DNA of 38,686 bases, taken from contig DXEN01000031.1 of the NCBI GenBank assembly GCA_019114945.1, positions 1-38,686 on the forward strand. The letters run 5' to 3'. Of the stretch, positions 1 to 38,686 are shown in pieces. The notes under the pieces were generated by a model. That model was not told where the DNA came from, did no database searches, and saw nothing but the letters and a program-made list of their open reading frames with translations. Position numbers and translations under genes: made by a program. Position 1 is the stretch's first letter; every line of letters starts with the position of its first letter. The stretch is from Candidatus Parabacteroides intestinigallinarum (GTDB lineage Bacteria; Bacteroidota; Bacteroidia; Bacteroidales; Tannerellaceae).

Positions 1-263
1 ATTTCTTCGGGAGAATCATTATCTGGAATACACGTAATTCCCCAATCGGTCACAACAGTTCCTTGATTTCTTTCATCCCAAAATGAAGTGTCTCTTACAT
101 ATAATATAACTTCATCTATATGTAATTGAAAATTTTTACGAAGTTCATTTATGACATCATCCGGAATGTTGGGATATATAAGTAAGTCCGTACCATTGTC
201 AAGATATTTCAGAAACTTCTCTTGAGACATTTGTATAAAAATGTTTTTTGTTGTATCGAACAT
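1..263 (-). CDS. N-terminal part of an unidentified protein, cut by the window edge
   Basis: The minus strand stays open from an ATG at 263 to the window start, giving 87 codons without a stop. A purine-rich GGAGGGAGG tract lies about 15-25 nt upstream of the ATG and supports this start. The visible protein is hydrophilic and has no signal peptide or membrane segment. It ends in a Trp/Tyr-containing stretch (ILYVRDTSFWDERN, then VVTDWGITCIPD) that looks like successive beta strands. I do not recognise the family. The gene diverges from the WYL regulator at 737, with a long inverted repeat between them. Whether it continues normally beyond the window cannot be judged. Confidence 0.6.
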   Translation of the reverse strand, partial: MFDTTKNIFIQMSQEKFLKYLDNGTDLLIYPNIPDDVINELRKNFQLHIDEVILYVRDTSFWDERNQGTVVTDWGITCIPDNDSPEE

Positions 264-327
264 AATATTCCTTCGCCTCCCTCCTAGCCCCCAAAAAGTT
301 CGGCATCATTTTTAAGATTAATAATAG

Positions 328-543
328 AAAAAGCGTGGGAACTGTTACTCAATCATCCAATCCAGAGGTATCGCCAAACACCCGTAACCCAGATAACCAA
401 GCAACAGCCCACGCTCTATTCTGTGCGCTTCTTGTCTGTGACAGAGAATAATACAGTAGAGCGTAAGCATTTGTTGCTTATTATTCCCGGGTTATGAAAA
501 TTGGCGATTTTCTGGATTGGGAATAATATCGTAAACGCTTTTT
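328..543. repeat. Long imperfect inverted repeat, arms about 90-97 bp
   Basis: The arms 328-424 and 453-543 are reverse complements in ordered blocks: AAAAAGCGT, AATCCAG, ATCGCCAA, TAACCC, AAGCAACA, ACGCTCTA and CTGT. Short mismatched spacers separate the blocks, and a loop of about 28 nt lies between the arms. The rest of the 264-736 gap shows no ORF. It could be a MITE-like remnant, two diverged copies of one repeat facing each other, or a structured RNA. No transposase or reverse transcriptase is next to it. Confidence 0.65.
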
Positions 544-674
544 CGCTTTTTAGTATGTCCTTCCACTCGAAGCCTCGCTTGGCTCACTGGGAATTACCGC
601 AAATGTAACGAAAAGCATTTATAAACCAACTTGTTTTCTTTATTTATTTTCACGATACAAAAGAAAAAGTCAGC

Positions 675-693
675 TCGGACAAATTTAGTCCGA
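675..693. promoter_or_regulatory. Small dyad upstream of the WYL gene, possible operator
   Basis: TCGGAC-n7-GTCCGA is a perfect 6-bp dyad about 45 nt before the WYL start codon. Regulators often bind dyads at their own promoters, so autoregulation is a possible reading. The site is short and no promoter motif was confirmed beside it. Confidence 0.3.
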
Positions 694-736
694 TTATTAT
701 GCTTTTCTTTGTGAAAAGAAATATGGAAATGCGCCT

Positions 737-1648
737 ATGAACAAATACGAACGTTGCCTTTGGGTGGTCGGTACGTTTATCGACCACGGAGATATGTCGC
801 TGAAAGAGTTGAACGAACGTTTCCGGGACTATTCGTTGAATTATGATGGCGAGGAGATTCCACCTCGGACATTCGACCGGGATCGTAGGTATATCGCCTT
901 GACCTTTCAGATAGATATCGATTATGATCCGCGTATCAGGAAGTATCATCTGGCGAATCCCGAGGAGGTGCGGGAGAACTCGCTTTACAAGTATCTGTTG
1001 GGAAGCATCCATGTGAACAATCTTTCCACGTTGGCTTTGCGCCATCGGGAAAAGATTATGTTGCAGGAGATACCTACCGGGGTGGAATTCCTGCATATTA
1101 TATTGGATGCCATCGACAAGGGAAAAACGGTTTGTTTCGATTACGTTTCTTATTACGCGAAAGACCGTGTCTTCTCGTATGAGGTGATCCCTTGTTTCGT
1201 CCGTATGTTTGAGCATCGTTGGTATTTGGTTTGCGAATATCTGGATCATAGCCAGACGCGGGTGTTGGCGTTGGAGCGGATGCGTGGTTTGTCCATCGGG
1301 GAGAAGCCTTGCCAGCCGTCTCCGGACATTACCCCGCGCTTGTTTTATCGAGACTGTTTCGGCATCATTCGCGATAACAAGCAACCGGAGGAAATCGTGC
1401 TGAAGGTTTACGGTCATCAAGTGGATTATATTCGCTCGACACCTATCCATGCTTCACAAAAGGAGATTGAGACAACGGGGGAGTATGCCTTGTTCCAATA
1501 CTACGTGCGCCCTTCGTACGATTTTATTCAGCGTCTGCTGTGGCATCGGGAGAATATAGAGGTTATACGGCCCGCCTCGCTTCGGGATGAGATGGGAAAG
1601 CTTTTGCGGCGGATGTTGGAGCGTTATGAAAAAGCCCCCGGTCGGTAG
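737..1648 (+). CDS. WYL-domain transcriptional regulator
   Basis: This 303-residue protein has an N-terminal winged-helix-like region (about 1-60), a linker, and a WYL domain at about 125-185. The domain contains KTVCFDYVSYYAKD, then EVIPCFVRMFEHRWYLVCEY and RVLALERM. The conserved R-W-Y-L core is typical of WYL ligand-sensing domains, and a C-terminal extension (about 215-300) matches the usual WYL regulator architecture. WYL proteins bind nucleic-acid-related ligands and often regulate defence or DNA-damage genes, but no such target lies next door. It is followed by a convergent HU-like gene, with a hairpin over its last codons. Family assignment is firm; the regulon is unknown. Confidence 0.9.
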   Translation: MNKYERCLWVVGTFIDHGDMSLKELNERFRDYSLNYDGEEIPPRTFDRDRRYIALTFQIDIDYDPRIRKYHLANPEEVRENSLYKYLLGSIHVNNLSTLALRHREKIMLQEIPTGVEFLHIILDAIDKGKTVCFDYVSYYAKDRVFSYEVIPCFVRMFEHRWYLVCEYLDHSQTRVLALERMRGLSIGEKPCQPSPDITPRLFYRDCFGIIRDNKQPEEIVLKVYGHQVDYIRSTPIHASQKEIETTGEYALFQYYVRPSYDFIQRLLWHRENIEVIRPASLRDEMGKLLRRMLERYEKAPGR

Positions 1649-1674
1649 CTTTCGGGCTTGCCGGTCGGGGGCTT
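1632..1674. terminator. GC-rich hairpin at the WYL 3' end
   Basis: AAGCCCCCG at 1632 pairs with CGGGGGCTT ending at 1674 and overlaps the last WYL codons. It sits between two convergent genes, so it may end transcription from both sides. The plus-strand U-tract is weak. Confidence 0.45.
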
Positions 1675-1698
1675 CGTGGGGTGAATCCCGTTAGGGGA

Positions 1699-2157
1699 TT
1701 AGATCTCGCTTGGACTGGCCGTTCCGCCTTCGGGATCGGTCTCGCTCTCCGCTTGGGAGTCGTTCGTGCTGTCGGCTGCATCGAACTCGAACTCCATGGA
1801 GTTGATTACCTCCCGCAATTCCGTGCTGGGCAGGAACCGGAGTTTAACCTTCGTGATGGAATCGATGTTCGCCTCGTCCTCTATCAAACTGCTTTTCGCG
1901 TTGAAAGAGGGGATGAAGGTGCCAAAGCCTTCCACTTGCACGGAGTGCCCTTGCCGGATGAAGGTCTTCATGGAACTGACCAGTCCGTAGAGCACGTGCC
2001 TTGCCAAACTGTTGTTTACTCCCGATACCGTCGCGATTTGCTCGCACAGGTCATCGAACGTGACTACTGTCGCCCTGTCGGGGACGATTACATACTTCTC
2101 CGTCTTTGTCTTGTCAAAGCCGAAGGCTTTCTTTATTCTTCTGACTCGTAAAGCCAT
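1699..2157 (-). CDS. HU-like (HU-HIG type) DNA-binding protein
   Basis: This 152-residue protein matches the Bacteroidetes HU-like family. It has a basic N-terminus (MALRVRRIKKAFGFDK), a helical segment with TVVTFDDLCEQIATVSGVN, and the HU signature around GHSVQVEGFGTFIPSF with the beta arm beyond it. The C-terminal 30 residues form an acidic, Ser/Thr/Pro/Glu-rich tail (SQAESETDPEGG) that is probably disordered. Such proteins bend or coat DNA, although the function of this subfamily is poorly defined. The start codon overlaps none of the upstream elements. A canonical promoter lies about 400 nt upstream (2562-2592), implying a very long leader. A second protein of this family is encoded inside the fimbrial operon (31678-32133). 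Confidence 0.88.
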   Translation of the reverse strand: MALRVRRIKKAFGFDKTKTEKYVIVPDRATVVTFDDLCEQIATVSGVNNSLARHVLYGLVSSMKTFIRQGHSVQVEGFGTFIPSFNAKSSLIEDEANIDSITKVKLRFLPSTELREVINSMEFEFDAADSTNDSQAESETDPEGGTASPSEI

Positions 2158-2213
2158 AATTAATTTGTTTTTTCGATAATAATGAAAGTGCCATGAGGTT
2201 TTTTCACGCGCAT

Positions 2214-2299
2214 GTTTATCCCTCTCCTCATGTCAGGATAAACCTACCTTGTCGGGATGGCGTAAGGATACGGACGAGCCTTCTCCGTACACGATCCTT
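2214..2299 (-). promoter_or_regulatory. Two hairpins in the leader of the HU-like gene
   Basis: GTTTATCC (2214-2221) pairs perfectly with GGATAAAC (2236-2243). AAGGATACGGA (2264-2274) pairs with TCCGT (2284-2288) plus ATCCTT (2294-2299). Both lie in the predicted transcript, 57-142 nt before the start codon. They could stabilise the RNA or control translation. No known riboswitch class was recognised. Confidence 0.45.
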
Positions 2300-2329
2300 A
2301 GGCAGCAAAAATTAATGATTGAATCAAGG

Positions 2330-2560
2330 GAGAGTTTAAAAATAAAACTGAATTAAAAAATGAAATAAAGAACTATATTATTAAATCTCTTATTTATCAA
2401 ATACTTAATGGAATAACTATAAAATCTCGAATAAAACTGTAAACAAATTATTAAAATAAATTTTCAAATAAAATCTCGAATAAAAAATTAAAACTACGCT
2501 ATAAATATAAAATCTAATCTATAAAATTAATTCTAAATAATCACTCTCCAATGATTAAGC
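2330..2560. other. Extremely AT-rich non-coding stretch
   Basis: About 230 bp are almost entirely A and T, with a repeated AAATCTCGAATAAAA motif (two close copies around 2423 and 2472). No ORF or RNA gene is visible. The stretch lies within the predicted leader of the HU-like gene. HU and other nucleoid proteins prefer AT-rich or bent DNA, so autoregulatory binding is a possible reading. Confidence 0.5.
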
Positions 2561-2561
2561 G

Positions 2562-2592
2562 CAAAGGTATGAATAGTTTTTGAAATACCAAA
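2562..2592 (-). promoter_or_regulatory. Bacteroidetes-type promoter for the HU-like gene
   Basis: On the minus strand, TTTG (2592-2589), a 19-nt spacer and TACCTTTG (2569-2562) match the Bacteroidetes -33 TTTG and -7 TAnnTTTG elements exactly. Transcription would begin near 2555, about 400 nt before the HU-like start codon. Confidence 0.7.
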
Positions 2593-2718
2593 TATTCTTG
2601 TCACTTTTTATTCGAAAATTTACCTCTCGCTTCTTTTTTGATAGGGATATATAAGGGAATGAAGCTTTTTGTTACTGTCGTGAAGGGTAGAAGAGGTCGG
2701 TGGAAAGGAGTGTCCCGG

Positions 2719-2930
2719 GTGCTTCCTAAGCCTGCCGGAAACTCTTTCCTAAGCAAACGGGAAACTACTTACTAAGCAGTGTGAAAACTCCTCCCTAAGT
2801 AGATGCCCGACTGCTTAGTAAGCAGAGGGGGTGTCTGCTTACTAAGTAGAGGGGGGTAGTGCTTAGTAAGCAGTTTGTGGTCTGCTTACTAAGCAGTTTC
2901 AGGATTGCTTGGGGAGGTAGTCCGCGCTTG
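2719..2930. repeat. Array of near-palindromic 15-mers, period about 23-24 bp
   Basis: Copies of the near-palindrome CTGCTTASTAAGCAG occur at 2765-2779 (variant), 2811-2825, 2835-2849, 2859-2873 and 2882-2896. A weaker copy lies near 2788, and degenerate copies lie upstream near 2725 and 2746. Centre-to-centre spacing is 23-24 bp. The array lies just upstream of the ATPase gene at 3058. Nothing else recognisable occurs between 2600 and 3057. Confidence 0.75.
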
Positions 2931-3057
2931 GATGAGAATTTGTGGAATAAAAACAAGCCAACTGCCTGTTATTATGAGAAAACACATTATCTTCGCAGTA
3001 GCGAAACGGCTATTTCCGAAATGAGTGTTTCGGATATTAAAAGAAAGGAGCAAGGGT

Positions 3058-4377
3058 ATGAGATTTTTTGACAGGACAGAAGAAATAGCATCCCTGCGTG
3101 AGATTCGCGGGATGTCAAGAGACAACGCCCAGTTCACTGTGGTGACGGGACGGCGCCGTATCGGCAAGACCTCCCTCGTGTGGAAGGCATACGAGGACGA
3201 ACCTATCCTTTATTTCTTTGTCGCCCGCAAGGCCGAAGGTGACTTGTGCGAGGATTACCGGCTTGAAATCGAGAACAAGTTGGGAATCCCTATAATGGGA
3301 CGGGCGGAACGTTTCGTCGATATGTTCGAGTTCTTGATGAAACTTTCCATGGAACGTCCCATCACGCTGTTCATTGACGAGTTCCAGGAGTTCTTTCGCG
3401 TGAACAAGTCGGTGTACAGCGATATGCAGCGCATCTGGGACATCTATTGTCCGAAAGCTCGCATGAACCTTGTCGTCTGCGGCTCGATATACTCCATGAT
3501 GACGAAAATATTTAAGGACAAGAGGGAACCGCTGTATAACAGGCAGACTCGTTTTATGACCGTGCGTCCGTTCACTCCGGCGGCGCTGAAGGAAATCCTC
3601 GCGGAATACCATCCCGGCCACACGGCGGAAGACCTGCTGGCCTTGTATTCCTTTACGGGCGGCGTGGCCAAGTATGTGCAGTTGCTCGTGGATGCCGGGG
3701 CGACGACCAAGGCTGCCATGCTTGACCACATCATAAAGGCCGATTCCATCTTCTTGGGAGAAGGGAAGGCTATCCTTATCGAGGAATTCGGCAAGGACTA
3801 TGGGGTCTATTTCTCGATCTTGTCGGCCATAGCGAGAGGCAAGACCTCCCGTTCGGAAATAGAGAGCGTGGTAGGCAGGGAAATCGGCGGCTACCTGACC
3901 AAATTGGAAAACGAGTACGAGGTCATCGCCAAGAAGCAGCCCCTTTTTGAGAAGAGTTCTACCAAGAACATTCGTTATACGATAGAGGACAACTTCTTCA
4001 CGTTCTGGTTCCGCTTTATCTATAAGTACGGTTATATACTGGAGATAGAGAACTACGAGAGCGTAAAGACGATTATCAACCGAGACTACGAGACGTTCAG
4101 CGGCTTGATGCTCGAACGTTATTTCAGGCGTGTGCTGATAGAACGTCAGGCCTATACACGCATCGGCGGATGGTGGGATCGCAAGGGCGAGAATGAGATT
4201 GATATCGTAGCCGAGAACGAGTTGAACGATGAAGCGACGTTCTTCGAGGTGAAACGCAAGGCAGGGAACATTGACATGGAGGCGCTGGAACATAAGGCCG
4301 CGGCCTTTCTGCGTGCCTCGGGCGAGTTCAAGGGGTATAAAATCTCTTACAAAGGGCTGTCAATGGATGATATGTAG
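3058..4377 (+). CDS. AAA/archaeal-type ATPase with C-terminal DUF234 nuclease-like domain
   Basis: The start at 3058 (MRFFDRTEEIASL) is preferred over an upstream ATG at 3025 because AAAGGAG sits 8 nt before it and family members begin with this motif; this gives 439 residues. The N-terminal ATPase carries Walker A GRRRIGKTSL (about 32-41) and Walker B ITLFIDEFQEF (about 100-110). A helical middle includes a winged-helix-like part (about 245-300). The C-terminus has ENEIDIVAENE followed by FFEVKRK, the D...E-x-K pattern of PD-(D/E)XK nucleases known in the DUF234 branch. The role is uncertain; relatives are widespread in archaea and Bacteroidetes. It appears monocistronic, and a bidirectional terminator follows. 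Confidence 0.88.
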   Translation: MRFFDRTEEIASLREIRGMSRDNAQFTVVTGRRRIGKTSLVWKAYEDEPILYFFVARKAEGDLCEDYRLEIENKLGIPIMGRAERFVDMFEFLMKLSMERPITLFIDEFQEFFRVNKSVYSDMQRIWDIYCPKARMNLVVCGSIYSMMTKIFKDKREPLYNRQTRFMTVRPFTPAALKEILAEYHPGHTAEDLLALYSFTGGVAKYVQLLVDAGATTKAAMLDHIIKADSIFLGEGKAILIEEFGKDYGVYFSILSAIARGKTSRSEIESVVGREIGGYLTKLENEYEVIAKKQPLFEKSSTKNIRYTIEDNFFTFWFRFIYKYGYILEIENYESVKTIINRDYETFSGLMLERYFRRVLIERQAYTRIGGWWDRKGENEIDIVAENELNDEATFFEVKRKAGNIDMEALEHKAAAFLRASGEFKGYKISYKGLSMDDM

Positions 4378-4429
4378 CTAAATGGATATCGGTTCTTGTT
4401 GAAAGAACGCGGGTTCTCATATAAAATTT

Positions 4430-4467
4430 GTCCCGCCCCTCTTTCCTGCGAGGAAGAGGAACGGGAC
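4430..4467. terminator. Strong bidirectional terminator hairpin
   Basis: GTCCCG-CC-CCTCTTTCCT pairs with AGGAAGAGG-AA-CGGGAC around a 3-nt loop. T-rich sequence follows on the plus side, and an A/T-rich tract lies on the minus exit side. It separates the convergent ATPase and IMP dehydrogenase genes. Confidence 0.7.
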
Positions 4468-4500
4468 GTTTGTTTCTTTGCCCGCGTTCGTGCGTGCTTT

Positions 4501-5994
4501 TTAGTTCTGTTCCTTGAGGATCACGTCGTGCGCGCCGCCTTCCACGATACTGGTGGAAGAGACGAGGGTGATCTTGGCGTTCCGCTGCAACTCCTGGATG
4601 GTGATCGCGCCGCAACTGCACATCGTGGCGATCATCTTGCCCAGTGTGACGTTCAGGTTGTCTTTCAGCTTGCCGGCATAGGGCACGTAGCTGTCCACGC
4701 CTTCCTCGAATTTCAGGGCCTCGCTGCCGCCCATGTCGTAGCGTTGCCAGTTCTTCGCCCGGTTGGAGCCCTCGCCCCAGTATTCCTTCACGAAGTTGTT
4801 GCCTATTTTCAGCTTCTTCGTGGGCGACTCGTCGAAGCGGGCGAAATAACGTCCCATCATCAGGAAGTCGGCGCCCATCGCCAAGGCCAGCACCATGTGA
4901 TAATCGTGCACCAAGCCGCCATCGCTGCAGATGGGGATGTACACGCCATTCTTCTTGAGATACGCGTCGCGCGCCTTTGCCACGTCGATGAGGGCGGTGG
5001 CTTGTCCGCGACCGATACCTTTCTGCTCGCGCGTGATGCAGATGGAGCCTCCGCCGATGCCCACCTTGATGAAATCGGCGCCCGCGTCCGCCAGGTAGTT
5101 GAAGCCTTCCTGGTCCACCACGTTGCCCGCGCCTACCAATACTTTATCGCCGTAGGTGTCCTTGATCCACCGCAGGGTGTCGTATTGCCACTCGGAATAG
5201 CCGTCGGACGAGTCGATGCAGACCACGTCGACACCCGCGTCTACCAATGCCGGCACACGTTCTTTATAATCGCGCGTATTGATACCCGCGCCCACCAGCA
5301 ACTTCTTGTCGGCGCCGGAAAGCTCGTTCGGGTTCTCGCGGTGGCTGTCGTAGTCCTTGCGGAACACGAAATATTGCAGGTTCTGCTCCTTATCGATAAT
5401 CGGCAATGTATTCAGTTTGTGCTCCCAGATAATCTGGTTCGCCTCTTTCAGCGTGATGCCCAGGTCGCCCGTGATCAGCTTGGAGAAAGGCGTCATGAAA
5501 TCCTTCACCTTCAGGTCCATCGGGTCCTTGCCCTCGCGATAGTCGCGGCTGGTCACCATACCTAATAGCTTGCCGTTGGGGGTACCGTCGTGCGTGACGC
5601 CGATCGTGGAATGCTCCGTCTGGCGTACGAGGGCGATTACGTCCGCCAACGTATGCTCCGGCGTGAGGTTGGAATCGCTGATCACGAATCCGGCCTTGAA
5701 CTTCTTCACCTTGCGGACCATCTCCGCTTGGTTCTCGATTGTCTGCGAGCCGAAGATGAACGAGAGGCCGCCGTTGCGCGCCAACTCGATCGCCAGCTTC
5801 GGACCGGATACGGATTGCATGATCGCCGAGACGAAGGGGATATTTAATTCGATAGCGGGCTTCTCGCCGGCCTTATAACGCGTGAGCGGCGTTTTCAAGC
5901 AAACGTTCGAGGGAATGCAGGCCTTCGTGGTCAGACCCGGGATCAGTAAATACTCGCCAAAAGTTCTTGATACATCGTCTAAGTAAATTGCCAT
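4501..5994 (-). CDS. guaB: IMP dehydrogenase, Tritrichomonas foetus-like subtype
   Basis: This enzyme oxidises IMP to XMP with NAD+, the committed step of GMP synthesis. The 497-residue protein is a TIM barrel with an inserted CBS pair (about 110-220). The catalytic loop [18 protein letters not shown] places the nucleophile at Cys319. The mobile flap [13 protein letters not shown] places Arg418 and Tyr419. The Cys, Arg and Tyr numbers equal those I recall for T. foetus IMPDH, and long segments look alike ([25 protein letters not shown]). Lys310 and Glu431 occupy the positions linked to mycophenolic-acid insensitivity in that enzyme. It is transcribed away from ppk1. Identity as IMPDH is firm; the close relationship to the protozoan enzyme is from memory. 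Confidence 0.96.
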
Positions 5995-6100
5995 ACGTTA
6001 CTAATATTACAAGATGAGTTTGTTTTATTTGCGCGAAAGTAACGAATTCTCTTCATATATGGATGTCCCTTTTCCTGAAATCTTCATAACGCGGCTATTT

Positions 6101-6146
6101 TGTTACAGGATTGTAACAACGTTGTGGCGGATTTTCCCTTACTTTG
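6101..6146 (+). promoter_or_regulatory. Pho-box-like repeat and -7 element upstream of ppk1
   Basis: TGTTACA (6101-6107) and TGTAACA (6112-6118) are two 7-mers separated by 4 bp, so they repeat every 11 bp like classical PhoB half-sites. They also form a dyad, TTGTTACA-GGAT-TGTAACAA. Twenty nt further on is TTACTTTG (6139-6146), the same octamer as the -7 element of the invertible promoter at 28957. No TTTG lies at -33, which would fit an activator-dependent promoter. Phosphate control is inferred from site geometry and the downstream genes. Confidence 0.5.
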
Positions 6147-6175
6147 CTTGCGAATAATAATGGAGAGATAATCGT

Positions 6176-8236
6176 ATGAAGTCGAAACGGGAACTTCCGG
6201 CCTCGCGCTATGTGGAGCGCGACGTCAGCTGGATGTATTTTAATCAGCGAATCTTGCTGGAGGCGGCGAAGAAGAACGTGCCGCTGTTGGAGCGGCTTTC
6301 CTTCCTGGGTATCTACTCGAACAACCTGGACGAGTTCTTCCGGGTGCGCGTGGCTACCCTGAATCGCATCATGGAGTGCGAGGACAAGGACATCAAGAAG
6401 GAGCGCGAGAACGCCCAGCGCATCTTTAAGCAAATCAATAAGTTGAATACGGCGTATACCCGCCAGTTGGAGGAGACGTTCCAAGATATCGTAAAGGATT
6501 TGGAGGCGCAAGGCATCTACCTCGTGAACGAGCGGCAACTGACGGAACGGCAGAAGGATTATATCCGCGACCTTTATCAGGTGGACCTGAATGGTTCCAC
6601 GTTCCCTTATTTCCTCTCGGAGCTGAAGCATTTGGGCGAGCTGGCCGACTCGGATATCTATTTGGCGATTCGCCTGACGAAGCGGGTAGGCGAGCGCAAG
6701 AAGAAGGATTACGCCTTGATAGAGATGCCGGTCAACGAGTTCGGGCGCTTTATCCGCCTGCCGGACGACGAGGGGCGGATTTGCCTGATGTTCCTGGACG
6801 ACGTGGTGCGCTTCTGCCTGCCTTTTATCTTCGTGGGGATGGATTACGACCAATACGAGGCGTACACCTTCAAGTTCACGAAAGATGCGGAGATGGAGAT
6901 CGATCCGGAGGTGCGGAGCGGCGTGATGGAAAAGGTGTCGAAAGGCATCAAGAGCCGCAAGCGCGGCAACCCGATCCGGTTAGTGTACGACGCGAGCATG
7001 CCCAAGGAGCTGCTCAAGCTGATTATGGACAAGCTGCGCATCGACAAGCTCGATACCCGCGTGGCGGGCGGACGGTATCATAATATGAAGGACTTGATGC
7101 GTTTCCCCGATTGCGGACGGAAGGACTTGAAGTATCCGCCCCAGCCACCGTTGATAAAGCCGGAATTCGCCGAGGGGAGCATCCTGGGCCTCATCCGCGA
7201 GAAGGACCGTTATTTGCATTATCCGTATCACAGTTTCTCGGGCTATCTGCGGGTGTTGCGCGAGGCGGCTATCAGCAAGGACGTGAAGAGCATCAAGACG
7301 ACCCTATACCGCCTGGCGAAGGACTCGCGGGTGATCAAGGCGCTGATTTGCGCCGCCAAGAACGGGAAGAACGTGACGGTCGTGATAGAGCTGCTGGCCC
7401 GCTTCGACGAGGCTTCGAACATCAACTGGTCCAAGAAGATGCAAGACGCGGGCATCCACGTGATATTCGGCGTGGAGGGGCTGAAGATACATTCGAAGCT
7501 GACTCATATCGGCTCGACGAAAGGCGATATCGTATGCGTCAGCACGGGCAACTTCCACGAGGGCAACGCCCGTGTCTATACGGACATCACGATGATGACC
7601 GCCCGCAAGTCCATCGTGAACGAGGTGGACGCCGTGTTCGATTTCATCGAAAAGCCCTACTCGCCGAGGCCCTTCCGCCATTTGCTGGTATCGCCCAACG
7701 ATATGCGCAAGAAAGTGATCGCCATGCTCAGCAACGAGATCAAGCAGGCCAAGGCGGGCAAGCCCGCTTACCTGATGGCGAAGATCAACCATATAACGGA
7801 TAAGGCGTTGGTGAGGAAGATTTACGAGGCGTCGGCCGCCGGCGTGCGCATCGACCTGTTGGTGCGCGGCAACTGCTCGCTGGTGACGGGCATCCCCGGC
7901 GTGAGCGACACGATTCGTATCAACGGAATCATCGACCGATACTTGGAGCATTCGCGTATCCTGATATTCGGCAACGGCGGCGAGGAGCGTTACTTCATCG
8001 GCTCGTCGGACTGGATGACGCGCAACCTCGACAACCGCATCGAGGTGATGGCGCCGGTGTACGACCCGGATATCCAGCGGGATTTGAAACGTGTGATCGA
8101 GTTTGGTTTGAGAGACACGATGCAGGGGCATATCGTGGACGGGACGGGGCGCAACCTGCCTTGGATGACGGAGGAGAACCTGCCCTTCCGCTCGCAGGAG
8201 GCGTTGTACACGTGTTATAAGAACGAGATTATATAA
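6176..8236 (+). CDS. ppk1: Polyphosphate kinase 1
   Basis: PPK1 polymerises the gamma-phosphate of ATP into inorganic polyphosphate at the inner membrane. The 686-residue length is normal. The N-terminal domain (YVERDVSWMYFNQRILLEA, then NNLDEFFRVRVA), the head domain and two phospholipase-D-like catalytic domains are all present. The catalytic motif LKIHSKLTHIG places the autophosphorylated histidine at about residue 439. A second conserved stretch reads STGNFHEGNARVYTD, and the C-terminal part includes LVRGNCSL. GGAG lies about 10 nt before the start. The gene is 17 nt from ppx, forming a synthesis-degradation pair, with the Pho-box-like site upstream. Confidence 0.97.
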   Translation: MKSKRELPASRYVERDVSWMYFNQRILLEAAKKNVPLLERLSFLGIYSNNLDEFFRVRVATLNRIMECEDKDIKKERENAQRIFKQINKLNTAYTRQLEETFQDIVKDLEAQGIYLVNERQLTERQKDYIRDLYQVDLNGSTFPYFLSELKHLGELADSDIYLAIRLTKRVGERKKKDYALIEMPVNEFGRFIRLPDDEGRICLMFLDDVVRFCLPFIFVGMDYDQYEAYTFKFTKDAEMEIDPEVRSGVMEKVSKGIKSRKRGNPIRLVYDASMPKELLKLIMDKLRIDKLDTRVAGGRYHNMKDLMRFPDCGRKDLKYPPQPPLIKPEFAEGSILGLIREKDRYLHYPYHSFSGYLRVLREAAISKDVKSIKTTLYRLAKDSRVIKALICAAKNGKNVTVVIELLARFDEASNINWSKKMQDAGIHVIFGVEGLKIHSKLTHIGSTKGDIVCVSTGNFHEGNARVYTDITMMTARKSIVNEVDAVFDFIEKPYSPRPFRHLLVSPNDMRKKVIAMLSNEIKQAKAGKPAYLMAKINHITDKALVRKIYEASAAGVRIDLLVRGNCSLVTGIPGVSDTIRINGIIDRYLEHSRILIFGNGGEERYFIGSSDWMTRNLDNRIEVMAPVYDPDIQRDLKRVIEFGLRDTMQGHIVDGTGRNLPWMTEENLPFRSQEALYTCYKNEII

Positions 8237-8253
8237 ATTAGCGAGTTAGGAAT

Positions 8254-9165
8254 ATGGAAAAAGCGAGTTACGCGGCGATAGATATCGGTTCCAACGCCGC
8301 CCGATTGTTAATTAAGAGCGTGAACGAGGACGCGAACGATGAGTTGTTTACCAAGGAGTTGTTGTTGCGCGTACCGGTACGCTTGGGCGAGGAGGCTTTC
8401 TCGAACGGGGGGAAGATCTCGCCCCGGAAGGAAGAGAAGCTGGTCCGCTTGATTAAGTCGTTCCGCCAGTTGATGAAGATTTACGACGTGGTGGACTACC
8501 GGGCATGCGCCACTTCGGCGATGCGCGACGCCAAGAACAGCAAGGCCATCGTGAAGCGGATTTATAAAGAGACCGGCATCCGCATCGAGGTGATCAGCGG
8601 ACAGGAGGAGGCGCGCATCGTGTATGACAACCACATCGAGAACCTCTTGCGCCGCGATAAGAATTACATCTACGTGGACGTGGGTGGCGGTAGTACGGAG
8701 ATCAGTTTCATCTCGAAGGGCGAGTTGAAGTCGTCGAAGTCGTACAACGTCGGTACGGTCCGTATGATGAAGAACGCCGTGCGGGAGGAGGATTTCGACG
8801 CCCTGCGGCGGGATATCGAGGCGATCGCCAAGGAGTATCCGGACTTGATGATTATCGGCTCGGGTGGCAACATCAACAAGCTGTTCCGCCTGGCGGAGGA
8901 GAAGGAGAAACACAAGCAGGCGGCGATCTTCTCGGTGGAGTCGCTCCGGAAGATTAACGACGAGCTGAAGCGCTACACGCCCGCCGAGCGGCGCAAGCTG
9001 TTCAGGCTGAAGCCCGACCGCGCCGAGGTAATCGTGCCCGCCGCCGAGATTTTCCTGGAGGTAGCCCGCTGCGGACAGTCGAAAGAGATTTGGGTGCCGA
9101 TGATCGGTCTGGCGGACGGTATCATCGACAGCCTCTACGCGAAACGCCTGAAAGCGAAAAGATGA
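8254..9165 (+). CDS. ppx: Exopolyphosphatase / Ppx-GppA family phosphatase
   Basis: This enzyme belongs to the actin-like ATPase fold family that removes terminal phosphates from polyphosphate or hydrolyses pppGpp. The phosphate-binding motifs are visible: AAIDIGSNAARLLI at residues 7-20 and IYVDVGGGSTEISF at about 140-153, followed by MIIGSGGNINKL. At 303 residues it has only the two-domain catalytic core and lacks the C-terminal HD-like extension of the roughly 510-residue E. coli enzymes. Co-transcription with ppk1 (17-nt gap) favours polyphosphate as substrate. It converges on the M64 peptidase gene 16 nt away. Confidence 0.92.
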   Translation: MEKASYAAIDIGSNAARLLIKSVNEDANDELFTKELLLRVPVRLGEEAFSNGGKISPRKEEKLVRLIKSFRQLMKIYDVVDYRACATSAMRDAKNSKAIVKRIYKETGIRIEVISGQEEARIVYDNHIENLLRRDKNYIYVDVGGGSTEISFISKGELKSSKSYNVGTVRMMKNAVREEDFDALRRDIEAIAKEYPDLMIIGSGGNINKLFRLAEEKEKHKQAAIFSVESLRKINDELKRYTPAERRKLFRLKPDRAEVIVPAAEIFLEVARCGQSKEIWVPMIGLADGIIDSLYAKRLKAKR

Positions 9166-9178
9166 GAGGGGGCTCTCA
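9163..9178. terminator. Short hairpin between ppx and the M64 gene
   Basis: TGAGAG-GGGG-CTCTCA lies at the junction of two convergent genes, overlapping the ppx stop. The stem is only 6 bp and there is little U-tract, so it is a weak terminator candidate. Confidence 0.35.
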
Positions 9179-9181
9179 CCC

Positions 9182-10471
9182 TTATTTATCCGTCAGGAAG
9201 TCTATCATCCGGTGGATCGCCCGTACGCAAGCGGGGCAGAAAGGAGCGTAGTCGCGCATCATGCAGTGATCCATCGGGCGGTAGATGCCCTTGGCCACGT
9301 AGCCGCCTCCCTCGAACACGCCGGGCTTCTCCCGGTGCTTCTCATCCAATGGCGTGGGGATGGGCGTTCCGGCGGGCAGGAGGTCTTTCCACTTCGACCC
9401 GAAATCCACCAGCGTGGTGATGTTGGGTTCCCACGGCTCGTATTCCAGGTTGTAAAAGTCTTGATACGCCACCTCGGAGGAGAAATACTCGTCCGCCAGG
9501 CCGGCGAGGCTGTGCCCTAATTCGTGGACGAACACGACCGGTGTGCGGGGATGGTCCGCCGTGCCCATGGCGTAGAAGTTGTACATCCCGCCGCCTCCGT
9601 AGGCGTCCGTGTTGACGAGGATGAAGATCGCGTCGCAGGGCACGTTCCACACGGCGTCGCGCACGGCTTTCATGTCCGGTGTCGTCAGGTAGCGGTCGAT
9701 GCCGAAGGTGTAATAGCCGGAGTTGAGCGCCGTGTGCTTGAAGACGCCCTTGCCGGACAGGTCGGTGCCCGATTCCTCCGATACCGTGCCCACGGCCCAG
9801 ATGTTGAAATCCGCGCGGCGGGTGTCGAACGGCGGCGTGGCGAACAACGCCTCCTCGAAGCGCCGGGCGTCCGCCACGAACTTCGCCTGCTCGTCGGCGG
9901 TGTAGCCCTCCGCCACGAACACGAGGTCCACTTTTCCGGCGGGCTCGCCGTTGTATCGCAACCTCGTCACGGTATTTTCCTTTAGTTTTCCCCGGTCGAT
10001 GAAGATGCTGGCGGGGTCCACCGTCTGCGTCAATAGCGGGTGGAAGCGCATGTCGCTGCGGTCCCTTGCCGTAAGCTCTATCCGGACGGGCGCCTTGGGA
10101 TAGGGGATGGCTACGCTGTTTGTCCACGATTGGGTCTCCGTCTGGGCTTGCTCCGTGGTGCGCCATTCCTCGAACAGCGTGTTGAAGCCGCGGGCGTAGA
10201 GCAGCGAGTCGCTCGCGGCGTCGTATACGTTTATATAGTAGCCGCCGTAACGGAAGGTATCGACGAGGTTTTTCCGGGGACCGCCCCACACGGGCTCCTC
10301 GCGCAGCCGCTCGATGGCGGCGGACTGGCTGTCCTTGTTCCCGCTCAGGGCGAAGTCGATACGGAGGCTTTTCTCCGTGAAAGAATCCTCGAAATTCCCT
10401 TGCGCCCGGCCGGCGAGGCCGCAGAGCAACGCCAGCGGTAGAATGAGTGTTTTCCTTATACGCGTGTTCAT
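9182..10471 (-). CDS. Secreted M64-family (IgA peptidase-like) metallopeptidase
   Basis: The 429-residue precursor begins with a signal peptide (positive residues, then LILPLALLCGLAGRAQ). An N-terminal beta-rich domain (about 30-160) of the kind paired with peptidase M64 follows. The catalytic zinc motif is HELGHSLAGLADEYF, with His316, Glu317, His320 and a downstream Asp327 as expected. A C-terminal Cys-containing segment (HCMMRDYAPFCPACVRAIH) is also typical. Relatives in gut Bacteroidetes are often called IgA peptidases after a Clostridium ramosum enzyme, but the substrate here is unproven. It is expected in the periplasm or outside the cell. It diverges from the SGNH hydrolase gene. Confidence 0.9.
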   Translation of the reverse strand: MNTRIRKTLILPLALLCGLAGRAQGNFEDSFTEKSLRIDFALSGNKDSQSAAIERLREEPVWGGPRKNLVDTFRYGGYYINVYDAASDSLLYARGFNTLFEEWRTTEQAQTETQSWTNSVAIPYPKAPVRIELTARDRSDMRFHPLLTQTVDPASIFIDRGKLKENTVTRLRYNGEPAGKVDLVFVAEGYTADEQAKFVADARRFEEALFATPPFDTRRADFNIWAVGTVSEESGTDLSGKGVFKHTALNSGYYTFGIDRYLTTPDMKAVRDAVWNVPCDAIFILVNTDAYGGGGMYNFYAMGTADHPRTPVVFVHELGHSLAGLADEYFSSEVAYQDFYNLEYEPWEPNITTLVDFGSKWKDLLPAGTPIPTPLDEKHREKPGVFEGGGYVAKGIYRPMDHCMMRDYAPFCPACVRAIHRMIDFLTDK

Positions 10472-10547
10472 ACAATGTTTGGAATGTATTTTCGTTTTAT
10501 ATGCGCGAATGTATGGTATTTTCTACATAAAAAGAACGTAAAAGGCT

Positions 10548-11339
10548 ATGAGAAGAGTAAGGATTATGATTTGTATGCTGCTGGGGACGCTTATGGGGCT
10601 ATCCGCCTTCGCCGCGGAGGGCAAGCGTTACGTGAATATCGTGTTTATCGGCAATAGCATCACGGAGGGTGTCGGTTTGTCGAATCCCACGCGGGAGGCG
10701 CCGCCGGTGAAGGCGGCGTTGTACCTGAGCAAACGCCCGGAGATAGGCTCGGTGAAGTATGTCAACCGCGGGCGGAGCGGCTGCACTACCGTGGATTACT
10801 TGCCGGAGACGAACACGCTCTTCCCGTGGATGACCGCCGCCGCCGACCCATTCCGGGACGAGACGTGGGCGGACTTGGTGTTCTCCATCATGCTGGGCAC
10901 GAACGATAGCGCCATCTCGGGCACGAACGGCTGCCCCGTGTCGCCCGAGCGATATTACGAGAATATGCGGACGATTATCGACCGCCTCCTCGCCTTGTAC
11001 CCGGGTTGCCGGGTGGTGGCGCATCGCCCCATCTGGTACAGCCCGAACACGTACAACGGCTCGAAGTACATGGAGGAGGGGTTGCGCCGGTTGGAGAGCT
11101 ATTATCCCCAGCTCCAAAAGCTGGTGGACGATTACGCCCGCCGCTTCCCCGGACAGGTTTTCCTGGGCGACACGGAGGGGTTCGATTATTTCAAGGAGCA
11201 TCACCGGACGGATTTCCAGGCGGAGCGGGGGAACGCCGGTATTTTCTACCTGCATCCGAACGCCGATGGGGCCGCCCGCTTGGGCGAGTTGTGGGGCGAG
11301 GCCATCCTGCGGGCGCTGGAGGAGGATAAGACATTTTGA
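10548..11339 (+). CDS. Secreted SGNH/GDSL-family hydrolase
   Basis: This 263-residue protein has a signal peptide (about 1-23, ending AFAA). Block I, IVFIGNSITEG, places the nucleophile at Ser37. Block III IMLGTNDSA carries the oxyanion Asn, and block V YLHPNADGAARL carries the catalytic His. The family hydrolyses ester bonds in carbohydrates or lipids. The Asp that usually sits three residues before the His is Phe here, so the charge relay is either incomplete or supplied differently. Its neighbours give no clear substrate; a nested hairpin array follows. The family call is firm; the activity is not. Confidence 0.85.
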   Translation: MRRVRIMICMLLGTLMGLSAFAAEGKRYVNIVFIGNSITEGVGLSNPTREAPPVKAALYLSKRPEIGSVKYVNRGRSGCTTVDYLPETNTLFPWMTAAADPFRDETWADLVFSIMLGTNDSAISGTNGCPVSPERYYENMRTIIDRLLALYPGCRVVAHRPIWYSPNTYNGSKYMEEGLRRLESYYPQLQKLVDDYARRFPGQVFLGDTEGFDYFKEHHRTDFQAERGNAGIFYLHPNADGAARLGELWGEAILRALEEDKTF

Positions 11340-11346
11340 CAGTAGC

Positions 11347-11461
11347 CCGGATGGGCTCAAAAAGGCGGTTTTGAAAGGGTCGTCACCAGAGGCCGTAAAG
11401 GTCGTCACCAGACCCTGTTCGGTGACGACCTTTACATCGTTCGGTGACGGACCCCATCCGG
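11347..11461. repeat. Nested hairpin made of a 22-bp-period repeat
   Basis: The core is a perfect 14-bp stem, TAAAGGTCGTCACC (11396-11409) with GGTGACGACCTTTA (11421-11434), around an 11-nt loop. GTCGTCACCAG repeats at 11379 and 11401 and GGTGACG at 11421 and 11443, both 22 bp apart, so a second stem encloses the first. CCGGATGGG (11347-11355) and CCCATCCGG (11453-11461) add a third layer. It may act as a terminator for the SGNH gene, but its layered repeats go beyond a simple terminator. Confidence 0.75.
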
Positions 11462-11545
11462 TCGCCTTTAGGACTGACGAAATGACAGTGCCGAGGATGG
11501 CCGATAAGAAGGGAAATAGAAAGATACTTTAATACATAAAACACT

Positions 11546-12997
11546 ATGTTACGAATCAAGGAAAAGATGACGGTTCTCGCGAGCCAAGCGGGGGCGACCT
11601 TGCGGAACCATCCGGCGGAGGTGGCGCTCTCGGTGGCCGCCTTCGCGGTGGCGTGCTACGATTACGAGGATCGGGAGGGACGGAGCTGGGATGTGATGCT
11701 GTCGTACTACCCCGTCGTGTTCCTCTTCACCTATACGTTGAACCGGCTGCTCAAGCGGGGTATGGGGCGTTGGGCGTATTACCTGTCGCCGCTGCTCTGG
11801 ATTCCTTTTTATCTCTTGCCGGAACAACCTTTGTTCACCACCACTTACGCGGTATCGTGGTTGCTCATCCAGCTCTTCTATCTGTCGAGCGGGTGGGAAC
11901 GCGACAACAAGCGTTTCTTGGAGGGCGGCTTCGCTTACCTGCGCTCGCTCTTCTTCGCCGGAGGCTTCTCGGTGGTGACGTGGTTGCTGACGGGGTCTAT
12001 CTATAAGTCGATTTTCTACATCTTCGATCTGGGCTATGGCGACGGCTTCGCGCGGCTGATGGCTTATACGGGCTATGGGGTCTTCCTCGTCCTGTTCCCG
12101 TTCCTCTTCCTGCTGTTCAATCGGCGGAAAGAGACGGGTTGGGAGGGCTTCGGCAAGCTGTTCGGCATCCTGCTGAACTACGTCCTCTCGCCGGCGCTGC
12201 TCGTCTACGCCGCTATCTTGTACCTGTATTTCGTCAAGATAACCCTTACGTGGTCGTTGCCGAAGGGTGGTGTGGCCGCTATCTCGGTCGGTTTCATTAT
12301 CGCGGCGTTCCTGTTGAGGGGATGCCAGGCTTTCGTCGAGCGGCGGATGTACGATTGGTTCTATCGCCACGCCAGCCTGTGGACGCTCCCGGCGCTCGCC
12401 ATGTTCTGGGTGGCCACGGCCTATCGGGTGGCACAGTACGGCTTTACCGAGCCGCGGGTCTACTTGGTCGTTGTCGGGTTGATACTGACCGCCACCGTCC
12501 TCCTTTTCCTCACGAGGCGTTGGGGGCGATACTTGTACGTGGCTTGCCTGACGATAGGCTTATTCGGCGTCGTCACCTACATCCCCGGAATCACCGCTAA
12601 GGACATCGAGCGCGTTTCCCAAAAGGCGCGGGGCAACTACCCGGAGCGGGAGCGGACGGAGGAAACGTATATCTATATCTCATCGGACCTGCCGGTCGAT
12701 ATCCAAGGCTATAACACGTTGGTCGACATACGGAATCAGACGCATCCGAGCGACACGCTGACGGTGTACGACGCCGATACGCTGGTCTACCGCGAGGCTT
12801 ACGACGTCCTCTTGGAGAAACAATTGGAGAAGGTGGGCTTGTCCCGCACGTCCGACTCGATACCGGAATCCGTCTATCCCGATTTGCTGCGGATAGAGTT
12901 GGATTCGTCCGCGATTGTGTTGGAGCAGCTCAATCTGAGGCGGGATTCTCTGTTTCATGTAAATTATATAGAAGGTGCTTATTACTTAAAACGATAA
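11546..12997 (+). CDS. DUF4153 multi-spanning membrane protein
   Basis: This 483-residue protein has roughly ten hydrophobic segments between residues 25 and 345 (for example VMLSYYPVVFLFTYTLN, FFAGGFSVVTWLL, VFLVLFPFLFLLF). A hydrophilic C-terminal domain (about 350-483) follows, predicted outside the membrane. The organisation and the segment around ARLMAYTGYGVFLVLFPFLF fit the DUF4153 family common in Bacteroidetes. The function is unknown. The next gene, a Nudix hydrolase, begins 5 nt after its stop, so the two are probably co-transcribed. Confidence 0.8.
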   Translation: MLRIKEKMTVLASQAGATLRNHPAEVALSVAAFAVACYDYEDREGRSWDVMLSYYPVVFLFTYTLNRLLKRGMGRWAYYLSPLLWIPFYLLPEQPLFTTTYAVSWLLIQLFYLSSGWERDNKRFLEGGFAYLRSLFFAGGFSVVTWLLTGSIYKSIFYIFDLGYGDGFARLMAYTGYGVFLVLFPFLFLLFNRRKETGWEGFGKLFGILLNYVLSPALLVYAAILYLYFVKITLTWSLPKGGVAAISVGFIIAAFLLRGCQAFVERRMYDWFYRHASLWTLPALAMFWVATAYRVAQYGFTEPRVYLVVVGLILTATVLLFLTRRWGRYLYVACLTIGLFGVVTYIPGITAKDIERVSQKARGNYPERERTEETYIYISSDLPVDIQGYNTLVDIRNQTHPSDTLTVYDADTLVYREAYDVLLEKQLEKVGLSRTSDSIPESVYPDLLRIELDSSAIVLEQLNLRRDSLFHVNYIEGAYYLKR

Positions 12998-13002
12998 ACG
13001 AT

Positions 13003-13632
13003 ATGAAAACGAGAAGCGAGCGATTGGTGGAAGTGGCGAAACGCGTACGGGCGTTGGCGCAGAACGGGCTGGTCTACTCCCTGAGCGAGTACGACACGGA
13101 GCGTTACGAGGAGTTGACTCATTTAAGCGACCGGATAACGGCCTTGGCCACCGGCTTGGACGAGGCGGACGTGGCGAGCGGCTATCGCCCCGCCACGGAT
13201 TACGTGACACCGAAGGTAGACATCCGGGCGGTGGTGTTCAACGAGAAAGAGGAAATCCTGCTGGTGCGCGAGAAGGCGGACGGCCGCTGGTCGCTGCCCG
13301 GCGGGTGGAGCGACGTGGGCTATTCCCCGAAGGAGGTCGCCGCGAAGGAGGTGAAGGAGGAGACGGGCCTGGACGTGCGCCCCGTGCGCCTGCTGGCGGT
13401 GATGGACATGAGCAAGCATCCGCATCCCGTCATTCCTTATTACGTCTACAAGTTCTTCATCCTTTGCGAGCCGGTGGGCGGGACGTTCACGGAGGCGTTC
13501 GATATCTTGGGGAAAGGCTTCTTCCCGGTGGACGCGTTGCCACCCCTGTCGTTGGAGCGGGTGCTTCCCGAGCAAATCCGGTGGATGCGCCACCTGTATC
13601 ACCATCCGGAGGAAGAGGTTTATTTGGATTGA
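13003..13632 (+). CDS. Nudix hydrolase
   Basis: This 209-residue protein has an N-terminal helical domain (about 1-62) found in a Nudix subfamily related to Bacillus YjhB. The catalytic domain carries the Nudix box GGWSDVGYSPKEVAAKEVKE followed by ETGLDV. The metal-binding K-E-V-x-E-E-x-G-L core is intact. The Glu normally found early in the box is Tyr, as in other members with a GGWxDVG motif. Such enzymes hydrolyse nucleoside-diphosphate-linked compounds, and ADP-ribose-like or CDP-alcohol substrates are plausible. It follows DUF4153 at 5 nt. The exact substrate cannot be read from sequence. Confidence 0.9.
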   Translation: MKTRSERLVEVAKRVRALAQNGLVYSLSEYDTERYEELTHLSDRITALATGLDEADVASGYRPATDYVTPKVDIRAVVFNEKEEILLVREKADGRWSLPGGWSDVGYSPKEVAAKEVKEETGLDVRPVRLLAVMDMSKHPHPVIPYYVYKFFILCEPVGGTFTEAFDILGKGFFPVDALPPLSLERVLPEQIRWMRHLYHHPEEEVYLD

Positions 13633-13825
13633 ACAGGCCCCTGGCAGATGTAAAGAACCCGCGTAAATCCACGCCCTTGGCGCTGTCCGCGTGCCTTCTC
13701 GCCATTCTCCGCGGCCGGGTATGTCCCAAAATTCCCGAATGGTAGTTTATAGGGGGGCAATGTATTTTCCCCACGATTCTCCTTAGGGCAACTCTTCCTA
13801 TTTTCGCGACCAGTATGGAGCCTGT

Positions 13826-14965
13826 ATGAAGAGTGAGATGAGAGTCAAGAGAGTAGAAACAAAGCGGGAGATGGACGATTTCGTGCGTTTGCCGAATCGG
13901 ATTTACGCGGGCAACCCGTATTACGTGCCCGATTTGGAGATAGACGTGCGGGAGACCTTCGACCCCCAAAGCCCCGCGCTGGACCAGTCGGAGATCCAGG
14001 CCTTTGTCGCCTACGACGCGAAGGGAGAGCCGGTGGGCCGCGTGGCGGGTATCATCAATCACCGGGCGAACGAGAAGTGGCATCAGCTCAACGTTCGCTT
14101 CGGTTTCATCGAGTTCGTGGACGACTTGTCCGTTTCCTCCGCCCTTTTGAATGCCGTGGAGGCTTGGGGCCGCGAGCGGGGCATGACGCGTGTCCAAGGG
14201 CCGATGGGCATCTTCGATTTCGACAAGGAAGGGATGCTCGTGGAGGATTTCGACCAATTGGGCTCGATGATTACCATCTATAATCCGCCTTATTATCCCC
14301 GGCACATGGAGGCGCTTGGCTACGAGAAGGAAGTGGACTGGGTGCAAGTCCTTATCGAGGTGCCGCGCGAGGTGCCTGCCCGCTATGCCCGGGTGGCCCG
14401 CCTGTCGGAGGAGATGTTCGGTTTGCGTGTCCGGAAGCTGACGGGCGTCGACATCTTCAAGCGGGGCTACGGGAAGAAGGTGTTCGAGCTACTGAACCAA
14501 GCCTACGCCCCCTTGTTTGGCTATACGGAGTTGTCGGACCGGCAAATCGACCTGTATGTCCGGCGTTATTTCCCATTAATCGATAAGCGATTGATCCCCG
14601 TCGTGGAGAACGAGGCGGGCGAGTTGATTGGCGTGGCCATTACGATGGGGAGCCTTTCCCACGCCTTGCGGAAGGCGAATGGCCGTTTGTTGCCCTTCGG
14701 CTGGTTCCATTTGTTGCGCTCCCTGAAATGGAGGAACGAGGAGAAGGCGGAGATGCTGCTGATAGCGGTGCGCCCCGACTACCAGGGCTTGGGCGTGAAC
14801 GCGTTGTTCTTTCATGATTTAATCCCGATTTACAACCGGTGTCATTTCCGCTGGGCGGAGACGGGGCCTCAGCTGGAGGACAACGTCCGCGAGCTTTCCC
14901 AATGGAAGCCTCTCCATCCGACCCTCACGAAGCGCAGGCGATGCTATAAGAAAGAAATCAAATAA
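13826..14965 (+). CDS. GNAT-type N-acetyltransferase-like protein
   Basis: This 379-residue protein has features of tandem acyltransferase-like folds. The N-terminal half has VGRVAGIINHRAN and a QGPMGIFDFDKEGMLVEDFD block. The C-terminal half has a GNAT-like acetyl-CoA-binding region (LLIAVRPDYQGLGVNALFFHDL). It resembles the YghO-like GNAT proteins common in Bacteroidetes. The start at 13826 is supported by GGAG 7 nt upstream; a second ATG at 13838 is possible. Only 18 nt separate it from the ketosynthase gene, so it is likely the first gene of the lipid cluster and may acylate or release its product. That role is inferred from position only. Confidence 0.75.
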   Translation: MKSEMRVKRVETKREMDDFVRLPNRIYAGNPYYVPDLEIDVRETFDPQSPALDQSEIQAFVAYDAKGEPVGRVAGIINHRANEKWHQLNVRFGFIEFVDDLSVSSALLNAVEAWGRERGMTRVQGPMGIFDFDKEGMLVEDFDQLGSMITIYNPPYYPRHMEALGYEKEVDWVQVLIEVPREVPARYARVARLSEEMFGLRVRKLTGVDIFKRGYGKKVFELLNQAYAPLFGYTELSDRQIDLYVRRYFPLIDKRLIPVVENEAGELIGVAITMGSLSHALRKANGRLLPFGWFHLLRSLKWRNEEKAEMLLIAVRPDYQGLGVNALFFHDLIPIYNRCHFRWAETGPQLEDNVRELSQWKPLHPTLTKRRRCYKKEIK

Positions 14966-14983
14966 TATAGAAGGAAAGAAGAT

Positions 14984-16207
14984 ATGGAAAGAAAAGTCGT
15001 AATCACGGGTATGGGAATTTGGTCGTGCCTCGGGACGACACTCGACGAGGTGCGCGATTCCCTTTATACGGGGAAGAGCGGGATCGTATTCAGCCAAGAG
15101 CGCAAGGACCTGGGCTTTCGTTCCGCCTTGTGCGCCCAGGTGGAGAAACCCAACCTGAAGCCGTTCATCCCTCGCAACCAGCGGCAGTTCATGCCCGAGG
15201 AGGCGCAATACGCTTATATGGCTACCCGCTCGGCGCTGGAGGCCGCCCGTTTGGATTCGGATTATATCGAGGCCCATGAGGTGGGTATTATTTACGGGAA
15301 CGATTCGGTCGCCGAGGCCACGATGCGGGCGCTTGACAGTTTCCGGGAGTTCAAGGATACGGCCGCTTGCGGTAGCGGGGCCATTTTCCAGTCCATGAAC
15401 TCGACGGTGACGATGAACCTCGCCTGCCTCTTCAAGTTGCGGGGCATCAACCTGACCGCCTCAGCGGCGTGCGCTTCCGGCTCGCAAGCGGTGGGATTGG
15501 CTTATCTGCTAATCCGGGATGGCTTGCAGGATTGCGTCGTTTGCGGCGGGGCGCAGGAGGCGAACTTATATAGCGTGGCCGCGTTCGACGGGATTCAGTC
15601 TTTCTCCACCCGCGAGGATGCGCCGACAAAGGCCAGCCGCCCGTTCGACCGCGACCGCGACGGTCTGGTGCCCGGCGGTGGGGCGGCGACGCTCATCGTG
15701 GAAAGTTATGAGCACGCCGTGAAGCGGGGTGCGCCCATCTTGGCGGAGATTGTCAGCTGGGGCTTCTCGGGCAACGGCGATCACATCTCTACCCCGAATG
15801 TCGACGGCCCGGCTCGTTCGTTGGAACTTTGCCTGCGCAATGGCGGCGTGACGCCCGACCAGATTGGCTATGTCAACGCCCACGCCACCTCGACCCGCAT
15901 CGGCGACGCCCGCGAGGCGCGAGCCATCGCCCGTCTGTTTGGCGACTACAAGGTGCCCGTCACCTCCACCAAGAGCCAGACCGGGCACGAGATGTGGATG
16001 GCCGGGGCCAGCGAGCTGATTTACTCCATCCTGATGATGAAGCACGACTTCATCGCCGGGAACATCAACTTCGAGAATCCCGACGACGATACGGCTTGCC
16101 TGAACATCGTGCCGGAGACCCGCGAGGCGCGTTTCGACCAGTTCCTCTCCAACTCGTTCGGTTTCGGGGGAACGAACTCGACGCTGATCGTGCGTGACGT
16201 GAAATAA
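14984..16207 (+). CDS. Beta-ketoacyl-ACP synthase (FabF-like ketosynthase)
   Basis: The enzyme condenses malonyl-ACP with an acyl-ACP to extend a carbon chain. The 407-residue length and the full Cys-His-His triad are present: Cys163 in SAACASGSQA, His299 in NAHATST and His334 in SQTGHEMWMAGA. The glycine-rich C-terminus reads NSFGFGGTNS. AGGAAAG lies 7 nt before the start. It heads a tight run of ACP, dehydratase and flavoenzyme genes rather than standing with the usual fab genes, so it is probably a dedicated secondary-lipid or polyene ketosynthase. No second ketosynthase or chain-length factor is present here. Confidence 0.92.
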   Translation: MERKVVITGMGIWSCLGTTLDEVRDSLYTGKSGIVFSQERKDLGFRSALCAQVEKPNLKPFIPRNQRQFMPEEAQYAYMATRSALEAARLDSDYIEAHEVGIIYGNDSVAEATMRALDSFREFKDTAACGSGAIFQSMNSTVTMNLACLFKLRGINLTASAACASGSQAVGLAYLLIRDGLQDCVVCGGAQEANLYSVAAFDGIQSFSTREDAPTKASRPFDRDRDGLVPGGGAATLIVESYEHAVKRGAPILAEIVSWGFSGNGDHISTPNVDGPARSLELCLRNGGVTPDQIGYVNAHATSTRIGDAREARAIARLFGDYKVPVTSTKSQTGHEMWMAGASELIYSILMMKHDFIAGNINFENPDDDTACLNIVPETREARFDQFLSNSFGFGGTNSTLIVRDVK

Positions 16208-16247
16208 AAGAATAACAAGGGAAAAACATTATTAAACACTATAAATT

Positions 16248-16496
16248 ATGAATAGAGAAGACATCGTAAAGCAAATCAATGGTTTATTGGCAGAGGAATT
16301 TGAGGTGGAAGAAAGCGAGTTCGCCCCCGAGGCGAACGTACGCGAGACGCTCTCGCTCGATAGTTTGAGCCTGGTGGACTTGGTAGCGCTCGTACAGCAG
16401 ACTTACAAGATCAAGATCCCGGTGAGCGACCTGAAAGGTATCCAGACGTTTACGGATTTATACGATTATATCGAATCTCATTTGCCCAAGGAATGA
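16248..16496 (+). CDS. Acyl carrier protein
   Basis: This 82-residue acidic helical protein has the phosphopantetheine site LSLDSLSLVDL, with attachment Ser39. Charged helices before and after it match the ACP fold. It carries growing acyl chains for the neighbouring ketosynthase. Its TGA stop overlaps the ATG of the next gene (ATGA), indicating translational coupling to the first dehydratase-like protein. It differs from a housekeeping AcpP in lacking the usual DSLDTVEL-type motif, consistent with a dedicated carrier. Confidence 0.93.
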   Translation: MNREDIVKQINGLLAEEFEVEESEFAPEANVRETLSLDSLSLVDLVALVQQTYKIKIPVSDLKGIQTFTDLYDYIESHLPKE

Positions 16497-16918
16497 TCGA
16501 CGTAGCGATGGAACGGCTCATTCCCCAGCGGGACCCCATCCGGATGGTCGACCGGTTGGTGGAGGTGGATGGAGGGACGGCGACTGCCGCTCTCTCCGTC
16601 CGCCCTGACAACTATTTCATGGAGGACGACGGGGCGATGGCCGAGCCGGGGTTGATCGAGCATATCGCCCAATCGGCCTTGGCGTTGGCGGGCTACCGGG
16701 CGTTGGCGTCCGGCGCGCCGGCGCCTCCCGTGGGCTATATCGGCGAGGTGCGTAAGTTCCGGTGTTATCGCCGTCCGCGTGTGGGCGAGGAGTTGCGTAC
16801 AAGCGTCGTCTGGGGCGATACGGTAGGCGACATCGCGCTGGTCTCGGGCGAGAGCCGTGTGGGGGATGAGCGGGTTGCCGAGGTGGGCATGAAGATATCC
16901 ATCCCCAAGAACGCGTAA
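16493..16918 (+). CDS. Hot-dog 3-hydroxyacyl-ACP dehydratase-like protein, ApeP-like
   Basis: This 141-residue single hot-dog protein resembles the COG4706/ApeP family. It has LIPQRDPIRMVDRLVEV at the N-terminus, a PGLIEHIAQSALALAG helix, then VGYIGEVRKFRC. The Glu of the central helix is kept, but the family's PHR-type motif reads PQR and there is no GHFPG histidine. In FabZ-type enzymes His and Glu act together, so it may need a partner. It overlaps the ACP stop by 4 nt and is followed 11 nt later by a second hot-dog protein with the opposite pattern. ApeI and ApeP of aryl-polyene clusters are known to form a heteromeric dehydratase, and I infer the same here. Confidence 0.8.
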   Translation: MIDVAMERLIPQRDPIRMVDRLVEVDGGTATAALSVRPDNYFMEDDGAMAEPGLIEHIAQSALALAGYRALASGAPAPPVGYIGEVRKFRCYRRPRVGEELRTSVVWGDTVGDIALVSGESRVGDERVAEVGMKISIPKNA

Positions 16919-16929
16919 ATCGTAAAGTG

Positions 16930-17310
16930 ATGAGGTTGGAAGATTCCTATTATCAAATCGTCCGCGAGACGGTCGAGGGGCGGGAGGGGCGGTTCCGTAT
17001 CCGCCTGCTGCCCGATTGCCCGGTGTATCGGGGGCATTTCCCCGGCAACCCGGTCAGCCCCGGCGTCTGCAACATCCGGACCATCCAGGAGTGCGCTTGC
17101 CGGGTGGCGGGGGAGCGCCTGTTTATCGCTACCATCAAGCGATGCCGCTTGACGGCGTTGGTCTCGCCCGCTATCTGCCCGGAACTGGACGTGGAGGTGC
17201 GTCTATCGCCCGCGGATACCGGTTTTACGGTGGAGGCGAGGATGACGGAGGCGGGCGTTACCTACGTGGAATACACGGGCGAGATGCGTAGCGCGGTTGA
17301 AGGAAGGTGA
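16930..17310 (+). CDS. Hot-dog dehydratase-like protein, FabZ/ApeI-like
   Basis: This protein of about 126 residues carries the FabZ active-site strand YRGHFPGNPVSPGV, including the catalytic His. The Glu expected 14 residues after that His is Arg (GVCNIRTIQE). The ATG at 16930 is preferred; a GTG one codon earlier (16927) is possible. It sits between the ApeP-like gene and the flavoenzyme gene, whose possible GTG start overlaps its stop. It probably pairs with its neighbour to dehydrate 3-hydroxyacyl-ACP. Alternatively it could be a thioesterase or a structural partner. No ketoreductase gene is present nearby. Confidence 0.82.
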   Translation: MRLEDSYYQIVRETVEGREGRFRIRLLPDCPVYRGHFPGNPVSPGVCNIRTIQECACRVAGERLFIATIKRCRLTALVSPAICPELDVEVRLSPADTGFTVEARMTEAGVTYVEYTGEMRSAVEGR

Positions 17311-17321
17311 GAAGAGATGAG

Positions 17322-18806
17322 ATGAGATACGACGTGATTATCATTGGCGCCGGCTTGGGCGGCTTGGAGTGCGCCGCGCTGCTCGCTGGAGCGGGGCGGA
17401 GCGTCCTGTTGCTGGAGCGGGGCGCGCGGATAGGCGGTTGCCTGCAAAGCTACCGGCGGGAAGGCTTTTCGTTCGATACGGGCTTCCATTACGTGGGCGG
17501 CTTGGGCGAGGGCGAGTCATTGCGCGCCGCCTTCGGCTGTCTGGGTCTGCTGGATTTGCCGTGGCATCGCATGGATACGGCGTTCGACCGCGTCTTGATA
17601 GGCGACCGCTCGTTCGCTTTCAACCAGGGGTTCGACGCGTTCGCCGACGGATTCGAGCGGGAGTTCCCCGCCGAGCGGGAGGCGATACGGCGTTACGCGG
17701 CGTTGCTAAGGCAGGTCGGGCAGCGGCAATGGGGCGGGTTGGACCCGTCCGCCGCGGAGGAGTCTTTCTCGGCGGACTTGCTCGCGACCGGCGCGTGGGA
17801 CTACCTGACGCGGAATTTCCGCGATCCGTTGTTGATAAACGCGCTGAGCGCCACCTCGCTGAAGATGGAGCTTCGGAAAGAGTCCTTGCCGCTTTTCACC
17901 CTCGCGCATGGCAACAGCGGCTTCATTGAGAGCGCTTGGCGCTTGGCGGGCGATGGCTCGCTAATCGCCCAAAGGCTGGCGGAGCGTATCCGCGAGCGAG
18001 GCGGGACGATTCGTTGCCGCTCGGCCGTGACGGAATTGGTGGAGCGGGGCGGACGCTTGGTCGCCGCGCGTTGCGCCGATGGCGAGGAATACGAGGGCGA
18101 CCTTTTCGTCAGCGACGTGCATCCCGCCCTTACGTGCGGCTGGGTGAGACGGAGCGAGCGGATGAGGCCGGTCTACCGCCATCGCCTCCAACGCTTGGCG
18201 AATACGTTTGGCATGTTTACCGTATCGCTTCTCCTGAAGCCGGGGGCGACGCGCTATTTCAACTGGAATCAGTACGTCTACCGCCGGGCGGATGTGTGGG
18301 ATTTCTATCAAAAAGACGCTCCCGTCGGCGGTGTGCTGGTCAGCTGCCGGGTTCCGACGGACGGAAGCGGCTACGCCCGGCAAATCGATTTGCTTACGCC
18401 GATGCCGTGGACGCGCTGCGCCGACTGGGGCGATACGTCGGTCGGCCGGCGGGGCGAGGCCTACGAGGCGATGAAGCGACGGGTGGCCGACGAGTGCGTG
18501 GCCTTGGCGGAACGCTTCCTGCCGGGCCTCTCCGGGATGGTAGAGCGCCGCTACACCAGCACGCCGCTCACTTACCGCGATTATACCGCCACGCCGGAGG
18601 GTTCCGCCTACGGCGCGCGCAAGGACTATCGGGAGCCGCTGACGACCGTGCTCTCGCCCCGGACACCGATACCCAATCTGCTCCTGACGGGGCAAAACTT
18701 GATGCTGCACGGCGTGCATGGCGTCACGATGACCGCCCTGCTCACCTGTGCCGAGGCGCTGGGAAGAGCGTATATCTGGAATTTATTGAAAGGAGGGAAT
18801 GAGTGA
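17322..18806 (+). CDS. FAD-dependent oxidoreductase of the phytoene desaturase / retinol saturase family
   Basis: This 494-residue protein begins with a Rossmann FAD motif (DVIIIGAGLGGLECAALLAG, then VLLLERG). Family marks follow: IGGCLQSYRREGFSFDTGFHY, and near the C-terminus LLTGQNLMLHGVHGVTMTAL, the signature of carotenoid isomerases and retinol saturases. Such enzymes add or remove hydrogens at isolated or conjugated double bonds in lipids. The start at 17322 (MRYDV) is preferred on alignment grounds; a GTG at 17307 would overlap the previous gene. No phytoene synthase is near, so the substrate is more likely the acyl chain made by this cluster than a carotenoid. That is inference. Confidence 0.87.
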   Translation: MRYDVIIIGAGLGGLECAALLAGAGRSVLLLERGARIGGCLQSYRREGFSFDTGFHYVGGLGEGESLRAAFGCLGLLDLPWHRMDTAFDRVLIGDRSFAFNQGFDAFADGFEREFPAEREAIRRYAALLRQVGQRQWGGLDPSAAEESFSADLLATGAWDYLTRNFRDPLLINALSATSLKMELRKESLPLFTLAHGNSGFIESAWRLAGDGSLIAQRLAERIRERGGTIRCRSAVTELVERGGRLVAARCADGEEYEGDLFVSDVHPALTCGWVRRSERMRPVYRHRLQRLANTFGMFTVSLLLKPGATRYFNWNQYVYRRADVWDFYQKDAPVGGVLVSCRVPTDGSGYARQIDLLTPMPWTRCADWGDTSVGRRGEAYEAMKRRVADECVALAERFLPGLSGMVERRYTSTPLTYRDYTATPEGSAYGARKDYREPLTTVLSPRTPIPNLLLTGQNLMLHGVHGVTMTALLTCAEALGRAYIWNLLKGGNE

Positions 18807-19231
18807 TGAATACATTGGAGGATATTTGCCGTGTGCCGGTCCGCTTCAGCGAGATCGATTCCATGCGGCGGGTATGGCACGGCTCGTTCGTGACGTATTT
18901 CGAGGACGGGCGCGAGTCGTTCGGCCGCCGGTATCCCGGCATCGGGTATGCCGATATGCAGCGCGAGGGCATTTACGCGCCCATCTACGAGCTGCGGGTG
19001 AAGTACCTCGCCCCGTTGCTCATCAACGAGGTGGCGGTGGTGCGCACCACCTACACGTACAAGCCCGGGGCGCGGCTCGATTACGCGTACCAAGTGTTCC
19101 GGGAAGGCGATGGCACGCTGTGCGCCGAGGGTTCCACCACGCAGCTGTTCATCGACCCGGAGGGCCAATTGATGCTTGACGCGCCGGCGTATTACCGGGC
19201 GTGGCAAGCGAGATATTTGCGAATAGAATGA
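18806..19231 (+). CDS. 4-hydroxybenzoyl-CoA thioesterase-type hot-dog thioesterase
   Basis: This protein of about 141 residues has the 4HBT signature FSEIDSMRRVWHGSFVTYFE followed by DGRESFG, including the conserved Asp and the aromatic/His pattern. The ATG at 18806 overlaps the upstream stop by one base (TGATG) and has a strong AGGAGG 9 nt before it, so it is favoured over a GTG at 18803. Aryl-polyene, flexirubin and related clusters often carry a thioesterase of this type to release or edit acyl-ACP. Here it lies between the flavoenzyme and the CDP-alcohol transferase. Confidence 0.88.
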   Translation: MNTLEDICRVPVRFSEIDSMRRVWHGSFVTYFEDGRESFGRRYPGIGYADMQREGIYAPIYELRVKYLAPLLINEVAVVRTTYTYKPGARLDYAYQVFREGDGTLCAEGSTTQLFIDPEGQLMLDAPAYYRAWQARYLRIE

Positions 19232-19235
19232 TGGT

Positions 19236-20210
19236 ATGAAAGAGGAAATCAAATCTACGTATAAGTCCGACGATACCGAGGAATGGCTCGATCGGGTTTG
19301 GACACGCCCGATCGGTTACGCTTGGGCGCTGCTGTTCCGGCGCTTGCGCGTGCATCCCAATACGGTGACCGTCCTGTCGATGATTATCGGCGCGGCGTCG
19401 GCGTTTTTCTTCGCCCACGGCTCGTACCGTACGGAGGGCTGGAGCGGCTTGGGGTACAACCTGGTCGCCATCTTGCTTTTGACGTGGGCCAACTTTTACG
19501 ATAGCGCCGACGGGCAGTTGGCCCGCATGACGGGGCAGAAGACGCGCCTCGGGCGCATCCTCGACGGCGCCGCCAGCGAGGTTTGGTTCATCCCCATTTA
19601 CTTGGGATTGGTCTATCGCTTTTACGTCCATCACGCTATGGAGTTCCGTTGGCTCGGCATCGCCGATACCCCGACGAACGCCCTGCTCGCAACGGCCGTG
19701 CTTTTCGGCGTCGTGCTCTACTCCGGTTTCGGATGCCACAGCCAGCAGTGCGGCCTGGCGGATTATTACCGGCAAATCCACCTCTTCTTCCTGAAAGGGG
19801 AGGCGGGAAGCGAGTTGGACAATTCCGCCCAGCAACGGCGTATTTACGACGAGACTCCTTGGAAGGGAAATCTCCTTTGGAAGCTTTTCCTGAAAAGCTA
19901 CATCAATTATACCGCCGGCCAGGAGGCGCGCACGCCGCGGTTCCAGCGGATGATGGCGGAGCTGCGTCGGCGCTACGGGGCGACCGAGCGAATCCCGCGG
20001 GACTTCCGCGAGCGTTTCCGGGCGGGCTCGTTGCCGCTGATGAAGTGGACCAATATACTGACGTTCAACACCCGGGCGATCGTGCTCTACGTCGTCTGCC
20101 TGCTCGACTTGCCGTGGTTGTATTTCGTGTTCGAGATCGTGGTGATGGGCGCTTTGTGCGCGTATATGCGGCGGCGGCACGAGGCCTTGTGCGAGCGTCT
20201 CGTCCCTTGA
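19236..20210 (+). CDS. CDP-alcohol phosphatidyltransferase family membrane protein
   Basis: These enzymes transfer a phosphoalcohol from a CDP-activated donor to a lipid alcohol or the reverse. The 324-residue protein has several hydrophobic spans and the family motif D-x2-DG-x2-AR-x8-G-x3-D-x3-D. The visible residues are Asp89, Asp92-Gly93, Ala96-Arg97, Gly106 and Asp110, but the last position (114) is Ser, followed by Glu115. That last Asp is the proposed catalytic base, so the chemistry may differ. A large cytoplasmic loop (about 180-270) is longer than in PgsA or PssA. It starts 4 nt after the thioesterase stop and ends the tight run of lipid genes. Confidence 0.88.
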   Translation: MKEEIKSTYKSDDTEEWLDRVWTRPIGYAWALLFRRLRVHPNTVTVLSMIIGAASAFFFAHGSYRTEGWSGLGYNLVAILLLTWANFYDSADGQLARMTGQKTRLGRILDGAASEVWFIPIYLGLVYRFYVHHAMEFRWLGIADTPTNALLATAVLFGVVLYSGFGCHSQQCGLADYYRQIHLFFLKGEAGSELDNSAQQRRIYDETPWKGNLLWKLFLKSYINYTAGQEARTPRFQRMMAELRRRYGATERIPRDFRERFRAGSLPLMKWTNILTFNTRAIVLYVVCLLDLPWLYFVFEIVVMGALCAYMRRRHEALCERLVP

Positions 20211-20280
20211 CACGTGTTTTGGACGGATATATCTCTTTTTTGGAACACTCCTTGCCGGAGGAATGGATATACCTTCGCGC

Positions 20281-20560
20281 CGGGAAAACCCGCCGTGGCT
20301 CGCGGGAACGTTTCCCGGAATGGGAAAACCCGCCGCGGCTCGCGGGAGCGTTTCCCGGAATGGGAAAACCCGCCGCGGCTCGCGGGAACGTTTCCCGGAA
20401 TGGGAAAGCCCGCCGCGGCTCGCGGGAACGTTTCCCGGAATGGGAAAGCCCGCCGCGGCTCGCGGGAGCGTTTCCCGGAATGGGAAAGCCCGCCGCGGCT
20501 TGCGGGAACGTTTCCCGGAATGGGAAAACCCGCCGCGGCTTGCGGGAACGTTTCCCGGGA
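20281..20560. repeat. 40-bp tandem repeat, seven copies
   Basis: Exactly seven 40-bp units lie end to end, differing at few positions (A/G in GGGAA/GCG, AAACC/AAGCC, CTCGC/CTTGC). Each unit contains GGGAACGTTTCCC-like and CCGCCGCGGC-like self-complementary cores. Because 40 is not a multiple of 3 and stops are absent, all frames stay open, which produces spurious ORFs on both strands. It fills the 389-bp gap between the CDP-alcohol transferase and DUF5686 genes. Confidence 0.95.
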
Positions 20561-20599
20561 CCGGAAGGCTTTGTTTTTTGTAATGAATGAAATGATAAG

Positions 20600-23170
20600 A
20601 TGGGGATGATGATTAGAAAAATATTTTTCACGCTGATTGTTTGGGTTTGCGGGCTGGGTGTTTACGCACAAAATCGGACAATCGCGGGCATCGTGACCGA
20701 CTCGCTCTCCGGCGAGGGGCTGCCGTACGCCTCGCTTATCGTGACGGGGACGACTGTCGGGACGGCGACGGACGAGGCGGGACGCTTCTCGCTCGCCGTG
20801 CCCACCGGCGCGCGGGAGATTGAGGTCTCTTACTTGGGGTACGACACGAAGCCGGTGGCGCTGCCGCGGGGAAAGAGCCGGTCGCTCCGTATCGCGTTGG
20901 TGCCGAGCGGCATCACGCTGAGCGACGTGGTGGTGCGCCCCGGGCGCGAGCGTTACCGGCGGAAGGGCAACCCGGCGGTGGCCTTCGTGCGGGAGATGAT
21001 CGAGCGGCGCGGCGAGCACGACCCGCGGGAGCGCGATTATTACAGCTACGACCGCTACGAGAAGGTCATCTTCGCCATGAACGAGTACACGCCGCCCAAG
21101 CCCAAGGCGGACGGCAAGCAGGGCAAGTTCGATTTCCTGGTCGATTTCGTCGATACGCTCGACGCCGGCACCACCATCCTGCCGCTCTCCGAGCGCGAGC
21201 GGGTGGAGACGGTCTACTACCGCCGCGAGCCGCGGTCGGAGAAGCGGGTGGTGCGCGGGGCGCATTCCTCCGGCGTGGACGAGGTGTTCGCCCGCGACGG
21301 CGTGCAGCAGTTCCTGGAGGAGGCTTTCCGCGAGGTGGACCTGTTCCAGAACAACATCCCGCTCTTCCTGCAACGCTTCGTCAGCCCCCTTTCCAAGATA
21401 GGGCCGTATTATTATAAGTACTATCTGCTCGACACGGTGCAGGTGGACGGCGAGCGGTGCGTCGACCTGGGCTTCGCGCCCTTCAACTCGGAGACGTTCG
21501 CCTTCACCGGCCATCTCTACGTGTCGCTCGACTCCACGTATTTCCTCAAGCGAGCGGTCCTGAACGTGCCGCGCGACATCAACCTCAACTTCGTCTCCCG
21601 CATGACCATCGACCAGACCTTCGTCCGCACGGCGGACAGCGTCCGCCTCATCACGAAGGACGACATCAGCGTCAACTTCAAGCTGAGCGAGAAATCGAAG
21701 GGGATGTACGCCCGGCGGCTGAACCGCTACCGCGGCCATTCGTTCGAGCCGCCCGCGGGCGACGCCGCGCTCGTGTTCGAGCGGGCCGAGCCGGTCATCT
21801 CCCTCGCCGGCGCCTACCAGCGCCCGGACAGCTTCTGGGTGGCGGCGCGTCCCGAAGAGGCGGTGCGGCGGAATCCCCGCTCGGTGGACGCGCTGATGGC
21901 GAAGCTGCGCGCCGTGCCCGTCTTCTATTACTCCGAGAAGATACTGACGGCGCTCATCGGCGGCTACATCCCGACGAACAAGGATCCGCTGAAGAGCAAG
22001 TTCGAGTTCGGGCCGATGAACTCCACCTTCAACGGCAACGCCATCGAGGGCGCCCGTTTCCGGGTGGGCGGCACGACGACTCCGGCTTTCAACAAGCATT
22101 TCTTCCTCGACGGCTACGCCGCCTACGGCACGCGCGACCGGAAGATGAAGTACGACATCCTGGCGGAGTACTCGTTCAACGCCCGGAAGGACTACCGCAA
22201 GGAGTTCCCCATCCATTCCCTCCGCTTCGAGTATATGTACGACCTCAACAAACTGGGGCAGAACTATATGTACACCGGCAAGGATAACATGGTGCTGGCC
22301 ATCCGCCGGAAGAAGGACAACTTCGCCACCTACCTGCGGCGGGCGGAGCTGACCTACACCCGCGAGCATTACAACGGCATCTCCTACGGCGCCACGCTGC
22401 GCAACTTCCGCGAGTACGCCACGCCCTTCGCCGCCTTCGACCGCATCGGCGCCGATGGCTCGCTGACCCCGCTCTCGCGTTACGACATGACGGAGCTGGA
22501 GCTGCGCTTCCGCTACGGCAAGGACGAGAAGTTCTACCAGACGCGCAACTGGCGCATCCCCATCACTTACGACGCGCTCATCTTCAACCTGAGCCACGTG
22601 ATGGCGAAGAAGGGCTTCCTCGGCTCGTCGTACGATTATATGCGGACGGATATCGGCGTGCAGAAACGTTTCTGGCTCTCCGCCTTCGGCTATGTCGACC
22701 TCATCACCAAGGCGGGAAAGGTGTGGACGAAGGTGCCCTATCCCTTGCTCATCCTGCCGAACGCCAACATGACCTACACCATCCAGCCGGAGACCTACAC
22801 GAACATGAACGCCCTCGAGTTCATGAACGACGAGTACCTGTCGTGGGACATGACCTATTACATGAACGGCAACCTGCTGAACCGCGTCCCGCTCATCAAG
22901 AAGCTACAGTGGCGGGAGGTGTTCTGCTTCCGGGGGCTGTGGGGGCACCTGACGGACAAGAACGACCCGGCGAAGAACGGCGGCGAGGGGCTGTTCGCCT
23001 TCCCGGAGGAGACGTACCGCTTAGGGAAGAAGCCGTACATGGAGGTGAGCGTGGGTATCGAGAACATCTTCAAGTTCCTGCGCGTCGACTATACGTGGCG
23101 CTTGAACTACCTCGACCATCCCGACATCCAGAAGCGGGGCATCCGCATGACGATGCGCATGAGCTTTTAA
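20600..23170 (+). CDS. DUF5686 outer-membrane protein with carboxypeptidase-regulatory-like N-terminal domain
   Basis: The 856-residue precursor has a signal peptide (IFFTLIVWVCGLGVYAQ). A CarboxypepD_reg-like domain follows (about 25-110; IAGIVTDSLSGEGLPYASLI and a GTATDEAGRFSL block). The long DUF5686 region is predicted to form an outer-membrane barrel. The C-terminus ends in strand-like segments and a terminal Phe (RMTMRMSF), as in Bacteroidetes barrels. In-frame ATGs at 20600, 20606 and 20609 make the exact start uncertain. The family resembles TonB-dependent receptors but lacks a plug; its function is unknown. It follows the lipid cluster after the tandem repeat and could export or receive the product. 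Confidence 0.9.
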   Translation: MGMMIRKIFFTLIVWVCGLGVYAQNRTIAGIVTDSLSGEGLPYASLIVTGTTVGTATDEAGRFSLAVPTGAREIEVSYLGYDTKPVALPRGKSRSLRIALVPSGITLSDVVVRPGRERYRRKGNPAVAFVREMIERRGEHDPRERDYYSYDRYEKVIFAMNEYTPPKPKADGKQGKFDFLVDFVDTLDAGTTILPLSERERVETVYYRREPRSEKRVVRGAHSSGVDEVFARDGVQQFLEEAFREVDLFQNNIPLFLQRFVSPLSKIGPYYYKYYLLDTVQVDGERCVDLGFAPFNSETFAFTGHLYVSLDSTYFLKRAVLNVPRDINLNFVSRMTIDQTFVRTADSVRLITKDDISVNFKLSEKSKGMYARRLNRYRGHSFEPPAGDAALVFERAEPVISLAGAYQRPDSFWVAARPEEAVRRNPRSVDALMAKLRAVPVFYYSEKILTALIGGYIPTNKDPLKSKFEFGPMNSTFNGNAIEGARFRVGGTTTPAFNKHFFLDGYAAYGTRDRKMKYDILAEYSFNARKDYRKEFPIHSLRFEYMYDLNKLGQNYMYTGKDNMVLAIRRKKDNFATYLRRAELTYTREHYNGISYGATLRNFREYATPFAAFDRIGADGSLTPLSRYDMTELELRFRYGKDEKFYQTRNWRIPITYDALIFNLSHVMAKKGFLGSSYDYMRTDIGVQKRFWLSAFGYVDLITKAGKVWTKVPYPLLILPNANMTYTIQPETYTNMNALEFMNDEYLSWDMTYYMNGNLLNRVPLIKKLQWREVFCFRGLWGHLTDKNDPAKNGGEGLFAFPEETYRLGKKPYMEVSVGIENIFKFLRVDYTWRLNYLDHPDIQKRGIRMTMRMSF

Positions 23171-23174
23171 GGGG

Positions 23175-24059
23175 TTATTCGTCCAGGAACTTCTCCCGCA
23201 GCTTCTTGGGCGAGAGACCCCAATGCTTCTTCACGTACTTCCCGAAGAACGAGAGGTTGGGGAAGCCCAATTCGAACGCGATTTCCTTGACGCTCTTCAG
23301 CGAGTGCTTCATCAGGTACTCGATATCGTTTCGCACATAGTGATTGATGAGTTGCGAGGCGGTCAGTTGGCTCACTTGCCGGCAAATGGCGGAGAGGTAT
23401 TTGGGCGTCACGTGCAGGCGCTCGGCGTAGAAGGTGACGCTCCGCTCTTTCGGGTAGGCGCTTTCCAGCATATCCATGAATTGCTTGAAAAGGTATTCGG
23501 CCGAGGTGAAGGGGCGCGGGTCGGGGGTCCGCGTCTTCGTGCGCAGGATTTGCCGCAGCTCGTAGATGAACGCGAGCATCAGGGTGTCGATTACTTTCTT
23601 CCGGACGTCCGCGGGCAGGTAGCCCTTGGAGCGCATCTGGTCGTAATATTGGCAGAACACGGCGGCCTCGCGCTCGTTCAGGGCGTACACCGGTCGCTCC
23701 TTGAAAAGGAACTTGATGGCCCACGCGTTCTCCGCCAGCGGGACGATTTGCCGCATATAGGCGGGCGACACGCAAACGCAATGGCACTCGTAGTCCGCGC
23801 TCCGCGTAAGGTTCTCAAGCAGGTCGTTCGGTTGGCAAATCAGCAAGTCGTGCTCGCGCAGCGTGTAATCGACATCGTTCACGCGTACGGACGCCTCGCC
23901 CCGTAGTGTCACCACCGTGATGAATATCTCCGGGAGTACCACTTTCCGTGTGTCGATATTGGAGTCGTGCGCTTGGTCGAAAAAGGCCAGGTTGCCGTTG
24001 TCGTACACCACGAATCCGCTCGTATCTAAATTCTTTAAGTCCGCCGTTTTTATCTCCAT
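23175..24059 (-). CDS. AraC-family transcriptional regulator
   Basis: This 294-residue regulator has an N-terminal cupin-like sensor (about 25-110; FITVVTLRGEASVRV, LREHDLLICQPND). A C-terminal double helix-turn-helix of AraC type follows (about 190-290), with RLHVTPKYLSAICRQV and VKEIAFELGFPNLSFFGKYV, the classic second-HTH signature. The MEIKTADL start at 24059 is chosen because an AAAAGAG tract precedes it; a longer start at 24122 lacks one. It converges with DUF5686 (4-nt gap) and lies downstream of the beta-barrel gene on the same strand, so it may be co-transcribed with that pair. Confidence 0.92.
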   Translation of the reverse strand: MEIKTADLKNLDTSGFVVYDNGNLAFFDQAHDSNIDTRKVVLPEIFITVVTLRGEASVRVNDVDYTLREHDLLICQPNDLLENLTRSADYECHCVCVSPAYMRQIVPLAENAWAIKFLFKERPVYALNEREAAVFCQYYDQMRSKGYLPADVRKKVIDTLMLAFIYELRQILRTKTRTPDPRPFTSAEYLFKQFMDMLESAYPKERSVTFYAERLHVTPKYLSAICRQVSQLTASQLINHYVRNDIEYLMKHSLKSVKEIAFELGFPNLSFFGKYVKKHWGLSPKKLREKFLDE

Positions 24060-24160
24060 AATGCTCTTTTCATTATATCGGTCGCGAATTAACACGATAT
24101 TCGGAAGAGAGTTATCGTTCATACGAAAAGAAAACTGTTCCGAATCGCGACAGGGCGCGG

Positions 24161-24943
24161 TTAGAACGAATATCCGAAGCCCACGTTCAGGTAGACGGGA
24201 TACATCGCGAAGGTAATCGTGTCGAAATCTTTCCGGAAGATATCGTTCAGTCCCCACGTCAGGTCGGCGTACACGATCAAGTGCTTGAAGGCCTGCCACT
24301 CCGCGCCGATTTGCGCGCCCCACTGGAACTTCCGCAGCTCGTCCGAGAAGTCGTACGACGCCCGGTTGTCGCCCGCGAACTCCACCTTCGCGCCCGTCGG
24401 GTTGTTTTCCCGCAGGTAGCCTTCGTACACGTATCCGGAGAATTTCCGGCCCGTGACGAACGAGAAGTACGGTCCCGCCGAGAAGCTCACCCGGTTGTTC
24501 AGGCGGTACAGGGCCACGACTGGTATCGAGAAGTACGAGTTCTCCACCTGTGTCTGCACGCCGCCGGTCCAGTTGCCCCGCAGCTTCTCGCCGCCGTCGC
24601 CGATAATCTCCATGCTGTAGTTCTTCACCGTGGCGTTCGTCTCCATGCCCTTGTTCTCCAGACGGAAGCCGAACATCATGCCCCACGTCTTCCGTTGGCC
24701 GAACCATTTCTTCACGTCGCCCTCCAAGGAGATGCAGAGCGTGGGGCGGTACTTGTCGATGGCCCGGATCTCGCGGGGCAGGGGCATCGGCGTCGTGCCC
24801 CCGATGTTCACCCCGGCTTTCACGGTGTACTCCAATCCCCTGAGGGACGACCAGATGATACCCCTGTTCTGTTCCTTTTGCGCCCGTGCGGAGAGCGCGC
24901 CGAGCAGTAGCAGGAGGCTTGTTATCGCTATATATCTTCTCAT
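24161..24943 (-). CDS. PorT-like outer-membrane beta-barrel protein
   Basis: This 260-residue protein has a signal peptide (SLLLLLGALSARAQ). It then has alternating amphipathic strands (YTVKAGVNIGGTTP, MMFGFRLENKG, FSIPVVALYRL, FSAGPYFSFVTG, WGAQIGAEWQAF) and ends in VYLNVGFGYSF, with the terminal aromatic residue used for outer-membrane insertion. This fits the PorT / outer-membrane beta-barrel family. The function is unknown. It starts 24 nt after the PCMD lipoprotein stop, so the two are likely one operon. A GTCGCGA / TCGCGAC inverted pair lies in the 101-nt gap to the AraC gene. Confidence 0.85.
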   Translation of the reverse strand: MRRYIAITSLLLLLGALSARAQKEQNRGIIWSSLRGLEYTVKAGVNIGGTTPMPLPREIRAIDKYRPTLCISLEGDVKKWFGQRKTWGMMFGFRLENKGMETNATVKNYSMEIIGDGGEKLRGNWTGGVQTQVENSYFSIPVVALYRLNNRVSFSAGPYFSFVTGRKFSGYVYEGYLRENNPTGAKVEFAGDNRASYDFSDELRKFQWGAQIGAEWQAFKHLIVYADLTWGLNDIFRKDFDTITFAMYPVYLNVGFGYSF

Positions 24944-24967
24944 GATGGATGCGCTTTTATGTGTTTG

Positions 24968-26062
24968 TTACTGTTCATCGGAATAAATAATCTCCACCTC
25001 GTCCACCCAAAGCGTGCTGCCTTCCGCGCCCTCGTAGACGTCGCCGTTGATGCTGGAGGTGAAGGCGATGGCCAGGCGGTAGCCGCCGTTCGCCAGCTTC
25101 TCCTTGTCCACCACCTTGCCGGGCCGGGCGATGAAGGGGATGTAGAAGTGCGTCCACTCGTCGGTCTCCTGTTGGTTCTCGATGCGTGCCACGGAGATGA
25201 GGTTCGGGTGCGAGAAGCGGTTGAAGCCGTCCAGGTACTCCGTCTCGTCGTCCGTCTCGAAGAAGATGGCGTAGATGTCGCACTGGTCCCGTTTCCCGCT
25301 CACGGCCTCGCTGCCCACGGTGTACGAGTCGCCGGAGCGGTACTTATAGTAGCCGGACACGTAAGTGGGCACGTGCTCGAAGACGCGCCCGAAGCGCACC
25401 GCCGCCCGTCCGTCCGGCAGCGCGCTCCCCAAGTCGAACGAGCCGACGAACAGGTTGCCCGCCGCCATCGGCATACCCAGCATCGCGCCGAAGCTGCCCG
25501 TGCCGCGGGTCACCAACTTGGCGCATCGGCCGCTGTAGCCCGCCTCGTCCTGCATGGTGGGGAAGTCTTGCGGGCTTTCGGCCACGCCCGTCAGGGCGAA
25601 TCCGGCGTTGCCGCTCGCCCACGTCACGGAGTCGCCCCGCTCGGTATAGTCGTAGAATATCTGGTAGCGGCCGTTGTTGGGTTCCAGCGTCACGTTCTCG
25701 AAGTGGTATTCCGTGCTCACGCCCGATACGACGCAACGCACCGTGTATCGTTTCGTCCACGCCCGGTCCTCGGAGGTCACCGTATAGATTTGGGGCGTGG
25801 TGAAGTCGAAGGCCGTGCCGCTGGCGGGCGAGATGGTCGCCCCGGGCGTCAGGGTGAACTCCGGCGCCAGGCTCGTGATGTCGGCGTCGCTCTTCACCGT
25901 CAGGGTGACCGATTCGTTCGTGATTTCCGGCTCGGCTTTCAGTACGTCGCCCGGCACGACGCACGTCAGGATATCCGCCTCGGCGTTGGGAGCCTCCTCG
26001 CGGATGCAGGCGGCTGTCAGGAGCGACAGGCCCGCGCAGGTAAGAATCGTCCGTAGGTTCAT
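24968..26062 (-). CDS. PCMD-domain lipoprotein
   Basis: This 364-residue precursor has a lipoprotein signal peptide ending in LLTAAC (lipidated Cys19). An Ig-like segment (about 40-110) follows with VTLTVKSDADITSLAPEF and the common VTSEDRAWTKRYTV motif. The C-terminal PCMD (putative carbohydrate metabolism) domain has strand patterns such as WTHFYIPFIARPGKV and a late STLWVDEVEIIY block. It probably faces the cell surface or periplasm. It is first in a minus-strand operon with the PorT-like gene and perhaps the AraC regulator. The ligand is unknown. Confidence 0.87.
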   Translation of the reverse strand: MNLRTILTCAGLSLLTAACIREEAPNAEADILTCVVPGDVLKAEPEITNESVTLTVKSDADITSLAPEFTLTPGATISPASGTAFDFTTPQIYTVTSEDRAWTKRYTVRCVVSGVSTEYHFENVTLEPNNGRYQIFYDYTERGDSVTWASGNAGFALTGVAESPQDFPTMQDEAGYSGRCAKLVTRGTGSFGAMLGMPMAAGNLFVGSFDLGSALPDGRAAVRFGRVFEHVPTYVSGYYKYRSGDSYTVGSEAVSGKRDQCDIYAIFFETDDETEYLDGFNRFSHPNLISVARIENQQETDEWTHFYIPFIARPGKVVDKEKLANGGYRLAIAFTSSINGDVYEGAEGSTLWVDEVEIIYSDEQ

Positions 26063-26088
26063 AGTGTCCTTTTTCTTTCGCTAAGCGG

Positions 26089-26096
26089 CAAAGATA
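26089..26096 (-). promoter_or_regulatory. Candidate -7 element for the PCMD operon
   Basis: TATCTTTG on the minus strand matches the TAnnTTTG consensus 27 nt upstream of the PCMD start codon. No clear TTTG lies at the expected -33 distance, so support is partial. Confidence 0.4.
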
Positions 26097-26238
26097 GTTT
26101 TTTATCCGTTACGGCGTCGCCTCTCGCTTTTTTAATAACTTTTTTTACACCCTCGTTTCCATTTACCCCGGGCGGGATTTGGGATTTCGCGGATTTTCCG
26201 TTAATATCGCGTAGTCTTACATTTTAAATCTATTAGCT

Positions 26239-27552
26239 ATGACAACACGAAGAGATTTTCTCCGGCAGTCGGCTTTGCTGGGCGCCGGGCTTACCATCAG
26301 TCCTTTCTTTATCAGCGCCGGGCGCGCCGGCGTATCCGTCAACGACAAGATAGGCGTCGGCCTGATTGGCTGCAACGGGCAGGGCTTCGAGAACCTGAAG
26401 GCCTACCTCCGCGTCCCGGAGGTGGAGTGTGTCGCTTTGTCGGATATCGACGCGGGCGTGCTGGAGAAGCGCGCGGCCGACACCGCTAAAATCACCGGGC
26501 GGAAAGTGAAACACCTCTACAAGGATTGGCGCGCGCTAATCGACAACAAGGATATCGACATCGTGATTGTCGGCACGCCCGACCATTGGCACTGCCTGCA
26601 GATGGTGGCGGCCTGCGAGGCGGGCAAGGACGTCTATTGCGAGAAGCCCCTGGGCAACAGCATCGAGGAGTGTAATATCATGGTGCGCGCGGCGAAGCGT
26701 TACGACCGTGTGGTGCAAGTGGGGCAGTGGCAGCGCAGCGACCCGCATTGGCAGGACGCGATGGCCTTCGTGCATAGCGGCAAGTTGGGGAAGATACGCA
26801 CCGTGCGGGTGTTCTCGTACCAAGGGTGGTGCCCCTCCATCCCCGTGAGGCCGGACGAGCCGGTGCCCGCCGGCGTGGACTACGATATGTGGCTCGGCCC
26901 GGCGCCGAAGCGCCCGTTCAACCGCAACCGCTTCCACTTCACCTTCCGCTGGTTCTGGGATTACGCGGGCGGGCTGATGACCGATTGGGGCGTCCACTTG
27001 CTGGACTACGCCTTGTATGGCATGAACGTCACCGCGCCGGAGTCCGTCATGGCGTCGGGCGGTAAGTTCGGCTATCCGGACGACGCTTGCGAGACGCCCG
27101 ACCTGCTGCAGACCATCTACACCTTCAAGGATTTCACCGTGATGTGGGATCATGCCATCGGCATCGACGACGGGGCCTACGGGCGCAACCACGGCCTCGG
27201 CTTCGTGGGCGAGAACGGCACCCTCGTGGTCGACCGCGGCGGCTGGGAGGTAATCCCCGAGCGGGTGAACGGACAGGCGCGCATGGAGGCGGTGCCGCTC
27301 CGGAAGGCGTATGGCGAGGGCGGCTTGAACCTGCACGTGAAGAACCACCTGGAGTGCGTCAAGAGTCGGAACCGCGCTTGCAACGCCAGCGTGGAGATCG
27401 GGGCGCACATCGCCAAGTTCTCGCAGCTGGGCAACATCGCCTATCGCACGGGCAAGAAGCTCGCGTGGGACGGCAAGAGCTTCCACGACGCCGAGGCGGA
27501 CGCCTACCTATGCAAGGAGTATCGCGCGCCGTGGAGACTGCCCGACGTGTGA
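26239..27552 (+). CDS. Tat-exported Gfo/Idh/MocA-family oxidoreductase
   Basis: This 437-residue protein begins with a twin-arginine signal (TTRRDFLRQSALLGAGLTI), so it is exported already folded with its cofactor. The N-terminal Rossmann domain reads IGVGLIGCNGQGFENL, followed by the family's EKPLGNS motif at about residues 135-141. The C-terminal alpha/beta domain includes WFWDYAGGLMTDWGVHLLDY, a common active-site motif. These enzymes oxidise or rearrange sugars using tightly bound NAD(P). No sugar-utilisation locus is adjacent, so the substrate is unknown. It faces away from the PCMD operon and precedes the recombinase. Confidence 0.92.
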   Translation: MTTRRDFLRQSALLGAGLTISPFFISAGRAGVSVNDKIGVGLIGCNGQGFENLKAYLRVPEVECVALSDIDAGVLEKRAADTAKITGRKVKHLYKDWRALIDNKDIDIVIVGTPDHWHCLQMVAACEAGKDVYCEKPLGNSIEECNIMVRAAKRYDRVVQVGQWQRSDPHWQDAMAFVHSGKLGKIRTVRVFSYQGWCPSIPVRPDEPVPAGVDYDMWLGPAPKRPFNRNRFHFTFRWFWDYAGGLMTDWGVHLLDYALYGMNVTAPESVMASGGKFGYPDDACETPDLLQTIYTFKDFTVMWDHAIGIDDGAYGRNHGLGFVGENGTLVVDRGGWEVIPERVNGQARMEAVPLRKAYGEGGLNLHVKNHLECVKSRNRACNASVEIGAHIAKFSQLGNIAYRTGKKLAWDGKSFHDAEADAYLCKEYRAPWRLPDV

Positions 27553-27609
27553 TTCCTTCAGCCTCCGCGTGCCAATACCGGCGTTTGGTATACACTTTTT
27601 GGGTGCCTA

Positions 27610-27640
27610 AATTGTTTTATAGATAAGGACATAAACAATT
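27610..27640 (+). promoter_or_regulatory. Dyad in the leader of the recombinase gene
   Basis: AATTGTTTTAT (27610-27620) pairs with ATAAACAATT (27631-27640) with one bulged T. It lies 17 nt before the recombinase start and just upstream of its GGAG. It could be an operator or a translational hairpin. Confidence 0.4.
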
Positions 27641-27657
27641 AATAGGAGATAAAGTGT

Positions 27658-28599
27658 ATGAGACGAAGAAGAAACAGAAGAGAGGAGAAGGATTCCCCGT
27701 CCTTCTCGGAGTATATTAAGGTACGCGCGAAGATACAGACCACCTTGGGGAAGCACGCCACGGCCGAGCTTTATAGCGTGGCGGGGAGGCATTGGGCGCG
27801 CTTCTTGCAAGGGCGCCCGTGCCGCTTGTGCGACGTGAACGCCACCCTCGTGGCCGACTTCACCGATTATCTGCGGGCGCGCGATTTGCGCACGAACACC
27901 ATCAACAGCTACCTCAGCAGCTTGCGGGCCGTCTACAACGCCGCGGTGGGCGAGGGGCTGGTGGATGGCGAGCCGAACCCCTTCGCCGGCTTGCGGCTGA
28001 AGCGGGAGATAACGGCCAAGCGGGCCGTGCCCGCCTCCGTCGTGGAGGAGATGGCCCGGCTGGACCTGAACGACAACCCGGAGTGGCAGCGGGCGGTCGA
28101 CTTGGCGCTGTTCGCTTTTTGCGCCTTCGGGATGCCTTTCGTCGACGTGGTGTGCCTGCGCAAGGCGGACATCCACGACGGCGAGATCGTGTACCGCCGC
28201 CGGAAGACCTCCGCCGAGATACGCATCGGCGTGACGCCCGCCATGAAAGCGTTGTTCCGGAGGTATGCCAATAATACCCCCTACGTCTTCCCCCTGGAGC
28301 AGGAGGCCATCGAGCGGCAGGGCTACGCCGCCTATAAGCTGTTGCTCGCCAGGCACAACAGGGCGTTGGCGCGGGTGTCGGAGCAAGTGGGCGCCACGAC
28401 GCGGCTCACCTCATACGTCATGCGCCACACGTGGGCGTCGGAGGCGTTGGCGAACGACGTGTCGGTGGCCATCATCAGCCAGGCGCTGGGGCACTCGTCC
28501 GAGCAGACCACACGGTGCTACCTGAAGCAGCTCGACCGCTCCGCCCTCGACGAGGCGAACGACCGCGTAACCGGGTTTTTGAATAAATATATAGGGTAA
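27658..28599 (+). CDS. Tyrosine recombinase (DNA invertase type) adjacent to the invertible promoter
   Basis: This 313-residue protein has an N-terminal SAM-like core-binding domain (about 15-105) and a C-terminal catalytic domain. Recognisable catalytic residues are Lys183 (RRRKT), Tyr253-x-x-Arg256 followed by His257 (TSYVMRHTWA, the Y-x-x-R variant usual in this Bacteroidetes branch), His279 (ALGHS) and the nucleophile Tyr288 (RCYLKQL). The first catalytic Arg, expected in an RGMxFVD motif, is Phe158 here (AFGMPFVD). A good GGAG precedes the start. The gene ends 7 nt before the left inverted repeat, the usual layout of a dedicated invertase. Whether it is active without Arg I is an open question. 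Confidence 0.9.
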   Translation: MRRRRNRREEKDSPSFSEYIKVRAKIQTTLGKHATAELYSVAGRHWARFLQGRPCRLCDVNATLVADFTDYLRARDLRTNTINSYLSSLRAVYNAAVGEGLVDGEPNPFAGLRLKREITAKRAVPASVVEEMARLDLNDNPEWQRAVDLALFAFCAFGMPFVDVVCLRKADIHDGEIVYRRRKTSAEIRIGVTPAMKALFRRYANNTPYVFPLEQEAIERQGYAAYKLLLARHNRALARVSEQVGATTRLTSYVMRHTWASEALANDVSVAIISQALGHSSEQTTRCYLKQLDRSALDEANDRVTGFLNKYIG

Positions 28600-28606
28600 A
28601 AATGGA

Positions 28607-28629
28607 CAACTTATTTACGAAATAAGTTG
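28607..28629. repeat. Left recombination site of the invertible promoter
   Basis: CAACTTATTT-ACG-AAATAAGTTG is a perfect 10-bp dyad around a 3-bp centre, as expected for two recombinase monomers bound in opposite orientation. The 25-bp stretch 28610-28634 reappears exactly, inverted, at 29044-29068. Confidence 0.88.
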
Positions 28630-29068
28630 AAGGCGATTTTTCCCGCGTAGGCGATTACCCCCAATCGCACGCTTGGGAAACGCGAATCGCGCTCAAAACT
28701 GGAAGAATTAGGGAGTAAAAACCGCTGTCTGCGGATCTATACCACTCATAAAAACACTTTAATGGCATTGTTAATTAATAAAAAGACACAGTGGTTTTAG
28801 GGACCTCGTTTTTCTGTTTGCGAAGGATGGGTTAAAGATGAGATTTTTCGGTTAAAAAGCGGTAAGCATCCTTCTTTTGAGATCCCCTACGGTATGACAA
28901 GCAACGAACGCGGTAAAAAAAACCGGGAAATATTTGCTTATTTGTTATTTATCACCTTACTTTGCGGTTGCTATCGTGAAAAAACGAAGTCAAGACGCTC
29001 TTTCGGTAAGATATAAATAACTCTATATAAGGAAGTTATTAAGGCCTTCAACTTATTTCGTAAATAAG
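28610..29068. other. Invertible DNA segment (phase switch)
   Basis: Perfect 25-bp inverted repeats (28610-28634 and 29044-29068) bound a 409-bp segment with no ORF and a single outward promoter at its right end. An imperfect hairpin (28716-28730 with 28784-28799) lies in its middle and may act as a terminator in one orientation. As read, the promoter points toward the fimbrial genes (ON). After inversion it would point back into the recombinase gene's antisense strand. Inversion itself is inferred; only the architecture is seen. Confidence 0.85.
28933..28964 (+). promoter_or_regulatory. Promoter inside the invertible segment
   Basis: TTTG (28933-28936), a 20-nt spacer and TTACTTTG (28957-28964) form a Bacteroidetes-type promoter with one deviation from TAnnTTTG. 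The same octamer precedes ppk1. Transcription would begin near 28972, cross the right repeat and reach DUF3575 at 29162. Confidence 0.7.
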
Positions 29069-29071
29069 GTG
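29049..29071. repeat. Right recombination site of the invertible promoter
   Basis: CAACTTATTT-CGT-AAATAAGGTG is the inverted partner of the left site, with one mismatch in the outer arm. The asymmetric centre reads CGT here and ACG on the left, so crossing over would invert rather than delete the segment. Confidence 0.88.
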
Positions 29072-29161
29072 CAGGCAAAAAGCTCCTACCGAGGGACGCG
29101 AGGGGTTCAGGAAACGATGATAAAAAGAAAAAGGGAGTATAAAAATAAAATAATACAGACG

Positions 29162-29761
29162 ATGAAAACGAGAAGGCTAATCACTGTGTTGGTAGCGATT
29201 TGCGCCGTATGCCAACTCTACGCGCAAAGCGCCGCGCTTGGCGACGAAAAGGGGTCCGTGGTCGCGCTCAAGACCAACTTGCCCTATTGGGGCACCGCCA
29301 CTTTCAACGCGGGCTTGGAGTTCCGCCTCGCCCGCCATTGGACACTGGACATCGAGGCGGGCCTGAATCCTTTCGACGGGAAGAACGACGACGGTTCCTA
29401 CGATCGCACGATGAAACACTTCCGGGCGCACCCGGAAATCCGCTATTGGTTTTGCGAGGCTTTCCAAGGGCATTTCCTCGGACTGCACGTGCCGTTTATC
29501 GCCTACAACTTCGCCGACCTGAAAGTGCTCGACCTTGAGGACGAGCGCCGGCAGGGATGGGGCACGGGCGTAGGCGTCAGCTACGGCTACCAATGGCTGC
29601 TCTCTAAGCATTGGAACGTGGAGGCGACGCTCGGCGTAGGCTATCTCTACCTGAATTACGACCGCTTCCCCTGCGCCAATTGCGGCAACAAGACGGAGGA
29701 CAACACGAAACATTATTTCGGTCCCACCCAAGCCGCGGTGAGCCTGATTTATCTCTTTTGA
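29162..29761 (+). CDS. DUF3575 outer-membrane protein, first gene of the fimbrial operon
   Basis: This 199-residue protein has a signal peptide (LITVLVAICAVCQLYAQ). It then has strand-rich sequence with VALKTNLPYWGTATFNAGLEF and WTLDIEAGLNPFDGKN, typical of DUF3575. The C-terminal strand VSLIYLF ends in Phe, as in outer-membrane barrels. The MKTRRL start at 29162 is chosen over an upstream ATG at 29069 because the latter would put 31 charged residues before the signal peptide. DUF3575 genes commonly lead Mfa-type fimbrial operons next to DUF3868. It is the first gene after the invertible promoter. Confidence 0.87.
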   Translation: MKTRRLITVLVAICAVCQLYAQSAALGDEKGSVVALKTNLPYWGTATFNAGLEFRLARHWTLDIEAGLNPFDGKNDDGSYDRTMKHFRAHPEIRYWFCEAFQGHFLGLHVPFIAYNFADLKVLDLEDERRQGWGTGVGVSYGYQWLLSKHWNVEATLGVGYLYLNYDRFPCANCGNKTEDNTKHYFGPTQAAVSLIYLF

Positions 29762-29774
29762 TTTCAAATTTAAG

Positions 29775-29960
29775 ATTTCAAATTTAAAATTTAAAGGTTA
29801 GGTGTTCCCGTAAGCCGTGAAATCTGAAACTTGAAATGATTGAAATCTGAAATTTTAAATCTGAAATTTTAAATTTGAAATGATTGAAATCTGAAATTTT
29901 AAATCTGAAATGATTGAAATCTGAAATCTGAAATTTTAAATTTTAAATCTGAAATCTGAA
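29775..29960. repeat. AT-rich GAAATCTGAAATTTTAAAT repeats with an 18-bp inverted pair
   Basis: The spacer between DUF3575 and DUF3868 is made of irregular TCTGAAAT / TTTTAAAT repeats. ATTTCAAATTTAAAATTT (29775-29792) is the exact reverse complement of 29864-29881. The array runs directly into the next start codon. Confidence 0.8.
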
Positions 29961-31388
29961 ATGAACAAAGCAGCATCAATCATATTAACGGCGGCCGCCG
30001 CTTTCGCGGTGACGGGCATCGCCGCCCAGGAGGCGGACAACACCCTGCGCGTCGACAAACAGCTGATTGAGCGCTCCGGCGACTACCTGCTGGTCGACCT
30101 CACGCTCAACCTCAGCGATATACACGTGAGTTCCAATCAGTCTATCATCTATACACCGCTGATCACGCGGGGCGATAGCGCGCGGGCGCTTCCCCCGCTG
30201 ATCGTCAACGGGCGCACGCGCCACATCCTGTACGAGCGCACCGGCCGCGACGCCGCGACCGACAACGAGTTCGCCTTGCGTCGCCGCAACGGCACCGAGC
30301 AGACGTTCGACTACCACGCTCGCGTGCCCTACGCCGCGTGGATGGGGCAATCTACCATGGAGATGGCGATAGACGACTGCGGCTGCGGCTGGCAATCGGC
30401 CGGCGTGGGGCGCGACGAGCTGTTCCCCATCGCGCTGGAGCGGCCCGAGCCGAAACCCTTCCTGGCCTATATCGCCCCGAAGGCGGAGGTGAAGACGCGC
30501 GCCCTGAGCGGTAGCGCCTTCCTCGACTTCCCCGTGAACCGCGTGGAGATACATCCGGACTACCGCGGCAACGCCGCCGAGCTGGTCAAGATACGCGCCA
30601 CCATCGACCAAGTGCGCACGGATAAATACGCCACCATCACCGGCATCAACATCAAGGGATACGCCTCGCCCGAAGGCTCGTACGCCAACAACGAGCGACT
30701 GGCGAAGGGACGCTCCGAGGCGTTGCTCGACTACGTGCGCGGCCGCTACGACCTGGCCGGCGTGGAGACCCGCGTGGACTACGAGCCGGAGGACTGGGCG
30801 GGCCTGGAGCGCCGCGTGGAGGCGACCGACCTGGCCGATAAGGCGGACATCCTCGCCATCATACGCGCCGACGAGCCGGCCGACTGGGACGCCCGCGAGT
30901 GGAAGCTGAAGACGCTGAACGGCGGCGAGAGCTACCGCTATTTATTAAAGGAGATTTACCCGGCCCTGCGCCACTCGGACTACGAGGTGGCCTACACCAT
31001 CCGCCCGCTCAGCGTGGCGGAGGCGAAGGAGCTGATTTATACCGACCCGAGGCAGCTGAGCCTGGACGAGATGTTCCAGGTGGCGCGTACCTACGAGGCG
31101 GGTAGCCCGGAGTTCAACGAGGTGTTCGAGATTGCCGTCCGCATGTATCCGGACGACCCGGTGTCGAACCTCAACGCCGCCAACACCGCCTTGCGCCGCG
31201 GCAATCCCGCCGCCGCCCGCCGATACCTGGCGAAAGCGGCGGACGGCCCTGAGAAGCGCCTCGCCGAGGGCGTAGCCTCCTGGCTGGAGGGCGACACCGA
31301 TGCGGCGAAGTCAATCTTCGAGTCGCTGGCGAGCGACCCCGCCGTAGGCGAGCAAGCGAGAGCCAACTTGGAGCAGGTGGGGGAGTAA
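29961..31388 (+). CDS. DUF3868 / OmpA-like fimbrial-operon protein
   Basis: This 475-residue protein has a signal peptide (about 1-23). An N-terminal DUF3868 domain (about 25-155) includes LLVDLTLNLSDIHVSSNQS and the Cys pair DDCGCGWQ. A middle OmpA-like segment (about 180-345) has VEIHPDYRGN and ITGINIKGYASPEGSYANNE with RLAKGRSEALLDYV, the pattern of peptidoglycan-contacting OmpA C-domains. A C-terminal helical repeat region (about 370-470; TPR-like, SNLNAANTALRRGNPAAARR) follows. It may anchor or assemble fimbriae across the periplasm. It is strongly GC-rich, in contrast with the fimbrillin gene. Confidence 0.85.
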   Translation: MNKAASIILTAAAAFAVTGIAAQEADNTLRVDKQLIERSGDYLLVDLTLNLSDIHVSSNQSIIYTPLITRGDSARALPPLIVNGRTRHILYERTGRDAATDNEFALRRRNGTEQTFDYHARVPYAAWMGQSTMEMAIDDCGCGWQSAGVGRDELFPIALERPEPKPFLAYIAPKAEVKTRALSGSAFLDFPVNRVEIHPDYRGNAAELVKIRATIDQVRTDKYATITGINIKGYASPEGSYANNERLAKGRSEALLDYVRGRYDLAGVETRVDYEPEDWAGLERRVEATDLADKADILAIIRADEPADWDAREWKLKTLNGGESYRYLLKEIYPALRHSDYEVAYTIRPLSVAEAKELIYTDPRQLSLDEMFQVARTYEAGSPEFNEVFEIAVRMYPDDPVSNLNAANTALRRGNPAAARRYLAKAADGPEKRLAEGVASWLEGDTDAAKSIFESLASDPAVGEQARANLEQVGE

Positions 31389-31406
31389 GAAAAGTAACCC
31401 TGAGTG

Positions 31407-31583
31407 TGTGTCAAAAAGCTAACTGAAAAGCTCCCCCGGGAGGGGAGCTGGCGAGCGTAGCGAGACTGAGGGGTCGCGAAGCGCTATCAGACAGAGAGAA
31501 CAACCCCTCACCCGCTTCGCGGGAGCTCCCCTCCCGGGGGAGCTTTTCAAAAAGCAGGGATGTACTTTCTCTATTTTGACACA
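31407..31583. repeat. Nested inverted repeat with perfect 26-bp arms
   Basis: The arms 31424-31449 and 31524-31549 are perfect 26-bp reverse complements (TGAAAAGCTCCCCCGGGAGG continuing to AGCT). An outer pair, TGTGTCAAAA (31407-31416) and TTTTGACACA (31574-31583), encloses them, and the inner loop carries GAGGGGT / ACCCCTC. A partial relative of the GAGCTCCCC motif follows up to about 31640. It fills most of the 289-bp gap between the DUF3868 and HU-like genes. Confidence 0.9.
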
Positions 31584-31677
31584 GCCTGCTCCCCCTGTAG
31601 CGAGGGGGGAGCTCCCCGAAGGGGTGAGGGGGTGAGCTATGAACTTTGAACTTTAAATTTTTTAATAATAAAGAGGG

Positions 31678-32133
31678 ATGGCCATAAAGTACAAATTGAT
31701 TCAGAGGAGAGACTTCACGAAGGGGGCACAGCCCACCGACAAGAAGTATTACGCCACGTTGGTAAGCAACGGAACGGCGAGTTTGGAGGAGATTTGCGAG
31801 AGCATCTCCGAGGAAACCGCGCTGACAAGCGCCGATGTGAAAAGTTGTCTCGACCGGTTGCCGCGCATCATCGCGCGCCACCTCCGCGAGGGACGTAACG
31901 TGCAGGTAGGCGAGCTGGGCAGCTTCCGCTTCGTACTGTGCAGTTCAGGAGCCGACACGGAAAAGGAATTCGACGCCGCCACGATGATGCGCACGCCCAA
32001 GTTGGTATTCACGCCCGGCATGGTTTTGAAGGACGTGCGTGAAAAGGCGACCTACACGCGCGTCACCAAGAAGCCCGAGGGCGAGGAGACGACCGGGGGC
32101 GGCGAGGAAACCGAATCCCCGGGAACCGTTTAA
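31678..32133 (+). CDS. HU-like (HU-HIG type) DNA-binding protein inside the fimbrial operon
   Basis: This 151-residue protein belongs to the same Bacteroidetes HU-like family as the gene at 1699-2157. It begins MAIKYKLIQRRDF, has a helical middle (VSNGTASLEEICESIS, LTSADVKSCLDRL), then GRNVQVGELGSFRFVL, the HU signature, and FTPGMVLKDVREKATYTRV. The C-terminus is acidic and Gly/Glu-rich (EGEETTGGGEE). The position between a barrel-associated protein and the major fimbrillin suggests it is co-expressed with the fimbriae. It could feed back on the locus's AT-rich or repeated DNA, but no target is known. Confidence 0.87.
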   Translation: MAIKYKLIQRRDFTKGAQPTDKKYYATLVSNGTASLEEICESISEETALTSADVKSCLDRLPRIIARHLREGRNVQVGELGSFRFVLCSSGADTEKEFDAATMMRTPKLVFTPGMVLKDVREKATYTRVTKKPEGEETTGGGEETESPGTV

Positions 32134-32243
32134 ATTGACAATGAACAATTGACAATTAACAATTAAGCGCTCCCGAAGGCAATTGTCAATTGTCAATTGT
32201 GAATTGTCAATTTGAAAGGTCAATTGTCAATTGTCAATTGTCC
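32134..32243. repeat. TTGACAA / TTGTCAA heptad repeats in inverted orientation
   Basis: TTGACAA-type heptads on the left face TTGTCAA-type heptads on the right across AAGCGCTCCCGAAGG. The same loop sequence recurs at about 36080-36102 upstream of the minor fimbrillin. The arrangement would form a large hairpin in the transcript. Confidence 0.85.
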
Positions 32244-32247
32244 CGAG

Positions 32248-32475
32248 GTTAGCCGCTGACCTCTTCCAAGGCTTGCCGCTATCCTCTTCCAAGGATAGCC
32301 GCTAACCTGGTAAGAGGATAGCCGCTAACCTGGTAGGAGGATAGCCGCTAACCTGGTAGGAGGATAGCCGCTAACCTCGGAAGGGGATAGCCGCTAACCT
32401 CGGAAGGGGATAGCCGCTAACCTCGGAAGGAGGTTGCCGCTAACCTCGGAGGGTGCCTGCGGCAGACCTCGGAAG
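32248..32475. repeat. 23-bp tandem repeat, about ten copies
   Basis: GATAGCCGCTAACC-type units recur at exactly 23-bp steps (32294, 32317, 32340, 32363, 32386, 32409, 32432). Two diverged copies lie before these (32248, 32271) and one degenerate copy after (near 32455). The variable part of each unit alternates between TGGTAGGAG and TCGGAAGGG forms. The array ends about 40 nt before the major fimbrillin start. Confidence 0.93.
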
Positions 32476-32513
32476 ACAGTAGGAAAAGCAAGTTTAATTT
32501 AATAATACACGAA

Positions 32514-34472
32514 ATGAAAACGAACATGAAACTAAAAAGTACACTTTGGGCATTGGCATTCGCGGTAGCCGCGGTGTCGTGCTCCGACGATTTGGAAGAG
32601 AATGGCCCGGGCAATAACAATGAGAATGCGACAAATGGCGGCTACTTTATGTCCGTCAACATAGCGACCGGGGGCGGTTCTTTCATGACTAAAGCGAACG
32701 GAGAGGGCGATACCTATCTGGAGGAAGAAGGGAAAGAGGACATGGTATATGATGTCAATGTGTTTCTGGTAAGCGGTACGGACAATCCTGCTGACTTGCT
32801 CGACCTTTTGAACTCGACGAATGCTTCAACTATTCAAATCGCCGGACAAGGTTATACCTCTATTGAAAATGGATTAACACCCGATGGTGGCACGGAGCCG
32901 AATCATGACAAGGTAGAAGTGGAAATGCAACTGACCGAACCTATTTCCGGAACGGATGCTCAGACATACCAGGTGTTTACGGTGGTCAATGCGGGTGAGA
33001 AACTGTCAAATATTAGTACATTGGCAGATTTGCGTGACTATGTGCATTCCACGGTTGTATGGGCTGGCACGGCTGGACAGGAGGACAAGTTCGTCATGTC
33101 TACTCACAAGATGACAGGTGTGCCTGGAAATTCAGTAGTGACCCTTTCCGCCGCGAATATGAGCGAAAGTAATCCCGCGGTGACGAACGTCTATGTGGAA
33201 AGACTTGCCGCCCGTATTGACTTGAAAGTGGATGAGGCTTTGTTGAACAGCGGTTATTCTACTACGGATCAAACAGCGATCGCTAACGGTAAAGGAACAT
33301 TCAAACTGACCGGCTATACGGTCGTAAACCGTTGGAATGGCGATAGCTATATGTTTAAGCAGGTTTCTCCCACGGTAAGTGCTTGGGATGCCGATCTTCC
33401 AGATGCGAGCACTACTTATGCGGCCGGCGATCCCAAGAAGTATTTAGGCGATGAAAAGTGGGTTCAGACAGGTACTGTCCCCGCAGGCTCTTATAATTAT
33501 GTAATCGAACCGAAGACTCGCGAGAAGAATGGTACGGACTTTATGACGGCTTCTTATCTGAATCCGTTTAGTGAGGATGGTGATTTGAACACTCTTACTT
33601 CAAATAATGAATGGGTGACAACTTTGACTAATCTCTCTTCTTCGGCTTTCAAGAAAATTGCTTACACCAAAGAGAACACGATGTCGGTCAAAAATCAATT
33701 GAATGGTTATTCTACCGGTGTCATCTTTGAGTCTGAGTTTACTCCGAATGAGAATTTTAAGGTTAGCAAATATTCAGATGGAACCGTGAGCGAGGTGGCT
33801 TTAGAAAGTAGTAATAAAACATTCTATATGGCTAACCACCAAAATGGGAATTCTACCCAAAAAGTGACTTATGCGGACTTGAAAACAATCGCGGCTATGG
33901 CTTTCGATGGAATCTCAGCAGAGTTTATGACTACGGATATGTATAAAGGGTTTATGGATGGAACTTGGCCGTCGACTGATCAAGAGTTAACGAACATCCA
34001 AGGTTTAATCGACCAAATGAAAGAATCAAACAAGGTTGAATCTGCTTTTAAGACGTATCTGTCAAGGATTGCCAATACCGATGCGGCTAATTGGGCTTCG
34101 GTAAAAGATAAATTGACTTATGAGAAATTCTTGGCGTCTACAGAAGGTTCTGGTTTAATAGAAACCAATACTAATTTATTCAAGGATTTCGGTGTCTCTT
34201 ATTACAAGGCTGGTAAGAGCTACCATAAATTCTGGATTCGCCATGACGACAACAATGATGATAAGAGGATGGGTGTTATGGAGTTCTGTATCGTTCGTAA
34301 CAATGTTTACCAATTGCAGGTAAGTGGTGTAAGAGACTTGGGTGACCCTCTGCCTTTCACTCCGGGTAAAGACGATCCGAACAACCCGGACGAAAATGAT
34401 GAAGTTAGCATTTTGGTTAACTTGTACGTCAAGAACTGGGTAGTACGCAGCAACAGCGGCATCATCCTCTAA
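32514..34472 (+). CDS. Mfa1-type major fimbrillin (structural subunit)
   Basis: This 652-residue lipoprotein precursor has a signal peptide ending AAVSC (lipidated Cys23). Mfa1-like features are VYVERLAARIDLKVDE (about 220-235), GVMEFCIVRNNVYQLQVSGV near the C-terminus, and a final strand ILVNLYVKNWVVRSNSG. That strand is expected to take part in donor-strand assembly, as in Porphyromonas Mfa1/FimA. The gene is distinctly AT-richer than the DUF3575, DUF3868 and HU-like genes upstream, a sign of exchange or diversifying selection. It would polymerise into the fimbrial shaft after processing. A terminator-like hairpin follows, which could keep downstream genes at lower level. Confidence 0.88.
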   Translation: MKTNMKLKSTLWALAFAVAAVSCSDDLEENGPGNNNENATNGGYFMSVNIATGGGSFMTKANGEGDTYLEEEGKEDMVYDVNVFLVSGTDNPADLLDLLNSTNASTIQIAGQGYTSIENGLTPDGGTEPNHDKVEVEMQLTEPISGTDAQTYQVFTVVNAGEKLSNISTLADLRDYVHSTVVWAGTAGQEDKFVMSTHKMTGVPGNSVVTLSAANMSESNPAVTNVYVERLAARIDLKVDEALLNSGYSTTDQTAIANGKGTFKLTGYTVVNRWNGDSYMFKQVSPTVSAWDADLPDASTTYAAGDPKKYLGDEKWVQTGTVPAGSYNYVIEPKTREKNGTDFMTASYLNPFSEDGDLNTLTSNNEWVTTLTNLSSSAFKKIAYTKENTMSVKNQLNGYSTGVIFESEFTPNENFKVSKYSDGTVSEVALESSNKTFYMANHQNGNSTQKVTYADLKTIAAMAFDGISAEFMTTDMYKGFMDGTWPSTDQELTNIQGLIDQMKESNKVESAFKTYLSRIANTDAANWASVKDKLTYEKFLASTEGSGLIETNTNLFKDFGVSYYKAGKSYHKFWIRHDDNNDDKRMGVMEFCIVRNNVYQLQVSGVRDLGDPLPFTPGKDDPNNPDENDEVSILVNLYVKNWVVRSNSGIIL

Positions 34473-34525
34473 CGGGAGGAGGAGAGAAGAAAAGGTGCTT
34501 TTTGTTTAGAGCACGTCTTGACCGG

Positions 34526-34583
34526 GGACACATTCCCGATAAGGGAGGTGGGGGAACTGAACCGTAAGGGGTGTGTCCTTTTT
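34526..34583 (+). terminator. Terminator- or attenuator-like hairpin after the major fimbrillin
   Basis: GGACACA (34526-34532) pairs with TGTGTCC (34572-34578), and TTTTT follows directly. The loop is long (39 nt) and partly self-complementary. Partial termination here would give more shaft subunit than anchor. Confidence 0.4.
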
Positions 34584-34706
34584 AAGAAATTAATTCTGCC
34601 GGGGACTTCGGGCGTTATTTTCCATAAAGTGACCCTATAGTAGCGTTCCGATGGCTTCTTTCGGTTAGGGATAATAGGAAGAGGGAACCCCGGGGAACTT
34701 TTTACG

Positions 34707-34859
34707 AATTGACAATTGACGATTGACAATTGACAATTGACAATTGACAATTGACGATTATCAGTTATCAGTTCGTGGGGAAACAAAGAAAATTATAGAA
34801 AGGTAAATTGTCAATTAGAAAAAGGACAATTGTCAATTGTCAATCGTCAATTGTCAATT
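34707..34859. repeat. 33-bp perfect inverted repeat of TTGACAA heptads
   Basis: The 33-nt segment 34707-34739, a run of TTGACAA/TTGACGA heptads, is the exact reverse complement of 34827-34859. They are separated by 87 bp. The right arm ends 8 nt before the Mfa2-type start codon, so the folded RNA would place a long stem immediately before translation starts. Nothing else recognisable fills the 395-bp spacer apart from the hairpin at 34526-34583. Confidence 0.9.
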
Positions 34860-34867
34860 AGAAAAAG

Positions 34868-35983
34868 ATGCAGGGAATGAAGAACATATGGATTAAATCA
34901 ATCGGGACGCTGGCCCTGGCGACGGGCCTGGCGGCTTGCGAGTATATTCACGACGACTCGCTCGCGCCTTGCGAGTACCGCTTGCGTTTCGTGTACGATT
35001 ACAACATGAAGTTCGCCGACGCCTTCCAGCACGAGGTGACGCGCGCCGCGCTCTTTATCTGCGACGATAAAGGTACCTTCATCGAGCGGCGCGACTTGGA
35101 AGGCACGGAGCTGAAGGCGAACAACGTCGTGATGGATTTGGAGCCGGGCACCTACACCCTCCTTACCTGGGCGGGGCTGGACGACGGCTCGTACACCTGG
35201 CCCGACCTGACGCCGGGCACGTCTACCGTGGAAGATATCAAGGTGCGTACGCTACGCGAGGCGGACGGCACCCAACCCCGCGAGCTGGAGCCCCTGTGGC
35301 ACGCGCTGGATACGCTCGTCATCACCGGCGACCGCCACGAGGAGAAAGAAATATCGCTCGCCAAGAATACCAACAAGCTGCGCGTCGTGCTGCAAGACAC
35401 CGAGGGCTACAGCATGGACGCCTCGGACTTCACGTTCCAAATCGTGGCGGACAACGGCTACATGGACTACGACAACTCCCTGTTGCCCGACCCCTCCATA
35501 ACTTATACGCCTTATTATAAAGAGAACCTGCCCGTGGCGGAGGGCGACAGCATCAACGGCCGTCCCGCCAACAGCTACGTGGTGGCGGCGGAGCTGAACA
35601 CGATGCGCCTCATGGCGGGCGAGAACTACCGCCTCGTGGTGCGCCACGATGGATGGGAGGACGACGTGCTCAACGTCAACCTCAACAATTACCTGCTCTA
35701 CACGCAGATGGAGGGACACAACATCTCGGCGCAGGAGTATCTGGACCGTCAGGACGAGTATTCCATCGTCTTCTTCCTGACGCCCATCATCTGCCCCGAC
35801 TGTCCGGACCCCGATGACCCGGATGACCCCGACGACCCGGATGATCCCGATGAGCCGGACAATCCCGATAATCCGGATAACCCCGACTATCCCGACCCGG
35901 ATGAGCCGGTAGTCGTAGGCTACGCGTGCTACAAGATACAGGTAAAAGACTGGGTAATCCGCCTGAACGAGGGGGAACTATAA
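34868..35983 (+). CDS. Mfa2/FimB-type fimbrial anchor lipoprotein
   Basis: This 371-residue precursor has a lipobox at TGLAAC (Cys24), then CEYRLRFVYDYNMKFADAF, the N-terminal signature of the FimB/Mfa2 family. In Porphyromonas, Mfa2 anchors the fimbria to the outer membrane and limits its length. The C-terminus carries an Asp-Pro-rich tract of about 38 residues (PDDPDD / PDNPDN / PDYPD repeats, about 35803-35915), an unusual rigid acidic spacer before a final strand with VKDWVIRLN. ATG at 34868 is taken as start; 34877 is possible. It follows the shaft gene, the standard order. Confidence 0.88.
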   Translation: MQGMKNIWIKSIGTLALATGLAACEYIHDDSLAPCEYRLRFVYDYNMKFADAFQHEVTRAALFICDDKGTFIERRDLEGTELKANNVVMDLEPGTYTLLTWAGLDDGSYTWPDLTPGTSTVEDIKVRTLREADGTQPRELEPLWHALDTLVITGDRHEEKEISLAKNTNKLRVVLQDTEGYSMDASDFTFQIVADNGYMDYDNSLLPDPSITYTPYYKENLPVAEGDSINGRPANSYVVAAELNTMRLMAGENYRLVVRHDGWEDDVLNVNLNNYLLYTQMEGHNISAQEYLDRQDEYSIVFFLTPIICPDCPDPDDPDDPDDPDDPDEPDNPDNPDNPDYPDPDEPVVVGYACYKIQVKDWVIRLNEGEL

Positions 35984-35989
35984 TATCAA

Positions 35990-36240
35990 TGGACAATTAA
36001 CGATTGACAATTGACAATTTCCCCTCTTGAGAGGGGGCAGGGGGTGTGTTAAATTGACAATTAACGATTGACAATTGACAATTAAGCGCTCCCGAAGGCA
36101 ATCGTCAATTGTCAATTGTCAATCGTCAATTTGAAAAGTCAATTATCAATCTGAAAGGTCAATTATCAATCTGAAAGGCCAATTGTCAATCGTCAATTGT
36201 CAATTGTCAATTTGAAAAGTCAATTATCAATTTGAATAGA
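35990..36240. repeat. TTGACAA / TTGTCAA heptad arrays between fimbrial genes
   Basis: TTGACAA and TTAACGA heptads (about 35996-36080) face TTGTCAA/TCGTCAA heptads (about 36100-36235) across the AAGCGCTCCCGAAGG loop also seen at about 32165. Diverged TTATCAATCTGAAAGG copies lie in the right half. It fills the whole gap before the minor fimbrillin. Confidence 0.88.
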
Positions 36241-36246
36241 TAGAAT

Positions 36247-37878
36247 ATGAACCGATTGAAAGATACATACAAACACATGGCGGCGGTGGCCTCGGCGCTG
36301 CTGCTCGCGCTGTCCGTCCTTCCCGCCTGCTCCGACGACGAAGGGGGAGGAGCGGACATCCCCGAGGCTCAATACGCCAAGCTCGTCATCTCGTTGGGTA
36401 GCTTGGATAACGCTACGCCCGCCGCCACGAAGGCGGTAGACGATGACGGATATATAGAGAGCGACATTATCGACGATGAATACAATGATTCGGATTACGA
36501 GCATTATATCGACAAATGGTGGCTGTTGGTATTGCATCAAGAAGACGGTGCGTATCAATTCGACCGACTGATTTCCAATAGCCCGACCGCCAACAACACG
36601 CATCCGGATTCCGAGACCTCGATAGAGATGGAACTATTGATTTATGACACGTACAAGTTCTACGCCTTCGCTAATTTAGGCGGTTTGGATAATGGCGAAG
36701 ATGTTATCAAATGGATAGAAGGATTGAATGCGGCTTCTTTCGAGGAGGCGGAATTCCAAAAGGAAGGAGTCGAGCTGTTAGACATGAACAGCTACCACGA
36801 GGGCGAAGGTTCGTCTTACATCCCGATGAGCAGCTACGGTTATACGGTCACCGTGCAAGCGGATAACAACTCGTTGCGCATCCCCTTGATTCGTCTGCTG
36901 GGCAAGGTGGAGCTGGACGTGACCAACTCCTCCGGGAAAGACGTGAAGATAGAGAAATTGACGATGGGCAAGTTCCGCGACGAGGGCGAGATTTATCTGT
37001 TGCCTTACGACGTGGCGACAGGCGATAACGGCACGGGTAATTTGATGGTCGGCACGGGAGACGAGAAAAAATTGTTGAACCCTTCGTTCCCTACCGAAAG
37101 CGAAAGGGTGGGCAATGACTGGACATTGCCGGAAACGGCGGATAAGGAATTATTCGCTTCTGCGGAGAATGACGCGAACAAGCGGACGTACACCTTTTAC
37201 ATCAACGAGACAGGCAACCAGAACCAAGAGGGTGGCGGAGCGAAAGATATGACGATAGCCATGAAGGTAAGCGGCATCGAGAAAGATGAGACAGAGCAAG
37301 ATACTCGCTTTTTCTTTATCCGGCGGAATGATTGGTTGCGCATTCCCATCTTGATATCGAACGCGCAAACAACGATAACTGTCGCCCAGCGGCATATGCC
37401 GATTGGCGGAGTGCCCGCGGAGTTGTTCTTCGACAATGGCGCGATTATCGCCGACCAAACGGTGACGTTGGATCATGCGGGCATCGTGACGATAGGTTAC
37501 GCATTGAAAGAGATCAACGGACAAACGAACGGTTGGAGCTTGAAGTATTTACAATCAACTTATCAACCCGGCGAGCAATTTTGCATGGCGCAAGTGGAAG
37601 ATAATCCGAATGGCTTGATTTTGGTGCGTGATGACGATAAGGATGACGAGAGCCAGAAGAATATATGGATAGATTTGGATTGGCTGGATGATTCTCAAAA
37701 AGGTTTTAATTTACAACCGACCGAGGGTAGTAAGACTTCCGGTAGCTTTAAGCTCCGTATACAGGAACTGGCATCCGGCACGGCGAAAGTGAAGCTGACG
37801 TTGGTGGCCACTCACACGAGCGGACAAGAGATTATATTACCTTATACGATTACATTAAACTATGAAGGAGGCAACTAA
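36247..37878 (+). CDS. Minor fimbrillin-family lipoprotein
   Basis: This 543-residue precursor has a signal peptide and lipobox (LSVLPAC, Cys28), then a Gly/Asp-rich linker. The fimbrillin-like feature is LIRLLGKVELDVTNSSGKDV (about 217-236), typical of the N-terminal domain that packs in Mfa/Fim subunits. The C-terminal half is Ig-like, with strands such as VKLTLVATHTSGQEIILPY. It probably forms an accessory subunit near the tip, like the Porphyromonas Fim or Mfa minor components, although exact equivalence is not claimed. Its stop is 2 nt before the next ATG, and its last codons include the GGAGG used by that gene. Confidence 0.8.
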   Translation: MNRLKDTYKHMAAVASALLLALSVLPACSDDEGGGADIPEAQYAKLVISLGSLDNATPAATKAVDDDGYIESDIIDDEYNDSDYEHYIDKWWLLVLHQEDGAYQFDRLISNSPTANNTHPDSETSIEMELLIYDTYKFYAFANLGGLDNGEDVIKWIEGLNAASFEEAEFQKEGVELLDMNSYHEGEGSSYIPMSSYGYTVTVQADNNSLRIPLIRLLGKVELDVTNSSGKDVKIEKLTMGKFRDEGEIYLLPYDVATGDNGTGNLMVGTGDEKKLLNPSFPTESERVGNDWTLPETADKELFASAENDANKRTYTFYINETGNQNQEGGGAKDMTIAMKVSGIEKDETEQDTRFFFIRRNDWLRIPILISNAQTTITVAQRHMPIGGVPAELFFDNGAIIADQTVTLDHAGIVTIGYALKEINGQTNGWSLKYLQSTYQPGEQFCMAQVEDNPNGLILVRDDDKDDESQKNIWIDLDWLDDSQKGFNLQPTEGSKTSGSFKLRIQELASGTAKVKLTLVATHTSGQEIILPYTITLNYEGGN

Positions 37879-37880
37879 CC

Positions 37881-38686
37881 ATGACACGAAAAGACTATAC
37901 ATATACTATATATAGGAGCGAGGCCCGCGGCGAGGCCGTGCGGGACGCTCGAAATACGTCCGAGGGAAAAAAGAGTTTCATCCGAATGAAACAAAAGTTT
38001 CTTCCGAAGGAAACCGCGGTTTCCTCCGAAGGGAATTTCGCCCATTCCGTACGTCCCTATCCGGTAGCCTGCAAATTGCTTACATTTGTGTTCGCCTTGC
38101 TGTTTATTGGAGCCAACTGGAATGAGGCGTGGGGGCAAACGACAATTTTAGCGGCTGGCAATAGGGATACGGTACATACGAGAACGGAGATTATCTATGT
38201 GGATCCGACTAAGCCTCGCGTATTATCTATTCCCGAATTGAAGATTAATGATGGACATTGGGATGCAGGCTACAAATGGTATGTGCATTGGTATAATGCA
38301 AGAGGGGAAATAAAAGGAATAGACATATATTTAGATTCAAATGAAGCGACCGCAAGAGGAGGAAGTATTTATGGAGGATGGTACGTTACTGATTTGCGTG
38401 ACGCGACAGATGGCTGGTGGTGGTACGATGGGTTTTATAACACAAACAAAACTAGCGACGGGAAATATGCTCATTTATCGTCATGCGCTTCAACAATACA
38501 ATATACGGCGCCTGCTGATTTAGGTAGTAATGAAGATGTATTGTATTGTGATGTCAGTAATTATACCGACTATGACATTACTCAATTGACTGGCGCAAAC
38601 AAAGATGAAGGAACATTTACGGAACCAACTTTATTAAAACGTTATAAATATATTATCCGTCCGGCCTCGGAATGTGCGGATGCGTT
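37881..38686 (+). CDS. Probable fimbrial tip / surface protein, N-terminal part only
   Basis: The frame is open from ATG 37881 to the window end (268 codons). GGAGG sits 9 nt before this ATG, and the upstream stop is 2 nt away, so this start is well supported. The hydrophobic signal core comes late, at residues about 62-78 (VACKLLTFVFALLFIGAN), with probable cleavage near AWG-Q85; the preceding 60 residues are charged. The mature part is beta-rich and aromatic (GYKWYVHWYNARGEIKG, DGWWWYDGFYN). Last genes of such operons often encode large tip adhesins, and that is the inferred role. I do not recognise a named domain. Confidence 0.7.
   Translation, partial: MTRKDYTYTIYRSEARGEAVRDARNTSEGKKSFIRMKQKFLPKETAVSSEGNFAHSVRPYPVACKLLTFVFALLFIGANWNEAWGQTTILAAGNRDTVHTRTEIIYVDPTKPRVLSIPELKINDGHWDAGYKWYVHWYNARGEIKGIDIYLDSNEATARGGSIYGGWYVTDLRDATDGWWWYDGFYNTNKTSDGKYAHLSSCASTIQYTAPADLGSNEDVLYCDVSNYTDYDITQLTGANKDEGTFTEPTLLKRYKYIIRPASECADA
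37975..38035. repeat. Three 18-bp near-palindromes at 22-bp spacing, inside coding sequence
   Basis: GTTTCATCCGAATGAAAC (37975), GTTTCTTCCGAAGGAAAC (37997) and GTTTCCTCCGAAGGGAA (38019) lie 22 bp apart. They sit in the long pre-signal part of the last gene. Their form and spacing match the intergenic arrays elsewhere in the window. Confidence 0.85.

Follow-up and report, generated by a model that had tools for sequence, protein, structure and literature searches.

The window analysed here is a 38,686-nucleotide stretch from the 2.98-Mb genome of Candidatus Parabacteroides intestinigallinarum. It carries a tyrosine recombinase gene (27658-28599, plus strand), followed by an A+T-rich intergenic segment (39% G+C vs 56% for the window) and a run of fimbrial genes. 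The latter, annotated with Pfam and NCBIfam profiles, all lie on the plus strand and encode a DUF3575 protein, the first of the operon (29162-29761; PF12099, E 1.6e-69), a DUF3868 protein (29961-31388; PF12984), an HU-family DNA-binding protein (31678-32133; PF18291, TIGR01201), the major subunit, or stalk, of an Mfa1-family fimbria (32514-34472; NF038041 with 180 bits for a cut-off of 130, and PF15495), an Mfa2-type anchor (34868-35983; PF08842, E 3e-75) and a further Mfa1-like pilin, possibly an accessory or tip subunit (36247-37878; a weak NF038041 match of 21 bits, below the cut-off, and no Pfam match). With an Mfa1 stalk and an Mfa2 anchor in one operon-like run, the genes by themselves mark an Mfa1-type (type V) pilus locus. 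Two more DUF3575 loci are present in the genome (C56 and C27); their upstream regions of about 1.5 kb contain neither a recombinase match nor a repeat pair.

Several other repeats were noted in the window. A perfect 26-bp GC-rich inverted repeat, possibly a mobile hairpin element, separates the DUF3868 and HU genes (31424-31549), and contigs C25 and C50 also contain its core. The spaces between the Mfa1, Mfa2 and Mfa1-like genes (34707-34859 and 35990-36225) are dense in ATTGACAATTGAC-type repeats, both direct and inverted. Tandem repeats of the TGAAATCTGAAATTT type, whose inverted arms of 40 nt are 85% complementary, surround the gap that separates the DUF3575 gene from the DUF3868 gene (29753-29970), where they might attenuate or vary operon expression. 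The repetitive region 20290-20600 has several open frames with recurring peptide units (e.g. MGKPAAARGNVSRN); it directly precedes the following gene and extends into its beginning.

Inverted repeats, dyads and a predicted promoter

The segment between the recombinase and the operon is bounded by perfect inverted repeats of 25 bp, CTTATTTACGAAATAAGTTGAAGGC on the left (28610-28634, plus strand) and its exact reverse complement on the right (29044-29068, minus strand). Such repeats around a short intergenic stretch are a defining trait of invertons, and together with promoter scoring and inverted counterparts in relatives they outline a probable invertible segment of 459 bp (28610-29068), which is in the ON orientation as assembled. 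The original prediction had proposed the same repeats and boundaries; the repeats were re-found and the coordinates are correct. After block shuffling (20 windows), the longest perfect inverted repeat per window measured 11-16 bp, and the further long ones of the unshuffled window are ATTGAC-type repeats (34707-36212) and the GC-rich hairpin at 31424-31549. The exact 25-bp repeat had no match in the viral contigs searched.

Each repeat overlaps a putative recombination-site dyad around ACG/CGT, as had also been proposed. The left dyad, CAACTTATTT-ACG-AAATAAGTTG (28607-28629, plus strand), is a perfect quasi-palindrome with an asymmetric centre and is kept in relatives; the right one, CAACTTATTT-CGT-AAATAAGGTG (29049-29071, minus strand), has one mismatch, located in its outer arm. 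Mismatch-free copies of the core site ACTTATTTNNNAAATAAG occur in the genome at these two positions only, and the switch of the window has exactly two sites. The recombinase stop codon ends at 28599, that is, 7 nt before the left dyad and 10 nt before the perfect 25-bp repeat.

Inside the segment we predict a Bacteroidetes-type promoter, TTTG-N20-TTACTTTG (28933-28964, plus strand), from which transcription would start near 28971. The -33 element of Bacteroidetes promoters is TTTG, found here at 28933-28936, and a 20-nt spacer separates it from TTACTTTG at 28957-28964. Nine of the ten consensus positions agree, the exception lying in the -7 box, where the consensus is TAnnTTTG (PMC4747536; this and the other papers cited by PMC number are represented here by excerpts). 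Counting both strands, the 38.7-kb window contains five matches of equal quality (spacer 19-21), of which a single one falls within the segment, in agreement with the earlier claim of one good promoter facing the fimbrial genes. As 8% of within-segment shuffles reach its score (control value 0.08), the promoter call is modest when taken alone. The promoter that an inverton should hold inside the segment, facing the operon, is thus represented by a consensus match, i.e. a predicted promoter.

Site pairs and segment orientation among relatives

The closest relatives of the recombinase are encoded by Parabacteroides genus-mates, and we compared 36 Parabacteroides loci, including the window (a 37th, L087, was left out; its sequence breaks off 149 nt beyond the stop codon and contains one site). 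Directly after the recombinase gene, 29/36 possess paired inverted sites of the form CTTATTT-NNN-(A/G)AATAAG, one mismatch being allowed. Three contigs (L049, L060 and L077) end within 125 nt of the recombinase stop, and no such pair is present in the other four loci (L057, L079, L080 and L082), of which L079 has a variant repeat. The nearest relative of the window, L049, with a recombinase 57-59% identical, breaks off 125 nt past the stop; its best DUF3575 match lies on a contig taken to be from the same genome, and the first 780 nt of that contig lack a matching site. In L052, L054, L055, L056 and L061 each switch has three or four clear sites, and L060 has two before its contig end; the P. 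distasonis switch (L054) carries two in each arm. Judging from the arrangement of the sites, these switches could adopt more than two states.

Inversion between unchanged flanks was observed among these relatives. When L050 and L051 are compared, their 300-nt flanks match on the same strand (scores 311 and 328, vs 20 and 19 on the opposite one) and their segments on the opposite strand (123 vs 20 on the same one). The same holds for L052 and L055, which come from a single MAG, with scores of 300 and 197 for the flanks (opposite strand, 22 and 16) and of 307 for the segment on the opposite strand vs 24 on the same one. All four loci belong to the recombinase clade of the window, which therefore includes the segment in both orientations and supports the original prediction that an invertible promoter governs the Mfa-type operon. 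An all-against-all comparison of 51 segments retrieved 40 matching pairs, 33 in the same and 7 in opposite orientation (L050/L051, L052/L055, L094/L101, L106/L117, L105/L117, and the short L101/L128 and L098/L105); the segment of the window matched none of the other 50. Three loci of Bacteroides caecigallinarum were checked for inversion within the species, and none was found. In one strain of this species, An496 (L116), the segment departs abruptly, some 160 nt beyond the stop codon of the recombinase gene, from those of two near-identical strains, probably owing to an insertion that splits the switch.

Scoring of 50 segments placed the better promoter towards the recombinase in 37 and towards the operon in 10, with 3 ties, some rows being near-copies of one another. 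Among the 20 rows with a control p of at most 0.05, near-copies included, 17 are OFF and 3 ON; the window is ON and stands outside these 20. In five contigs (L090, L103, L122, L123 and L126) the sequence breaks off 4-36 nt beyond the recombinase stop; another (L109) ends in a second copy of its own site. Such breaks at the sites fit assemblies split by mixed orientations; the repeats alone could do the same.

The recombinase of the window falls into a clade of 12 rows with a support of 100/98. DUF3575 or Mfa-type matches lie downstream in 10 of the 12 loci, the other two being those whose contigs end 125 nt (L049) and 999 nt (L057) past the stop. Globally, the distance between enzymes correlates with the distance between their sites (r 0.59, n 42, 0/2000 permutations, after 7/49 sites with weak dyads were dropped), and so it does within Parabacteroides (r 0.35, n 29, 0/2000 permutations, with L091 left out). 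This co-variation would tie each switch to its own recombinase, although shared descent may explain it as well as specificity does. A capsule label for the Parabacteroides loci lacking DUF3575 or Mfa matches proved only partly right when eight first genes were scanned: L065 and L078 begin with a glycosyltransferase, L064 and L068 with DUF3575, L072 with a sub-cutoff Mfa_like_1 match, L062 and L063 with an HU-like domain, and L079 with an adhesin-like domain. Since DUF3575 or Mfa matches were thus found among unlabelled loci, the fimbrial label in the tree undercounts.

The recombinase active site

The 313-aa recombinase, a probable local invertase, is assigned to the tyrosine recombinases by its Pfam core-binding and catalytic domains, its fold and the nucleophile Y288. 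Its active site departs from the canonical R-K-H-R-H pentad: proline (P160) stands in place of the first arginine and tyrosine (Y253) in place of the first histidine, while the lysine (K183), the second arginine (R256) and the second histidine (H279) are kept. The earlier description of a non-standard enzyme is thus borne out by real catalytic-site substitutions. As the pentad is known to vary in recognized subgroups (PMC8138268), membership of the family, based on fold and nucleophile, stands. In 81/81 sequences the first catalytic arginine is absent, an arginine two residues before the catalytic lysine (R181) is invariant and the first catalytic histidine is a tyrosine. The relatives came from a scan of the best 80 of 435 recombinase relatives in named genomes with two peptide patterns. 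The tyrosine is part of one of these patterns, and the 15 loci unmatched by it have the tyrosine as well. We infer that the displaced R181 and Y253 act in catalysis. With its SAM-like core-binding domain beginning at residue 15 of 313, the protein has 14 residues before it, which leave no room for an arm-binding domain; no arm-binding Pfam domain of the kind that characterizes IntCTnDOT integrases was matched. Neither the window recombinase nor ten relatives matched a named NCBIfam invertase family; the only hits, all of them under the cut-off, were to Xer-, integron- and other integrase-type models.

How far the tyrosine accompanies promoter switches was assessed on 40 stretches with other Parabacteroides tyrosine recombinases, hand-picked at about every fourth row among the matches listed in order of Pfam score, and on five stretches from the same genome as the window. 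These 45 stretches yielded 51 ORFs, 6 of them too short to judge. An adjacent inverted repeat was detected in 7/9 genes lacking the arginine and having the tyrosine, in 0/7 lacking the arginine and having the histidine, and in 1/29 evaluable genes with both the arginine and the histidine, where it was a low-complexity repeat; shuffled controls, pooled over all loci, gave 1/555. Once two evaluable duplicates from overlapping stretches were dropped, the difference amounted to 7/9 for the Tyr type vs 1/34 for the His types (p 8.5e-6), and collapsing six Tyr-type genes that share one site type into a single event left p at 0.025. In this sample of limited independence it is therefore the change from histidine to tyrosine, and not the loss of the arginine, that goes with promoter switches. 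Not every relative has a detectable switch, as 19 of the 65 Tyr-type loci with enough sequence in the scan (best 80 of 435) show no adjacent repeat by the same criterion.

These data lead us to a tentative suggestion, which we regard as somewhat less than an even chance: that Bacteroidales promoter invertases of this family form a catalytic class of their own, with the first arginine moved beside the catalytic lysine (R181/K183) and tyrosine replacing the first histidine, and that the latter replacement, rather than the arginine displacement common to CTnDOT-like integrases, marks dedicated promoter invertases and separates them from integrases by sequence alone. Among the matches listed in our literature search, neither the site family nor the Tyr-type signature of Bacteroidales invertases was identified; key subscription papers lay outside its reach, and it is weak evidence of absence.

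Two further Tyr-type recombinases are encoded by the same genome. One (C48, 5733-7061, minus strand; L198) is followed by 28-bp inverted repeats, TCCCGCTTCCTCGCGAGAAGTGGGAAAA, bounding a 250-bp stretch upstream of a gene for a 390-aa protein without a Pfam match and of genes that by eye resemble polysaccharide genes. The other (C30, 11813-12787, minus strand; L199) has no adjacent repeat that we could find and lies, again by eye, beside AraC-like regulator genes.

A probable promoter switch for a pilus operon and its known counterparts

Taken together, the locus is very probably a self-contained phase-variation switch, in which a local recombinase inverts a 459-bp promoter segment in front of a pilus operon. 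The recombinase would bind the two quasi-palindromic sites, with arms of 8-10 bp around the asymmetric ACG/CGT centre, and invert the segment between them. In the assembled ON state the promoter would read through the right site into the DUF3575-DUF3868-HU-Mfa1-Mfa2 operon; in the inverted, OFF state the operon would lose its promoter, which would face the recombinase gene from the 3' side, making antisense feedback on the recombinase geometrically possible. That the neighbouring enzyme performs the inversion, that the predicted promoter works and that pilus expression follows the orientation of the segment are likely extensions of the sequence evidence.

The assembly of the window, a single genome, contains only the ON form, with 0 inverted junctions, as would be expected of a once-active switch now locked ON with an effectively constitutive promoter. 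Compatible with such a loss are the mismatch in the outer arm of the right site and the inward extension of the repeat, TTGAAGGC, which lies outside the family dyad. Nevertheless, we consider it unlikely: the recombinase is intact and retains the family-invariant catalytic residues, imperfect dyad arms are frequent among relatives, and decay would erode the repeats, whose inner arms and 25 bp are still perfect. Slightly less probable again is inversion in trans by another recombinase of the cell acting as a master invertase. Invertases of B. fragilis act on distant sites (PMC4747536), and the C48 and C30 enzymes could be candidates; against this, the site family of the adjacent recombinase sits beside that enzyme's own relatives, the C48 switch has a site sequence unlike that of the window, and the genome contains the window's site nowhere else.

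The repeats might instead be RNA hairpins or operator sites, serving as terminator or attenuator and not in recombination. Both dyads do fold as RNA (z -5.46 for the left on the minus strand, z -2.19 for the right on the plus strand), and expression in B. fragilis is reported to fall as more repeats intervene between promoter and genes (PMC4747536). This reading is improbable as a full account, since it leaves unexplained the opposite-orientation segments, the recurring paired inverted sites and the adjacent recombinase, and 0/4 terminator-like matches fall at the dyads. A secondary attenuating role of the repeats alongside inversion is possible; the right dyad would lie in the ON leader transcript, and because both dyads fold and the leader crosses one of them, this leader may be attenuated. 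Finally, that the gene encodes an integrase left over from a decayed mobile element, with the repeat as attachment site, as the phage-integrase names of its Pfam matches might suggest, has a negligible probability given the lack of room for an arm-binding domain (by Pfam and fold), the absence of mobile-element proteins among the nine other window proteins scanned (0/9) and the fimbrial genes downstream in 10/12 clade members.

The original prediction took promoter inversion as established in gut Bacteroidetes and held that this element may be an undescribed switch. That it stands isolated as an undescribed kind is not supported: the locus is one of a large Parabacteroides family, and inversion of promoters of surface operons, with tyrosine recombinases as neighbours, has been published (PMC12632263, PMC4747536, PMC12118408). 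The kind of switch is already known; what is less expected is an enzyme with rearranged active-site residues. The locus offers a clear, testable pilus switch in Parabacteroides, and in its family natural ON/OFF pairs are available, together with a compact site, CCTTATTT-NNN-AAATAAGG, for finding further switches. If the Tyr-type signature holds, promoter invertases become separable by sequence from the many integrases of gut Bacteroidales, and the question arises of how a tyrosine recombinase works with tyrosine replacing the first histidine of its pentad.

In Escherichia coli, the fimbrial-operon promoter carried on fimS is inverted by FimB and FimE, tyrosine recombinases encoded next door; the fimbriae are unrelated to those of the window, the sites differ, and there are two recombinase genes vs one. 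A phase-variable fimbria-like locus of B. fragilis was reportedly described by Weinacht in 2004, under a title that names tyrosine recombinases. The fim switch is mentioned, and inversion sites of P. distasonis are documented, in PMC5903667. Bacteroides surface loci undergo DNA inversions, and one phase-variable locus includes a fimbrial-type protein (PMC12632263); this B. fragilis fimbria-like locus resembles the proposed switch of the window in that it combines phase variation with a fimbrial-type protein. One tyrosine recombinase of B. fragilis inverts two promoters (PMC4747536). Fimbrillin genes are enriched near some inverton groups (PMC11892184), and capsule promoters have neighbouring tyrosine-type invertases (PMC12118408).

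The closest parallels in layout are Tsr19/BF2766 and the switches that control capsule in B. xylanisolvens and B. thetaiotaomicron, where, as in the window, a tyrosine recombinase adjoins an invertible promoter upstream of a surface operon and inverted repeats are present (PMC4747536, PMC12118408). In these local Bacteroides switches several repeats can stand between promoter and genes, the site sequence is another one, and the cargo is capsule or EPS as opposed to the Mfa-type pilus of the window; one published capsule repeat, sought as an exact match across 295 genomes of the order, was present in none. As regards the enzyme, the excerpts of PMC8138268 describe two comparable cases. In IntCTnDOT the first catalytic arginine is likewise displaced downstream, and the downstream residue functionally replaces it, whereas IntDes, reported there only from Desulfovibrio and with unknown function, shares with the window recombinase both the shifted arginine and the tyrosine for the first histidine. 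The window recombinase differs from both in that it has no arm-binding domain and, with its relatives, is found beside promoter switches and not in integrative elements.
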